The notes below the pieces were generated by a model that worked only from the letters and a program-made list of their open reading frames with translations, had not been told where the DNA came from and searched no databases. Positions 1-64,000 of a DNA stretch of 64,000 bases are shown here, in pieces; positions within the stretch are counted from its first letter, which is position 1; each line of letters begins with the position of its first letter. The stretch comes from Ephemeroptericola cinctiostellae (GTDB lineage: Bacteria; Pseudomonadota; Gammaproteobacteria; Burkholderiales; Burkholderiaceae), in contig NZ_CP031124.1 of NCBI RefSeq assembly GCF_003339525.1, positions 1,364,001 through 1,428,000 on the forward strand, read 5' to 3'. The position numbers and the translations under genes were made by a program.

Positions 1-308
1 GCGATAGAAGCTTCGGTGTCGAAGGATAAACGTGCATCCACTTCAGATGATACGCGACCAGGGATGATTTTGAGAATCTCGCAGCCAAAAGCCACCAACA
101 CATGATCCATGATGTCGGCGACTGACTCGTTGACATGGGCTTTGACGGTTGATTCAAACAGGGGTTGATATTCTGGTTTTTGTACCGCTTTTAAAATTAA
201 AGATGGGTTGGTGGTGGCATCTTGTGGTAAAAATTGCGCAATCGCTTGAAAATCACCAGTGTCGGCAACGACTGTGGTTAAGGCTTTAAGTTGGTCTAAT
301 GTGCTCAT
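1..308 (-). CDS. tal: Transaldolase, N-terminal part (cut by window edge)
   Basis: The minus-strand frame begins at an ATG (complement of 306-308) preceded by a GGAG ribosome binding site and runs off the left edge after about 102 residues. The visible N-terminus contains TVVADTGDF and [11 protein letters not shown], the hallmark start of class I transaldolases (TalA/TalB); the Asp of ADTGD belongs to the active site. The enzyme moves a dihydroxyacetone unit between sugar phosphates in the non-oxidative pentose phosphate pathway in the cytoplasm. It is divergent from carA. The rest of the gene, including the Schiff-base lysine, lies outside the window, so completeness cannot be judged. Confidence 0.9.
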
Positions 309-388
309 GTGTGTGCTCCAATTGAAAAGAATATGACGTCTCGCATTTTAATTGTAGCGTAATTTTTGCGTCAATTTTCGTCTTAGTC

Positions 389-417
389 TTTAAGTAAGGT
401 GGTTTTTCTGCTAAAAT
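389..417 (+). promoter_or_regulatory. Possible promoter of the carA leader
   Basis: A -10-like TAAAAT at 412-417 has a weak -35-like TTTAAG at 389-394 with 17-bp spacing. It lies about 45 bases upstream of a short leader frame and a terminator hairpin in front of carA. The -35 match is poor, so this is only the best visible candidate in the talB-carA gap. Confidence 0.35.
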
Positions 418-460
418 GACTGGGTTTAGCAATATATTTTACAGAAACGACGAAATTAAG

Positions 461-514
461 ATGACACACTGGCTACTAAAGACGAAAACAGGCAAAAACC
501 GCCCAACACAGTAA
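461..514 (+). CDS. Possible 17-residue leader peptide ahead of carA
   Basis: An ATG at 461 opens a 17-codon frame ([17 protein letters not shown]) that ends inside the left arm of the terminator hairpin at 494-545. This is the arrangement of a translated attenuator leader. The Shine-Dalgarno match (TAAG) is weak and the codons show no strong run of one amino acid. It is inferred from geometry only and could be chance. Confidence 0.3.
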
Positions 515-545
515 AGTTTTTTATTGATGTGGGGCGGTTTTTTTT
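494..545 (+). terminator. Intrinsic terminator or attenuator in the carA leader
   Basis: CCGCCC (499-504) pairs with GGGCGG (532-537), with further AACAC/GTG pairing inside, followed by an unbroken run of eight T (538-545). It has the form of a rho-independent terminator, yet it lies between the likely promoter and carA (start 604). It could therefore act as an attenuator controlling carbamoyl phosphate synthesis rather than ending an upstream gene, because no plus-strand gene precedes it in the window. Confidence 0.65.
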
Positions 546-603
546 ATGTCTGCCATTTTGTCTCATGTGGAGTTGTGTGTCCAAGATGTTAAGGAGTTTG
601 AAC

Positions 604-1746
604 GTGTTACCCATTTTTTCTAATCAATATCCAAAAGCCGTGCTGGTGTTGGCCGACGGCTCGGTGTTTCAAGGTTACGGCATTGGCGCACCTGGCCACG
701 TGGTCGCCGAGGTGGTGTTCAACACCGCCATGACTGGTTACCAAGAAATCCTCACCGATCCATCGTATACGGGGCAAATGGTCACCTTGACCTACCCGCA
801 CATCGGCAATGTCGGTGTCAATGAAGAAGACGTTGAAGCGGATAAAGTGTATGCAGCAGGCTTGATCATCAAAGATGTATCGCCTGTTGTGTCGAATTTC
901 CGTGCGACGCAAAGTTTGCCTGATTATCTGAAAGCCAACAACATTGTTGCCATCGCAGGCATCGATACCCGTGCTTTAACCCGCGTATTGCGTGAAAAAG
1001 GTGCGCAGGGCGGTTGCATTTTGGTCGGCGATGATGTGGCGAAAGCAACCGAATTGGCGGCTGGTTTTGGCGGCATGAGCGGCCAAGATTTGGCCAAGGT
1101 CGTATCGGTCACTGCAGCATACCCGTGGACTGAAGCCGAATGGCGTTTGGGTGAAGGTTACCTTCAGCAAAGTAATCCAAAATTTAAAGTGGTTGCTTAT
1201 GATTTTGGTGTGAAACGCAATATTCTGCGCATGTTGGCTGAACGTGGTTGCGACATCACCGTTGTGCCAGCTCAAACATCGGCTGCCGATGTACTGGCGA
1301 TGAATCCTGATGGTGTTTTCTTGTCAAATGGCCCTGGTGATCCAGAACCGTGCGATTACGCGATTGCTGCCACGCGTGAATTTTTGGATAAAAATGTACC
1401 CGTTTTTGGCATTTGCTTGGGCCATCAAATCATGGCTTTGGCCGCTGGTGCGAAGACTTTGAAAATGAAGTTTGGTCACCACGGCGCGAACCATCCTGTG
1501 AAAGATTTGGACACGGGGCGTGTGGTCATCACATCACAAAACCACGGTTTCGCCGCTGATGAAGTGACTTTACCTGCAAATGTGCGCCCAACCCATGTGT
1601 CTTTGTTTGACGGCAGCTTGCAAGGTTTGGCATTCACGGATAAACCTGCGTTTAGTTTTCAAGGCCATCCAGAAGCGTCACCCGGCCCGCATGACATTGC
1701 GTATTTGTTCGATCGATTCATTGATTTGATGGCGCAAAGCAAATAA
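604..1746 (+). CDS. carA: Carbamoyl-phosphate synthase small subunit (glutaminase)
   Basis: This cytoplasmic subunit hydrolyses glutamine and channels ammonia to CarB for carbamoyl phosphate, the precursor of pyrimidines and arginine. The N-terminal CarA domain is recognised by [19 protein letters not shown]. The C-terminal class I glutamine amidotransferase domain carries the nucleophile Cys in [10 protein letters not shown] and the His/Glu pair in [11 protein letters not shown] place the start at GTG 604 (MLPIFSNQY), 7 bases after AAGGAG, giving 380 residues, close to the E. coli length of 382; an in-frame ATG at 586 lies upstream of that site. A leader with an attenuator-like hairpin precedes it. 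carB follows after leuE and a small gene. Confidence 0.97.
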
Positions 1747-1765
1747 TTAGTAAACAACTGAATGC

Positions 1766-1872
1766 GTCATTGCGGACTTGATCCGCAATCTCCTGTTCGA
1801 GAAGATGCCGTGTTAGCGCGGCACGGCGGATTATTTATCAAACCACAGCCATCGTCATCATTTGGCAATGAC
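1766..1872. repeat. Small intergenic element with GTCATTGC/GCAATGAC ends
   Basis: The 107-bp carA-leuE gap begins with GTCATTGCGGACTTGATCCGC and ends with GCAATGAC, so its ends are 8-bp inverted repeats. Internal small hairpins (TTGCGGA..TCCGCAA; GTTAGCGCGGCAC) are visible. A related sequence begins at 2573 on the other side of leuE. This is the form of a miniature dispersed palindromic element; no target-site duplication is obvious. Copies elsewhere in the genome would confirm it. Confidence 0.5.
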
Positions 1873-1896
1873 AGATCAACGTAAAGCACTAAACAC

Positions 1897-2565
1897 ATGG
1901 AGTTTTTCACTCAGCTGGGCATCACCAACATCACCGCATACCTTATCGGTACTGTGGCGATTATTTTATTGCCTGGCCCGAATTCCATGTACGTTTTGAC
2001 CACCGCCGCGCAGCAAGGCGTGCGGCGCGGTTATGCGGGGGCAGCAGGCGTGTTTGTTGGCGACACCATCATCATGGTCGCTGCCGTCATCGGTGCCGCC
2101 ACGATTTTGCGCGAAGCCCCGCAAGTGTTCATCGCACTTAAAATTGCAGGCGCGTTGTATTTGAGTTACTTGGGCATCAACATGCTCATTGGCGCGTGGC
2201 GCATTTGGCAGAATCGCAGCAAGCCCCATACCAACGCGTCTGAAATGGCGCAGCTGGAAAAAAGCTCAAGCCCATTCAAACGTGCCTTGTTGATTAGTTT
2301 GATCAATCCAAAAGCGATATTGTTTGTGCTGTCGTTTTTTTTGCAATTCGTCTCCGCTGATGCCGCGCACCCGTATGTCGCATTTTTGGTGCTGGGCTTA
2401 ATTTTGCAATTTGTTAGCTTAGCGTACTTGAGCGGTCTGATTTTTGCAGGCGCACAACTTGCACAAACGTTTCGTTCGCGTCCGATTTGGATGGTCGTCG
2501 GAACGCTTTTGGTTGGCTGTTTGTTTATTGGGTTTGGGGTGAAGTTGGGTATGGCGACGTTGTGA
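1897..2565 (+). CDS. leuE: LeuE-type amino acid exporter, LysE/RhtB family
   Basis: An integral inner-membrane protein of 222 residues that exports amino acids, by family leucine and related residues. The N-terminal LLPGPNSMYVL motif in the first helix, the GVFVGDTIIM segment and LINPKAILFVLSFFLQF are family signatures and match E. coli LeuE more closely than RhtA/B. About six hydrophobic segments are visible, with a charged loop near residues 100-125. It sits between carA and carB, an order I associate with several Burkholderiales, and is flanked by related GTCATTGC repeats. The substrate is inferred from the family. Confidence 0.85.
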   Translation: MEFFTQLGITNITAYLIGTVAIILLPGPNSMYVLTTAAQQGVRRGYAGAAGVFVGDTIIMVAAVIGAATILREAPQVFIALKIAGALYLSYLGINMLIGAWRIWQNRSKPHTNASEMAQLEKSSSPFKRALLISLINPKAILFVLSFFLQFVSADAAHPYVAFLVLGLILQFVSLAYLSGLIFAGAQLAQTFRSRPIWMVVGTLLVGCLFIGFGVKLGMATL

Positions 2566-2572
2566 TTTGCAC

Positions 2573-2600
2573 GTCATTGCGGGCTGACCCGCAAAATCCC
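2573..2600. repeat. Second GTCATTGCGGG-type palindromic repeat
   Basis: GTCATTGCGGG, then CTGA, then CCCGCAAAATCCC follows directly on the leuE stop. GCGGG/CCCGC form a tight hairpin. The head matches that of the 1766-1872 element. It may also end leuE transcripts, though no T-run follows. Confidence 0.45.
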
Positions 2601-2747
2601 TAGTGCTGGTAGATATCGAACCAAGTTCGGCATGGTCATGTGGTTTTTGATGTCTTGAGGTCTACGTGGATGGTGGGTTGGGTGTTCCTTGGTAAAAATC
2701 CAGTTTGAGCGTGGATAAGCAATAGCACTGACATAAAGGTAATAACG

Positions 2748-3062
2748 ATGGAAAAACAAGGAAAATGTTGGTTGATTCCAGTGAGCATGTTAATTATATC
2801 GTTTTGTGGTTTTGTTTTGCCCATACTGGCGATGGTCAATTGTTCGGGTTGGAATGAGGGCAGCATGGCTGTAAGTGGTTGTGTCGTTGATTTTCCTTTT
2901 GCCCGTGCTTATGCAGACGTTTATTATGGATTGCTTCTTTTTTCCGCTTTTATGTTGTTGATGCCGTTGGGTGTGTATGTGGCTTTTGTGGTTGGCCTTA
3001 TCATGCTGGCTAAACGAGTTGCTCTTGTAGTATGTAAACGCAGACATGAACAGAGTACATAG
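2748..3062 (+). CDS. Small membrane protein, unknown function
   Basis: The 104-residue frame starts at ATG 2748 after AAGGT. It has two strongly hydrophobic helices (about residues 9-30 and 58-90), a Cys pair in between (MVNCSGWNEG, SGCVVDF) and a basic tail (VCKRRHEQST). This suggests an inner-membrane protein with a periplasmic loop that could form a disulfide. I do not recognise the family. It lies between leuE and carB on the same strand, and carB probably has its own start region. It reads like a real gene, though no function can be assigned. Confidence 0.55.
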   Translation: MEKQGKCWLIPVSMLIISFCGFVLPILAMVNCSGWNEGSMAVSGCVVDFPFARAYADVYYGLLLFSAFMLLMPLGVYVAFVVGLIMLAKRVALVVCKRRHEQST

Positions 3063-3228
3063 TAATGTTTCAACGTTGTTATTTATGAGCAAGTAGGGCG
3101 CAATAAACACAGTGCATTGCGCCGCATGTATGAGTTAAGTATGAAATAAAGTCTGGGTGTCATGCGAAATAAACGCTTATTACACCCTACAAATCGAATT
3201 AAATTATTGAAATTGTTGGAGTAAAGAA

Positions 3229-6200
3229 ATGCCAAAACGTGAAGATCTAAAAAGTATTCTTATCATCGGCGCAGGTCCGATCATCATTGGTCAGGCGTGC
3301 GAGTTTGATTATTCAGGTGCACAAGCCTGCAAAGCCTTGAAAGAAGAAGGCTATCGCGTGATTTTGGTCAACTCGAACCCTGCGACGATCATGACCGACC
3401 CAGAGATGGCGGATGCGACGTACATCGAGCCGATCACCTGGGAAGTGGTTGAGAAAATCATTGAGAAAGAAAAGCCTGATGCGATTTTGCCGACGATGGG
3501 TGGGCAGACGGCATTGAATTGCGCTTTGGATTTGCATCGCCACGGTGTTTTGGATAAACACAATGTGCAGCTCATCGGCGCATCGCCTGAAGCGATTGAC
3601 AAGGCCGAAGACCGCATGAAGTTTAAAGATGCGATGACCAAAATTGGCCTCGGTTCAGCGTTGTCAGGCATCGCCCACACGTGGGAAGAGGCGCAAACGG
3701 TGCACGCGATGATCGCCAAAACCAATGACAATTCGGGCTATCCGATTGTGATCCGTCCATCGTTCACGATGGGTGGTACGGGTGGTGGCATTGCGTACAA
3801 CAAAGAAGAGTTTGAAACGATTTGCAAGCGCGGCATTGATTTGTCGCCCACCAATGAGTTGTTGATTGAAGAGTCGTTGCTTGGCTGGAAAGAATACGAG
3901 ATGGAAGTGGTGCGCGATAAGGCGGACAACTGCATCATCGTGTGCTCGATTGAGAACGTAGACCCAATGGGCGTGCACACGGGTGACTCGATCACGGTTG
4001 CGCCTGCACAAACATTGACCGATAAAGAATACCAAATCATGCGCAATGCGTCATTGGCGGTGTTGCGTGAGATCGGTGTGGACACGGGTGGCTCGAATGT
4101 GCAATTCTCGGTCAACCCTGATACGGGTCGCATGATTGTGATTGAAATGAATCCGCGTGTGTCGCGTTCGTCTGCATTGGCATCGAAAGCAACGGGCTTC
4201 CCGATCGCAAAAATTGCTGCAAAATTGGCGATTGGTTACACGTTGGATGAGTTGCAAAATGACATCACAGGCGGTCAAACGCCTGCTTCATTTGAGCCAT
4301 CGATTGATTACGTGGTCACGAAAATTCCACGTTTTGCTTTTGAAAAATTCCCTGAAGCCGATGCATATTTGACCACGCAAATGAAATCGGTGGGTGAGGT
4401 GATGGCGATTGGCCGCACATTCCAAGAGTCTTTCCAAAAGGCTTTACGCGGTTTGGAAGTTGGCATCGATGGTTTGAATCCCGTCACCGATGACAAAGCC
4501 GACATCATCGCGGAAATCCGTGAGCCAAAAGACAAGCGCATTTTGTTCGTCGCGGATGCATTCCGCGTGGGCATGAGCGTGGACGAAGTGTTCAATCACA
4601 CGAAAATTGACCGTTGGTTCTTGGTGCAAATCGAGGAAATCATTAAATTGGAAGCCCATGTGGCTCAAGGCACGTTGGTAGATTTGAGCGCAGATGACAT
4701 GCGTGGTTTGAAGCAAAAAGGTTTCTCTGATCGTCGTTTGGCTCAATTGCTCAAAATCACCGATCAAGAGCTGCGCGCAGCACGTCATGCGCTCAATGTG
4801 CGTCCTGTTTACAAACGTGTGGACACGTGTGCGGCTGAGTTCGCCACTGACACTGCATACATGTATTCAAGCTACGATCAAGAATGCGAAGCGAATCCGA
4901 CCAATAACAAGAAAATTATGGTTTTGGGCGGTGGTCCGAACCGCATTGGTCAGGGTATTGAGTTTGATTATTGCTGTGTACACGCGGCTTTGGCTTTGCG
5001 CGAAGATGGTTATGAAACCATTATGGTCAACTGCAATCCTGAAACCGTATCGACCGATTATGACACTTCAGATCGTTTGTATTTTGAGCCTGTGACTTTA
5101 GAAGACGTGCTCGAAATCGTTGCTGTAGAACAACCGATGGGCGTGATTGTGCAGTATGGCGGTCAAACGCCTTTGAAATTGGCTTTGGATTTGGAAGCCG
5201 CAGGCGTGCCGATCATTGGCACATCGCCTGATTCGATCGATTTGGCCGAAGACCGTGAGCGTTTCCAAAAATTGTTGCAAGACTTGAATTTGCTCCAGCC
5301 ACCAAATCGCACAGCACGTGAAGAAGCTGAAGCTTTGCGTTTGGCGGATGAAATTGGCTATCCATTGGTTGTGCGTCCTTCTTATGTGTTGGGTGGTCGT
5401 GCGATGGAAATCGTGCATGAGCGTTCTGACCTTGAGCGTTACATGCGTGAGGCGGTTAAAGTATCGAATGATTCACCTGTGTTGCTGGATCGTTTCTTGG
5501 ATGACGCGATTGAAGCGGACGTGGATTGCATTTGCGATGCCACAGGTGCTGTGTTGATTGGTGCGGTGATGGAGCACATCGAACAAGCGGGCGTTCACTC
5601 GGGTGATTCTGCGTGCTCATTGCCACCGTACTATTTGAACGCGGATACGATTAATGAAATCAAACGCCAAACGGCTGAAATGGCGCGTGCATTGAAAGTT
5701 GTGGGCTTGATGAATGTGCAATTTGCCATTCAACACAAAGATGGTGCAGACATCATTTATGTGCTCGAAGTCAACCCACGTGCTTCGCGCACGGTGCCGT
5801 TTGTATCGAAAGCGATTGGCCGTCCTTTGGCAAAAGTGGCGGCACGCGTGATGGCGGGTCAAACTTTGGCGCAACTCAATGCGACCAACGAAATCATCCC
5901 GCCGTATTTCAGTGTCAAAGAAGCGGTGTTCCCATTCAATAAATTTCCAGGTGTTGATCCTGTGCTGAGCCCAGAAATGCGTTCTACGGGTGAGGTCATG
6001 GGCGTGGGCACGACGTTTGGCGAAGCTTTGTACAAAAGCCAATTGGCTGCTTCAACACGTTTGCCAGCAAGCGGTCAAGTGTTCATCAGTGTGAAAAACA
6101 GCGATAAACCTGCCATGCGCAAAGTGGCGGCACAGTTGGTTCAGCTCGGTTACACCATTTGCGCCACTGGTGGCACGGCAGAAGATTTGCAAGCCGCGGG

Positions 6201-6474
6201 TTTCCCTGTGAAACGCGTGAATAAGGTCAAAGAAGGTCGCCCGCACATCGTCGATGCGATGAAAAATGGTGAAGTGGCTTTGGTGTTCACGACGGTGGAT
6301 GAAACGAAAGATGCAATTGCCGATTCACGTTCGATTCGCACAACGGCTTTGGCACAACGCATCACCTATCAAACGACTGTGGCGGGCGCAGAAGCTGCGG
6401 TTGAAGGCATGAAGCATTTGCATGAAATCAAAGTGTATGATTTGCAAGGCTTGCACGCCAGTTTGAATCAATGA
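3229..6474 (+). CDS. carB: Carbamoyl-phosphate synthase large subunit
   Basis: The 1081-residue protein uses bicarbonate, CarA-derived ammonia and two ATP to make carbamoyl phosphate. It begins [18 protein letters not shown] and has two homologous ATP-grasp halves: a carboxyphosphate domain (to about 400, with [12 protein letters not shown]), an oligomerisation domain (about 400-550) and a carbamoyl-phosphate domain (about 555-935, opened by [16 protein letters not shown]). The C-terminal MGS-like allosteric domain includes ATGGTAEDL and is where UMP and ornithine act in relatives. Length is normal and no key motif is missing. The start has GGAG 7 bases upstream. A strong terminator follows. 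Confidence 0.98.
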
Positions 6475-6518
6475 CAATTGGAAGAGGCTGGGAGTTTTGA
6501 TGTCAATCATGCCCACGT

Positions 6519-6550
6519 AAAAAAAGACCAACATCTGTTGGTCTTTTTTT
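6519..6550 (+). terminator. Terminator after carB
   Basis: GACCAAC (6526-6532), loop ATCT, GTTGGTC (6537-6543), with an A-run before and seven T after. It serves carB and, being symmetrical, could also stop minus-strand readthrough from nagE. The interval 6551-6753 holds no gene that I can support. Confidence 0.85.
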
Positions 6551-6753
6551 ATAATGAAATTCGTCAATAATTGATCGCACAACAAAGCTATAGGACTATA
6601 TAGGGCTGTATTTGACGATTAATCCTTTGAAATTAACCTGCTGCGATTACTGCGATTAATTTCATGATGAAACAATACCAATCACTTTTGAGTCGTGTGT
6701 ACAAAGCAAAGGCGCATCCTGTTGAAACAAGTGCCTCTTTGCTTCGTTCATCC

Positions 6754-8259
6754 TCAGTTGGTGATGAGGTTGTATTCTCGAATTTCTGTGGCCAAACTGT
6801 CTGCTTCTGGGCCAATGATGACTTGAACCGCATTTGTCCCTGGGCGCAACACACCTCGGGCACCCAAACGTTTCAATTCTTGATCGTTGACTTTATCTTT
6901 GTCAGCAACAATCAGGCGCAAGCGGGTGGTGCAGGCATCGACTGAAGTCAGGTTGGATTTTCCACCCAAAGCAGCCACATAATCGATGATTCTTTGTTGC
7001 TCTTTTGTCGTGTTGGCTTCGTTGATTGCTGTTTTTTCGGTTTGTGCACCGTGAGTGACATCTGCTGTCGAGGCTGAACTGGTGGAGGTTGCTGGCACGA
7101 AAGCGGGGGCAGAGATGGGAGCGGTTGTCCCTGCTGTCGTGGGTGCTTCAACGAGTTCACGTCCTAAAGTCATGAGGTTGAATTTTTTAATGGCAAAATT
7201 GAACAGGAAGTAATACACCGCGAAGTATGCAAATCCAATTGGCAACAACATCAATGCATTTTCACCTTTGCCCATGGACAATAAATAATCAAACAGGCCT
7301 GCTGAGAAACTAAAGCCCAATCGAACATGTAAAAGGTTCATGATGACCAAAGACAAACCTGTCAGCACAGCGTGAATGCCATACAACACGGGTGCCAAAA
7401 ACATAAAGGCGAACTCAACGGGCTCCGTCACACCTGTTAAAAATGAGGTCAGTCCCATGGACAGCAGCACGCCGCCAACCATTTTTTTGTTTTCTGGACG
7501 GGCATTGCGGTACATCGCCAAGCAGGCTGCGGGCAAACCAAACATCATGATGGGGAAGAAGCCTGTCATGAATGAACCGGCAGTTGGATCGCCAGCAAAG
7601 AAACGGTGCAAATCACCCGCAATCGCTTTGCCTGAACCGTCTGTGAACGAACCAAAAACAAACCAAACAAAAGAATTTAGTACGTGGTGTAAGCCTGTGA
7701 CCAACAACAAGCGATTTAAAGCACCGTATAAGAACAGACCAAGACCACCCGCACCGATGAGCCAGTGACCAAACGCGTCCAGGGCATTTTGAATGGATGG
7801 CCAGATAAAGCCGAGCGCAACACCAAAGATCACCGCGACCAAGCCCGTGATGATGGCCACAAAGCGTTTACCACCAAAAAATGCCAAATACGGTGGCAAT
7901 TTGATGTTGTAGTATTTATTGTACAGGCCGCCCGCGGTCAGCCCCATGAGCACGCCCGAGAGCACGCCCATGTTAATTTTTTCATCAATGACTTTGAGTA
8001 CAGCCACCAAAATCAATTGACCAATTGCCCCTGCTAAACCAGCGACACCGTTGTTCTCTTTGGCAAAACCGACTGCAATGCCGATGGCAAAAAGTAGGGG
8101 TAAGTTGCCAAAAATCGCATCACCCGCTTGTGCCAAAATTTTGATGTTTAATAAGTCAGGTTGCCCCAACCGCAGCAATAAACCTGCGATGGGCAGTACA
8201 GCAATGGGCAGCATCAAGGCGCGCCCCAATTGCTGTAGACCATTAAATGATATTTTCAT
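6754..8259 (-). CDS. nagE: N-acetylglucosamine PTS permease, EIICB
   Basis: This 501-residue inner-membrane permease takes up and phosphorylates N-acetylglucosamine. The N-terminal EIIC domain (to about 380) starts QQLGRALMLPIAVLPIAGLLLRLG and has TGVTEPVEFAF, the sugar-site motif of the glucose/GlcNAc family. A Ser/Thr/Ala/Pro-rich linker (about 385-425) leads to an EIIB domain whose phosphorylated Cys lies in SVDACTTRLRL. The EIIA part of three-domain NagE proteins is absent and is instead supplied by the fused protein encoded upstream. The ribosome site is GGAG before the ATG. It is the last gene of the nag operon; a 171-bp gap separates it from the EI fusion, so an internal promoter is possible. 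Confidence 0.92.
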   Translation of the reverse strand: MKISFNGLQQLGRALMLPIAVLPIAGLLLRLGQPDLLNIKILAQAGDAIFGNLPLLFAIGIAVGFAKENNGVAGLAGAIGQLILVAVLKVIDEKINMGVLSGVLMGLTAGGLYNKYYNIKLPPYLAFFGGKRFVAIITGLVAVIFGVALGFIWPSIQNALDAFGHWLIGAGGLGLFLYGALNRLLLVTGLHHVLNSFVWFVFGSFTDGSGKAIAGDLHRFFAGDPTAGSFMTGFFPIMMFGLPAACLAMYRNARPENKKMVGGVLLSMGLTSFLTGVTEPVEFAFMFLAPVLYGIHAVLTGLSLVIMNLLHVRLGFSFSAGLFDYLLSMGKGENALMLLPIGFAYFAVYYFLFNFAIKKFNLMTLGRELVEAPTTAGTTAPISAPAFVPATSTSSASTADVTHGAQTEKTAINEANTTKEQQRIIDYVAALGGKSNLTSVDACTTRLRLIVADKDKVNDQELKRLGARGVLRPGTNAVQVIIGPEADSLATEIREYNLITN

Positions 8260-8430
8260 GTCTATCTCCTAAAGGTGAACATAATAGTTAAAACTTTATT
8301 TTTTATAAAATACAGGACGCACAGAAAAGCTGGGTTTTGCATTTTTCGTGCTTCTTGTAAAAGACTGCTGTAGGGTTCGAAGTGACTCTGTTATCGGTAT
8401 TGTGGGGTGGAGGGATGTTTTTTTCTTGAT

Positions 8431-10977
8431 TTATCCTCCTTCCAGTGAGGCCAAAAAGGCATGCACGTTCTGGCGAACGTCTTGTGCAGAGTGCAGTGTT
8501 AAACAGGTTTTGACCAAGGTTTGGCACGCGGCAAGGTCAAGTCGTCTGACCTGCGTTTTGATGTGGGGCACATTCGCGGCCCCAACGGACAGTTCAGTGA
8601 TGCCCAAACCAATCAATAAGGGGATGGCCAATGGTTCTTCAGCCAATGCACCGCAGACGCCCACCCATTTATTGTGTTTCGCTGCACCTTGGGTGGCAAT
8701 CTGAATCATCCGCAGAACAGCAGGATGTAGGCCATCCAGGCGGCTGGCCAGCTCAGGTTGACAGCGATCCATGGCCAAAACGTATTGGGTCAAATCATTG
8801 GTGCCAACCGAGAAAAAATCGACGTGTTCACTCAATTGATCCGCCAGCAATGCGGCTGATGGCACTTCAATCATGACGCCCAATTCAGGTAAATCTGTGA
8901 GGCCGAGTTGAGTGGCAATATGAACCAGCCGTTCTCGCACCTGTTTGACTTCAGAGACATCGCTGATCATTGGCAACATGATGCGGCATGATCGGGTGGG
9001 TTTGACGTGGAGCAAAGCTTCCAGCTGGGCATCCAACATTTCTGTTCGCGCTAAACCCAAACGCACACCACGTAAACCCAAAGAGGGGTTCTCTTCTTTG
9101 GGCATCGAGACATAACTGAGTTCTTTGTCCGCGCCAATGTCAAGCGTGCGAATGATGACGGGCTTATCCACCATCGTGTCGACAATGGCTTGGTAGTGCG
9201 CTTGCTGTTCTTGCACGTTGGGCATGGTTTGACGGTCAGTGAACATCAGCTCGGTGCGAACCAAGCCGATGCCATCCGCACCATTGTTCATGGCTTCGCT
9301 GGCATCTTGAGTGTGAGCAATGTTGGCCGCCACTTCAATGGTGTGTCCATCGAGGGTCACCGCTGGTTGGTGGGCATGGCGTAATGCATTTTGTTTGAGT
9401 AGGGTCAGCTCATGCATGCGTTGTTTGGCTTGTGCCTGTTCAGCATCGCTGGGGTTGACAATCAAGTGACCTTGTTCCGCATCAACGATCACTATTTGGC
9501 CATTTTTTAACTTTAAAATTGATTCCCCAAGGGCCACAATAAAAGGAATACTCAGTGCACGAGCCAAAATAGAAACGTGACTGGTTGTGCCGCCTTTGGC
9601 CGTGACCATGCCTCGGATTTTGTTTTTTGAATGGCCACTGAGGGTCGATGGCCAGATGTCATCCGCCAAAACAATGACGTCATCAGGCCAATCGGTGTCA
9701 TCCATCGGGTTGTTGTGGGCAGGTGCCAAGGCGTTTAGTATCTGTGAAGCAAGGTCTTTTAAATCGCTTGCACGTTCACGAAACAGTGCCAAAGCAGATC
9801 GTTCAAGTTGATCCATCAATGTTTGTGTTTCTTGGCGAACGGCGATGCCTGCTGTGTGTTGATTGCGAATGGCTTGGCGGATGAGGTTTTGCCAAACCTC
9901 GTCTTCCAACAGGCTCAGGTGTGCCGCTTGAATGTCTTTGAGCGCAGACGAATGACTGGAAGCCATTAATTCGTTTTTAACTGAAGCCAATGCATCATCA
10001 AGGCGTTGCAATTCATGCTCGACACTGACAAATGTTTCATTGAATTGCGGCCATTCTGTGCGCAGATGCATGATTGTGCCCAAAGCCACGCCACGGGAGG
10101 CAACCACGCCTTGGCATGCCGTGTCTTGTAGAGGAGAGCAGGTGTGTGCTGGCAATGTTTCGCTTGAGTCATGAATGACATCGGGTGCTTGCTTTGATTC
10201 ATCAACGTGTTCAATGATGTCAATCATGGCCGCAGCGGCTAGAGCCGCATCAGTGCCTTCAGCCGACACCATGATGTGTGCATGCTCAGGAATGCTCATC
10301 ATCAGAATGTCTAAAGTGCTCTTGGCGTTGGCTCGCGCACTTTGGTAGTGCAGTTGAATGTTTGAGGCAAACAGCTTTGCCGTTTTTTGCACCAAGGCTG
10401 CCGGGCGTGCATGTAAGCCATTGCGGTGTTTGACCATGGCCACCACCTCAACATGGGTTGATGGGTTGGCTGAAGGGGCCGATGCTTGTGCTGTGGGCGG
10501 AAAGTGATCGAGTGTTGCACCAACATACACGCCTGTGGGCATGGGTGTGCTCACATTGAAAGGGGCGACACGGTCGTAATGCCATTTAAACTCGTCCGAA
10601 TTGAGCAATACAAAAATCACCAATGTACTCGGTACAGATTTCTTTAAATAAGCCAGATCAAAGTGGATGAGTGGATCCCCCGCTTGCACCGACTGATCCA
10701 AAGCAACTTGAGGTTTGAAACCTTGGCCATTCAGGGTCACGGTATCCACGCCGATGTGCATGAGCACCTCTGCGCCCGTGGATGACACCAGTGTGATTGA
10801 GTGCCCTGTGCTGGCAAGTTGTTTCACAACCCCATCGAAAGGTGCATACAGCACCCCCTCAATGGGATTGATGGCAAAACCCGTACCCAACATTTCTTCC
10901 GCAAAAACGGGGTCGGGTACTTGGCTCACGGGCAGCAACGTCCCTGTGACTGGGGCAATGAGTTGTAATGTGGTCAT
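8431..10977 (-). CDS. Fused PTS phosphotransferase EIIA-HPr-EI
   Basis: One 848-residue cytoplasmic protein carries the sugar-specific and general PTS phosphocarriers. The EIIA domain (about 1-145, Glc/GlcNAc type) has His59 in TGHSIT and His74 in MHIGVDTV. The HPr domain (about 178-262) has His189 in GLHARPA. Enzyme I (about 287-848) has the phospho-His467 in GGTTSHVSILA, the PEP-binding SVGTNDLTQYVLAMDR and a C-terminal VCGALAEEP cysteine. Phosphate would flow from PEP through EI, HPr and EIIA to the NagE EIIB. The architecture resembles the proteins sometimes called PtsA or NagF. AAAGGAG precedes the ATG, and it follows the SIS-domain gene by 25 bp. Confidence 0.93.
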   Translation of the reverse strand: MTTLQLIAPVTGTLLPVSQVPDPVFAEEMLGTGFAINPIEGVLYAPFDGVVKQLASTGHSITLVSSTGAEVLMHIGVDTVTLNGQGFKPQVALDQSVQAGDPLIHFDLAYLKKSVPSTLVIFVLLNSDEFKWHYDRVAPFNVSTPMPTGVYVGATLDHFPPTAQASAPSANPSTHVEVVAMVKHRNGLHARPAALVQKTAKLFASNIQLHYQSARANAKSTLDILMMSIPEHAHIMVSAEGTDAALAAAAMIDIIEHVDESKQAPDVIHDSSETLPAHTCSPLQDTACQGVVASRGVALGTIMHLRTEWPQFNETFVSVEHELQRLDDALASVKNELMASSHSSALKDIQAAHLSLLEDEVWQNLIRQAIRNQHTAGIAVRQETQTLMDQLERSALALFRERASDLKDLASQILNALAPAHNNPMDDTDWPDDVIVLADDIWPSTLSGHSKNKIRGMVTAKGGTTSHVSILARALSIPFIVALGESILKLKNGQIVIVDAEQGHLIVNPSDAEQAQAKQRMHELTLLKQNALRHAHQPAVTLDGHTIEVAANIAHTQDASEAMNNGADGIGLVRTELMFTDRQTMPNVQEQQAHYQAIVDTMVDKPVIIRTLDIGADKELSYVSMPKEENPSLGLRGVRLGLARTEMLDAQLEALLHVKPTRSCRIMLPMISDVSEVKQVRERLVHIATQLGLTDLPELGVMIEVPSAALLADQLSEHVDFFSVGTNDLTQYVLAMDRCQPELASRLDGLHPAVLRMIQIATQGAAKHNKWVGVCGALAEEPLAIPLLIGLGITELSVGAANVPHIKTQVRRLDLAACQTLVKTCLTLHSAQDVRQNVHAFLASLEGG

Positions 10978-11002
10978 GCTTGTCTCCTTTTTTTTAATGT
11001 AT

Positions 11003-12073
11003 TTAATGTGTTTGCGTGACCTTGTTTAAATAAAGCGGGCGATCTGGATCCATGTCTCGATGCAGGGCGAGTTCTGATAAAAACACATAAAAGCGTTGCA
11101 AAGCCGCGATGGGGGCTAACGTTGAACACAGAGGCGTTTTTCCATCATGGGCATCCAAAATCATCACGCCCGCACGCACCAGTGAATCAAGTACATGTGT
11201 TTCAGTTGCACACACAGCCAAAACATGGGCCCCACGCGCCCGCATTTCGATTGAAAAATCAATCAATTGCTGTTGCTCGGGTCCAGGGGTGATGAAGACC
11301 ACGACGGGGTAGTTGGCTTCAATCAATCGCATCGGGCCATGCCGAACCTCGGCAACACTGAAGGCCTCAGATTGAATGGCACAGGTTTCTTTCATTTTTA
11401 AGGCCGCTTCGAGCGCAATGCTGTGTGATAAACCACGCCCAATAACAAACACGCGTTTGGCCATGCCGAAAACATCCAGTACCCGATTGGGCACGCTTTG
11501 CACTGGGTGTGTAAATTGATCGACCAAGGAAAGCAATGCCTCAAGCATCTGTTGATCGTCTCGCCACACAGCGACAAATTGAGCGGCTAGGGTCATGATG
11601 CCCAGACAGCTTTTGGTGGCTGCAACACTCAGCTCTTGACCAGCATCGATGGCCCAAGATAAATGGGCTGCTTGTTCAAGCGCACTGTTGGCTTGGTTGA
11701 CGCATGCGATGGTTTGCGCCCCGTGTTCACCCAAATGGGTCAATGTGTCAACCAAGTCAGGGCTGGCACCCGACTGAGAAAATCCAAAAGCCACAGAAGA
11801 TGAGACCTTGAGCGGTGCGTGGTGCAGCGTGACCAAAGAAGGGGGGAGGGACACTGTTAAAATCCCCAATTCTTGCATGACCAAATAGGCAAAGTAATGT
11901 GCTGCATGGTCAGAACTGCCACGGGCAACCGTGATGAAAGAGCTGGGATGCAAAGCTTTAATCACATCAACCAAAGCGGAGGTGTGTTTGATATTGGCCA
12001 ATTGCCCTTTGAGCATGTCACTCGCTTGCAACGCTTCACGGTGCATGTGGGTGGTTGGGTGTGTATTAGGCAT
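11003..12073 (-). CDS. SIS-domain glucosamine-6-phosphate deaminase (NagB-II type)
   Basis: The 356-residue protein has two SIS sugar-phosphate domains like the isomerase half of GlmS: FITVARGSSDHAAHY and GFSQSGASPDLV in the first, VIGRGLSHSIALEAALKMKET and EVRHGP in the second. No glutaminase domain is present. Next to nagA and nagE it most likely converts glucosamine-6-phosphate to fructose-6-phosphate and ammonia, replacing classical NagB, as in bacteria using NagB-II. The start at ATG (complement 12071-12073) follows GAGGAGAGG and overlaps the end of nagA by 8 bases, so translation is probably coupled. An AgaS-like specificity is the alternative. Confidence 0.87.
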   Translation of the reverse strand: MPNTHPTTHMHREALQASDMLKGQLANIKHTSALVDVIKALHPSSFITVARGSSDHAAHYFAYLVMQELGILTVSLPPSLVTLHHAPLKVSSSVAFGFSQSGASPDLVDTLTHLGEHGAQTIACVNQANSALEQAAHLSWAIDAGQELSVAATKSCLGIMTLAAQFVAVWRDDQQMLEALLSLVDQFTHPVQSVPNRVLDVFGMAKRVFVIGRGLSHSIALEAALKMKETCAIQSEAFSVAEVRHGPMRLIEANYPVVVFITPGPEQQQLIDFSIEMRARGAHVLAVCATETHVLDSLVRAGVMILDAHDGKTPLCSTLAPIAALQRFYVFLSELALHRDMDPDRPLYLNKVTQTH

Positions 12074-13178
12074 GAGCCTCTCCTCGGGTGTAGACGGTGT
12101 GTAAGTGAAGGTCTTGGTCAATGACAACAATGTCAGCAATCGCTTGTTCGGTCAGGTGGCCTCGGTCATGCAAACCTAAATATTGAGCGGGTAAAGCCGA
12201 CAGGCGTTGCGAAGCTTCGGCGACCGACAGGCCGATGCTGTGTAAGTTTCGGAGGGCATCGATCATGGTCAAAGTGCTGCCAGCCAAGGTGCCGTCTTTA
12301 AGGCGAACGCCGCCCAAACACTTGTTCACCTCTTGAGAGCCGAGCATGTACATGCCATCGGGCATGCCCGTGGCTGCGGTGCCGTCGGTCACGCAATACA
12401 GATGTGGAATGGCGCGCAAGGCGACGTGGATGGCCCCAGGATGAACATGCAATAAATCAGGAATGAGCTCTGCGTAGTTCGCATGAGCCAATGCCGCACC
12501 AACCATGCCTGGTTCGCGGTGATGCAACGGTGTCATGGCGTTGAACAAATGGGTAAAACCACTGACGCCGTGCTTGAGGGCATTGACCCCATCCTCATAC
12601 GAGCCATGTGAATGACCAATTTGGACGCGAATGCCCATTTGGGTCAAATGTTCAATCAAGTGTCGGTCGCCCACACATTCAGGTGCCAAAGTCAGCACAC
12701 GAATGGGAGTGATGTCATTCAGATGCAAAATTTCTGCGAGCACAATGTCTCGAGTCCACGCAGGTTGTGCGCCCAATCGGCCTGGATTGATGTAAGGGCC
12801 TTCGAGGTGAACACCCAATACTTCTGCTTGGTCTTTGTCGATTGTTTGAGACAGGTGTTGTTTGATTCCTGTCAGAACCTGCTCCAGTTCTGGCAATGGG
12901 GCGGTCATGCTTGTTGCTAAAAAACTGGTTGTGCCGTGCTTGATCTGATGCCGCGCGATGTGTGCCAAACTGTCTCCGCCTGACATCAAATCAACGCCTG
13001 CGCCGCCATGCACATGCAAATCAATGAATCCTGGGATGAATTTTAGCTCGTCTCGCCTCATCACCATTTCTTCACTGATGGGGGTGCCACGGATCTGGGT
13101 GACCTGTGTGCCTGTGATGGTCATTGAGCCTTGCAGCCATCCTGTGGGGGTTAATATGTCACCCGTTAAGTTAAACAT
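12066..13178 (-). CDS. nagA: N-acetylglucosamine-6-phosphate deacetylase
   Basis: A 370-residue amidohydrolase-fold cytoplasmic enzyme that removes acetate from GlcNAc-6-phosphate. FIPGFIDLHVHGGAGVD holds the first metal-site HxH, EGPYINPGRLGAQ the Glu ligand, IGHSHGSYEDG and GFTHLFNAMTPLHHREPG the later His residues, and VTDGTAATGMPDG the catalytic Asp. The ATG chosen (complement 13176-13178) has AAGGAG 6 bases upstream; an in-frame start at 13274 would add a basic, low-complexity leader and is unlikely. It lies 97 bp after nagR and overlaps the following deaminase gene. Confidence 0.95.
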   Translation of the reverse strand: MFNLTGDILTPTGWLQGSMTITGTQVTQIRGTPISEEMVMRRDELKFIPGFIDLHVHGGAGVDLMSGGDSLAHIARHQIKHGTTSFLATSMTAPLPELEQVLTGIKQHLSQTIDKDQAEVLGVHLEGPYINPGRLGAQPAWTRDIVLAEILHLNDITPIRVLTLAPECVGDRHLIEHLTQMGIRVQIGHSHGSYEDGVNALKHGVSGFTHLFNAMTPLHHREPGMVGAALAHANYAELIPDLLHVHPGAIHVALRAIPHLYCVTDGTAATGMPDGMYMLGSQEVNKCLGGVRLKDGTLAGSTLTMIDALRNLHSIGLSVAEASQRLSALPAQYLGLHDRGHLTEQAIADIVVIDQDLHLHTVYTRGEAHA

Positions 13179-13275
13179 CGCCTGCTCCTTCTTCTCTTTT
13201 TTAAACACCATTTTTTGGTGGTTTTTTTTGGTGGTTTTTTGTGATTTTTTGACACATTCAATCGGGATGAACATG

Positions 13276-14016
13276 TTATAAATTTCGATTCAACTCCACG
13301 GTGAAGTCATAAAAATCACTGCGGCAATACGTGGTTGAGTATTCAATGATTTGGTTGTTCTGATCAAAACCGATGCGCATCACCTGCAAGACCGCTTGTC
13401 CTACAGGAATTTTGCAATATTTGGCCACCTGCTCTGTCGCATTCATGGCCAATATGTGTTGCTGAGCACGCACCAGACCATGACCAATGCCATCCAAATA
13501 GTCATATAAAGAACCCATGATTTTTTCTGGTTCAGGCACCACCGAGGCGGGCAACACATTCACTTCGTAAGCAATGGGTTTGTTTTCCACAACCCGTTGA
13601 CGTCTGAGCCGAAGCACAGGAACGTCCAAAGCAATCGATAATTTCAGTGCCTCATCTGCTGTGGGGACATCAATTTTTTTACTTAACCAAACGGATTGTG
13701 GATGTAAGCCCCTGTTTTTAAATGCTTCAGTAAAGCCTTGTAAACGTCCCAAAGGTTGTTCATAACTGTGTTTGACAAAAGTCCCCGCACCACGCCGGCG
13801 ATAGGCTAAACCTTCCTGTACCAATAAATCGTAGGCGCTTCGGGTGGTGACCCGTGACAGCTTTAACCAACCTGACAGCATCCGTTCAGAAGGCAGCGCC
13901 TCGTCAGAGGTCCACCAGCCTTCACGAATGGCCAGACCCAAATTAACGGCCAATTGCACGGCAAGGGGGGTCTTTGAATCATGATTGATTCGTAACGTGT
14001 CGTAGTTGCGTTTCAT
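13276..14016 (-). CDS. nagR: GntR/HutC-family regulator of the nag operon
   Basis: The 246-residue protein has an N-terminal GntR winged helix (PSERMLSGWLKLSRVTTRSAYDLLVQEG, about 40-75, then RRRGAGTFV) and a C-terminal UTRA ligand domain (about 95-240). YvoA/NagR-type members bind amino sugar phosphates and repress GlcNAc genes, which fits its position as first gene of the nag operon. The upstream AT-rich region holds two TGGTATT half-sites on the minus strand (within 14102-14116 and 14229-14242) that could be its operator. This binding role is inferred. Confidence 0.85.
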   Translation of the reverse strand: MKRNYDTLRINHDSKTPLAVQLAVNLGLAIREGWWTSDEALPSERMLSGWLKLSRVTTRSAYDLLVQEGLAYRRRGAGTFVKHSYEQPLGRLQGFTEAFKNRGLHPQSVWLSKKIDVPTADEALKLSIALDVPVLRLRRQRVVENKPIAYEVNVLPASVVPEPEKIMGSLYDYLDGIGHGLVRAQQHILAMNATEQVAKYCKIPVGQAVLQVMRIGFDQNNQIIEYSTTYCRSDFYDFTVELNRNL

Positions 14017-14311
14017 GAGGCGCTTTCATATCGGCAAAAGTGAACAAGGCGAGCAGGCGTTGGACGGCTCTTGGAATGCATTGTGCGCATTCATTCAAGT
14101 TTAGGCAATACCAATTTTTCAACAGCTTATTTTTTATTTTTTGTAATATATTGTTTTTAAATGATTATTTTTTTATTGGAAATGCATGTTGCCGACTAAT
14201 TTTATATTGTGATTAAAAATCAATTACTTATGTTTAATACCACTTTATCGGGTCTCTTCACGCTTTTTTAGTTTAAATGGGCAAAATAAGGTCATTTTTT
14301 AATAGACAAAG
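14017..14311 (-). promoter_or_regulatory. nag operon promoter region
   Basis: This 295-bp AT-rich gap has no gene. On the minus strand, reading toward nagR, TGGTATT occurs twice (complement of the CAATACCAA region near 14106-14114 and of TAATACCAC near 14230-14238). GntR/HutC repressors of amino-sugar operons bind two-fold sites with similar TGGT halves, so an operator is plausible. No -35/-10 pair was clear enough to define. Confidence 0.35.
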
Positions 14312-14337
14312 GTCAAGTGCACATGTCAAGTGCACAT
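14312..14337. repeat. Exact 13-bp tandem duplication
   Basis: GTCAAGTGCACAT occurs twice head to tail (14312-14324 and 14325-14337), immediately before the ribH terminator. It lies between nagR and ribH and interrupts no gene. It is a second short tandem duplication in this window besides the one in cas9. Confidence 0.8.
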
Positions 14338-14372
14338 AAAAAAGCCCCAGTGAAACACACTGGGGCTTTTTT
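14338..14372. terminator. Terminator of ribH
   Basis: GCCCCAGTG (14344-14352), loop AAACA, CACTGGGGC (14358-14366), flanked by six A on the left and six T on the right, so it can work in both directions. It lies 20 bp beyond the ribH stop. Confidence 0.88.
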
Positions 14373-14392
14373 ATGGCATCAAGGAGGGGGGC

Positions 14393-14887
14393 TCATAAGG
14401 CGTGCAAACTGTACACGGTTTGCACACACGCACGTGCCGCTTCAGCGCCTTTTTCAACAAAGTGGGCATGATAAAAATCAGTGTGCTCACTGTGTTGGTG
14501 AAAGTGGTGTGGGGTCAGCACAACCGAAAACACGGGCACATCGGTGTCCAGTTGCACACGCATCAAGCCATCGATCACGGCGTGAGCCACGAAATCATGG
14601 CGATATAAGCCACCATCGACGACCAGACCACAAGCCACGATGGCGTCGTATTGTCCGCTGAGTGCGATTTTTTTGGCATGCAGGGGAATTTCAAACGCAC
14701 CGGGAACGTGGATGATGGTGAGTACGTCGGGTGCGATGCCTTGGGCGGCCAGTTCATTTTCAAAGCCCATTTGTGCTTGTTGAACGATGTCGGCGTGCCA
14801 TGATGCTTTGATCATGGCGATGCGCAGGCGTGGTGCGGGGTGGGACTGTGCAATCGTAATTGCAGTGGGTGTGGACAGCTGATTCAT
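14393..14887 (-). CDS. ribH: 6,7-dimethyl-8-ribityllumazine synthase, RibH2 type
   Basis: The 164-residue enzyme condenses 5-amino-6-ribitylamino-uracil with dihydroxybutanone phosphate in riboflavin synthesis. VPGAFEIPLHAKKIA, VVDGGLYRHDFVAHAVIDGLM and VVLTPHHFHQHSEHTDFYHAHF match the decameric RibH2 class (as in Brucella) better than the icosahedral RibH class; the catalytic His lies in YRHDF. The start (complement 14885-14887) follows AAGGA by 5 bases. It stands alone, downstream of an FMN riboswitch, and not in a rib operon, so a housekeeping ribH probably exists elsewhere. Confidence 0.9.
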   Translation of the reverse strand: MNQLSTPTAITIAQSHPAPRLRIAMIKASWHADIVQQAQMGFENELAAQGIAPDVLTIIHVPGAFEIPLHAKKIALSGQYDAIVACGLVVDGGLYRHDFVAHAVIDGLMRVQLDTDVPVFSVVLTPHHFHQHSEHTDFYHAHFVEKGAEAARACVQTVYSLHAL

Positions 14888-14961
14888 GGTCATCCTTTGA
14901 TGGCGATTAACAAGAATCAGGGCGCGCGAAAAAGCCACCAAGTGAATGGTGTTGATGCTCA

Positions 14962-15099
14962 ATCTCTTTTATCCGGACTTTAACCGTCGGCTCTGGATTT
15001 GAACCAGATCTGCTGACCTCATGCGTGGCATGAGCGCTCGCGGGCTTCTGTGTGAACAGTTACCGCCGGTGGGGAGTTTCACCCCGCCCTGAGAATGGT
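14962..15099 (-). promoter_or_regulatory. FMN riboswitch (RFN element) upstream of ribH
   Basis: Read on the minus strand, the element begins near 15090 with AGGGCGGGGTGAAACTCCCC, continues ACCGGCGGTAA, AGCCCGCGAGC, GGTCAGCAGATCTGGT, CCAGAGCCGACGGTTAAAGT and ends CCGGATAAAAGAGA near 14962. These are the conserved blocks of the six-helix RFN fold that binds flavin mononucleotide. It ends about 75 bases before the ribH ATG. No separate terminator hairpin with a T-run is seen between aptamer and gene, so control is more likely at translation initiation. Confidence 0.95.
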
Positions 15100-15355
15100 G
15101 CTGAACAATTGGGTTCAGCGGTGTCATTGTAAACGGGATTGGACTTTGCTGCTGAGGTGGTTGAGAGGTGTTGTCGTCATTGGTTTGTGAATATAAATGA
15201 CCGAAATAGAGCCATTTACAGTCATTTTCATGGACTATGGCGTGGTCGCAGGCTCATTGCCAGTCCTGTCGTGTATCATGATGACCGATGTGTGTGGTGT
15301 TACAGATTGACCCCACACCGTGATGAATTTTTTATTTTTATGATATTGATTGTTT

Positions 15356-16603
15356 ATGCAGCCACCGATTAGCACGTTAACCCGCAAAACCTTATTGTTC
15401 CCCTTGGCTTTGGTGATTTTTGAATTTTGTGTGTACATCACCAATGACTTGATTCAACCCGCGATGATCGTCATCACACGCGAGTATGGCGTGGATGCCA
15501 CGTGGAATGCATCGGCCATGAGCGCATTTTTATTTGGCGGTGTGATTTTGCAATGGCTTTTTGGCCCATTGTCGGATCGCGTGGGGCGGCGCAAGGTGCT
15601 CTTGTCGGGCGTGGCCTTCTTTATTGTGAGTTGTTTGGCGACACTTTGGGCGAGTGACATTCATCGCTTTTTGGCTTTACGGGTGTTGCAAGGGGTGGCT
15701 TTGTCCTTCATTGGCGCAGTTGGGCATGCGGTGATTCAAGAAGCGTTTGAGGAAAAAACGGCGGTGCAAATCAGTGCGTTGATGGCCAATGTGGCGATGA
15801 TTGCACCGTTGGTGGGGCCTGTAGCAGGTGCGGTGTTTGTGGATTATTTACCGTGGCGTTGGGCATTTGTGATGATTGCTGCGGTGTCATGTGTGTCTTG
15901 GTTGGGTTTGTTTCGCTACATGCCCGAAACAGTGAAGCCTTCAAAAGAAAAACTACCCATTAAACAAATTGCCTATGATTTTTGGCACTTGTTGTCGAAT
16001 CGACATTTCATGCAAACCACGGTGTCGATTCCTTTCATGAGCATTCCGCTGGTCAGTTGGATTGCGCTGGCGCCGACGATTGTGATTTCAGATTTTCATT
16101 ACAGCAGCTTGGCGTATGGTCTGATGCAAGTGCCTATTTTTGGTTTTTTGATTTTGAGTAACATTGTCTTGGCGCATCGGGCGAAAGTGTGGCGTTTGGG
16201 TTCATCGGTGCATTATGGTTATGTGTTTTTCTTGCTGGGCTGGTTGCTGATCGTATTAGGGGGCGCGGGTGTGCAGCCTGTGATGATGCTGGTGCTGGGG
16301 ATTTGCTGTTTTGCTTTTGGCGAAGGGATTGCGATGTCGGTGCTGTATCGTTTTGCCATGACGGCTTCGGATCGACCGTATGGTGTGACGTCATCGGTGA
16401 TTGGGATGCTGCACATGTTGGGTTATGCGCTTGGTGTTGAAGTGTTTAAACATGCGTATTTTGCATGGGGTGTGATGGGCTTTGCTTTGTGCAGCACCGT
16501 GTGTCTTTTGATTTATATGGGGTTGAGCCGAGGGGCTGTGGCGCATGCGATGATGTTGCGTTTGGATGGGGAGGGCGATGCAGCGGTGACCGCATCGCAT
16601 TAA
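15356..16603 (+). CDS. MdfA-like multidrug efflux MFS transporter
   Basis: The 415-residue, 12-helix inner-membrane antiporter belongs to the DHA1 family. It starts TLTRKTLLFPLALVIFEFCVYITNDLIQP, with the membrane-embedded acidic residues near the end of helix 1 as in MdfA, then GPLSDRVGRRKV (loop 2-3 motif A), and RVLQGVALSFIGAVGHAVIQEAFEE, all close to E. coli MdfA. The family exports cationic and neutral drugs in exchange for protons. The start is set at ATG 15356; a TTG six bases upstream is also in frame and neither has a strong ribosome site. The 256-bp gap before it carries only the riboswitch edge. Confidence 0.9.
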   Translation: MQPPISTLTRKTLLFPLALVIFEFCVYITNDLIQPAMIVITREYGVDATWNASAMSAFLFGGVILQWLFGPLSDRVGRRKVLLSGVAFFIVSCLATLWASDIHRFLALRVLQGVALSFIGAVGHAVIQEAFEEKTAVQISALMANVAMIAPLVGPVAGAVFVDYLPWRWAFVMIAAVSCVSWLGLFRYMPETVKPSKEKLPIKQIAYDFWHLLSNRHFMQTTVSIPFMSIPLVSWIALAPTIVISDFHYSSLAYGLMQVPIFGFLILSNIVLAHRAKVWRLGSSVHYGYVFFLLGWLLIVLGGAGVQPVMMLVLGICCFAFGEGIAMSVLYRFAMTASDRPYGVTSSVIGMLHMLGYALGVEVFKHAYFAWGVMGFALCSTVCLLIYMGLSRGAVAHAMMLRLDGEGDAAVTASH

Positions 16604-16674
16604 TCATTGAGTATTGATTTCTGATGTTGTTTGATGTCGTGGCTTGATTGTTGGTTTGATTGGTGGTTTGATCG

Positions 16675-16971
16675 TTAAGCGGTCAATAAAGCCAATGCAC
16701 GTTCGAGGTAAACCCAAAAATCAGCACCGTCACGGGTGTTGACCCAAGTGCCGTCAGCGAATTTAAAGTGGTAGCCACCTTCGCGTGAAGCAAGCCAGAC
16801 TTCATTCATGGATGCTTGTTGATTGACGATGACTTTCTGACCGTCGTCATTTTCGATTTCGAGCACTGCGCCGTGAGCCAGGACGTCTAAATCGGCTTCT
16901 TTTGCTTCGATGTGTTCGCCGATGGCATCAAATAATACTTTTACTTGTTGTAGGAATTCAGTTTCCGTCAT
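16675..16971 (-). CDS. cyaY: Frataxin-like iron-sulfur assembly protein CyaY
   Basis: A 98-residue acidic cytoplasmic protein with a frataxin fold. It starts MTETEFLQQVKVLFDAIGEHIE and contains LEIENDDGQKVIVNQQ and a Trp-rich middle (NEVWLASREGGYHFKF, TWVNTRDG). It binds iron and modulates the cysteine desulfurase in iron-sulfur cluster assembly. It is divergent from lptM-lysA, a common arrangement in Beta- and Gammaproteobacteria. Confidence 0.93.
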   Translation of the reverse strand: MTETEFLQQVKVLFDAIGEHIEAKEADLDVLAHGAVLEIENDDGQKVIVNQQASMNEVWLASREGGYHFKFADGTWVNTRDGADFWVYLERALALLTA

Positions 16972-17037
16972 AATAGACCCTTTGTTGAAATGCGGATGTA
17001 TGGCGCATTGGACTGTGCGCGAATGTGAGGATTATAT

Positions 17038-17193
17038 ATGAGAACGGTGATTCGATTGGCTGTGTTGTTGGGCGCGACAGCGATGCTGTGCACGGCTTGT
17101 GGCTATAAAGGCCCGTTGTATCTGCCTACGACGGAACCAACCATCAGCAAAGCACCCGTGACGGCATTGCCATCCGACACATTGAAGAAATAA
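17038..17193 (+). CDS. lptM: LptM (YifL-like) small lipoprotein
   Basis: A 51-residue frame starting at ATG 17038 has a signal peptide ending in a lipobox (MLCTACGYKGPLYLP); CGYKGPLYLP is the signature of LptM/YifL. The mature Cys would be lipidated and the protein sits in the outer membrane, where family members assist maturation of the LptD-LptE LPS translocon. It is directly upstream of lysA, its usual neighbour, and divergent from cyaY. LptE is encoded at 55.4 kb. Confidence 0.9.
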   Translation: MRTVIRLAVLLGATAMLCTACGYKGPLYLPTTEPTISKAPVTALPSDTLKK

Positions 17194-17279
17194 AAAACAC
17201 CTGTTAAACATCTGTTTTTTAAAAAGAGCGGACTTGTTTCGCATTTCCCTAATTTTTTAATCTATTTTTAGAAGTTGTG

Positions 17280-18548
17280 ATGATGACTACGCCTTACCCA
17301 AACCCGACCTTGCACCTCGAAAACAATGCATTGATGTTGGAAAATGTTGATTTAAATGCTGTGGCACGTGTGCATGGCACGCCTTTGTATGTGTATTCCA
17401 AAGCTGCTTTGCAATCGGCGTGGGATGCGTGGCAAGTGCCTGCGGATCGTCCGATTCACATTTGTTATGCGGTCAAAGCCAATTCAAATTTGGCCATTTT
17501 GAGTTTTTTTGCCAAGCAAGGTGCTTTTTTTGACACGGTGTCGATGGGTGAAATTTCACGTGCACTGGCTGCGGGTGCGCCTGCGCATCGCATCGTTTTT
17601 TCGGGTGTGGGCAAAAGTGTGGCGGAAATTGAGTTCGCTTTGACCGAAGGCATTCATTGTTTTAACGTCGAATCCATCACGGAGTTGGATCGCATTCATG
17701 CCGTGGCCACACGTTTGGGTAAGCAAGCGCCGATTTCATTGCGCATCAATCCTGATGTGGATGCCAAAACCCACCCATATATTTCGACGGGTTTGAAAGA
17801 AAATAAATTTGGCATTGACCACACTGAAGCTTTGGCAGCCTACATGCATGCCGCGACTTTGTCGGGCTTGAGCATTGTCGGTATTGATTACCACATTGGT
17901 TCGCAACTGACGTCATTGACACCTTACCTTGATGCACAGAATCGTTTATTTGGCCTCATCAAGCAGTTGAGCGATGCGGGCATCACATTGACACACATTG
18001 ATTTGGGTGGTGGTTTGGGCGTGCGTTATCGTGATGAAGTGCCACCGACAGCGTCGTCATTGGTTGAGCAGGCTTTGGCTGGATTGCGTGAAGCGGGCTT
18101 CAATCATGCGTTGATGTTTGAACCGGGCCGCTCTTTGGTGGCGAATGCCGGTGTGATGTTGACCGAAGTGGAATACATCAAACCGACGCAGCATAAAAAT
18201 TTCGCCATTGTTGATGCAGGCATGAACGATTTGATCCGCCCAGCGTTGTATCAAGCATGGATGCAAGTGGTCAATACGGTTGAGCGCGACACAGCGACCA
18301 CCACTTATGACATCGTTGGCCCCGTGTGTGAATCGACCGATTGGTTTGCCAAAGACCGTGATTTGGCTGTGGAGGCGGGCGATGTGCTGGCGATTTTGAG
18401 TGCTGGCGCGTATTGCATGACCATGGCTTCGAATTACAATTCGCGTCAGCGTCCCGCAGAATTATTGGTTGATGGCGATACGGTGCATGTGATTCGGACG
18501 CGCGATGTGCTGGCATCATTGTGGGAAAATGAGCATATTCCTGTTTAA
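17280..18548 (+). CDS. lysA: Diaminopimelate decarboxylase
   Basis: The PLP enzyme (about 422 residues) performs the last step of lysine synthesis, decarboxylating meso-diaminopimelate. The N-terminal barrel has ICYAVKANSN with the PLP-binding Lys, HIGSQL and the GGGLGVRY glycine loop. The C-terminal domain has FEPGRSLV and the dimer active-site motif GPVCESTDWFAKDR with its Cys, plus AGAYCMTMASNYN. GTG 17277, ATG 17280 and ATG 17283 are all in frame; ATG 17280 is chosen, without a strong ribosome site. It follows lptM by 86 bp. Confidence 0.97.
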   Translation: MMTTPYPNPTLHLENNALMLENVDLNAVARVHGTPLYVYSKAALQSAWDAWQVPADRPIHICYAVKANSNLAILSFFAKQGAFFDTVSMGEISRALAAGAPAHRIVFSGVGKSVAEIEFALTEGIHCFNVESITELDRIHAVATRLGKQAPISLRINPDVDAKTHPYISTGLKENKFGIDHTEALAAYMHAATLSGLSIVGIDYHIGSQLTSLTPYLDAQNRLFGLIKQLSDAGITLTHIDLGGGLGVRYRDEVPPTASSLVEQALAGLREAGFNHALMFEPGRSLVANAGVMLTEVEYIKPTQHKNFAIVDAGMNDLIRPALYQAWMQVVNTVERDTATTTYDIVGPVCESTDWFAKDRDLAVEAGDVLAILSAGAYCMTMASNYNSRQRPAELLVDGDTVHVIRTRDVLASLWENEHIPV

Positions 18549-18628
18549 GTAAGGTTTACTAAAGCTTTTGAGGGTGAGGCATTCATTTGACTGACTCAAG
18601 TGTTGCTTTTTGACTTCAAAAAAACAAT

Positions 18629-18673
18629 AAAAGTTGAGCCATTTTTTTAAATGCGCTCAACTTTTGTTTTTTT
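18629..18673 (+). terminator. Terminator after lysA
   Basis: AAAAGTTGAGC (18629-18639) pairs with GCTCAACTTTT (18655-18665), followed by GTTTTTTT. It closes the lptM-lysA unit. Confidence 0.85.
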
Positions 18674-18954
18674 AGAAAATCCTTTTCAGGCAGTTAAAGT
18701 GCCAATCTTTGATGGGCCTCAATAGAAATGCATTTGTATAAAAAAACAGAAATTGGCTTTTTGAGTCGTTATGGGTAAGGTGTTTGGAGTGTGCATGGGT
18801 GCGAAATAGGTGTGCACATGCCTCAATGTGGGAAATATCCTATAATTTCTCGTTATCTGGCACAAGTACACGCGCTATCGCGTTAAAATGACTGAAATAT
18901 GTGAACGGGCGTCATTATTTGTACGCCCATTTAAGTTGTATAGGATATCGTTTC
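18674..18954 (+). promoter_or_regulatory. ftsK upstream region with a TATAAT box
   Basis: No gene is seen here. A perfect -10 hexamer TATAAT lies at 18841-18846, about 108 bases before the ftsK start; no good -35 stands 16-18 bp upstream of it. Confidence 0.4.
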
Positions 18955-21267
18955 ATGGCCACAAAACCCGAAATTTTTAAAACCCCCTCTTTGTCTGAGC
19001 GTGCGAGCCAGCTGATGCGCGAAATGAAGTGGGTCTTATTTGCCATCTTAGGTGCCGCTTTGCTGCTGATGTTGCTGTCGTATGACACCAAAGATCCCGC
19101 TTTCAATCATGTGAGCAGCCAACAAATCACCATTCACAATTGGGTGGGGGCGCTTGGTGCATGGGTGGCTGACATCATGCTGTATATTTTTGGCTTGTCT
19201 GCGTATTGGTGGGTGGTGTTGTGTGGCTCCATCATCTGGTTTGGTTACCGTCGATTTTTACACCTCAGTCTGTTTTCAACGAAAGAGCGTGGAGACATTC
19301 AAATTGAAGAATCGCGCGATAAATTTTTGTTTCGTGCTGGTTTTGCTGTGTTGCTGTTTGCCAGCATGGGTTTAGAAGCCCGTCATATGGCAGGGTGGAC
19401 GAGTAATTTACCGTATAAGGCTGGTGGTGTGCTGGGCAATATGCTTGCAGGTGGCTTAACTTTGGTGGTCGGGCAGGTGTTCACGACACTGTTGCTGTTG
19501 TTTTTATTCTGTGCGGGTTTGAGTTGGTTTTTTAATTTCTCATGGTTGAGTGTGTGCGAGCAGATCGGTGCTGACATTGAGCATGCCTACGCTGCCATCA
19601 TGGGCTATTTTTCTGCCAAAGAAGATGAAAAAGTTGGTGAAGTGGTGGCTGCACATCGTGAGAAAATTGTGGAAGAAGAAAAGCAACGGATTGAAACCGC
19701 TCCACCCGTGATCATTGCCCCTCCTGCGCCGCCCGTTGTCCAATCAGAGCGGGTGCAGAAAGAAAAGCAAGTGTCTTTATTCAGCGACATGAACAACACG
19801 ACTTTGCCAGAACTGTCATTGTTGGATCCTGCCGATGCCCATCAAGAAACAGTGTCAACCGAAACGCTGGAGTTCACATCTCGCCTCATCGAGAAAAAAT
19901 TGCGTGATTTCAACGTGGAAGTCAAAGTGGTTGCCGCTTATCCAGGCCCGGTGGTGACGCGTTACGAGATTGAACCTGCCACGGGGGTCAAGGGCAGTCA
20001 AATCGTCAATTTGGCCAAGGATTTGGCGCGTTCATTCTCAATGACTTCCATCCGTGTGGTTGAAACGATTCCAGGTAAAACTTACATGGCTTTGGAGTTG
20101 CCCAATCCCAAAAGACAAATCGTTCGCTTATCTGAAATCATTGGCTCTCAGCTGTTTTTTGACTCAAATTCTCCTTTATCTGTGGCCTTGGGCAAAGACA
20201 TCGGCGGCAAGCCTGTGGTGGCAGACATTGCAAAAATGCCTCACTTATTGGTTGCAGGCACGACAGGTTCAGGTAAATCGGTGGGCATCAACACCATGAT
20301 TTTGTCATTGTTGTACAAAGCTGAACCCAAAGATGTGCGTTTGATTCTAATCGATCCGAAAATGTTGGAAATGAGTGTCTATGAGGGCATTCCACATTTG
20401 CTCTGTCCCGTGGTCACGGACATGCGTCAAGCTGCACACGCCTTGAACTGGGCGGTGGGTGAAATGGAAAAACGCTACAAACTCATGAGTAAGTTGGGCG
20501 TGCGTAACCTTGCGGGTTACAATAAAAAAATCGATGACGCCACCGCAAAAGAAGAGCATGTGCCTAATCCATTCAGCCTCACACCCGATGCACCTGAACC
20601 GTTGGGGCGTTTACCAAACATCGTCATTGTGATCGATGAGTTGGCCGATTTGATGATGGTGGTGGGTAAAAAAATTGAAGAATTGATCGCGCGCATCGCA
20701 CAAAAAGCGCGTGCGGCAGGCATTCACTTGATCCTCGCCACGCAGCGCCCAAGCGTGGATGTGATCACGGGTTTGATTAAGGCCAACGTCCCGACACGCA
20801 TGGCTTTTCAAGTGTCGAGTAAAATTGACTCTCGTACCATTCTTGATCAACAGGGTGCAGAAGCTTTACTGGGGCAAGGTGATATGCTGTATTTGCCCTC
20901 GGGATTGGGCATGCCGACTCGCGTGCATGGTGCTTTTGCTTCCGATGACGAAGTGCATCGTGTGGTCGAAAATTTAAAATTGAATGGCGAACCCGATTAC
21001 ATTGATGAAATTTTGAATGGTGGCACAGAGGGGGATGGCGAGTTTGGTGACAGTGAAAGCGGGGCGGAGGAGGCCGATGTGTTGTACGATCAAGCCGTGG
21101 CTTTGGTCATTAAAAGCCGTCGTGCATCGATTTCATATGTCCAACGCGAATTGCGCATCGGTTATAACCGTTCTGCACGGTTATTGGATCAGATGGAAAA
21201 AAGTGGTGTGGTCAGCAGCATGCAAAGCAATGGCAACCGCGAAGTGCTGGCCCCATCGCATGAATAG
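18955..21267 (+). CDS. ftsK: DNA translocase FtsK
   Basis: The 770-residue septal motor pumps DNA so that chromosome dimers are resolved at dif and termini clear the closing septum. Four to five N-terminal membrane helices (to about residue 200) anchor it; a Pro/Glu-rich linker is short. The motor has Walker [15 protein letters not shown], Walker [14 protein letters not shown] and [17 protein letters not shown]. The C-terminal gamma winged helix that reads KOPS is present ([33 protein letters not shown]). ATG 18955 is chosen because AGGA lies 9 bases before it; an in-frame upstream start would add a non-conserved leader. Length is normal for short-linker betaproteobacterial FtsK. Confidence 0.96.
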
Positions 21268-21292
21268 AGGGTTGAATGAAATGGAAATTAAG

Positions 21293-21658
21293 ATGAACTC
21301 ACACCTATTGAAATGGTTGATGTTTGCTGTCATTGTGTCGTTGATGGCCACTGTGCATGCACAAGCTCATGTTGAATACCCAGAGGTCTCCCCTGCTGTT
21401 GGCTCAAATTCGCATGCTTTGATGATGAAGCCTGAGGACTTTCCAAAAACACAAACCACTGCTCCTGAAAAAGTTCAGAAGCAAACACACATCAGATCAC
21501 AAATCCATCGTACTCAAGCCCCTCGACAAACCAAACGCCGTACCCATCTTTCCAGCCATGAGCGGATGCATCGCAAGGGGCACGCAGTTTCGACCATGGC
21601 CATGCCTTGTGCACCTGTCAAACCTGTTCAGACCGATGTGTGCAGCATGCCAAAGTGA
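21293..21658 (+). CDS. Small secreted basic protein, unknown function
   Basis: A 121-residue frame starts MNSHLLKWLMFAVIVSLMATVHAQAH, a typical signal peptide with likely cleavage after AHA/AQA. The mature part is rich in His, Lys, Arg, Thr and Pro and has two Cys near the end (MPCAPVKPVQTDVCSMPK). It begins 25 bp after ftsK, where lolA often sits in other proteobacteria, but it does not resemble LolA. An alternative in-frame ATG at 21260 overlaps the end of ftsK. No function can be assigned; the low-complexity composition makes the call tentative. Confidence 0.5.
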   Translation: MNSHLLKWLMFAVIVSLMATVHAQAHVEYPEVSPAVGSNSHALMMKPEDFPKTQTTAPEKVQKQTHIRSQIHRTQAPRQTKRRTHLSSHERMHRKGHAVSTMAMPCAPVKPVQTDVCSMPK

Positions 21659-21724
21659 GCGTAAGCTTGTAAATGGTGCTGATGGTGTTGATTGATGGTT
21701 GATGGCACTTAAAATCACAATAAA

Positions 21725-21758
21725 CAAGAAAGCCAAGCAGAGGTGCTTGGCTTTCTTG
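21725..21758. terminator. Shared hairpin between convergent genes
   Basis: A 15-bp perfect stem, CAAGAAAGCCAAGCA (21725-21739) and its complement (21744-21758) with loop GAGG, lies between the ftsK-side gene and the convergent AhpD-like gene. The T-rich tails are weak on both sides. Confidence 0.65.
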
Positions 21759-21794
21759 TATCAAAAAATTAGGTTTGATGTGATTGAGATTCGA

Positions 21795-22151
21795 TTATGA
21801 AGCCAAATGGCTGAATTCCTCCCATGCCGCCATGGTATTGGCTGCATACATCAATGATGGCCCGCCACCCATATAGACAGCCATCCCCAGTGTTTCCTCC
21901 ACCTCTGCTTTGGTTGCACCCAAGCGAACCAAGGCTTTGGTATGAAAGCCAATGCAAGCATCACAACGCACTGCAACACCCAAGGCGAGGGCAATCAATT
22001 CCTTGGTTTTTTTGTTTAAAGCACCTTCAGCCGTTGCGGCTTGGGCAAGTTCCCCAAACGCTTTCATGACATTGGGTGTATCGGTGCGTAAGCTGTTGAG
22101 GTGTTTATTCACTTCATTTGTGAGTTCAAGGTAAGATGGGATTTGACTCAT
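21795..22151 (-). CDS. Carboxymuconolactone decarboxylase / AhpD-like protein
   Basis: A 118-residue all-helical protein of the CMD/AhpD family, with CDACIGFHTKALVRLGAT carrying the redox CxxC and following His characteristic of the peroxidase-like branch. Such small proteins act as thiol-dependent peroxidase or reductase partners. It starts MSQIPSYLELTNEVN. It is followed on the same strand by nothing closer than the convergent hairpin and preceded by a small YgaP-like membrane gene. The exact substrate is unknown. Confidence 0.85.
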   Translation of the reverse strand: MSQIPSYLELTNEVNKHLNSLRTDTPNVMKAFGELAQAATAEGALNKKTKELIALALGVAVRCDACIGFHTKALVRLGATKAEVEETLGMAVYMGGGPSLMYAANTMAAWEEFSHLAS

Positions 22152-22277
22152 ACAATGTCCTTAATGCAAGTTTAAATTCTTAAATTCATCATTGTGGTCA
22201 TGACCCTATTCATGAGCACAATTGTGCCGTTGACATCCTATTGCACGGAAAATAAGGGGGATATTGCATGGGTTGTT

Positions 22278-22466
22278 TCATCGCTTGCAAGTGTTCACGC
22301 CCAATAATGTGTACAGTGCACAGCTGCTCATCAACCCTGTGAGTAAAGGCAGCACGCCAATCCAACCCCACGTACCGATGTTGCCCGTTAAGGTCAAACC
22401 AATTAAAGCCACGCCGATGATGATGCGCAAAGTGCGGTCGAGTGAACCTATATTTTTCTTAAACAT
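22278..22466 (-). CDS. DUF2892 (YgaP-like) small membrane protein
   Basis: The 62-residue protein starts MFKKNIGSLDRTLRIIIGV after AGGAG and has two transmembrane segments separated by GTWGWIGVLP, ending SCALYTLLGVNTCKR. NIGSLDRTLRIIIG and the CPLYxLLG-like end mark the DUF2892 family, often fused or adjacent to rhodanese domains in YgaP. No rhodanese is fused here. Its role is unknown; the Cys residues suggest sulfur or redox chemistry near the membrane. Confidence 0.8.
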   Translation of the reverse strand: MFKKNIGSLDRTLRIIIGVALIGLTLTGNIGTWGWIGVLPLLTGLMSSCALYTLLGVNTCKR

Positions 22467-22617
22467 GGTGTTTCTCCTTGAGGTGTGGATGAAAATAGAA
22501 CTTGCATGGGTAGGGCTTTGGTACATGATGTGGTGTCATTTTACTGGCCTAAACACATGATAAATTATAATCTATGTTTTAACAATATACTTTTTTATAT
22601 TTTAATTTAATGTCCCA

Positions 22618-24189
22618 TCAGGTGATGTGATCTGCAATGCGTTCGGCCAAAGCTGCAATCGTACGAGAGGGGTTGAGCCCCAAAGATTTGGGCACGATGG
22701 ATCCATCGGCCACATACAAATTGGGGTAGCCGAACACTTCACCCAAATGATTGACAACCCCATTGCTTGGGGTGGTGCCCATGATGCAGCCACCCAAAGG
22801 ATGCGGTGTGACCAAATTTTTAAGCAGCGTCCAACTCATGGGTACATCTGCGGTGCCTTCGGTCAATTCGGACAGTTTGACATGCATGTCAATCATGGCT
22901 TGCACTGTGGCTTCGCTTGCGTCAATAGTCCAATTCAACTTGAGTTCTTTTGACCATGGTGGCCACATGCTGTGTCCCAAATAGAGTTGGCCATCTGCGG
23001 CATCTTTGGATTGACCAAACCATGGCATGACGTTCTCAAGCGGGTTATCGATGGAAAAAACTTGACGCACCCAGTGCAACAGCACATTGGATGAGGTGAG
23101 TTTAAATGCAGGCATGGCATTGGCGAAATGGTGCAGCAGGTTGGGAAAACCACCATCTTCAACAAAAAACCCCTCTCCTCCAGCGCTGCCGTCTAAAAAA
23201 TCAATGGCACATGTGATGGTGGGGCCTTGGCTGGGGTTGATGGCGCGTTGTTCATAGACGGCAGGGGTTAAAAAATCCCCATTTGAACTCCATTTTCGCC
23301 CGAGATAATCGCTGATGTTGGGTAAGGTGCCATACTCATCGCGCGCACGCAACAATAACTCTGTTGAACCGAGTGAACCTGCGGCGATGATCACGCGTTC
23401 GGCGGTTTCTGAACCTTCCAACAATTCACCTTGTTCGATGCGTTTGAAATGCACCGTGTAACCATCTGTATCGTGTGAAACCGTGTGCACGATGTGCAAT
23501 GGCCGAATGTCGGCGCCAAGATTTTCTGCATGGGCAAGATAGTTCAGGTCCAGTGTATTTTTGGCTTGAACTTCACAGCCAATGTCGCAGTTGCCACAGT
23601 GCACACACGTGCCTTGCATGCGGCCAAATACATTCATGTGTTTGACACTGTGCTGTGCATCGAAGGGCATTTCACGGTCATAGCTGAAGCCCTGGTCAAA
23701 AGTCACTGCCAGAGGTAAAGGGCGAAAACGATCGGCATATCCGCCCCGCTCAGCGGCTTCTTGCATGAGTTTATAACGCTCCGTCAGTTGATTGTTGGGC
23801 AACGTGTTGACCGAAAGCATGTATCCCACGCGGTCGTAATATGGTTTTAATTCCTCAAAGGTGATTTCTTTTGGCCAACCTGTATTGAAGACATCGGGTT
23901 GTGCTTCAACTGAAATGTTCGCGTAAATCAAAGAGCCGCCACCCACGCCAGCCCCTTGTGCAACCACCATGTCATCCATCACACGCAAATCAATCCAACC
24001 GTTGTGTTTCTCTGGGTCGTTGTTGTCCCAAAACCATGGGTCGTTCATGTCACGTGGATACGTTTCAGGTGTCCATCGTCGCCCACGTTCAAGAATCAAA
24101 ACTTTCATGCCTTTTTCTGCCAACCGACACGCGGTGACGGCTCCACCAAAGCCGCTGCCGATCACAATGGCATCATAGGTGTTCATCAT
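22618..24189 (-). CDS. GMC-family FAD oxidoreductase, cholesterol-oxidase-like
   Basis: The 523-residue flavoprotein has the FAD Rossmann motif AIVIGSGFGGAVTACRLAEKG at the N-terminus, GAGVGGGSLIYANI, and C-terminal HPLGGCIMG with the GMC active-site His and NLYVADGSIVPKSLGLNPSRTIAALAERIA. A Cys cluster CVHCGNCDIGC in the middle is typical of the cholesterol oxidase/3-ketosteroid branch. No signal peptide is seen. The start follows GGAG and overlaps the metallophosphoesterase gene by 17 bases. It is the last gene of a seven-gene operon and probably oxidises a sterol-like or long-chain alcohol; the substrate is inferred only from family resemblance. Confidence 0.85.
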   Translation of the reverse strand: MMNTYDAIVIGSGFGGAVTACRLAEKGMKVLILERGRRWTPETYPRDMNDPWFWDNNDPEKHNGWIDLRVMDDMVVAQGAGVGGGSLIYANISVEAQPDVFNTGWPKEITFEELKPYYDRVGYMLSVNTLPNNQLTERYKLMQEAAERGGYADRFRPLPLAVTFDQGFSYDREMPFDAQHSVKHMNVFGRMQGTCVHCGNCDIGCEVQAKNTLDLNYLAHAENLGADIRPLHIVHTVSHDTDGYTVHFKRIEQGELLEGSETAERVIIAAGSLGSTELLLRARDEYGTLPNISDYLGRKWSSNGDFLTPAVYEQRAINPSQGPTITCAIDFLDGSAGGEGFFVEDGGFPNLLHHFANAMPAFKLTSSNVLLHWVRQVFSIDNPLENVMPWFGQSKDAADGQLYLGHSMWPPWSKELKLNWTIDASEATVQAMIDMHVKLSELTEGTADVPMSWTLLKNLVTPHPLGGCIMGTTPSNGVVNHLGEVFGYPNLYVADGSIVPKSLGLNPSRTIAALAERIADHIT

Positions 24190-26125
24190 CGTCTCCTTCT
24201 TCGTTTTTGCTCGTTTGACTTTCAGGTGAGTTTTGGATGCGAATGACCTCAATCAATGCGGCCTTAATCTCAATGCCATCAGGAACGAACCACGGCGTTT
24301 CATTTTTTTCTTCGACTTCAAGTAACCATTCTTTGATGAATGGCCAGCGTTTGCGTTTTTCAAGCACGGTGACATGAGGGCTGATCGCCCAGCGCGTGCA
24401 GGCTTTATCCACCTTGATGGCGTATAAACTGAGGTGATCGGCTGTGATGTGGATGCGTAAGAAGTTTTTAAAATTGGGGTTGTGTAAAGCTGAAAACACT
24501 TCATCGGCATGCATGCGCGCCACAATATTGGACACGATGAGATACAAACCAAACAACAGCCCACCTGCAAAAAATCCAAAGAGCAACGATTGCACAGTGA
24601 ACAGCCCAATTTGCCACAGGGAGTGCAGCCATTTCTGCACAGGAACACCTTCGCTGCTTAAATTTAAATTTGGATATACCCAACCAATGTTAATTTTGGC
24701 AATGATCCAGAGCAATATCACGGCCAATAAGATGTGGCAGCAGCCATGAAGAGCACCCCATAACATTTGTTTGGGCAATGATGCGTTGTGTGTGCCTGTT
24801 GCAAATAGAATCAGGCCGACAATGGGCAATGCAGTCAGGCCGAGCGTTGTCGGCTGATGTGCCAAAATGGACCAAAACTTAAATAATATGTTGCTGAAAT
24901 TGGAGGGGACGAATTCAAGGGTTGCCCAGTTTTCCATTAAAGTTTGTGTGCAGCCTGAAACATTGAAGCTGCATGTTTTGGTTGTGAACTCACTTGAACT
25001 TTGCCAAATCCAAGCGTAAAACGAATACAGGGTAGCCAAAAAAACAGCAAAGGCAGGGTTGTGCCAGCTGAACAACAGGTTATGCCAACGCAGCTGTCGT
25101 GAGACCGATTTGGGTGGATTGACTTGGATCAAGTCCAATTGCACTGCGTGTGCTGCACCATCAATCAACAGCTCGTTGGGTAGTTCGTGTGTGCCTAACA
25201 AAAATGCACCGCCGCCGCCTGCTGTGATTTTATGGGTTGCATTGGAAAGGCTGTGAAAATGAGCATAATGGTGTAAATCACCCGATAACATGAAGGTCAC
25301 GTGTGCGCCTTGGTTGGTGATCAGCTTTTCAAGGTACTGTATGCCCAAATAAGCCTCATGTCGCTCTTTGCTGTTGAGTCTGACATCACCTGCTTCTATC
25401 CATGTGGGTTTAGGACTGCATAGAATCACGCGATCGGTGTCGGTCAGTTTTTTTGCAAAATATTTGAAATACTCGGCTTGTGCAATGTCGACATCCGATT
25501 CAAGCTGAATATCAACCCCCCACAGCCACCAGCCGTGTGGCAGCTCTACAGCAAAATAGCTGCGGTTTTGCATGGTTTTTCGACCACCAATCCAACGACC
25601 TTGACAAAATAAACGCAAAAAACCTGTTAAACCATCGTACCAGTCATGGTTGCCTGGGATGGCCAGTATTTCGGGGGCTTGCCTGTTTGAGTACGGTAGG
25701 GCGGCTTGATAAGGACCGACCATGCGCTCAGAGTAAGCTGTCCGTGAGGCCACGGGATACACTTGGTCACCCCCCATGACCAAAAGCTGTCCACGCTTTA
25801 ATGGCAGCTCACAGTTTTCAACGGTCAACTCTGTTTGAGCCAAAAGCCATGCCAAGCTGTAAGTGGCATGCCAACCATCGCCTGTGTCTGCAACGTAATC
25901 CACCCACAACTCATCCGCTGAACGATAATCCAAATAAATGTCGTCTTCCAACATATCGTTTGCACCAAGTGCCGCTTGTACCTCACGGCGATCAGCGTAA
26001 GCACCAAACAGCCCACCTAAAACGGCTCGCAAGCCTGTATCAATCAATTGAAATGGGTTCATCCAATTCACCGTTGGGTGTTGAACGACGTGCACCTTGA
26101 TTTTTTTATTCTCCTCTTGCATCAT
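24173..26125 (-). CDS. Membrane-anchored metallophosphoesterase
   Basis: The 650-residue protein has an N-terminal calcineurin-like phosphoesterase domain: VADTGDGWH (first Asp/His motif), GGDQVYP, PGNHDWYDG and SGDLHHYAHF, together the full two-metal site. Five or so hydrophobic helices follow (about residues 360-560), and a C-terminal soluble tail ends in acidic residues. It is probably held at the inner membrane and removes phosphate from a lipid or lipid-linked substrate. The start at ATG (complement 26123-26125) follows GGGAG. It sits between the patatin and GMC genes, with overlaps that imply co-translation. The substrate is not known. Confidence 0.8.
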   Translation of the reverse strand: MMQEENKKIKVHVVQHPTVNWMNPFQLIDTGLRAVLGGLFGAYADRREVQAALGANDMLEDDIYLDYRSADELWVDYVADTGDGWHATYSLAWLLAQTELTVENCELPLKRGQLLVMGGDQVYPVASRTAYSERMVGPYQAALPYSNRQAPEILAIPGNHDWYDGLTGFLRLFCQGRWIGGRKTMQNRSYFAVELPHGWWLWGVDIQLESDVDIAQAEYFKYFAKKLTDTDRVILCSPKPTWIEAGDVRLNSKERHEAYLGIQYLEKLITNQGAHVTFMLSGDLHHYAHFHSLSNATHKITAGGGGAFLLGTHELPNELLIDGAAHAVQLDLIQVNPPKSVSRQLRWHNLLFSWHNPAFAVFLATLYSFYAWIWQSSSEFTTKTCSFNVSGCTQTLMENWATLEFVPSNFSNILFKFWSILAHQPTTLGLTALPIVGLILFATGTHNASLPKQMLWGALHGCCHILLAVILLWIIAKINIGWVYPNLNLSSEGVPVQKWLHSLWQIGLFTVQSLLFGFFAGGLLFGLYLIVSNIVARMHADEVFSALHNPNFKNFLRIHITADHLSLYAIKVDKACTRWAISPHVTVLEKRKRWPFIKEWLLEVEEKNETPWFVPDGIEIKAALIEVIRIQNSPESQTSKNEEGDDDEHL

Positions 26126-26158
26126 CGTTCTCCCATCAGCACGCAATCAAAAACTTTT

Positions 26159-27718
26159 TTATTGGGTATCGAGTTTATTGGTGTGGCGCTTTATGTAAGT
26201 GTCGATCAACTCACGTGTAAAAAAGCCAAAAAACTGTCCAATTGTTTTGAATTTTTCACCCCATGAAGGGGCATTACGGGCATGCAGGGTCAACAGCAAT
26301 CGCCCCAATTCGGCAACACCCAGATGAAGAGTCCCCGCGCCCACGATGTGTCCCGTTGCATCAAGACCTTCGTGCAAATGGCAGTACAGCGTCGTGGTAG
26401 CCCCCCATGTTTGGAACACATTGCCGTCGCGCACATGCTTTTTACCTGCGAGAAAATAAGTGTGTCCACTCATTTCAAAACCCAGTTCATAAACCATGTA
26501 CTTTAACCCCCCTGTGCCACTGGGTGAAAATAAGCGGAACTGCCCATGCGTTGACGGTATGCTCAGGCCAAACGGTGTGAAATCAATGTGCCCATTGATG
26601 AGCCCTGTGTGCGTTGGATCATTGATGAACGCATCGATGTCGGGGATGTGAATTGCTGCGTGCATGGTCAATTCAGTGTGATGGGATTTCCCTTGCTGTA
26701 CGCCTGTTTCAGGGGTGTCAACCCCCATGCTGAAAAACCCTTTCATGGTCTCTCTGAACATGATGCCTCGCCCTGTAGGCCCAAGCACTTGCGTGGCTTC
26801 GGGGGTTAATGGCACACCACGACTGGACTTGCTTTGTAAATAGCGTTTCGCATCGGCGTAACCAAGATCAATCAAAGTCGCGGCATCGATGCGATTGAGG
26901 TAAAAGTCTGGATCCAGTGGCAATGGGTTCAACGGTTTAATCACATGCAAAATAATGGGTTGAGTTTGACCATAAGGTGAATCACCTGCGGCAATGCGCT
27001 GATTCAATTCATTGACCCATTCCAACTCTTCATTTAGTTTACCCGCCGCACTGACTTCAATCATGTGCACGTATTGATCAAAAGGACCATCTTGATACTG
27101 ATTGGAATTGCCAATGCACCAGACCAACCACAGCTCATTGGCACCCCGTTTAACCGCTTCAGTTAAATTGGCATCTTTAATCCAAACGGAATCAAAGTAG
27201 GTCATGCCATTGATTTGAACCGATGGCATGAAGATCGGTAATGAGATGCCTGCAACCAAATAATCCAAAGTGATGGCGGGGTGCTCAATCGCTTCATTGA
27301 TTTTGCGCGTGAAATTGCACACATTGAATGTGCCAACAACCCCTTGTGCTTGGCGAATTTTATCGACATCTATGCCCAAATGCGGGAACACTTTTTGCAC
27401 GATGCCATCCGCATCACCCATGGCACGTATGCGCATGCCTTTGAAATAATGTTTAATCGGCATCAACGAGACAAAATCACGTGGGTTCAAACTGCGCCAA
27501 CGTTCACACATCTGTTGAGGTGTGAGGCCAGACAACAACATGGCTAAATTGATCGTCCCCCCCGATGTGCCATCGGCGTGTGAAAAAAACACATCCGCTT
27601 CATGCAAAGCCTGTAAAACACCCGCTTGCCAAGCCACCCGCATGCCACCGCCTGCGAGAATCAAAGCCTTGTGGTTGCTGCTGTCTTGTGCCGCCAACGC
27701 AACAGGGGTGGGGGTCAT
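26159..27718 (-). CDS. Patatin-like phospholipase with C-terminal extension
   Basis: The 519-residue protein begins with a patatin domain: oxyanion loop LAGGGMRVAWQAGVLQAL, nucleophile Ser in DGTSGGTIN and a dyad Asp probably in YFDSVWIKDANL, where the usual DGG is changed to DS. After about residue 330 a separate beta-rich domain of some 180 residues follows (ELTMHAAIHIPDID.. GLKYMVYELGFEMSG), unlike canonical patatins. It likely hydrolyses acyl groups from lipids. It overlaps the preceding membrane gene by 4 bases (ATGA) and is followed by the phosphoesterase gene. The altered Asp motif leaves catalytic activity slightly uncertain. Confidence 0.85.
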   Translation of the reverse strand: MTPTPVALAAQDSSNHKALILAGGGMRVAWQAGVLQALHEADVFFSHADGTSGGTINLAMLLSGLTPQQMCERWRSLNPRDFVSLMPIKHYFKGMRIRAMGDADGIVQKVFPHLGIDVDKIRQAQGVVGTFNVCNFTRKINEAIEHPAITLDYLVAGISLPIFMPSVQINGMTYFDSVWIKDANLTEAVKRGANELWLVWCIGNSNQYQDGPFDQYVHMIEVSAAGKLNEELEWVNELNQRIAAGDSPYGQTQPIILHVIKPLNPLPLDPDFYLNRIDAATLIDLGYADAKRYLQSKSSRGVPLTPEATQVLGPTGRGIMFRETMKGFFSMGVDTPETGVQQGKSHHTELTMHAAIHIPDIDAFINDPTHTGLINGHIDFTPFGLSIPSTHGQFRLFSPSGTGGLKYMVYELGFEMSGHTYFLAGKKHVRDGNVFQTWGATTTLYCHLHEGLDATGHIVGAGTLHLGVAELGRLLLTLHARNAPSWGEKFKTIGQFFGFFTRELIDTYIKRHTNKLDTQ

Positions 27719-28098
27719 GGCGATTCCTTCCAATAACGTATTTTGCTCATGTAATACCAGTACAGCAGTGCAGAGCACAAATCAAATGCGGCAATCAGCA
27801 AGGCCAACCAAGAGAACAAATCGTTTTGAACACCAATGTACACGGCAATGGCAGCACCGAATTTTTGCAAACCCGCCCAAAAAACGACTGTATGTGAGTG
27901 AATGCACACACCATGCACCATCAAGCCGCCAAAAAACAGCATGAACATGCCAATGATGGCAAATAGGTGACTTGAAGTCGGGTTGATGGTGCCGCCCACC
28001 ATACTCAGTACAAAAGAGGGGGCGAGCATTTGAATCAAACCGCTAATGAAGGTCAATGCTGCAATCGCGAAAACGATGCGTCTGAGGTCAATGTTCAT
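27715..28098 (-). CDS. Four-helix membrane protein of the lipid-like operon
   Basis: The 127-residue protein starts MNIDLRRIVFAIAALTFISGLIQML and has four predicted membrane helices. A conserved-looking PSFVLSMVGG and a terminal YYMSKIRYWKESP are visible. It overlaps the patatin gene by 4 bases and the preceding membrane gene by 11. I do not recognise a named family; its tight coupling implies it works with the neighbouring lipid enzymes, perhaps as a membrane partner. Confidence 0.75.
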   Translation of the reverse strand: MNIDLRRIVFAIAALTFISGLIQMLAPSFVLSMVGGTINPTSSHLFAIIGMFMLFFGGLMVHGVCIHSHTVVFWAGLQKFGAAIAVYIGVQNDLFSWLALLIAAFDLCSALLYWYYMSKIRYWKESP

Positions 28099-28576
28099 GA
28101 TGTGTGTCCCAAGAATAGGCTTTTGAGCCAAAGTAATACATCATCAACAACCACGCCAATGTCATGAAAATGAACCGAATGTCATTGAGAGACATCCATT
28201 CTCTGAGCAAACGTGACACTTCGTTGTTGTCGGCAATGTGTGTTGCCAGAATGCGATTGATTGGAATGATGTACATTTGCCCCACAACTGTTGAAACCAC
28301 CAAACACAGCATGGCGGCCACGGACAGCCAACGCATGGATGTGCGCCACTCAGATCGAATCATGATGAGGTGACACATGAACATCAGGGGCACCACAATG
28401 GTGAAAAAATGAGTGGCTGCGGTTGTCGGCGGGATGAAGTGGTCGTAGTAGTTGCTGGCTGTGTACACCTCCCATGTCGGGTACCAAAAAAATCGCAATG
28501 CCCACAGCACACCGGCATACAACGTACAACCAAAGAAAACATAGGCGTTGTTGATGACCATCCAAATGGATTTCAT
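28088..28576 (-). CDS. Second four-helix membrane protein of the operon
   Basis: The 162-residue protein starts MKSIWMVINNAYVFFGCTLYAGVLWALRF after AAGGAG and has four hydrophobic segments. Charged and aromatic residues (FFWYPTWEVYTASNYYDHF) lie on the loop after helix 1. It overlaps the next membrane gene by 11 bases. No named family was recognised. Gene order places it between the acetoacetate-decarboxylase-like gene (116-bp gap) and the other membrane gene. Confidence 0.75.
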   Translation of the reverse strand: MKSIWMVINNAYVFFGCTLYAGVLWALRFFWYPTWEVYTASNYYDHFIPPTTAATHFFTIVVPLMFMCHLIMIRSEWRTSMRWLSVAAMLCLVVSTVVGQMYIIPINRILATHIADNNEVSRLLREWMSLNDIRFIFMTLAWLLMMYYFGSKAYSWDTHHEH

Positions 28577-28691
28577 GATGGGCTCCTTTATTTTTAAATG
28601 TGTGATTTGAAAAAATCTGTTTTGAATCGATGGGTTGTGTTTTTCGAGCGATTTAAAAATGACGATTAATAGATGAAACGGTGGAGATGAT

Positions 28692-29549
28692 TTATGACCG
28701 GTGCGGTGGCTCCAACCAGTCTTGTTTTTGTTCAAGGTCGATCACGCTTTCAAAGCCTTGCATGGCTGTACTGGGTGGGGCATCTGCTGACAAAAACCAA
28801 CATTCAAAATGGTCGTCGAGCACGCCTGCCGTTTCAGGGAAAAAACCTGCGAATAAAGCATCTTCACTGATGTCTAAATTTTTAAGAGCGGCCAATCGCG
28901 GGTGATCACCGATGACAAGGCGCGCCGCATTTTTCCCCATTTTGAAACCCATTTTTCCTTTGAAGTAAATATACGATGCCATCAACATGCCGCGAAAACC
29001 ACAGTAATTGACCGCTCCCGTGTTCACAGGCAACCATGCCTTTTTGGGGGTGGCGACATCAATGCGCATCGCCAGTTGTCCATCTAAATCATATTGACTG
29101 CTGACCCAATCATCACCGATTAAAAAGTCCAGATTCGCTTGGTGTTTGGGCATGCCCCAAATGCCTTTACCGCCTTTGACTGAAATCTCAGTGCTGACGG
29201 GCAGGTCAAAGACATATTGTCCTGTGCCGAATGTTTTCATGAGTATCGCGGGCAGCAGGCGCGGTGCAGGATTGGCACCATGCGTGCAAGCAATGGCAAT
29301 GCTGTATTCGATGTATTTGCCAATGTTGGTTTCTCGGTAATCAATCACCGTGATCACCAATAAACCCCGATGCCACAAGCGAAATGGATGCAGCTCATTA
29401 CCTGGCAAGAGGGCGGCGGCTTTATCGGCGTCAATGCTGAAAGCCGCCATGAGTGCAGGCGAGCGCAATGAGCTGACGGGCAATTGGAAAGCGATGCCAT
29501 CCACCAATGCATGTCGGCCTGCTTGGTGTTTCAGTCGGTTGGGGCGCAT
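28692..29549 (-). CDS. Acetoacetate decarboxylase-fold protein
   Basis: The 285-residue protein matches the acetoacetate decarboxylase superfamily: FRLWHRGLLVITVIDYRETNIGKYIEYSIAI and EISVKGGKGIWGMPKHQANLDF, whose Lys residues are candidates for the Schiff base. Members not within acetone operons often act on other keto acids or are aldolase/dehydratase-like. No signal peptide is present. It follows the alpha/beta hydrolase gene by 18 bp. In context it may act on a keto intermediate made by the GMC oxidoreductase, which is inference. Confidence 0.75.
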   Translation of the reverse strand: MRPNRLKHQAGRHALVDGIAFQLPVSSLRSPALMAAFSIDADKAAALLPGNELHPFRLWHRGLLVITVIDYRETNIGKYIEYSIAIACTHGANPAPRLLPAILMKTFGTGQYVFDLPVSTEISVKGGKGIWGMPKHQANLDFLIGDDWVSSQYDLDGQLAMRIDVATPKKAWLPVNTGAVNYCGFRGMLMASYIYFKGKMGFKMGKNAARLVIGDHPRLAALKNLDISEDALFAGFFPETAGVLDDHFECWFLSADAPPSTAMQGFESVIDLEQKQDWLEPPHRS

Positions 29550-29567
29550 GATGTTCTCCTAATGAGG

Positions 29568-30599
29568 TCAATGTGTTGGGCGATTCAGTTCATCTAAAAT
29601 GATTGGAAAGACATCCACCGCAGCACGTTGGCCAATGAACACATCCAAATGCCCATAGCCCGCCAACAGATGAAAACTGTGAAAATTACGGCGTTGCTCA
29701 TTGAAAAATAGGTAAGTGCGCATCTGGCTTTCGGGCAAAAAGCAGACATTTTTATCGCCTGTTATAAACACCATGCGTGCTTGTGTTTTGGCTGGCTGTG
29801 CTGCAATGTGCTTGGGTAAAGTGTTTAAATGACTCACACCCATCAATTGTCCTGCTCGGACGCTTCGACTCATTTGTTTAAAAAAGGAAATGGGCACACT
29901 GGCAAATTCGTGGCGTATCCACTCATGTGTGGCTTCATTCAAGTTTTCATGCCGCCACAACACAGGAAAACCTGTGCCATAGGTGAAACTCGTGAACTTA
30001 CACACATCGTTGTCACATTCATGATGGGTCAAACGCACCAAACCAACCAAAGCTTTTTGTACATAAGTATTTGATTGGATTGCCCATTGCGGATTGAGGT
30101 CTGGTGTCAAGCAACCCAGCAGAGGTGTGCAACAGATGATTTTAAATTTAGAAACATTCGGGATGATGGGATGCAATGACACCGCATTGCTGACAATCAC
30201 ATCCACTTGTGGCAGCAAGCCCGCCGCAGCACTGAGCATGAAGCTGGTTGAGCCTTGGCAATGAATCACGGCTTTGATGGTGGATGCGCCCGTGACATCA
30301 ATGATTTTCCTCACAGCCGCAGGGTGATCGTAGACTGCGGCCTGATCAAGCGTCCACTGCGATGGGGGGAGATCAATGCTGGCACGCCAGTTTTCCAACC
30401 ACACATCGTAACCCGCTTCTGCCAAATAACGCACAAGCGTCATTTCCACTGGGGGTTCAAAAATTTTGGATCGCACACCTGCACCGTGCACCAAAACGAC
30501 AGGGCCGAGTGGTGAAGCGCCATGTGCAGCACGGACGCGCTCCAGTTTGCATTCAAAACCATCTGAGGCGTAAAAAGGAAAGCATTCTCTCATCAACAT
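29568..30599 (-). CDS. Alpha/beta-fold hydrolase with HCQGS nucleophile elbow
   Basis: The 343-residue protein has VVLVHGAGVRSKIF (oxyanion HG), a nucleophile elbow IHCQGSTSFML in place of the usual GxSxG, and GYGHLDVFIG with the catalytic His near the C-terminus. The Cys at the usual nucleophile position recalls the Cys-type hydrolases fused to or next to cholesterol-oxidase-like proteins and PHA synthases. It is the first gene of the seven-gene operon; the ATG (complement 30597-30599) follows GAGGTG. Function is likely hydrolysis or acyl transfer on a lipid substrate. Confidence 0.78.
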   Translation of the reverse strand: MLMRECFPFYASDGFECKLERVRAAHGASPLGPVVLVHGAGVRSKIFEPPVEMTLVRYLAEAGYDVWLENWRASIDLPPSQWTLDQAAVYDHPAAVRKIIDVTGASTIKAVIHCQGSTSFMLSAAAGLLPQVDVIVSNAVSLHPIIPNVSKFKIICCTPLLGCLTPDLNPQWAIQSNTYVQKALVGLVRLTHHECDNDVCKFTSFTYGTGFPVLWRHENLNEATHEWIRHEFASVPISFFKQMSRSVRAGQLMGVSHLNTLPKHIAAQPAKTQARMVFITGDKNVCFLPESQMRTYLFFNEQRRNFHSFHLLAGYGHLDVFIGQRAAVDVFPIILDELNRPTH

Positions 30600-30888
30600 C
30601 ACACACCTCAATTCTGGGCGGTTTTGATTGCGGTGTGAATACCCTACGGAGGTGGGTTAAAAATAGCTCACACAATGAAAAAGCGTTATGCACATATTTG
30701 ATTTTTTTGGTTTTTTAACCATTTTTTTAACCATGACGTTAGTCATGATCCATGGTGTGCTTTGTGTCTTTAGACTTATATTAGTCTTTTTGCAATCAAA
30801 AAACAATGTAAAGATTGTGAATTTTTATTAAAAATAAAGCGTTTTTGTGTTGTTTTCTCCCGTTAATGGTTACAGCCAATGGTTGCAG
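30600..30888 (-). promoter_or_regulatory. Upstream region of the lipid-like operon
   Basis: This AT-rich 289-bp gap has no gene. Two inverted repeats suggest regulator sites: CATGAC-GTTA-GTCATG at 30732-30747 and AGACT-TATATT-AGTCT at 30772-30787. Promoter hexamers were not clear. The first palindrome lies about 135 bp upstream of the hydrolase start. Confidence 0.4.
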
Positions 30889-30938
30889 CCTGAATGTAAA
30901 AAAAAGCCAAATGACATTTGGCTTTTTTTACATTCAGG
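30889..30938. terminator. 50-bp near-perfect palindrome, terminator
   Basis: CCTGAATGTA, an A-run, GCCAAATG, one base, CATTTGGC, a T-run and TACATTCAGG form an almost perfect palindrome. The inner GCCAAA/TTTGGC stem with the T-run is a bidirectional terminator, well placed 42 bp after the qmcA stop on the minus strand. Confidence 0.85.
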
Positions 30939-30980
30939 TGAGTGATTCAAGACATGCACATGGCAATCATGTCATTGATG

Positions 30981-31907
30981 TTATGGTTTATTCGATTTGC
31001 TGACGTCAACGATTTTCATGGCGCTGCTGATGAGGGTCGATATGTCGCCCATGTTGGCAGGCACAATCAACGTGTTGTTTTTACTGGCCATGTTTTCAAA
31101 AGCTTTTACGTATTGTTCCGCAACTTTTAAATTCATCGCGGTGACGCCGCCATTCGATTGAGTGGCTTCACCGATTTGACGTAGAGCTGATGCGTTGGCT
31201 TCAGCAACCGCGAGAATAGCGGCTGCTTCACCTTGGGCTTTGTTGATGGCGGCTTGTTTTTCACCTTCAGAGCGTTGAATGAAAGCCTCTCGTTCGCCTG
31301 TCGCAATGTTGATTTGCTCTTGTTTGCGACCTTCAGAGGCTGCAATTAAAGCACGTTTTTCACGTTCAGCGGTGATTTGGGCTTGCATTGAGCGCAGGAT
31401 TTCAGCTGGTGGCACCAAATCTTTGATTTCATAACGCAGTACTTTCACCCCCCAGTTGGTCGCGGCTTCATCCAATGCGTTGACCACTTGGGTGTTGATG
31501 ACATCGCGTTCCTCAAATGTTTTGTCCAATTCCAGTTTGCCAATCACACTGCGCAAGCTGGTTTGAGCGAGTTGGGTGATGGCAAAAATGAAGTTGGATG
31601 AGCCATAAGAGGCTTTCATTGGGTCGGTGACTTGGAAGTAAATCACACCATCCACTTGCAATTGTGTGTTGTCTTTGGTGATGCACACTTGGCTGGGCAC
31701 ATCCATTGGGATTTCTTTGAGCGAGTGTTTGTAAGCGACGCGGTCCATGAAAGGAATGACAATGTTTAAACCAGGCAGCAATGTGCGGTTGTATTTACCG
31801 AAACGTTCCAGCACCCATGCATTTTGTTGTGGCACGACTTTGACGGCTTGAAGGACAAAAATAACGGCGAGTGCAAGTAAAATCAGAGGGAAAGTCAAAA
31901 GTTCCAT
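30981..31907 (-). CDS. qmcA: SPFH/stomatin-family membrane protein QmcA
   Basis: The 308-residue protein has one N-terminal membrane helix (LLTFPLILLALAVIFVLQAV), then the SPFH/band 7 domain (VVPQQNAWVLERFGKYNRTLLPGLNIVIPF) and a long Ala/Glu/Lys coiled coil (ITAEREKRALIAASEGRKQEQINIATGE). Stomatin-like proteins form oligomeric cages in lipid microdomains and act with NfeD proteins and proteases. ATG (complement 31905-31907) follows AGGAG by 8 bases; a TTG just upstream is not needed. It lies downstream of nfeD in the usual pair. Confidence 0.93.
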   Translation of the reverse strand: MELLTFPLILLALAVIFVLQAVKVVPQQNAWVLERFGKYNRTLLPGLNIVIPFMDRVAYKHSLKEIPMDVPSQVCITKDNTQLQVDGVIYFQVTDPMKASYGSSNFIFAITQLAQTSLRSVIGKLELDKTFEERDVINTQVVNALDEAATNWGVKVLRYEIKDLVPPAEILRSMQAQITAEREKRALIAASEGRKQEQINIATGEREAFIQRSEGEKQAAINKAQGEAAAILAVAEANASALRQIGEATQSNGGVTAMNLKVAEQYVKAFENMASKNNTLIVPANMGDISTLISSAMKIVDVSKSNKP

Positions 31908-32013
31908 GGTCAAAGCTCCTAATGGGGGTTGTGCGGGATTGTGTGGCGTGTGTCTGCAAGTTGAACAAGTGCTTGGGTGGCTTCAATAAGGTGAATCCGT
32001 AAAGTGAATCCTT

Positions 32014-32430
32014 TTAAAGCGGAGTCACCATCAGCCGCGTGCCTTCAAAGCGCACAATGCGGTATTCACCCGCTTGCGGATGTTCATCGGGTGTTTGTAA
32101 CACCGCTTGCCACACACTGCCTCGATAATGGGTGTGGCCTATGCCATTGTGCCATTCATTCACGCTGACGATTTCACCCGCATCGAGTATGTCGTCGGCA
32201 TGGGGGGATGATGTGCTGTTTTTTTGTTTCCGATAACGGTACACCCATGTGACCAAAATGGCAGAGGTGATCAAAAAAACCAAAGCTTGCGAGAGGAAAG
32301 AAGTCCCTGTCAATTGAGCGAACCAAGCCGCTGTGGCAGCTATGGCCAACATCAATAAATAAAATGTGCCTGATGCCAACTCGGTGGCCAGCAAGACGGC
32401 GGCAACAATCAGCCATGTGTAACTGGACAT
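32014..32430 (-). CDS. NfeD-like membrane protein
   Basis: The 138-residue protein begins MSSYTWLIVAAVLLATELASGTFYLLMLAI with two to three helices and ends in an OB-fold domain (AGEIVSVNEW.. GSVWQA.. GEYRIVRFEGTRLMVTPL) typical of short NfeD (NfeD1b/YbbK) partners of stomatins. AAGGAG precedes the ATG. The downstream neighbour is qmcA, 106 bp away, so the two are likely co-transcribed; the partner role is family knowledge. Confidence 0.88.
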   Translation of the reverse strand: MSSYTWLIVAAVLLATELASGTFYLLMLAIAATAAWFAQLTGTSFLSQALVFLITSAILVTWVYRYRKQKNSTSSPHADDILDAGEIVSVNEWHNGIGHTHYRGSVWQAVLQTPDEHPQAGEYRIVRFEGTRLMVTPL

Positions 32431-32591
32431 TATGATCTCCTTGAGATGAGTGGTTTTAATGCATGTGTGTTCATTATACGCCCGAACAGATTTGTACATA
32501 TTTATACGGTTTGATTGCATGGTTGTCATGTCGAATGTCCGACTCGATGATATGATGACGTTGTTTACTTTTGATTCAATTTGGTTGATAT

Positions 32592-34790
32592 ATGCCCCCA
32601 CAAGCGCCTGCTGTCTCTGACGCACTCCCCACCCTTGAAGCCACACGCACCGCTGCGCACATCCATTATGCAGATCGTCGCTTGCCTTCGGGTGAGCCCA
32701 TGTTTGACCATGCCACGGGCATGAGTGATATTTTGACCCGTCTGGACGTGGCCGATGACATGCATGTGTCGGCGTATTTGTTTGGTTGGTTGCATGGCGA
32801 ACACACCGCACGTGAGCGTGAGGCTCAGCTTGAGTCGTTGGGGCATGCATGGGGCGGAGAGCAATCGCATCGCGTCAGCAATTTGTATGCTTTGATGCAC
32901 CTCGGTGAGCGTGCCAAAGTCAAGAGCAGCAGTGATAAAAATGCCAATCCTGACATGTTGGCACAAATTGAGCGTGTGCGTAAAATGCTGTTGGCCATGG
33001 CGAATGACATCCGTGTGGTGATTTTGCGTTTGGTCTCGCGCTTACAAACCTTGCGCTATTACGCTAAAAATAAGGTGGTTTGTCCTGTTGATGTCGCGCA
33101 GGAAACTTTACTGCTGTATTCTCCTCTTGCCAATCGTTTGGGGGTGTGGCAAATCAAATGGGAGCTGGAAGATTTGGCTTTCCGTTTTGCCGAACCTGTG
33201 ACTTACAGAGAGATTTCCAAATGGTTGGATGAAAAACGCATTGAACGCGAAGATTTTGTCGCCAACTCCATTGCGGCTTTGGATCGTGCGCTTAAGGTGC
33301 AAAACATCAGTGCCCAGATTTCAGGTCGTCCCAAACACATTTACAGTATTTTTAACAAAATGCGTGGCAAGCAGTTGCAGTTCGCTGATTTATACGACAT
33401 CCGCGCCTTTCGCATCATTGTCGATGATGTGAAAGATTGCTATGGCGTGTTGGGCGTGTTGCATCATTTGTGGCAGCCAATTCCGAAAGAATTTGACGAT
33501 TACATTGCCCGCCCAAAACCCAACGGTTATAAATCGCTGCACACAGTTGTCGTGGGCGACGATGGGCGACCGATTGAAGTACAAATTCGCACCAACGACA
33601 TGCATCAGTTTGCTGAGTACGGTGTGGCCGCACATTGGCGTTATAAAGAAGGCGGCTTTAAAAATGGTGCTGTTGTCACCACAGAACAATCCGCTTACGA
33701 TGAGCAAATCGCATGGGTGCGCCAACTCATCAGCTGGCAAACGGATTTGACGCACACCTTGGCTGGGCAGGACAAAGCGTTCAAACTGCAAGACCCGCAC
33801 ATTTACGTGCTCACGCCTGACGCACGCGTGATTGAGTTGCCACGTGATTCCACGCCGATTGATTTTGCATATCACGTGCACACCAATCTTGGGCACTTGT
33901 GCCGTGGTGCGAAGGTCAATGGTCAAATGGTACCGCTGACCACCAAACTGCACACGGGGCAAACCGTCAACATCATTGCGGTTAAACAAGGCGGCCCTTC
34001 GCGTGATTGGTTGCGTGAAGGATTCACTAACAGCCCGCGGGCAAAGAGTAAAGTGCGTGCATGGTTTAACGCACAGGCCACGGTCGAATACATTGCGCAA
34101 GGTCGTGCCGTATTTGAAAAAGAATTGCAACGCTTGAGTAAAACAGCAGTCAAACACGACGACATCGCCCAAAGTTTGGGATTTGCCAAAACGGAAGAGC
34201 TGTATTTGGCTTTCGGTCGTGAAGACATGACCGCCCATAATTTAGAGGAGCTGTTCAAAAGCCAAGCGCCCGTTGAGCCCACTAAACCTGCGGCAGATGC
34301 CAACTGGGTCAGCGCACAGGCCAATAAAGGTGCCGTTGGCAAAGGCGGCGTACTGGTGGTCGGCTTGGATGATTTGATGACCCAGCTTGCCAAATGTTGT
34401 AAACCTGCGCCACCCGATGAGATCACGGGTTTTGTCACGCGTGGCAAAGGCATCTCAATTCACCGCAGTGGTTGTGATAATTTCCTCAATATGCAACACC
34501 AGCACCCAGAACGTGTGTTGGCCTGCACGTGGGCGACTCGCGCAGGCACGCGCTATGCCGTGGATGTGTTGGTGCATGCCCAAGAATCAGTTGACTTGAT
34601 GAAGGACATCACCGACATCCTCGCCCGTGAAAAAATCTTGATCAGCGGTTTACGCACCGTTCGTCAGGGCGGCACTGATTCGCGTTGTCAGCTGAGCTTC
34701 AGCTTGGAAGTGGAAAACACCACTCAATTGCAAAAAGCCATGTCAGCGTTGATGCAGGTGACGGGTGTGGCGCAAGTTGAACGAAGTTAG
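32592..34790 (+). CDS. relA: GTP pyrophosphokinase RelA
   Basis: The 732-residue protein makes (p)ppGpp on stalled ribosomes during amino-acid starvation. The N-terminal hydrolase-like domain lacks the His-Asp metal pair (VSAYLFGWLHGEH in its place), so it should be synthetase-only. The synthetase domain has YSIFNKMRGKQ, DLYDIRAFRIIV, DYIARPKPNGYKSLHT and AEYGVAAHWRYKEG. TGS (YVLTPDARVIELPRDSTPIDFAYHVHT), a zinc-finger-like CCKPAPPDEITGFVTRGKGISIHRSGC and a C-terminal ACT domain follow. The start ATG 32592 lacks a strong ribosome site. Confidence 0.95.
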   Translation: MPPQAPAVSDALPTLEATRTAAHIHYADRRLPSGEPMFDHATGMSDILTRLDVADDMHVSAYLFGWLHGEHTAREREAQLESLGHAWGGEQSHRVSNLYALMHLGERAKVKSSSDKNANPDMLAQIERVRKMLLAMANDIRVVILRLVSRLQTLRYYAKNKVVCPVDVAQETLLLYSPLANRLGVWQIKWELEDLAFRFAEPVTYREISKWLDEKRIEREDFVANSIAALDRALKVQNISAQISGRPKHIYSIFNKMRGKQLQFADLYDIRAFRIIVDDVKDCYGVLGVLHHLWQPIPKEFDDYIARPKPNGYKSLHTVVVGDDGRPIEVQIRTNDMHQFAEYGVAAHWRYKEGGFKNGAVVTTEQSAYDEQIAWVRQLISWQTDLTHTLAGQDKAFKLQDPHIYVLTPDARVIELPRDSTPIDFAYHVHTNLGHLCRGAKVNGQMVPLTTKLHTGQTVNIIAVKQGGPSRDWLREGFTNSPRAKSKVRAWFNAQATVEYIAQGRAVFEKELQRLSKTAVKHDDIAQSLGFAKTEELYLAFGREDMTAHNLEELFKSQAPVEPTKPAADANWVSAQANKGAVGKGGVLVVGLDDLMTQLAKCCKPAPPDEITGFVTRGKGISIHRSGCDNFLNMQHQHPERVLACTWATRAGTRYAVDVLVHAQESVDLMKDITDILAREKILISGLRTVRQGGTDSRCQLSFSLEVENTTQLQKAMSALMQVTGVAQVERS

Positions 34791-34814
34791 ATAGCAAAAA
34801 TTAAGCAACGTTTT

Positions 34815-35315
34815 TTACTTTGCGCCATAACGTTTTATATAAAATAAACCGAAGAAATAGCCGCCTATTAAGCTACCAGTTAACATCAAAATGGTTAATT
34901 TTGGTAACTGAATCGGATCTAGCAGTAATGGAAAGGAAAGGTGGATTTGATCGTCCTCCCAAACAATTCTTTCTCTATCTAATAGAGCGTTGATGATGTA
35001 AAAAATACCTGATTGAAAAAGAGTCAGGGTTGAGGAGGTCAGCGCTGTTAGGCAAGCAAATTTTTGTTTGGATAACGAAGTAAAATGACTGAGAAGAGCA
35101 CCTGTGATAGCGGCAACAACAAAGCCGTATGGGTAGGCTAATACTATGAAAAAACACGTGGTGAGAATGATTTCCCAATCAACATCCTCGCTTAGGTAGA
35201 TCGAAATGGACCAAACTAAACCTGCCCAAAAGCCAGCAAAGGCAGGGGCGAGTTTTGTAAATCGAATGCTGTGATTGAAAGTATCTTGAAGTGATATGTT
35301 TTTGTTTTTTAACAT
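34815..35315 (-). CDS. Hypothetical four-helix membrane protein
   Basis: The 166-residue protein from ATG (complement 35313-35315) has helices near residues 22-45, 50-85 and 135-160 plus one around 95-115. Its codon use is AT-richer than that of the neighbours. An in-frame start at 35348 would overlap the upstream TSUP gene by 26 bases. No family was recognised. It lies between relA, convergent, and the TSUP gene. Confidence 0.6.
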   Translation of the reverse strand: MLKNKNISLQDTFNHSIRFTKLAPAFAGFWAGLVWSISIYLSEDVDWEIILTTCFFIVLAYPYGFVVAAITGALLSHFTSLSKQKFACLTALTSSTLTLFQSGIFYIINALLDRERIVWEDDQIHLSFPLLLDPIQLPKLTILMLTGSLIGGYFFGLFYIKRYGAK

Positions 35316-35322
35316 TTGAGTT

Positions 35323-36114
35323 TCAATTGAGGTAAATCGTCCAAGCATAGTACAACGACAAGGCCATGCCTGTCAGAATCACGATGCGTTTCATCAACAC
35401 TGCGGGCAGTCGTTGAGCCATGCGCGTGCCGACGACACCGCCGATCACACCCGCAATAAATGCTGGCAGTGTATACGACCAAGCCACCAGCCCCATGCTG
35501 ATGAATGTCACCACAGCAATTGTGGAAATGACACTGGCGATTGCGTTTTTGTACGCATTATTACGCTGCATGTCGTGCACGCCAAACAACATCAGCATCG
35601 CCATCAACATCACCCCAAGGCCTGCGCTAAAAAACCCACCGTAAATCGCCAAAGCCAGTTGAATCAGAACGCCCCATACATTGGGCTGATCCAAGCTGAA
35701 ACTGCGTGAGGGCGTGGCTTGATGGGCATTGAAAAAATGATGGATGCGTGCGCCGCTCGCAAATAAAGCGGTGGCAATAAAAATCAAGACTGGAATCAGC
35801 ACGCGAAATCGGGCATTACCAATCGCCATCAATGCATACGCGCCAATCAGCGCGCCGAAGAGGCCAATGACGCACGCTCTGATTAAGGTTTTTCGCTCTT
35901 TCAGCAAAATGTTTCGATAGCCAATGCTCGCCAAAATGTGCCCCGGCCAGACTGCAACGGCGTTTGAAGCGTTCGCCAGCACAGGCGGCAAGCCCGCTGC
36001 CAAAAAAATCGGTAAAGTGAAAAATGTACCACCGCCAGCGACGGCATTGCACACACCCGCGATGAATCCAGTGAGGATGAGTAAAAAGAGGGTAAAAAGA
36101 TCAGGAGGGTTCAT
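35323..36114 (-). CDS. TSUP-family anion exporter (TauE/SafE)
   Basis: The 263-residue inner-membrane protein has the TSUP signature repeats: GFIAGVCNAVAGGGTFFTLP in the first half and YGGFFSAGLGVMLMAML in the second, with about eight helices. Family members move sulfite, sulfonates or related sulfur anions across the membrane. No neighbouring sulfur-metabolism gene points to a precise substrate. Confidence 0.85.
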   Translation of the reverse strand: MNPPDLFTLFLLILTGFIAGVCNAVAGGGTFFTLPIFLAAGLPPVLANASNAVAVWPGHILASIGYRNILLKERKTLIRACVIGLFGALIGAYALMAIGNARFRVLIPVLIFIATALFASGARIHHFFNAHQATPSRSFSLDQPNVWGVLIQLALAIYGGFFSAGLGVMLMAMLMLFGVHDMQRNNAYKNAIASVISTIAVVTFISMGLVAWSYTLPAFIAGVIGGVVGTRMAQRLPAVLMKRIVILTGMALSLYYAWTIYLN

Positions 36115-36201
36115 GATGTGCCCGTTAAGAGTCAGGCGTGATTATAACGGCTTCTGCTGTTGATTCATGCCCATTTATGGTGACTTAAGTGACGGCTCGG
36201 C

Positions 36202-36651
36202 CTATTGCTCATTTGGTCGCAGTGTTTTTATGGGGCGTGTGCCAATTTTCGCCCCCGTCACCTCATCAATCGCCACAACCTTGATTTCTGTGCCCGTTTC
36301 AGCATCAAAAAAACGGGTCAAGTGACCTTCTCCACAGTGTTTTCGTCCCCACTCGCCCAGCATAAATAAGACGGGCAATAGCTCTTGCCCAGCCGCTGTG
36401 AGCAGATACTCTTCACGAGGCGGACGCTCTGAATACAGGCGCTTTTCCAATAAACCGTGCTCCGTTAAGGCGGTCAAGCGACGGGTTAATATGGTGGGGG
36501 CAATGCCCAAACTTTTCCGAAATTGATCAAAGCGGGTCAAACCTGCATGGGCATCACGCAAAATCAAAAGGCTCCATGCATCACCAATCCGCTCGACCGT
36601 GTGGGCGATGGGGCAGGGCTCGTCAATAAAAGTGTTGTTTTTCATCATCAT
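36202..36651 (-). CDS. HxlR-family winged-helix transcription regulator
   Basis: The 149-residue protein has the HxlR start CPIAHTVERIGDAWSLLILRDAHAGLTRFDQFRKSLGIAPTILTRRL, a MarR-like winged helix with the conserved N-terminal Cys that often senses redox or electrophiles, then LLEKRLYSERPPREEYLLTAAGQEL. It is divergent from an SDR and a quinone-reductase-like gene, a classic arrangement in which the regulator controls both. A perfect inverted repeat stands between them. Confidence 0.9.
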   Translation of the reverse strand: MMMKNNTFIDEPCPIAHTVERIGDAWSLLILRDAHAGLTRFDQFRKSLGIAPTILTRRLTALTEHGLLEKRLYSERPPREEYLLTAAGQELLPVLFMLGEWGRKHCGEGHLTRFFDAETGTEIKVVAIDEVTGAKIGTRPIKTLRPNEQ

Positions 36652-36676
36652 TTCACATCAAAATTAAATAAGTATC

Positions 36677-36703
36677 GTTTTGATAGTGATTAAATATCAA
36701 AAC
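36677..36703. promoter_or_regulatory. Inverted-repeat operator for the HxlR regulator
   Basis: GTTTTGATA (36677-36685) and TATCAAAAC (36695-36703) form perfect 9-bp arms separated by 9 bp, in the 126-bp divergent gap. Related CGATAGTAAC and CGATGA half-sites follow near 36723-36745. The spacing suits a dimeric winged-helix protein. Confidence 0.6.
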
Positions 36704-36777
36704 AGTAGTAACATGATCTCAATTCGATAGTAACACCATTTCGATGAATAATCCATTCAAATATTAAAGGACACATC

Positions 36778-37545
36778 ATGCAACTCAAAGGAAAAACCAT
36801 TCTCATCACGGGTGGTGCTTCAGGCATAGGTTTGGAAGCGGTTAAGCAATTTTTAGCGAACGGCGCACAAGTCATCATCACGGGACGAAATCAGAGCAAG
36901 CTCGATGCGGCCAAAAAAATGTACCCTGGCATCACAGCCATTAACAGTGATGTGGCAAAAGCCGAAGATGTGCAAACCTTACTCAAGCAAGTCCAAGCCA
37001 TGGGTGGCATTGACATACTGTACAACAATGCAGGTGTGGTGAGTCAGCCCAAGAATTTAGGCATAACGAATGCGGCACATGCCGAGGCGGCTGAATATGA
37101 AATGGACATCAATTATTTGGGCATCATTCGCATGAATAATGCATTCATGGACATGCTCAAAAGTAAGCCCGAGTCTGCCATCATCAACACCTCATCTATT
37201 TTGAGCTACCAGCCTTTTAACCTAAGCCCGACTTATGCAGCTTCCAAAGCAGCGGTGCGCTTCTACACCGAATCGCTGCGCAATCACCTGAAAATCATCG
37301 ATGGTTCAGTTAAAGTGTTTGAGCTTTTACCACCACTGGTTGCAACAGACATGGCCGAAGGCATGCCCGCCAAAGCCATCAGCCCAGAAACTTTGGTGAA
37401 TCATTTGATCTCAGGGTTGAAAAAAAACCAGTATGTCATTCGCGTCGGTGACACCAAGGTCATTTATTTTTTAAGTCGTTTTTTTCCAAAAATGGCACAT
37501 AAAATATTGAACTCAGCACAAACAGATCCAATGCTCCGAGCATAA
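36778..37545 (+). CDS. Short-chain dehydrogenase/reductase
   Basis: The 255-residue NAD(P)-dependent oxidoreductase has the Rossmann motif LITGGASGIGLEAVKQF, NNAGV, the catalytic Ser in INTSSILSYQPF and YAASKAAV (Tyr-x3-Lys). It resembles the DltE-like branch of SDRs. AAAGGA precedes the start. It is followed by a quinone-reductase-like gene 47 bp downstream and controlled, by position, by the divergent HxlR protein. The substrate is unknown; a role in handling reactive carbonyls or quinones fits the set. Confidence 0.9.
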   Translation: MQLKGKTILITGGASGIGLEAVKQFLANGAQVIITGRNQSKLDAAKKMYPGITAINSDVAKAEDVQTLLKQVQAMGGIDILYNNAGVVSQPKNLGITNAAHAEAAEYEMDINYLGIIRMNNAFMDMLKSKPESAIINTSSILSYQPFNLSPTYAASKAAVRFYTESLRNHLKIIDGSVKVFELLPPLVATDMAEGMPAKAISPETLVNHLISGLKKNQYVIRVGDTKVIYFLSRFFPKMAHKILNSAQTDPMLRA

Positions 37546-37592
37546 AAAATAACAGCAATATACTGTCAATCTACATCTCAAAAGGAAAAATA

Positions 37593-38594
37593 ATGAAAGC
37601 ATTTGTTGTTCATCACTATGGTAAAAAACATGATTTGCAGCTGGTTGATGTACTTGAACCTCAGGTACAAGAGGATGATGTCTTGGTTCAGGTGCATGCG
37701 GCAGCCATTAATTTATTGGATGCCAAAATTAAAAATGGGGAATTTAAACTGCTGTTGCCCTATAAAACACCATTCATTCTTGGGCATGATGTGGCGGGTG
37801 TCGTGGTGAAAGTGGGTGCCAAGGTCCGTCGATTCAAAATTGGTGATGAAGTGTATGCACGTCCAGCCGATCACCGTGTGGGCACATTTGCTGAGTTTAT
37901 TTCAATCCATGAAAATGATGTGGCGATGAAACCCAAAAACTTGACGATGGAAGAAGCCGCATCCATTCCGTTGGTGGGTTTAACGGCTTGGCAAGCATTG
38001 GTTGAAAAAGCCCAGCTTAAAAAAGGGGAAAAAGTATTCATTCAAGCAGGCTCTGGCGGGGTGGGGACATTTGCCATTCAACTGGCGAAACACATTGGTG
38101 CAACTGTAGCGACCACCACCAGCACTGCGAATGCGGCATGGGTTAAAAGCCTCGGTGCCGATGTGGTGGTTGATTACAAAAAAGAAGATTTTGAGGCGGT
38201 TCTTAAAGGCTACGATGTGGTGTTGAACAGCCAAGACACACCCACGCTCAAAAAATCATTGCGAGTGCTTAAATCAGGCGGTAAGTTGCTGTCTATTTCA
38301 GGACCTCCTGACCCCGCGTTTGGGCAAGACAGTCAGGCGGGGTGGTTTCTAAAAAATGTATTCAGACTGATCAGCGCGCGTGTTCGTCAGCAAGCCAAAC
38401 AATTAAATGTGAGTTATTCATTTTTATTTATGCGAGCCAACGGCGCACAACTCGAGCAAATCACTCGACTCATTGAAACAGGTGCAATCCGCCCTGTGGT
38501 GGATAAGGTGTTTCCATTTGAAGCCATGAATGAAGCGATGGCCTATGTGGAAACAGGACGAGCGAAGGGTAAAGTGGTCATTAAGATGAAATGA
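37593..38594 (+). CDS. Zinc-independent MDR oxidoreductase, quinone-reductase-like
   Basis: The 333-residue protein is a medium-chain reductase: GHDVAGVVVKVGAKVRRFKIGDEVYA, then the NADPH-binding VFIQAGSGGVGTFAIQLAKHIGA. The structural and catalytic zinc Cys residues are missing, which fits the QOR/NADPH:quinone reductase-like class. It ends RAKGKVVIKMK as in that group. AAAGGAAAAAT precedes the ATG. It is co-directional with the SDR under the HxlR operator. Confidence 0.9.
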   Translation: MKAFVVHHYGKKHDLQLVDVLEPQVQEDDVLVQVHAAAINLLDAKIKNGEFKLLLPYKTPFILGHDVAGVVVKVGAKVRRFKIGDEVYARPADHRVGTFAEFISIHENDVAMKPKNLTMEEAASIPLVGLTAWQALVEKAQLKKGEKVFIQAGSGGVGTFAIQLAKHIGATVATTTSTANAAWVKSLGADVVVDYKKEDFEAVLKGYDVVLNSQDTPTLKKSLRVLKSGGKLLSISGPPDPAFGQDSQAGWFLKNVFRLISARVRQQAKQLNVSYSFLFMRANGAQLEQITRLIETGAIRPVVDKVFPFEAMNEAMAYVETGRAKGKVVIKMK

Positions 38595-38858
38595 TTGATG
38601 GTCCGTCTGGAGGATTTAAAAGTCCTGCCACGCATGGTTGCTGTATGGCACATGTTCTTTTATTTTTTAGACGCATGATCACAGCGCAAGTGTAGGCTGT
38701 TGACCTCATGCCATGCGTTTGGTGTTAAAAGTTGTTAAATTTCATTAAAAGTTTTTATTTTTGATAAATAAGCTACAAATGAAACCATTTAATATTCTTC
38801 TTTTTGAGTTCTAACTGCGCTAAGATGTCGCATATTAAAAACACGAGGAATAACCCAA

Positions 38859-39833
38859 ATGGGACACAACGAACACCCTATTCACGAACATGCTCAAACC
38901 ATGCGCCATGATTGGACGCAAGATGAAATCGCTGCTTTGTATGAGTTGCCATTCATGGATTTAGTGTATCAGGCACAGACCATGCACCGTCAATTTATTG
39001 GCACACATACCATTGAAAAAGCGGTTTTATTGAACATCAAAACAGGTGCATGCCCTGAAGACTGTGGCTATTGTTCACAATCGGCACATTACGATACGGG
39101 ACTGGAGCGCGAAAAACTCATGCCAGTGGACGAAGTATTGATCGCTGCAAAAAATGCCAAAGACGCAGGTGCGCAACGCTTCTGCATGGGGGCGGCATGG
39201 CGCAGCCCACCCGCATCGGCGATGCCTGCATTGATTGAAATGATTGAAGGTGTGAACGCATTGGGATTGGAAACCTGCATGACTTTGGGTATGCTCAAGC
39301 AAGAACAAGCGGCAACGCTTGCAGAAGCGGGTTTGGATTTCTATAACCACAACATCGACACTTCACCCGAGTATTACGACAAAGTTGTGACCACTCGAAC
39401 ATTCAATGACCGCATCGATACATTGAACCAAGCGCGTTCTGCGGGTTTGAAACTGTGTACGGGTGGCATCCTCGGTATGGGCGAATCGCGGGTGGATCGC
39501 ATCAGTATGTTGCAAATATTGGCGCACATGTCACCGCATCCAGAATCGGTACCGATTAATCGCCTCGTTCCGATTGAAGGCACACCTTTGGCGGATGTCG
39601 ATCGCATCGATGATGAAGAGTGGATTCGCACCATTGCTGTGGCGCGCATCATCATGCCTTCAACGACATTGCGCCTCGCGGCGGGTCGCCATGAGTTGGA
39701 CTGGGCGGCACAAAACCTGTGTTTCATGGCGGGTGCGAATTCGGTGTTTTATGGTGAAAAATTATTGACCACGCCGAATGTGACCGTGGATGAGGATAAT
39801 CGCAAAGTCTTTCAATTGAAGCAAGTGAGCTGA
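38859..39833 (+). CDS. bioB: Biotin synthase
   Basis: The 324-residue radical-SAM enzyme inserts sulfur into dethiobiotin. [16 protein letters not shown] holds the CxxxCxxC for the 4Fe-4S cluster, and the later [21 protein letters not shown] and [10 protein letters not shown] carry ligands of the 2Fe-2S cluster, including the Arg. Length is normal. bioB stands alone here, without bioA, bioF or bioD neighbours in the window. The 264-bp gap upstream has no recognisable gene or BirA box. Confidence 0.97.
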
Positions 39834-39856
39834 TTGAGCCTGATGTGTTTGCATTT

Positions 39857-39889
39857 AAAAAATCCCTTGCTTTGGCAAGGGATTTTTTG
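39857..39889. terminator. Bidirectional terminator between bioB and acnA
   Basis: TCCCTTGC, TTTG, GCAAGGGA with an A-run before and T-run after, placed between the convergent bioB and acnA-ompA frames. Confidence 0.88.
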
Positions 39890-39912
39890 TTGAGTCGTTG
39901 ATTTTATGACAT

Positions 39913-42900
39913 TTACATTGTTTTATAAGCAATCCGACGGTTTTTCAAACGGCCTGATTCCGTCGTGTTGTCAGCGACAGGCATGGTGTCGCCGTAGCCT
40001 TTTTCTGTCATCATGGCAGCGGGCACACCATTGGCGATGAGGAAGTTACGTACGGCTGCCGCACGTTTGTCTGACAAGCTGAGGTTGCCTGCAGCATTGC
40101 CTTTGTTGTCGGCGTGACCGCCGATTTCAAATTTAAAGTCTTGTTTGGCTTTCAAAAATTCCGCAGCTTTTTTCAAAACAGCTTGGTTGTCTGCTGGGAT
40201 GGCCGTGGAGCCGCTGGCAAAATTAATGATTTGTAAGCTGAGTGCGTCCAATACTTGTTGGCCTGAGGCATCGGCTTTGAGGGCATTCAAAGCATCCATT
40301 GCGCTGCCAGTGGCTGTTTTGGCGGCTTCAGCAATGTCCAATGCATTGACTTTCATGGTGTCGCCAAAATAATTTTGCAATTTATCTTTGAGGCTGGCGG
40401 CAGTGCCTGACAACGTCATGGTGTCGCCATCAACGCTCATTTCTGCGCCTGGGAGCTTGAACAGGTCAAACATGCCCGTGATTTTGCTTGTCCATGTCGA
40501 TGGTTTGACATCTGCACTGACTGTGAGGTTGTTGATGTAATTGCCTTCACCGAAGACTTTTTTCAGTTCAGCATCAATGGCCGCTTTGATGTCTTCGCTG
40601 GGCACAATGCCTGAGAGCTCAAATTTGCCATTTTTGTTCACACCCATGAGTTGTATGGGTTTGGTGGCAACAGGTTGTTCTGCCGATTTAGCGAGTGCGG
40701 CGGAAGCTGCTGGTGCGACGGCTTTAGGGGCTTCGATGGTTTTGTCCCATACGCCACAGCCACGGAACAGAAGGGCAACCAATAGGGCAGCGACACCAGC
40801 ACCCACCCATTTGCTTAGGCTGCTGGATTCGGGATGGGGTGTTGTGGTTTTGTATTCGGTTGAAGTTTTATTTGAGTCGTTTGTCATTGCTGTTTGTATC
40901 ACCTTATGTTCGTCATGCTGCCCATGACTTAACGCTGCGCCCGCCGCAGCCACGCCAGCACTTGCTGCCGTGCCGCCTGCGATTTTACCACTGTTATCGA
41001 GCAATTGGCGAAGGACAAAAGGTAAAATTCCACCGTGACGGTAGTAATCAACCTCAATGGGGGTGTCAATGCGATTTTGCACTTGAACGTGTGCACTTGT
41101 TCCATCTTTTTTATGAATCATCAACGTCATGTCTTGTTGTGGTGTGATGTCATCGTTGACGCCGATGATGTCGAACGTCTCATTGCCTGTGATGTCAAGA
41201 CTTTCTGCGGATTCGCCATTCTTAAACTGTAGGGGCAAAACACCCATGCCGACCAGGTTGGCGCGGTGGATGCGTTCAAATGATTTGGCAATCACCGCTT
41301 TGACACCAAGCAGTTGCGTGCCTTTTGCCGCCCAGTCACGTGATGAGCCTGTGCCGTATTCATCACCCGCAAAAACGATGGATGGGGTGCCGTTGGCGAG
41401 GTATTTCATCGCTGCGTCGTAGACGGTGGTGTATTCGCCATTGCACAGGGTGTAGCCACCTTCGATGCGTGAGCCATCGGCATTGGCTGGTAGCATGAGA
41501 TTTTTCACGCGGACGTTGGCAAATGTGCCGCGCACCATGACATCATGGTTGCCACGCCGTGAGCCGTAGCTGTTAAAGTCCTGTGGCCGCACGCCTTGAG
41601 ATTCCAACCATTGACCCGCCGGTGTGCTGGCTTTGAACGAGCCTGCGGGTGAAATATGATCGGTGGTGACCGAATCGCCGAGCACGAGCAGGGCTTTCAT
41701 GCCCGTCAACCCTTTGATGGGGTCTGTGGACATTTTAAAGTGATTGAAAAAAGGCGGTTGAGCGATGTAGGTTGATTTTGGCCATGAATACACTTGTCCT
41801 GTGGGTGCTGGTACTTTTTTCCAGAGGTCAAGGTCTTTGGTAAAATCGGTGTAGAGCAATTTAAACACTTCGGGGTCAAATGCAAACTTGAGTACGTCGT
41901 TGATTTCATCTGAGGTCGGCCAAATGTCACGCAGATAAACGGGTTGGCCATCGTTGCCAGTGCCCAAGGGTTCGCTGCTCAAATCTGTGTTCATGTGACC
42001 GGCAATCGCGAATGCGACCACCAGCGGTGGACTGGCGAGGAAGTTGGCTTTGATGTTTGGGTGAATGCGGGCTTCAAAGTTGCGATTGCCTGACAAGACC
42101 GCTGCGGCAATCACATCGTTGCTGAGAATGGCCTCATTGATTTCAGGTGCGAGGTCTCCTGCATTGCCGATACAGGTCGTGCAGCCAAAGGCGACCACAT
42201 TGAAACCGAGTTGGTCGAGGTAAGCCTGTAAACCTGATTTGTTCAAATATTCAGCGACCACACGTGAGCCTGGGGCCAGTGAGGTTTTGATGTGTGGTGC
42301 GACTTTCAAACCTTTTTCCACCGCCTTTTTCGCCAGCAGACCCGCCGCGAGCATGACATTTGGATTGGAAGTGTTGGTGCATGACGTGATTGCTGCCAAC
42401 ACCACGTCGCCGTGACCCAGTGTGCTTTCGCTGCCTTCGATGGCAAAGCGCTCGTTTTCTGCACCTGCTGTTTTGTTGAAACCATTGTCCGCTGTGGATG
42501 CGCTGAGTAAATGGTTGAATGTGGTTTGCATGTCGGTCAAAGCGATGCGGTCTTGTGGGCGTTTGGGCCCTGCAAGCGAGGGCACAATGCTGTGCAAATC
42601 AAGTTTGAGGTGCGTTGAGTAATCAATTTCACCTGCACGTGGCACACCATATAGGTTTTGTGCTTGGAAGTAGGCCTTAAATGTGGCAATTTCGGTCACA
42701 TCGCGCCCCGTTTTGCTCATGTAATCAACGGTTTTGTCATCGACAGGGAAAAAGCCCATGGTCGCCCCATATTCGGGAGCCATATTGGCGATGGTGGCGC
42801 GATCGGTGACAGACAGACTGGCTGTGCCTTCACCGAAAAACTCGACAAATTTACCCACCACTTTTTCACGGCGCAGCATTTCAGTGATGGTCAGCACCAA

Positions 42901-43689
42901 ATCGGTTGCGGTCACACCGTCAAGTAAACTGTTCGACAATTCAACGCCCACCACATCAGGCGTGAGGAAATACACGGGTTGACCGAGCATTGCCGCCTCA
43001 GCCTCAATGCCACCGACGCCCCAACCCACGACACCGACACCGTTGATCATGGTGGTGTGCGAATCAGTGCCCACCAAAGTGTCTGGGTAATACACACCGT
43101 TTTTCACATGCACGCCACGAAACAGGTATTCGAGGTTGACCTGATGCACGATGCCGATGCCTGGAGGCACAACTTTGAATGTATCAAATGCCTGCATGCC
43201 CCATTTCATGAATTGATAACGTTCATTGTTGCGCTCAAACTCCAACTCCATGTTGTGGCGCAAAGCAGTTGGTGACGCGTATTGATCCACCATCACTGAG
43301 TGGTCAACCACCAAGTCCACCGGCACCAGCGGCTCAATGATCTTTGGATTGTGATTCATTTTTTCCGCTTCATTGCGCATCGCTGCGAGATCCGCCAATA
43401 AAGGCACACCCGTGAAATCCTGCAACACCACACGCGACACCACAAAAGGAATTTCATCCACACGTGCGGCATTGGGTTGCCAATGGGCGAGTTGCTGAAT
43501 GTGCTCAGCAGTGATCTTTTTGCCATCGTAATTGCGTAAAACTGATTCGAGAACGATTCGAATTGACACGGGCAATCGGGAAATCTTCGCCATGCCAATG
43601 GCTTCGAGAGCAGGCAGGCTGTAAAATTGTGCCGTTGTGCCGTTGCCAGCAGTGAATGTTTTAAGGGTGTGGTGGAGGTTGTGTGGCAT
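39913..43689 (-). CDS. acnA: Aconitate hydratase AcnA read in frame into an OmpA-domain protein
   Basis: One uninterrupted frame of 1258 residues. Residues 1-about 899 form a full Acn[13 protein letters not shown] and [11 protein letters not shown] supply the three cluster Cys, and [38 protein letters not shown] and the terminal [13 protein letters not shown] are present. A 35-residue Ala/Gly-rich stretch follows, then [12 protein letters not shown] (ATG, complement 40885-40887) starts what looks like a 324-residue inner-membrane protein with one helix ([21 protein letters not shown]), a BON-like part and an OmpA C-terminal domain ([14 protein letters not shown].. [28 protein letters not shown]). 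The acnA ATG has AGAGGA upstream. Either a true fusion or two genes whose stop was lost. Confidence 0.88.
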
Positions 43690-43888
43690 GGAAATCCTCT
43701 TAATGTGTGGTTGGGGTTTGCAACTGAGCATATAAGGAAAAGCTGTTTCTATTGTACACCTTGCGGATTTGAGGCGGGTTGTGTTGATGAGTGCCTTCAT
43801 CTCAGCTCATTTCAGTTCAATTTCAATGGCTGTGAAGTGAATGGCTGAAAAAGCATTTGTTTTTGAAAGCCGATTTATTATTTTATTA

Positions 43889-44631
43889 GGGTCTTAGGAA
43901 GCAGAATTCAATAACGGCTCATCTCGCAGCATGTTAAGAAGCACTTTATACAAGTCGCTTTTGCGATGGTTAAACCTAAATTCAGTTTCCTTCAAATGCA
44001 GTAAAAATGTGTTTTTCGGAACGCCGTTAAACTGAACCAAACGACGTTTAGCATAGCTCCAGAATGATTCTATCCCATTCACATGATTAGAACCATTTAC
44101 AAACTCATCGGCACCATGATTCACCCGGAAGTGTTTATCAAACCCGATGTCCACCAAGCCATTATAGCCGCGCCAACCATCGGTATGGATAACGCTGTTA
44201 ATGTCTGCTTTCCCACGAATAATGGCTTGCAGGCTGGCTTTGGAAGCATCAGGCACAATCTCAGTGTAGATATTGCCATCACGTTTGAGTAAACCAAACA
44301 CGATGGTTTTACCTGAAGCACCACGTCCGCGTTTACCTCGAACACGATGCGGACCAAAATATGATTCGTCGGCTTCCAACTCTCCTTTGAGTGGTGAGCC
44401 TTGGAGACAAACAATCACCAAACGACGACGAATCTTGAGGTAAATGGTGTTGATTGAACGAACGGATATGCCGCTTAACGCAGCACATTCCGTTGCCGTT
44501 AAATCAAGGGCAAAATACCGTAAAATTTGGCGAAACTTCGCTTCGCTAATTTTTGAATGTTTGAAGTACTTGTTTTTCATTTGGTCTCAAGAGCTTAGCG
44601 CATATTTTAATGCGTTTGCTTCCTAAGACCC
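43889..44631. mobile_element. IS1595-family insertion sequence (IS1016-like)
   Basis: 743-bp element bounded by 15-bp perfect inverted repeats: GGGTCTTAGGAAGCA (43889-43903) and its complement (44617-44631). TTTATTA abuts both ends (43882-43888 and 44632-44638), consistent with a target duplication of 7 bp or an imperfect 8. It lies between the acnA promoter side and the lytic transglycosylase gene, in an AT-rich gap, and damages no gene. Confidence 0.9.
43894..44580 (-). CDS. IS1595-family transposase
   Basis: The 228-residue DDE transposase begins MKNKYFKHSKISEAKFRQILRYFALD with a helix-turn-helix (TATECAALSGISVRSINTIYLKIRRRL). It has the acidic residues in ELEADESYFG, HTDGWRGYNGL and HVNGIESFWSYAKRRL, the ISXO2/IS1016 type. 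The frame is complete, so the element could be active. The stop falls inside the left inverted repeat. It catalyses cut and join of the element ends. Confidence 0.92.
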   Translation of the reverse strand: MKNKYFKHSKISEAKFRQILRYFALDLTATECAALSGISVRSINTIYLKIRRRLVIVCLQGSPLKGELEADESYFGPHRVRGKRGRGASGKTIVFGLLKRDGNIYTEIVPDASKASLQAIIRGKADINSVIHTDGWRGYNGLVDIGFDKHFRVNHGADEFVNGSNHVNGIESFWSYAKRRLVQFNGVPKNTFLLHLKETEFRFNHRKSDLYKVLLNMLRDEPLLNSAS

Positions 44632-44778
44632 TTTATTATATTAGGCACTCTTTTAATTTAGAGTGTAAAGGATGTGCTGAAAACTGATTTTTTGCTTGAA
44701 AACGATTGAAATGATACAAAATTAAAAAAAATCACCAGTGGGGAAGTCACATCACATGCGGATGGGTATAATTTCTAA

Positions 44779-45296
44779 ATGAATATAAATGCAAAAAAAT
44801 TTCTTTGTGTATGTGTATCGTGCTGTCATTTGGTTTGGTTGCATGCGGCTCGACCCCAAAAGGCTCCGATGCGCGTGCGTACGCGCGGGTTAAGGATTGG
44901 CGCAGCGTTTTGGATTTGCGCAGTTTAGAACGACAATATGATTTGCCCAAAGGTTTATTGTCTGCAGTGATGCACCAAGAGTCAGGTGGTAAAGCCAATG
45001 CGCGCAGCCATGTGGGCGCGGGTGGTTTGTTTCAAATCATGCCCGCGACGGCTCGCTCTTTAAATTTGGACGATGCTTATCGTCCAGAGCCTGCGGCCAA
45101 AGCGGCAGCCGTGTATTTGTCACAACTGTACAGCCATTATCACAGTGATTTGAAATTGACCTTGGCGGCCTATAACTGGGGCATCGGCAATGTGGATCGC
45201 TACCTTGCCAGTGGTGCGTCTGGTTTTGATGACATGCCTGAAGAAACAAAGGTTTACATCAGTCGAGTGACCAAGCTGAGACGATTCTATGATTAA
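44779..45296 (+). pseudogene. Lytic transglycosylase lipoprotein with frameshifted signal peptide
   Basis: The SLT domain is complete (GLLSAVMHQESGGKANARS with the catalytic Glu, GLFQIMPATA, AAYNWGIGNVDRYL) and is open from ATG 44805, but that start gives only a stub signal, MCMCIVLSFGLVAC. The better start, ATG 44779, is one base out of frame: adding an A to the A7 tract at 44793-44799 gives MNINAKKISLCMCIVLSFGLVAC, a full lipoprotein signal. A TATAAT at 44767-44772 would put the transcript start almost at that ATG. The enzyme cleaves peptidoglycan from the outer membrane. It may be phase-variable, recently broken or a homopolymer read error. Confidence 0.75.
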
Positions 45297-45322
45297 AAAA
45301 AGGCGCATCATGCGCCTTTTTT
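45295..45322. terminator. Bidirectional terminator between transglycosylase and nadC
   Basis: GGCGCA, TCA, TGCGCC with seven A before and six T after, between convergent genes; the A-run overlaps the transglycosylase stop. Confidence 0.88.
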
Positions 45323-45328
45323 AGTTCT

Positions 45329-46201
45329 TTAGATTCTGCTCATGCGCATTGAATAATCAACTGCTCGCACATGTTTGGTCAATGAGCCACTGGATATGCG
45401 ATCTACGCCCAAATCGGCGTAGCTGCGAACATTGTCCAAGCTGACATTGCCCGATACTTCGAGGTCTGCTTCACCATTATTGAACGTCATGTTGATTGCC
45501 ACGGCTTCGCGAATCATGTCGTGGCTCATGTTATCGAGCAAAATCAGCTTGGCACCCGCGGCAAGGGATTCAGTCAATTGCACCAAGGTTTCAACCTCAA
45601 CCATCACGAATGCATCGGCTGCGAATGGATTGTCTGTCGCGGCATCTTTGACCGCTTGTGCCTGTGCGAGGGCTGGGGCTATGCCGCCCGCAGTGGCGAT
45701 GTGGTTTTCTTTAATCAAAATGCCATCGTACAATGCCAAGCGATGGTTGTGACCCCCGCCAACGGTGACCGCGTATTTTTGTGCCAAACGCAAACCTGGG
45801 ATGGTTTTTCGCGAATCGACAATCTTGGTCTTTGTGCCTTTGAGCGCATCGGCATATTGCTTGACTGTGCTCGCTGTGCCTGAAAGCAGTTGTAAAAAAT
45901 TCAACGCCGTGCGTTCAGCCGTGAGCAACTCACGGGCGTTGCCTGTGATGGTGACGATGGTCTGGTTGACTTGCATCACATCGCCTTCGACCGCGTGCCA
46001 TTCAACCGTCGCGCTGGGTGCGGCTTGTTTGAATGTTTCGGTGAACCACGCCTGACCGCACAATACGGCCATTTCACGGCTGATGACTCGGGCTTGTGCA
46101 CGGGCATCGGCGGGGACAAGTTGAGCGGTTAAGTCGCCCGCACCCACATCCTCAGCCAAGGCAGTGCGGACATTTTCAGTGATGTTTTGATTTAAATTCA
46201 T
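45329..46201 (-). CDS. nadC: Nicotinate-nucleotide pyrophosphorylase (quinolinate phosphoribosyltransferase)
   Basis: The 290-residue enzyme joins quinolinate and PRPP to nicotinate mononucleotide in NAD synthesis. AEDVGAGDLTAQLVP, ERTALNFLQLLSGTAS, VDSRKTIPGLRLAQKYAVTVGGGHNHRLALYDGILIKENHI and DRISSGSLTKHV are its signatures, with the Lys-Arg residues of the phosphate site. It follows proA on the same strand with an 85-bp gap holding a GC hairpin. Confidence 0.96.
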   Translation of the reverse strand: MNLNQNITENVRTALAEDVGAGDLTAQLVPADARAQARVISREMAVLCGQAWFTETFKQAAPSATVEWHAVEGDVMQVNQTIVTITGNARELLTAERTALNFLQLLSGTASTVKQYADALKGTKTKIVDSRKTIPGLRLAQKYAVTVGGGHNHRLALYDGILIKENHIATAGGIAPALAQAQAVKDAATDNPFAADAFVMVEVETLVQLTESLAAGAKLILLDNMSHDMIREAVAINMTFNNGEADLEVSGNVSLDNVRSYADLGVDRISSGSLTKHVRAVDYSMRMSRI

Positions 46202-46217
46202 GGCTAAATAAAAGTAG

Positions 46218-46237
46218 GGCGGGCATTGATGCCCGCC
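46218..46237 (-). terminator. GC-rich hairpin between proA and nadC
   Basis: GGCGGGCA, TTGA, TGCCCGCC form an 8-bp stem. On the minus strand it follows proA by about 50 bases and is followed by CTACTTTTATTT, so it may weakly end proA transcripts before nadC. Confidence 0.5.
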
Positions 46238-46286
46238 ATGTGAATCGAGTTGCTGTGGGTTCTATGTCCCCGAGCATTAAATGAAA

Positions 46287-47561
46287 TCAGGTGCGAATAT
46301 TGCCATCACCCAACACAATGTATTTCACGCTGGTTAAACCATCCAAACCCACTGGGCCGCGGGCATGCAGTTTATCATTGGAAATGCCAATTTCAGCCCC
46401 CAAACCATATTCAAAACCATCTGCAAATCGGGTTGACGCATTGACCATCACCGACGATGAGTCCACTTCACGTAAGAAACGTTGTGCGGTTGAAAAATTT
46501 TCGGTGACGATGGCATCGGTGTGCGCTGAGCCATAATGGTTGATGTGCTCAATGGCTTCATCGACATTTGCCACCGTTTTGATCGACAAAATTGGGGCGA
46601 GGTATTCGGTTGACCAATCCTCTTCTGTGGCATCGACCAGTTTAGAAAAACCTGCGGCTTCTAATGTCGCTCGAGTGCTTGCATCAACGCGCAACTCCAC
46701 GCCTTTGTCCTGATAAATTGTGCATAAAGAAGGCAAAATATTGGCTGCAACATCTGCATTAACCAATAACGTTTCCATTGCATTGCACGGTGCATAGCGT
46801 TGTGTTTTGGCGTTGTCACACACTTTGATTGCTTTTTCAGCATCTGCCGCCACATCGATGTAAGTGTGGCAAATGCCATCAAGGTGCTTAATCATTGGCA
46901 CGCGCGCATCGTTCATGAGGCGCTCAATCAACGACTTGCCGCCACGAGGAACGATGACATCAATATACTCGGTCATGGTGATGAGTTCGCCAACCGCTGC
47001 GCGATCAGGGGTATTGACCACTTGAACGGCTTCAGCAGGCAAGCCTGCACTGGCTAAACCCGCCTGCACGATGGTGGCGAGTGCTTGATTTGAATTCAAA
47101 GCTTCAGAACCACCCCGCAAAATGGTGGCGTTTCCAGATTTGATGCACAACGCTGCGGCATCAATGGTGACGTTGGGACGTGATTCATAAATGATGCCAA
47201 TCACGCCCAAAGGCACGCGCATTTGACCGACGTTGATGCCCGATGGTAACGGTTTGAAATTCATCATTTGCCCAATGGGATCGGGCAACTCTGCGATTTG
47301 CCGTAATCCTGCCACCATAGTGGTGATGGCTTTGTCAGACAGCGTCAAGCGGTCGATGAATGCAGCATCCAAACCTTTGGCTGTGGCATTGGCGATGTCT
47401 TTTGCGTTTTCGACTTTGAGTTGATCGGCTTGCGCCTCGATCAACGCCGCCATTTTGAGCAAAGCAGCATTTTTCGTGGTTGTGCTGGCACGTGCCATGG
47501 CACGTGAAGCTGCTCGTGCCGTTTTGCCCAAAGTGAGCATGTAGTTTTTTACGTCGGTCAT
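46287..47561 (-). CDS. proA: Gamma-glutamyl phosphate reductase
   Basis: The 424-residue NADPH enzyme makes glutamate-5-semialdehyde for proline. [39 protein letters not shown] and [17 protein letters not shown] carry the aldehyde dehydrogenase-like cofactor site, and the catalytic Cys lies in that second motif (GICHTY). It ends [23 protein letters not shown]. In many betaproteobacteria proA follows holA directly; here the CRISPR-Cas locus and a ydcH-like gene lie between them. Confidence 0.97.
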
Positions 47562-47582
47562 GTTATGGTGCGATGTTTTAGA

Positions 47583-47828
47583 TTAAGCGGCTGTTGCCAT
47601 ACGATAAAGTTCATCTTTGAGGTGAGCGCGTTGTTGTTTCAATGCATGCAATGCGTCGTCACTGATGGCCTTGACACCCATTTCATCTTGGGTGATTTGT
47701 TTGTCCAGTGCATCGTGCTCATCCAGTAATTTAACAAAATGAGCGTTGCTTTCTTTTAAAGATTTAACTTTTTCAGCCAATTCTGGAAATTCAATGGTCA
47801 AAGCGTGAGAGAGGAGGGTGCTGTGCAT
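47583..47828 (-). CDS. YdcH/DUF465 small helical protein
   Basis: The 81-residue protein is helical, starting MHSTLLSHALTIEFPELAEKVKSLKESNAHF, with HDALDKQI and LKQQRAHLKDELYRMATAA typical of the DUF465/YdcH family. Function is unknown. It lies 21 bp upstream of proA on the same strand and is probably co-transcribed; AAGGAAGTATT precedes the ATG. Confidence 0.88.
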   Translation of the reverse strand: MHSTLLSHALTIEFPELAEKVKSLKESNAHFVKLLDEHDALDKQITQDEMGVKAISDDALHALKQQRAHLKDELYRMATAA

Positions 47829-47998
47829 AATACTTCCTTTGCGAGTAGGGGTGATAAATTACGTTTTTATTATCTCACACGTTACCTTATTTGTCTGTAT
47901 TTGCGAGTTGATGTGGGGCGGAAAAAATAAAGGCCTGCTTTCGTCGAGCTTTTTCAATATTGAATTTGAAAAGTTATAAGTTTTTTTAAAGTAATAAA

Positions 47999-48033
47999 AT
48001 ACACCTATGAAAAATATTTTTTCATAGGTGTAT
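47999..48033. repeat. 16-bp perfect palindrome upstream of cas9
   Basis: ATACACCTATGAAAAA (47999-48014), three bases, and the exact complement (48018-48033). The gap 47829-48144 otherwise holds no gene. It may be a terminator-like structure or regulatory site; its T and A runs are symmetrical. It lies 112 bp before the cas9 ATG and 171 bp upstream of the divergent ydcH start. Confidence 0.65.
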
Positions 48034-48560
48034 TTGGCAATCGAGACTGCTTTTATATTCCCTATTTTTATTATGGTTTTTATCTGGACGTTTATCAAAT
48101 TGTGAATGTAGAATGTGTTTTCACTTTCTTTAATGGAGGGTTAAATGAAACAATATGTTTTGGGTTTGGATTTGGGTACCAGTTCTGTGGGGGCGGTTGC
48201 AATACAATTAAAATCCTTTGATAATCCATCTGATGATAATGCCATCCCAGTGAGCATCATTGATCACCATGTTTACTTATTTAAGGAGCCTGTTGTCAAT
48301 GAGCAAGGCACTTTGGTATCGAAGAAAAAATCTCGTCGCGAGAGTCGACAAGCCAGTAAACAACGGGATCGTCGCCAAGGTCGATTAAAAGATTTGGGAG
48401 TACTTTGCGATAAGTATCTAAACAATGCAGAGCAAATCTTGATTTTTCATGATGATGCATTTGTGCCTGCATTGAAGCAGTTTCAAACTTTGGCTTTACG
48501 TGCGCGTGCTGCGACGCATCCTGTTCAATTAAAAGATTTAGCTGCCATCATTATTCATTT

Positions 48561-48592
48561 GTCTAAAGGGCGTGGTGTCTAAAGGGCGTGGT
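48561..48592. repeat. Exact 16-bp tandem duplication inside cas9
   Basis: GTCTAAAGGGCGTGGT occurs twice in a row (48561-48576 and 48577-48592). Removing one copy joins HLSKGRG to YSSGFKSLS in one frame. With two copies the frame stops at TAA 48580-48582. The duplication places AAAGGG just before GTG codons at 48572 and 48575, close to the stop, so re-initiation is conceivable. Confidence 0.95.
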
Positions 48593-50985
48593 TACTCATC
48601 TGGATTTAAATCTTTATCTAGAAAACAAGAAGAAAAATTAAAATCAAGTTCAACTTTTGATGAGCAAGTCAAGTTATTCACTGGGGATGTTCAGCCAGGT
48701 CACCATCGCTTGAGCCACATCATGCAACTGCGTGAAACAGCGACCATTGGGCAATACATGCTGGATCGTGCCATCCGTGGCTTACCCAGCATTCTAAAAG
48801 CAGGTACAGATCGAACGTACGTTACCGATGCATGCGAAGCCATTGATGATGAAGTCGAAATACAGGTGGATAAGAAGACAGGCGAAATCATTAAAAAAAC
48901 TTTTTACAATTTATACGCCTTACGTGATGAACTTAAAGCCGAATTTGACTTGATTTGGAAGACACAGACTGAACACCATCCAGAACTGAATCAATTTGCG
49001 GGAGGCCAGCTCAAACAGAGATTCATGGATGTGCTGTTCTATCAGCGACCATTGAAGTCGGTTGCGCCCATGGTAGGTGGTTGTTTACTTGAAAGAAACT
49101 TACCGAGGGCACCACGCGTTCATCCTGCATTTCAAACATTTCGTATAGAAAAAACGCTGGCTGATCTGCGCTGGGGGTATGGTCGTCATGCCAAGCATTT
49201 AAGTGATGCTGAGTTGAATGCCATTCGCCAAGCTTTGCATGATCCCATTCAGTTGGACATTGATGGTGAGTTGAGTTTTGCAAAGATTTATAAATTTTTA
49301 GCACCTTTCCGTGAAGCGGGTTCACCTGAAAATTTAAACTTAGGCAGCGGTGGGCGAGATGGCTTGTTAGGCAATGTCACTCATAAACGCTGGCATGGTT
49401 TGGGTTTGTATGATGCTTGGCAAGATTTACTTAGAGCTCAGGAGGGGGATAAGCACCATGTCAATCGTCAAAACTGGGTGATTTCATTTTTGAGTGATTT
49501 GGGCTCAGTCGAATCACTGTACCCAGACAATTGGTTTGAGCACTTTTATTTACCTGACTTGCCCACAAAAAGTGGCCAACCAGCCCGTCAAAAGGCTCAA
49601 GCCGCCATGTTCAAAGATCCACGTTTCATCGAATTCATTGACATGTTTCGCAAACATGAAAAATGTGATCGTTTAAGTAGTTTGCGATTCGACAGTGGTC
49701 GGGCATCCTACAGTGTGAAAGCGTTAAAAAAAATAAATGTTTGGCTTAAAGAAAGTGTTCAGTTCTCGGAGGGGCATATTGATGAGCACAGCGCGATCAA
49801 AGACCTGTATAAACAAGAACAGGCAAATGCATTGGTGATCCTCGATGTGCTTGATAATCCTGTTAAAACAGGCAATGGCATCGTGGATGTGGCGCTCATG
49901 CAGGTAAAGAAAGTGGTGAATGCTTTTATCATCAAGCATGGTAAGCCAACGCGCATTGTGGTCGAGATGGCACGGGAAATGAGTCAAGGGATTTCGGGAC
50001 GAAACGACATTCAAAAAAGTCAAAATCAAAATAAAACCATCAATAAAAAAGCAGCACAAAATATGGTTGAATATAAAGTTCCATACTCAAAAACCAATGT
50101 ACTCAAATATCGTCTGGCACAAGACCAAGGTTACGATTGTCCCTATTGTGGAAAGAACATGGGTGTGATGGAAATCTATGATGGCAGTGCCACCAATATT
50201 GAACACATCATCCCGCAATCTCTGACCCAGGTGGGACGCAAATATTCAGAAATCGTATTGGCACATCGTCATTGCAATGATAAAAAAGGCAAACGTGTAC
50301 CTATGGAAGCCTTTGCATTCAATACAGGCCCCATAGAAAAATTGGTAATGCGACTGCGGGAATTGAAACAAGACCGTAAAGCCATGTTGCTGGAACTACC
50401 CGAAACCCCAAGCAACGCCATTGATGATGCGATCCTCGATGAGTTTTGTGACCGTCAATTCAATGAAACTGCGTGGATCACCAAAATCACCGCCACATGG
50501 TTGCGCAGCTTGGGTGTGAATGTGGAGTGTACCAAAGGGCAGATGACCGCTCAATTGCGTGGGCAATGGCAGCTCGAAAGCGTGATTCCAGAAGTTCGCA
50601 TCATTGAAGGCTTACCCGTATACAGCAGCCATGATGAAAAAGGCGAGATTAAAGAAGCAATTGTCCCCGCTAAAGCCATGTTTTATGATGAAGCAGGCAA
50701 AGAATCCACCTTGCTGTGGCGCTACTGGAACAAGCAACGGCTGACCCCAGATGAATTTGCTGAACTGCGTCAAACGGGTTTATACCTTCTTGAAAAACGT
50801 TGTGATCATCGCCATCACCTGATCGATGCCATCGTCACCGCCTTGTGCAATCGCAGTATGGTCAAACGAATGGCAGATGAATATAAAAAACGCTGTGAAG
50901 AGGAAGCAAAAAAACCATTGGAAATACAGAAAAAAATCCGCTTTGGACGTCGAGAAGAGCCGATGGCACGCCTGCGTGATCAAGT

Positions 50986-51017
50986 TGTGTCAGCTGTCAA
51001 GTACAACAGCTGACACA
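50986..51017. repeat. Perfect 12-bp inverted repeat at the second cas9 frameshift
   Basis: TGTGTCAGCTGT (50986-50997) and ACAGCTGACACA (51006-51017) with an 8-base loop. The reading frame must change inside 50980-51013, bounded by a TGA in each frame, so the shift lies in this hairpin. A quasi-palindrome perfected by template switching is a plausible cause. Confidence 0.85.
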
Positions 51018-51760
51018 TCGACCTGACCGTAAAGGAGGGGGTGCATGGTTTCAAGAAATGGCTTACGGTTTATATATTGATGACATGAGGCAAGCGCACT
51101 TGACCCGCCGTTATCCCGTGCGGGAGCTGATAGGCAAAGACGATGCCGCAACCAATGGCAACATTGAAGGCATTGCTGGCATCGAAATTAAAAAAGCACT
51201 ACGTGAAAGCCATGCCGATTTTTGTCAGAAACATTGGGGAAGCAGCAGCCCAAGCAAAGAAGAATACGCCAAAATCACAGAACATTTGTGGCTTATACCA
51301 CCCGCACATCCCCGCACTGGACAGCCCATTGTGAAGGTTCGTCAAATAAAAGCACTTTACTTGGCGAGTAAGCACATCAAAATAAGGCACTCAAATAAAC
51401 AAGGAGTACAACTGAGCAAATATTTGATTTGTGATGAGAATGCTTATATTGCATGGAATCCCAATAACCCAGTCGATGGCTTTAAAGTGGTGAACAGCTA
51501 TGGTGCCAGGGAAGGGAAAAAAATACCAGAAGGATGGATGCGGGTCTTTAAGGGGGATACTGTTTTAGCAAAAAATGGCCTTTCATATGTAGTGGTCAGT
51601 TTGAATGAAGCTGCAAATAGAGTCGAGTCAATGCAAAAGGTTTGTGCGATTTCTTCCTTAAAACAAGAGGAGGGCCGTCAAAATTTCTTACTCACTTTAC
51701 CTAAAAGAGCTGGGAGTGTCAGTCTTTGGGATATTGTTGAAATCATAGAGGATCCATTCC

Positions 51761-52705
51761 ATGGCAGACCAACGCGTCTTAATGATTGAAAGCCCCTGCC
51801 ACATCAGTGTGGATACAGGGCGAATTGTTTTTAGAAAAATTGATGGTGCACAACGTATGGAACTGGCAAGTGACTTGGCTGTCCTGTGCTTACACCATGA
51901 GCAGATCACCATCAGCCACCACGCCTTACGTGTGCTTGGACAGTCAGATTGTGCGGTCATCATCACTGATGGACAACACATGCCAAGTGCTGTGTTACAC
52001 CCTCTAAGTCAGCAAGCCAGCAGTGTGGCGAATACCCGATTGATGCAACAGATTGCATTGCTGCAACACAAGGGACGTCAAGCACTGATTTGGCAACAAC
52101 TTGTTACTGCAAAAGTACACAATGGTGGCGCAGTGCTGCGTCAACTTGGGCTCAATGGAGCTGTGCGCATGGAGCGTTTGGCTCAACAAGTACAACCTGA
52201 TGACGCGACACACATCGAAGGGCAAGCCGCAAAACATTTTTGGCAATGCTGGTTCACCCACCCTAGATTGGCTGAACACGGTCAGAAACGCCAAAAGCAA
52301 GATGCAACTGACCCAGTCAATGCACGACTGAATTATGCTTACGCCATGCTAAGGACCAGCATCGCACGTGAGTTGATTGCCTCTGGGCTTAACCCAAGCT
52401 TAGGGGTAGGACATCACAACCAAGGCAATCCATTCAACTTAGCCGATGATTTTATTGAGCCCTATCGCTGTATCGCTGAATGGGCTGTGGCACAATTGAC
52501 AGACATTGATCAACCCTTTACAGGAAACGCCAAACAAAACCTACTCAAAGCACTGTGGTGTGATTTGATTTTGACCCATGACGATAACAACCGTTATCGG
52601 CTTGCCCAAGCCATCACACAAACGGTGCGCAGCTACTGTCAAGTGCTTGAAATGACGCAACACGCCGTCAAACTCAAGCTCCCTAAAGATTGGTTTACAT
52701 CATGA
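51761..52705 (+). CDS. cas1: CRISPR integrase Cas1, type II
   Basis: The 314-residue protein starts MADQRVLMIESPCHISVDTGRIVFRK and holds the metal-site residues in HIEGQAAKHFW (Glu), GVGHHNQGNPFNLADDFIEPYR (His and Asp/Glu). With Cas2 it inserts new spacers at the array end. GAGG lies 8 bases before the ATG. It overlaps cas9 by 29 bases and cas2 by four. No lesion is seen. In intact type II-C systems it works with Cas9 for PAM choice. Confidence 0.95.
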   Translation: MADQRVLMIESPCHISVDTGRIVFRKIDGAQRMELASDLAVLCLHHEQITISHHALRVLGQSDCAVIITDGQHMPSAVLHPLSQQASSVANTRLMQQIALLQHKGRQALIWQQLVTAKVHNGGAVLRQLGLNGAVRMERLAQQVQPDDATHIEGQAAKHFWQCWFTHPRLAEHGQKRQKQDATDPVNARLNYAYAMLRTSIARELIASGLNPSLGVGHHNQGNPFNLADDFIEPYRCIAEWAVAQLTDIDQPFTGNAKQNLLKALWCDLILTHDDNNRYRLAQAITQTVRSYCQVLEMTQHAVKLKLPKDWFTS

Positions 52706-53046
52706 CTGTGAGCCGAATGAGAAATGGATGGCGCATCGTGTGGTGTCTAGCCGTATATGATTGTCCAATGACTGAACGCGAAGAGCGTCGTGATTACACT
52801 TTGTTTAGAAAGAAACTATTGCAAGAAAATTTTTTACAGCTGCAGTATTCGCTGTATGTCAAACATTACCCGACGTATGCCCAAGCGAATGCGGTCATTG
52901 AGCGCCTGCGTTCAAACATCCCAGCAGGTGCATCGGTTGCATTCTTTTTTGTAACAGATAAACAATGGGCCATGACAGAAGAGTTTTATGGCACCAAAAA
53001 GACCAAGCAAAAGCCTGATGAATATGAACAAATTGACTTGTTTTAG
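52702..53046 (+). CDS. cas2: CRISPR-associated Cas2
   Basis: The protein is 114 residues long from ATG 52702, which shares ATGA with the cas1 stop; a TTG at 52690 is in frame too. The ferredoxin-like fold is shown by IVWCLAVYDCPMTEREERRDYTLFRKKLL with the metal Asp, QLQYSLYVKHY and SVAFFFVTDKQW. It bridges Cas1 dimers in the integration complex. It is followed after 51 bp by the array. Confidence 0.95.
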   Translation: MTVSRMRNGWRIVWCLAVYDCPMTEREERRDYTLFRKKLLQENFLQLQYSLYVKHYPTYAQANAVIERLRSNIPAGASVAFFFVTDKQWAMTEEFYGTKKTKQKPDEYEQIDLF

Positions 53047-53060
53047 TCTATTGAAAAGAA

Positions 53061-53096
53061 AAAATCCCCTTGATAAACAAGAGGATATTGCAGGGG
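53061..53096 (-). terminator. Possible pre-crRNA terminator at the cas2 side
   Basis: On the minus strand CCCCT (complement of 53092-53096), a 21-base loop and AGGGG (complement of 53066-53070) are followed by ATTTTTTCTTTT. It fits the end of a leftward-transcribed array. The stem is short, so the call is modest. Confidence 0.4.
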
Positions 53097-53097
53097 T

Positions 53098-54124
53098 ATT
53101 GTAGCAAACACTTCATCGGTGGGGGACTGAAACACAAAAACACCTGTTGCATTGATGACCACGATTGTAGCAAACACTTCATCGGTGGGGGACTGAAACT
53201 GCGGACTTTAGCCATGAGGGCCACCCGTCATTGTAGCAAACACTTCATCGGTGGGGGACTGAAACTGCGATTGTGGTCATGGTGTGTCCTTAAGCATTGT
53301 AGCAAACACTTCATCGGTGGGGGACTGAAACTGTACTGCTTGTCAAAATATTTTTTGCTTTATTGTAGCAAACACTTCATCGGTGGGGGACTGAAACGAA
53401 CAGGCGCTACAGGACTGCCCACATTTTATTGTAGCAAACACTTCATCGGTGGGGGACTGAAACCGGCAAATACTCCATCAGGCCGTGTCGCAAAATTGTA
53501 GCAAACACTTCATCGGTGGGGGACTGAAACACTCCTTGACTTTGCCCCGTCACGCATCAAATTGTAGCAAACACTTCATCGGTGGGGGACTGAAACCGTT
53601 GTAACCATTCAACGCCAACAACGGGTATTGTAGCAAACACTTCATCGGTGGGGGACTGAAACTGCCGAGAACATGCCGCCCAAGACACCAGAATTGTAGC
53701 AAACACTTCATCGGTGGGGGACTGAAACACCGCCCGCAATCGAGATGCCTGTGCCTGCATTGTAGCAAACACTTCATCGGTGGGGGACTGAAACAGACCT
53801 GATACGTGGAGGCGGCGTGCGTTTATTGTAGCAAACACTTCATCGGTGGGGGACTGAAACACTATGATATACATTCTTTTTCAATCATCGATTGTAGCAA
53901 ACACTTCATCGGTGGGGGACTGAAACAACGACGGCGACGTCAACAAACACTGTCACATTGTAGCAAACACTTCATCGGTGGGGGACTGAAACCGAATTTA
54001 GGACATGACATCATGGAAGGGCATTGTAGCAAACACTTCATCGGTGGGGGACTGAAACTGTAAAAAGGCGTTACATTTAAGTGTTGCGATTGTAGCAAAC
54101 ACTCCATCGGTGGCGGATTCCTAC
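53098..54124 (-). CRISPR. Type II-C CRISPR array, 16 repeats and 15 spacers
   Basis: Repeats of 36 bp start at 53098 and recur every 66 bp; the plus-strand unit begins ATTGTAGCAAACACTTCATC and ends GGGGGACTGAAAC. Fifteen copies are identical; the last (54089-54124) differs at the crRNA 5' side. Spacers are 30 nt except one of 31 nt (53464-53494). In the minus-strand reading repeats run GTTTCAG..GCTACAAT, the usual crRNA sense, and each ends in the extended -10 box TGCTACAAT, so each spacer can be transcribed from its own promoter, as known for Neisseria II-C. No spacer match within the window was noticed. Confidence 0.98.
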
Positions 54125-54181
54125 AGCTTTAGTAGCATCTGATGGCGTTTGATGTAAAAGTTTTAATGAAAAAGTTAAATG

Positions 54182-54210
54182 AAAAAACCAGACGCGAAGT
54201 CTGGTTTTTT
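54182..54210. terminator. Terminator of tracrRNA
   Basis: CCAGAC (54188-54193), loop GCGAA, GTCTGG (54199-54204) with six A before and six T after; symmetrical, and ending the tracrRNA on the minus strand. Confidence 0.9.
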
Positions 54211-54278
54211 GTTTGGTGGCTACGTTTTACCGAAGCCTTGTTTTCAGCGGCCCCCGCCGATGAAGTGCTTGCTACAGC
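54182..54278 (-). ncRNA. Predicted tracrRNA
   Basis: The anti-repeat (complement of about 54242-54278) reads GCTGTAGCAAGCACTTCATCGGCGGGGGCCGCTGAAAAC and would pair with the crRNA repeat: 11 bp CACUUCAUCGG/CCGAUGAAGUG, a mismatch, GGGGG/CCCCC, a bulge, CUG/CAG. The tail AAGGCTTCGG..AGCC forms a nexus-like stem, and a CCAGAC/GTCTGG hairpin with six U ends it. Length about 97 nt. It has its own promoter (54285-54313) and is transcribed toward the array. It should guide crRNA processing by RNase III and binding to Cas9. Confidence 0.85.
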
Positions 54279-54284
54279 GGCTCA

Positions 54285-54313
54285 ATCATAATGTTTTTTT
54301 TCTTAAAATGCAA
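54285..54313 (-). promoter_or_regulatory. tracrRNA promoter
   Basis: On the minus strand TTGCAT (complement of 54308-54313), a 17-bp spacer and TATGAT (complement of 54285-54290). This places the start near 54278, just at the anti-repeat. The fit to the sigma70 consensus is good. Confidence 0.75.
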
Positions 54314-54338
54314 GGTGTTTAAAAAGTTAAAGATTGCT

Positions 54339-55337
54339 TTATTTTTTCTGTTGAATTCGCAGTGCCATTTGGCTGGCCAGTTGCAAAGTCGCATCCCATA
54401 CATCGCCTTTGCTCAGGCCTTTGGCCAAGCGGTCGAGTTCATGGGTGCGTTGCAGGGCATTTTTTAAGAAGGGCAATGTGAGTGCATTGACTGCCAGTGG
54501 CATCAGTTTTTCACGTGGCCCCCAAACGCGTTTTTCGCGCATGGCACTGGCGAGGTGAGCACCATTTTGGACTTCGATTTTTAATGCAGTCAGCGTACGG
54601 ACATCTTCGGTCAGCGCCCATAAAACAAGGATGATCGATTCACCTTCGGCCTTGAGGCCTTCGATCATGCGGCAAACTCGGGCGACATTACCTGAGAGCA
54701 GGCCTTCAGATAAACCAAAAACGTCGTAACGGGCAACGTTAAAGACACTGTGTTGAACCTGTTCATCGTTCAGTGCACCCGCTGGAAAGAGCAGGGCAAG
54801 TTTTTGAATTTCTTGATGGGCGGCAATCAGGTTGCCTTCAAATTGTTGACTCATCAATTGCAATGCAGCGGGGCTGGCGGATTGGTTGTTGATTTTCAGG
54901 CGGTCTGAGATCCAGCGCGGTAAGTGCGCCAGGACCACATTGCTGATTTCAATCAACTCGCCTGCGGTGGAGATGGCTTTGAACCACACGCTGTTTTTAC
55001 TGGTTTTATCAAGTTTGGGCAGGGTGACGATGATGAGCACGTCATCGGATAATTGGCTGGCGAGTTGTTTGAGTGCATCGCCACCGTCTTTTCCAGGCTT
55101 GCCTGAAGGGATGCGCAGTTCAACAATTTTTCGATCACCAAAAAGCGACAGGCTTTGTAACGATTCAGTCAGTTGTCCCCAATCAAATCGACCTTCAACA
55201 TTGAGCACCTCGCGCTCGCTGTAGCCTTCCGCGCGGGCGGCTGCACGCAGGGCATCGACGGACTCTTGAATCAATAAAATCTCATCGCCGCTGATAACGT
55301 ACAGCGGTTTAAGGGGGGGGCGGAATGTTGGGCTCAT
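54339..55337 (-). CDS. holA: DNA polymerase III delta subunit
   Basis: The 332-residue clamp-loader subunit opens the beta clamp. It starts MSPTFRPPLKPLYVISGDEILLIQESVDAL, with the ISGDEILL start of the delta family, SLFGDRKIVELRIPSGKPGKDG near the clamp-contact element, and the three-domain helical C-terminus (ILVLWALTEDVRTL). It follows lptE by 21 bp. In many relatives proA comes next; here the tracrRNA promoter lies at its 3' end. Confidence 0.95.
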   Translation of the reverse strand: MSPTFRPPLKPLYVISGDEILLIQESVDALRAAARAEGYSEREVLNVEGRFDWGQLTESLQSLSLFGDRKIVELRIPSGKPGKDGGDALKQLASQLSDDVLIIVTLPKLDKTSKNSVWFKAISTAGELIEISNVVLAHLPRWISDRLKINNQSASPAALQLMSQQFEGNLIAAHQEIQKLALLFPAGALNDEQVQHSVFNVARYDVFGLSEGLLSGNVARVCRMIEGLKAEGESIILVLWALTEDVRTLTALKIEVQNGAHLASAMREKRVWGPREKLMPLAVNALTLPFLKNALQRTHELDRLAKGLSKGDVWDATLQLASQMALRIQQKK

Positions 55338-55358
55338 GCTGAGGTTGAAGTCATGTGT

Positions 55359-55874
55359 TTATTGTGCACCGTTTAATTTAATCGCACGCAGACGGTATTG
55401 CATTTGATTGGCCAATTCGATGTCGATGTCGTTGTATAAGCGCGATTCTTCTAAGTCCAGTCCCGTGTCGTAACCGTCGCCAGCAGACAGCGTGCGGCTG
55501 ATTGATAAGCGCACGGGGGCGATCAGTTGTTTTTTGTTGGCATCATAGGCTTGCATGGTGGCAAAGGTGGATAAACGGTATTCAATCGCCCGACCCGCTG
55601 CATTTTTGCTTGAAACTGCTTTGGTATGAACGACATCGCCAATTTCAGCCGTCACCTGCGCCGGTGCGGGCGGTGTGATTTGAATCACTTGGCCGCGCAT
55701 CACATCGGCGAGTTGGTTGGGTAAATTGCTTTTTGAATCGCCAATGATGGACAGTGTTTTATAGCTCATCGCTGTTGCATGGGTGCTGCCGCGCAGGTGA
55801 AAGCCACATGCAGAGAAGCTGAATGCGGTGACAATGATGCTGCTGGTCAGGGCGATTTTTTTCAGTACAAACAT
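55359..55874 (-). CDS. lptE: LPS assembly lipoprotein LptE
   Basis: The 171-residue outer-membrane lipoprotein plugs LptD to insert LPS. The signal MFVLKKIALTSSIIVTAFSFSACGFHLRG ends in a lipobox with the CGFHLRG start typical of LptE. The start at ATG (complement 55872-55874) gives a better signal than an upstream in-frame ATG. It lies between leuS and holA, its conserved place. Confidence 0.93.
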   Translation of the reverse strand: MFVLKKIALTSSIIVTAFSFSACGFHLRGSTHATAMSYKTLSIIGDSKSNLPNQLADVMRGQVIQITPPAPAQVTAEIGDVVHTKAVSSKNAAGRAIEYRLSTFATMQAYDANKKQLIAPVRLSISRTLSAGDGYDTGLDLEESRLYNDIDIELANQMQYRLRAIKLNGAQ

Positions 55875-55898
55875 GTCGATCCTTGGCAATGCGTGTGT

Positions 55899-58577
<2,679 letters not shown>

Positions 58578-58651
58578 CTAGAAACGCTATTATAGCGTTT
58601 TGGCGAGCTGGACGGATGCAAAATGGTGTGACTTCAATCAAGGGGTGGAGA

Positions 58652-59587
58652 ATGGTTTGGAAAAATAGGTGGCGGACTTCGAATGTTGATTGTGTGGGAC
58701 TGTATGCTGGGGCGGCTCTGCTGATCGGCATGCTTGGGAGCGCGCATGCGCAAAGCACATCAAATCTTGTACTTGCAGGGCAGATTGCACCCGTTGCACC
58801 TGTGTCCGTTGCTGCACCGCCTGCATTGCTGTTGGCCAAAGAGTTGCCTGCTGACGTGCGTGTGGCAGATTACCTTGTCAGCGAAAAATATGATGGCGTG
58901 CGTGCTTTTTGGGATGGGCGGGTGTTGCGTTTTCGTGGTGGCGGCGTGGTGGCTGCACCTGAATGGTTCACGCGTGCTTTACCTGCTCAAGCCTTGGATG
59001 GTGAATTGTGGTCAGGTCGTGGACAATTTGAAGTGACGTCAGGCATTGTGCGCCAACGTACGCCCAATGATGTGGATTGGCGGCGTGTGAAGTACATGGT
59101 GTTTGAGTTGCCAAATGCAGAGGGTTCTTTTGAGCAACGGGTGCAACAGATTGAGCGCATCGTCCGTGACGCACACAATCCTCAATTGGTTGCAGTAAGA
59201 CAGTTTCGTTTACGTGATCGTTTGCAGCTACAACAGCGTTTGGATGAGGTGACTCGAGAGGGCGGCGAAGGTTTGATGTTGCATTTGGCGAGTGCGGTTT
59301 ATGAGACGGGGCGAAGCGATGTACTGTATAAATTGAAGCCGTTACAGGATGCTGAGGCTGTGGTTGTCGCACATTTGCGGGGGAATGGCAAGTATGCACA
59401 CCAATTGGGTGCATTGAGGGTGCGAGGTGCGGATGGACGTGAATTCAATGTCGGGGGCGGGTTGAGTGATGCTCAGCGTGCTCATCCACCTGAGATTGGT
59501 TCGACCATCACCTATCAATTCAATGATTTGACGGCAGCAGGCTTACCTCGATTTGCCCGTTTTTTGCGAGTGCGTGTTGGACTTTAA
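58652..59587 (+). CDS. ligE: Secreted ATP-dependent DNA ligase, LigE type
   Basis: The 311-residue protein has an N-terminal signal peptide (GLYAGAALLIGMLGSAHAQS), then a minimal ligase: nucleotidyltransferase motif I SEKYDGVRA with Lys79, FRGGG, LDGELW (motif III), GEGLMLH (motif IV), LYKLKP (motif V) and a short OB domain ending ITYQFNDLTAAGLPRFARF. No other DNA-binding domain is present. Known LigE enzymes seal nicks in the periplasm or at the cell surface, with proposed roles in extracellular DNA or competence. ATG 58652 follows AGGGG by 6 bases; leuS is divergent. Confidence 0.92.
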   Translation: MVWKNRWRTSNVDCVGLYAGAALLIGMLGSAHAQSTSNLVLAGQIAPVAPVSVAAPPALLLAKELPADVRVADYLVSEKYDGVRAFWDGRVLRFRGGGVVAAPEWFTRALPAQALDGELWSGRGQFEVTSGIVRQRTPNDVDWRRVKYMVFELPNAEGSFEQRVQQIERIVRDAHNPQLVAVRQFRLRDRLQLQQRLDEVTREGGEGLMLHLASAVYETGRSDVLYKLKPLQDAEAVVVAHLRGNGKYAHQLGALRVRGADGREFNVGGGLSDAQRAHPPEIGSTITYQFNDLTAAGLPRFARFLRVRVGL

Positions 59588-59850
59588 AAGCGATATTGAC
59601 TTTTTTAGTTTATAACCGTTATCCCTTGAGTGCGAAATGGTGTTGGCCGGTGTATATCCCTTGATTTAATGCGGTTTTTTCTAAAATGAGAATTAAAAAG
59701 TGGTTGGTCTCTTTTGTGAAATGTGGAAGGGGGTGATGGTCTCTTTTTTATGTATCATGCGCCATTCGTTCTTTGGTTTAATTGTGGCGAAATATAGCAG
59801 GATCTTTTCAGTTGAAAGCATCTCGATTGAAAATAAAAAAAGGAGACAAC

Positions 59851-61233
59851 ATGTCAGAAAAAGCAAGTTTAGCGAAAGGCTCTTTGGGTACTTTTGAATC
59901 AGCGGTGATGGGTGTTGCGGGCACTGCCCCTGCATTCAGTGTGGCGGTGACAACGGCGGTGATTGTGTCGGTGGTCGGCGAGTTGGCGGTGGGCAGTATT
60001 TTATACTGCGGTTTAATCATGTTTGGCATCATGCTGGCATTCACCCATTTGAATAAAATTTCACCCAATGCGGGGGCGACGTATGCTTGGGTGGGTCATG
60101 TGTTTGGGCCGACTTGGGGATTTTTTGCAGGTTGGGGTTTGTTGGTGGCTTCGATTGTGTTCATGGTTTCGGCGACCATTCCTGCGGCCACATCGACGCT
60201 GTTGATTGCACAAAACGCATTTGATTTATCCCCTGACCTCATCGAAGACACGCGTTGGGTGGCTTTCGTGGCGGCCGTTTGGTTGACTTTGATCACGATT
60301 GTGGTGACGAAAGGCATTAAACATGCGAGCTATGCACAGCTGATCATGACGGTGATTGAAACGATCATCATTTTTGCTCTGATCATTGCGGGTTTCATTG
60401 AGTATTGGGGTAAGCCTGCACACATGCCTACATGGGCATGGTTTTCACCTTTTTCATTCACGCCTGAGTCGTTTGCTGCGGGCGCATTGACCGCCATTTT
60501 CTTTTACTGGGGATGGGATGTGACCATGAACTTGGGGGAAGAAACCAAAGAAGCTGCTGAAGGTGAGGCGCAACCTGCTGGACGTGGGGCTTTTTGGGCG
60601 ATGGTCAACTTGATTTTATTTTTCATCATCATGATGATTGTGGTGTTGATCGTTTTGACTGATGATGAAATTGCCGCTGCAAACACCAATGTGTTGTATG
60701 CGGTGGCGGATAAATTGTTTCCCAAACCTTGGAGTAGCTTTGCGGTGCTGTCGACGATCTTAAGCACGATTGGGACGGTTGAAACACAGATTTTGCAATT
60801 CTCTCGCAGCATGTTTGCAATGTCGCGCGACAAAATGCTGCATCCGCGTTATGCAAACATTCACCCTGAATGGCAAACACCATGGGTGGCGACATTTGTG
60901 ATTTGGCTGTTGGGCGTGTTGCTGTTGGCGGCATCGTCGACCATGGCATCGGTCAAAGCGATTTTGGACAGCTCTGTGATGGCGATTGGTTTTCACATTT
61001 GCTTTTACATGGGTTTGGCGGCATTTGCTTGCGTGTGGCATTACCGTGGCATGCTGAAATCAGGCGTGTATGATGCATTTTCACATGTGATTTGGCCGCT
61101 TGGATCGGGTGTGTTGATGTTCTTTTTAGGGTTGTATTTGTTACCGACTTTTGATGGCATCACAACTTTAATTGCGGTGGGTGGTTTGGCCATTGGTGTC
61201 GTGCCGTTGTTGTTGGGACGTTATCGTACCTGA
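59851..61233 (+). CDS. APC-superfamily amino acid permease
   Basis: The 460-residue protein has about 12 membrane helices. It starts SLGTFESAVMGVAGTAPAFSVAVT, with the unwound-helix motif MGVAGTAPA that binds substrate, and ISPNAGATYAWVGHVFGPTWGFFAGW. Such permeases import amino acids or amines by proton coupling. AGGAG stands 5 bases before ATG 59851. It precedes a UspA-like gene, but with its own terminator. Substrate unknown. Confidence 0.88.
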   Translation: MSEKASLAKGSLGTFESAVMGVAGTAPAFSVAVTTAVIVSVVGELAVGSILYCGLIMFGIMLAFTHLNKISPNAGATYAWVGHVFGPTWGFFAGWGLLVASIVFMVSATIPAATSTLLIAQNAFDLSPDLIEDTRWVAFVAAVWLTLITIVVTKGIKHASYAQLIMTVIETIIIFALIIAGFIEYWGKPAHMPTWAWFSPFSFTPESFAAGALTAIFFYWGWDVTMNLGEETKEAAEGEAQPAGRGAFWAMVNLILFFIIMMIVVLIVLTDDEIAAANTNVLYAVADKLFPKPWSSFAVLSTILSTIGTVETQILQFSRSMFAMSRDKMLHPRYANIHPEWQTPWVATFVIWLLGVLLLAASSTMASVKAILDSSVMAIGFHICFYMGLAAFACVWHYRGMLKSGVYDAFSHVIWPLGSGVLMFFLGLYLLPTFDGITTLIAVGGLAIGVVPLLLGRYRT

Positions 61234-61324
61234 GCATTGTTATTGAAGGGGTACTGAGGTTGTTTGGATGATGGTCGGTGTCCCTGAACCATTAAAAATG
61301 CAGATGATTGGGTTGTTTAAGAGA

Positions 61325-61354
61325 ATGCCTCAGGTCTAACCTGTGGCATTTTTT
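61325..61354 (+). terminator. Terminator after the APC permease
   Basis: ATGCC-CAGGT-CTA-ACCTG-GGCAT hairpin with single-T bulges on each arm, followed by TTTTTT. The remaining gap to 61605 holds no gene. Confidence 0.75.
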
Positions 61355-61605
61355 GTTTTCAAAACTTGTTTCCAAAATGCCATTTTTATCCTTACTTTAT
61401 TCTATTTTTTGGGGTGATTTGTCATCACAACCCATGCGGCAAAAGCCTATAATTTAAATGAAGACAGTCGTTTTTTACTTTCCCATTGCATTTGAGAGGC
61501 TTGGTTAATATTAGAAATGACCGCATGTGGTTCATTGAGATAAAGTGAAATAAGGTGTTGTTTTAAAAGGTTTTAAAAGTTTAAATTTTGATAAAGGAGA
61601 TTGAC

Positions 61606-62046
61606 ATGTTCAAACATTTACTCGTTCCGACCGATGGCTCTGAGTTGTCTCAGAGTACCGTCAGGCGTGCCGTCAGTTTTGCGAAGGAGACAGGTGCTAA
61701 AATCACGTTTTTTTATGCCCAACCTGATTTTCCAATGATTTCCTACACTGAGGCGATTGTTGTGAACCCAACCCCGGATGAGTTTTTGTTGTCCACTCAA
61801 AAAGAGGCGCAACGTGTGTTGGATTTGGCCAAAGGGGTGGCGGATGAGCTGCATGTTGATTGTGATGTAGATACGGCAGTGGATGATTTTCCTTACCGAG
61901 CCATCATTGCGGCAGCAGGTTTGCATCAGTGCGATCTGATTTTTATGGCATCACATGGTCGAGGTGGCTTTATGGGGTTGCTGCTTGGCAGTGAGACTCA
62001 GAAAGTGCTGACCCACAGCAGTGTGCCTGTGCTGGTCTATCGTTGA
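61606..62046 (+). CDS. Universal stress protein, UspA family
   Basis: The 146-residue protein starts MFKHLLVPTDGSELSQSTVRRAVSFA with the USP Asp, and has ATP-binding HGRGGFMGLLLGSETQKVL (G-2x-G-9x-G-S type), so it likely binds ATP. Family members respond to stress and often form dimers. AAAGGAG lies before ATG 61606. It is monocistronic by spacing. Confidence 0.93.
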   Translation: MFKHLLVPTDGSELSQSTVRRAVSFAKETGAKITFFYAQPDFPMISYTEAIVVNPTPDEFLLSTQKEAQRVLDLAKGVADELHVDCDVDTAVDDFPYRAIIAAAGLHQCDLIFMASHGRGGFMGLLLGSETQKVLTHSSVPVLVYR

Positions 62047-62158
62047 TGACTTGTATTCAGTTCACATGGGCCGTTGATGCTATAATCAGCGGCTCAAAAT
62101 GTTGGGTATTTTAGTCGCTTGGTGGGTCTGTTAATTAAGCGAATCTTTTGGAAATCAT

Positions 62159-63094
62159 ATGTTCGCTTTGAATTATATCAATCGCCATTCGGCTGTCTTT
62201 ATGATGTTGGCTTGCTTGTTTGGTTTTGCGTGGCCCGATGCTGCCAATGCTGTGCTTGCGCACTTGCCTCAGGTGTTGTTTACCCTGATGTTTTTTACCT
62301 TACTTGGTATTCCGCAGCCAAAACTGCTGCGGATGCTGTCACAGCTGGGGGTGTGGCGCTATGCGCTCTTGCATTCTTTTGGCATGACGCTTGTGTTTGT
62401 GGGGGCAGGCTATCTGCTGGGCATTCGGGGTGATTTGTTGTTGGCGTTGGCGGCGATGATGGCGACAGGTGCGTTGTTTGGCACGCCTGCGATTGTGCGT
62501 TCAATCGGTTTCAGTCCTTTGTATGCGATGGCCTTGACGATTGCCAGCACGTTGGTGATGCCCGCCATATTGTTCATTAATTTATGGTTGTTCCAAACGG
62601 GTGATGTTCATTTGGATTTGGTGTTGTACAGCAAACGCTTGTTGATTTTCATCGCAGGTCCGATGGCGATCTCCGCTGTGGTGCATAAACTGTTCAGTGA
62701 GCATGTGTTGCACCATGTGCATCAGCAGTTGTCGAAAATCACCATCATTTTGGTGATGGCCTTCCCATTTGGTTTGGTGGGGGCATATCGGCATTTTTTT
62801 GATGTGAATCCTGCACATGGTGTTTTTTTGTTGCTGATGGGTGCGTTGCTGTGTTTTGGTTTGTTTGCCTTGAATTTTTGGATTTATCGAAAAGCACCGA
62901 TTGAACATGCAATTTCTGCTGCGGTCGCTTCGGGTGGCCGCAATGTGTTGCTGACCTATACCATTGCAGCGCCTTTCGTTGGCAGTGAATTCATGCTGTT
63001 GGTGGGGGCGATGCAGCTGCCCATTTACATGTTGCCGTTATTGACGCGTTGGTGGATTCGTCGCTTGGAGCGACAGACAGTGGCATTGACGTAA
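62159..63094 (+). CDS. BASS/SBF-like ten-helix transporter
   Basis: The 311-residue membrane protein has about ten helices. LFTLMFFTLLGIPQPKLL and TGALFGTPAIVRSIGFSPLYAMALTIASTL and a second half with ASGGRNVLLTYTIAAPFVGSEF recall the bile acid:sodium symporter-like fold with its crossed helices. The substrate is unknown. GGAA precedes ATG 62159. The match is by pattern and moderate in strength. Confidence 0.65.
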   Translation: MFALNYINRHSAVFMMLACLFGFAWPDAANAVLAHLPQVLFTLMFFTLLGIPQPKLLRMLSQLGVWRYALLHSFGMTLVFVGAGYLLGIRGDLLLALAAMMATGALFGTPAIVRSIGFSPLYAMALTIASTLVMPAILFINLWLFQTGDVHLDLVLYSKRLLIFIAGPMAISAVVHKLFSEHVLHHVHQQLSKITIILVMAFPFGLVGAYRHFFDVNPAHGVFLLLMGALLCFGLFALNFWIYRKAPIEHAISAAVASGGRNVLLTYTIAAPFVGSEFMLLVGAMQLPIYMLPLLTRWWIRRLERQTVALT

Positions 63095-63308
63095 ATGCAT
63101 GTGCATGCGTCAATAGCCCACATGTGAGCGGTGAATGACCTTATAACTGGATGGTTTATTGCACAGTAAATAGAAGCTTGTTGTTTATTTGTGTTGTTTA
63201 TTTGTTGTTGTTCGTTTATTTAAGACAAGAGGTTTTGAGTGGGTGGGTTCACACAAAATCTAGAAAAATGATTCCCAAAAAACCTTGGGCGAGTGCATAT
63301 TTAATCGC

Positions 63309-63346
63309 AAGTAAAAACGACGTGAAACTTCACGTCGTTTTTACTT
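63309..63346. terminator. Strong hairpin between the BASS-like gene and aroG
   Basis: AAGTAAAAACGACGTGAA pairs almost perfectly with TTCACGTCGTTTTTACTT, with the T-run on the plus side and A-run on the other. It can stop the minus-strand DAHP synthase transcript or the plus-strand one. The gap 63095-63434 holds nothing else. Confidence 0.8.
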
Positions 63347-63434
63347 TATGGGCGCACATTGATTTGATGGTGCTTGTGCCCCTGTTGTTTAAATTTCAAT
63401 ATTTAAACTGTCAAAAAGCAGAAGGGGGCATGCT

Positions 63435-64000
63435 TTATGCACTTTTCATGCGTTCTTTTAGAGGTTCGCGTAACAAAGCATGGGTGTCGCGCAACATGCT
63501 GTCGGTGGTGAGCCAGTCAACGCAAGCATCGGTGACTGAGCAGCCGTATCGGAGTTGGCTCAAGTCTTCGGGAATGGCTTGGTTGCCCGCTTCAATGAAA
63601 CTTTCGATCATCACGCCGATGATGGAGGTGTTGCCTTCGCGGATTTGATGGGTGACGTCTTTCATGACCAGTGGCTGATAGTCGGCGTTTTTCCATGAAT
63701 TGGCATGTGAACAGTCAATCATGATGTTGCTGGGTAATTTGGCTTTGCTCAAGGCTTTTTCTGCCAAGGACACCGATACTGTATCGTAGTTTGGACGGCC
63801 ACCGCCGCCGCGCAATACGGTGTGACCGTAGCCATTGCCGCGCGTGCGGATGATGGCAGATTCGCCAGAATTGTTAATGCCTAAAAAGCTGTGTGGCGCG
63901 GCGGCGGAAATAATGCCGTTGATCGCAGCATCCAATGTGCCATCGGTGGCATTTTTAAAGCCCACTGGGGTGGATAAACCGGAAGCCATTTCACGGTGGG
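63435..64000 (-). CDS. aroG: 3-deoxy-7-phosphoheptulonate synthase, C-terminal part
   Basis: The minus-strand frame enters from the right window edge and ends at 63435, so only about 188 residues are visible. SGLSTPVGFKNATDG, GESAIIRTRGNGYGHTVLRGGGGRPNYD, MIDCSHANSWKN and IIGVMIESFIEAGNQ are the class I DAHP synthase signatures (AroF/G/H), including metal ligands Cys-His and Glu. It makes the first shikimate intermediate from PEP and erythrose-4-phosphate. The isozyme type and feedback residues lie outside the window. Confidence 0.93.
   Translation of the reverse strand, partial: HREMASGLSTPVGFKNATDGTLDAAINGIISAAAPHSFLGINNSGESAIIRTRGNGYGHTVLRGGGGRPNYDTVSVSLAEKALSKAKLPSNIMIDCSHANSWKNADYQPLVMKDVTHQIREGNTSIIGVMIESFIEAGNQAIPEDLSQLRYGCSVTDACVDWLTTDSMLRDTHALLREPLKERMKSA

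Follow-up and report, generated by a model that had tools for sequence, protein, structure and literature searches.

The type II-C CRISPR-Cas locus described here was, on a reading to which we give a probability of about one half, gained in the lineage of Ephemeroptericola cinctiostellae and has since lost interference, perhaps in escaping autoimmunity. It lies in a window of 64,000 nucleotides (the whole stretch of DNA analysed, G000:C1:1364001-1428000) from a genome, G000, that is a single contig of 2.72 Mb rated 100% complete. Its cas9 gene is best read as a young pseudogene with two small lesions, one of them a 16-bp tandem duplication, and a full-length working Cas9 is very probably not made by this locus. 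Beside the broken gene, cas1, cas2, the repeat array (array A) and a predicted tracrRNA region have been kept, all of them open or intact. That autoimmunity was the cause of the cas9 loss is slightly short of an even bet, and a single genome does not reveal the order of events. In place of one intact Cas9 with RuvC and HNH, the gene reads in three frames of 145, 813 and 243 aa, laid out as follows in positions of the window, with the intact cas9 of a relative (G026) for comparison:

48145..48582, plus strand: cas9 piece 1, 145 aa, covering positions 1-122 of the TIGR01865 profile and ending at a TAA in the second repeat copy
48561..48576, plus strand: first copy of the 16-bp tandem duplication, an exact repeat found by Tandem Repeats Finder
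48577..48592, plus strand: second copy of the duplication, which holds the new TAA at 48580-48582
48572..51013, plus strand: cas9 piece 2, 813 aa, with helical lobe, HNH and RuvC-III, 68% identical to G026
50986..51017, no strand assigned: the other frame break of cas9, at an 8-nt loop between perfect 12-bp inverted-repeat arms; the window is one base short here relative to G026
51058..51789, plus strand: cas9 piece 3, 243 aa, the C-terminal region, aligned to residues 981-1225 of G026

At the first break, GTCTAAAGGGCGTGGT stands twice head to tail, exactly, at 48561-48576 and then 48577-48592, and was reported by Tandem Repeats Finder as 48560-48592 with period 16, 2.1 copies and a 100% match. 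The earlier note's description of an exact 16-bp duplication within cas9 is therefore confirmed, as is its claim that the duplication breaks the gene: the frame from 48145 stops after 145 codons at TAA 48580-48582 and the next frame, 48572-51013, has 813 codons, whereas G026, the only close relative found, has one copy and one continuous frame, its cas9 reading through HLSKGRGYSSGFK at this site without a break. Slippage is a plausible origin of the duplication. Outside the CRISPR array, the window holds five exact tandem duplications with a unit of at least 12 bp, against none in each of 20 dinucleotide-preserving shuffles; it is thus richer in them than expected by chance, and short duplications seem to arise readily in this part of the genome. 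The duplication in cas9 is the longest of the five, and no other lies deep inside a gene. The other four (units of 12-13 bp) lie at 13211-13240, 14312-14337, 30711-30734 and 63179-63205; three of these fall between predicted ORFs of at least 90 aa, and the one at 13211 is within the opening codons of a predicted ORF.

The second break, about 2.4 kb downstream of the duplication, was missing from the earlier note. Piece 2 terminates here at TGA 51011-51013, and some 258 C-terminal codons of cas9 follow in another frame, the open stretch from 51013 aligning to residues 965-1225 of the G026 protein. The segment 50980-51030 folds at -21 kcal/mol (z -3.9), and the inverted repeat is absent from G026. 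Both features, the perfect repeat and the slip, would follow from a template switch at a quasi-palindrome. We also considered whether the inverted repeat directs a programmed frameshift, and rejected this because the G026 frame is continuous without it.

These two breaks bear on three further readings of the gene. The earlier note had proposed that the duplication could be reversible, so that Cas9 is switched off by it and on again once one copy is precisely lost; the duplication is indeed exact and sits in an otherwise well-kept gene, and a frame-shifting tandem duplication is a trait shared with phase-variable genes that carry tandem repeats. However, because the second break persists, losing one 16-bp copy leaves a Cas9 without its C-terminal part, and useful reversibility is not supported. 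The tandem repeat alone does not decide between on and off, and with two copies only, short of the repeat tracts usual in phase-variable genes, and another, unrelated break elsewhere in cas9, such a switch is highly improbable. In the one genome of this species that was compared, there was no one-copy allele. Similarly improbable is a split Cas9, its pieces made separately through re-initiation and then reassembling. The GTG codons at 48572 and 48575 do lie just ahead of the TAA in the frame of piece 2, but AAAGGG precedes them by only 1 and 4 nt; the first ATG, GTG or TTG of piece 3, at 51058, comes about 45 nt after the TGA and would call for a separate start; and the G026 relative is in one piece. 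The two-part protein that the earlier note found conceivable is disfavoured by the same spacing and by the need for three pieces. A further GTG at 48588, in the second copy, is in a different frame, which a stop closes after 17 codons. That either break, or both, arose in assembly or sequencing was also weighed and is very doubtful. The second break falls in a perfect 12-bp hairpin, where reads can fail, and could be a sequencing error, but an exact 16-bp duplication is not a usual read error and the genome is one complete contig. Moreover, six genes near the locus are unbroken in comparison with the sister species G005 (92-98% identity, one frame, full or nearly full length, with leuS cut by a contig end in G005), which argues against a generally indel-ridden assembly.

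The cas9 pieces were searched separately, as they stand, and the DNA of the locus was also used as one query. Piece 1 by itself scored 66 bits against TIGR01865, under the cut-off of 100, and its residues 3-144 matched residues 8-130 of the Cas9 chain 8hnt_A; we take it to be the RuvC-I and bridge-helix region. Piece 2 scored 276 bits, above the same cut-off. For piece 3, neither Pfam nor NCBIfam gave a family at E 0.001, nor did the PDB give a Cas9 chain at E 1; by its position the piece is presumably the WED/PAM-interacting end. Identity to G026 is 54, 68 and 57% for pieces 1, 2 and 3, 65% for cas1 and 81% for cas2. Between the cas9 pieces and G026, pN is 0.21-0.33 and pS 0.70-0.76, and much the same holds for cas1 and cas2; across the pieces, cas1 and cas2 together, replacement differences amount to 0.12-0.33 per site while silent differences, at 0.70-0.76, are near saturation. 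Because replacement differences are far rarer than silent ones, most of the divergence of cas9 appears to have accrued under constraint, and the breaks look recent.

Among 398 family genomes, piece 2 found matches in 21 at E <= 0.001, its own genome included. G026 is the only close relative, with a continuous cas9 of 1225 aa followed by cas1, cas2 and a 63-repeat array whose last repeat is degenerate. G024, G149 and G246 gave distant Cas9 matches (27-34% identity), and the other 16 genomes gave short matches, mostly over the HNH part. Within the six genomes of the genus, piece 2 was matched in its own genome only and in none of the five others. In searches of genome contigs, a single sequence found no match and a two-row alignment found one locus, on a contig as long as the one in G026; viral contigs yielded neither a cas9 relative nor the exact two-copy sequence, and a plasmid search returned 54 records, every one below 60% identity.

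The remainder of the locus comprises the following features:

51761..52705, plus strand: cas1, type II, 314 aa, open; 197 bits to TIGR03639 (cut-off 120)
52690..53046, plus strand: cas2, 118 aa, open; 37 bits to TIGR01573 (cut-off 24.5)
53098..54124, minus strand: CRISPR array A, with 15 identical 36-nt repeats, a degenerate end repeat (6 mismatches) and 15 spacers
53134..53163, minus strand: spacer A0, which adjoins cas2; 30/30 in the genome's own glpD-like gene, G000:C1:2090580-2090609
53200..53229, minus strand: spacer A1; 29/30 in the Mu-like prophage of this genome, G000:C1:2709869-2709898, where a Gp45-like gene ends
54186..54282, minus strand: predicted tracrRNA region of array A, with an anti-repeat at 54242-54277 and then a terminator-like hairpin

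Type II cas1 and cas2 thus stand beside cas9, each above its curated profile cut-off. As regards csn2, the gap between cas2 and the array is only 51 bp. The predicted tracrRNA carries an anti-repeat whose duplex with the array A repeat was computed at -56.1 kcal/mol, and from this anti-repeat the crRNA strand of the array would be the minus strand. Like the type II-C systems of Neisseria, Campylobacter and Riemerella, the locus has the order cas9-cas1-cas2 and apparently only three cas genes, together with 36-nt repeats, 30-nt spacers, a tracrRNA region and an array that appears to run towards cas2. The repeat ends in a -10-like TACAAT, presumably as in other type II-C repeats. Unlike in the usual type II-C locus, cas9 is here in three pieces. 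The intact Cas9 of G026 is large (1225 aa), with a best PDB sequence match of 125 bits over about 300 residues.

Two observations that belong to an escape from autoimmunity occur together in this locus, namely a broken effector gene, cas9, and self-matching spacers, A0 at 30/30 and A1 at 29/30. The target gene of A0 encodes a 531-aa glycerol-3-phosphate dehydrogenase-like protein with the Pfam domains DAO and DAO_C (best NCBIfam score 279 bits, below the cut-off of 360), and its neighbour is a gene we take to be glycerol-kinase-like. Since A0 matches its own genome at all 30 positions and the copy of the target in G005 differs at 3, the source of the spacer would be DNA of its own lineage. A0 is probably the newest spacer of array A, since in one II-C system that has been studied the newest spacers sit beside cas2, and the degenerate repeat at the opposite end agrees with this. 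According to one report, II-C arrays are hard to orient and the uptake end may vary between them (PMC12638026). The single mismatch of A1 to its own prophage is at the fourth base from the 3' end. The Mu-like prophage lies within G000:C1:2690001-2723407, with tail sheath, baseplate, integrase and repressor genes, and an IMG/VR contig (IMGVR_UViG_2848339753_000003) shares two of its proteins, at 100%, as well as the 60-mers that were sampled. This prophage is matched by spacers of array A with 1 mismatch, of array B (a second locus of the genome, described below) with 2, and of the G026 array with 4. A spacer of G026 has a 29/30 match at G000:C1:2611907-2611938, among ORFs judged by eye to be phage-like, which points to phages common to both genera.

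The flanks of the self-matches are of interest with regard to a PAM. The flank of the glpD target of A0 is GGATGACATT; the glpD-site flank GGATGA, identical in G005, does not fit the loose motif NNRWTY, nor does TCGACT, the flank of A1 in its own prophage. The flanks CAATTC, GCATTC, CTGATT and TTGATT do fit, three of them from the G026 array and one from the A1 match in G005, NNRWTY being a post hoc motif drawn from these four, partly from a Cas9 only 57-68% alike, and the sample far too small. Flanks were gathered from genomes of the genus and the family (only two candidates scored per genome), from four chosen genomes and from related viral contigs. Weak matches with 6-8 mismatches (A5, C14, C31 twice, C37, and B32 of the other locus) were left out of the comparison; of the A- and C-type flanks so left out (GCTATC, GTATTA, CTTTTG, GTTTGC and GGGCAA), 0 of 5 fit NNRWTY. 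In phage records, array A, the array of the second locus and the G026 array found no match. With only a handful of useful protospacers, no PAM is claimed. As the glpD flank falls outside NNRWTY, the self-match may be harmless or may have been acquired after the decay of Cas9.

The second type II-C locus, at G000:C1:1351074-1358325, is about 54 kb away on the opposite strand and has cas1, cas2, an open cas9 of 1033 aa and an array of 43 perfect repeats. Between its repeat and that of array A, 16 of 36 positions agree, and cross-duplexes between the two systems were computed at -20.4 and -14.3 kcal/mol, against the -56.1 kcal/mol within array A; with such weak cross-duplexes and dissimilar repeats, the second locus is unlikely to use array A guides. 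Besides its 28/30 match to the same Mu-like prophage as A1, the second locus has a spacer, B35, with a 30/30 self-match in the gap between two of the genome's own genes, which we take to be gatC- and gatA-like. Given the open cas9, this site may have no PAM, the locus may be kept silent, or an anti-CRISPR may be encoded in the genome, and the pairing of an open Cas9 with a perfect self-match is a lead for finding such an anti-CRISPR. G026 likewise has a 30/30 self-match, at G026:C31:24960-24993, despite its open cas9; the gene beside the matched one is presumably ParA-like. Of the three systems compared, two, the second locus and that of G026, thus tolerate perfect self-matches, which, like the flank of the glpD site, speaks against autoimmunity as the cause of the cas9 loss.

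In an escape from autoimmunity, spacer A0 would have been taken from the cell's own chromosome as the last or among the last acquisitions, a working Cas9 guided by A0 would then have attacked that chromosome, and cells that had lost Cas9 would have survived. The retention of guide and adaptation parts, together with a perfect self-match at the probable newest spot, fits this sequence of events. Loss of interference after uptake of host-derived spacers has been proposed for Campylobacter II-C (PMC4283603), and mutation of cas genes is described as a documented route of escape from CRISPR autoimmunity in a review covering other bacteria (PMC6990116). A real possibility, if at clearly less than even odds, is that cas9 decayed neutrally, either because the second II-C locus, with its own open cas genes and 43 repeats, made it redundant or because CRISPR imposed a cost or had no use; the glpD spacer would then be harmless without a PAM, or a later capture by Cas1-Cas2 with a PAM-blind Cas9. 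The glpD flank, outside the motif drawn from the other flanks, is in favour of such a course, as is the finding that, in a II-A system, host-derived spacers make up a larger share when Cas9 is catalytically dead (Wei 2015, as reported in PMC6990116). On the other hand, open genes and identical repeats elsewhere in the locus, together with a cas9 divergence that is mostly constrained, leave little time for neutral decay, and the presence of Cas9 was required for acquisition in a II-A study, according to the same review (PMC6990116). The more specific order of decay first and self spacer second, in which a truncated Cas9 without the PAM-reading C-terminus still served Cas1-Cas2 uptake, is unlikely; if true, it would make the locus a blind recorder that stored a piece of its own chromosome without a PAM, and array A would document II-C adaptation running uncoupled from interference.

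It is already known that cas genes can be lost where spacers match the host itself (PMC6990116). In Lactobacillus acidophilus NCFM and others treated in that review, as here, a self-matching spacer is kept beside a broken interference module (PMC6990116); by comparison, the present locus has small lesions in cas9 only and no loss of a cas cassette, and the same genome has a second CRISPR locus with an open cas9. Campylobacter jejuni has a minimal II-C system with a spacer from its own chromosome, again as here, and a phage Cas4-like protein was proposed there as the trigger (PMC4283603). Such a trigger of self-spacers was set aside for the present genome after a search with one family, Cas4 (PF01930), which found no match in it. 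Among the literature matches listed, nothing relevant concerned a cas9 broken by a tandem duplication, which is not proof of absence. What the locus offers is a readable case, with two small lesions, a self-match to a chromosomal gene at the probable newest spot and a dissimilar second II-C locus. It resembles a natural snapshot taken shortly after a CRISPR system lost interference, its guide and adaptation parts still open.

With regard to the origin of the locus, in the sister species G005 (holA 92% and proA 96% identical) 113 bp, free of cas genes, separate holA from a DUF465 gene, and the two genes are likewise adjacent in G003. From this locus-free site in G005 and the finding of Cas9 matches in none of the five other genomes of the genus, the locus was probably gained in its own lineage, loss in the other species being the alternative. 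A few kb from the CRISPR locus, at 43894-44580 on the minus strand of the window, is a transposase-like ORF of 228 aa that we take to be IS1595-like. Elsewhere in the window, at 14957-15100 on the minus strand, is an FMN riboswitch (Rfam RF00050, 111 bits).
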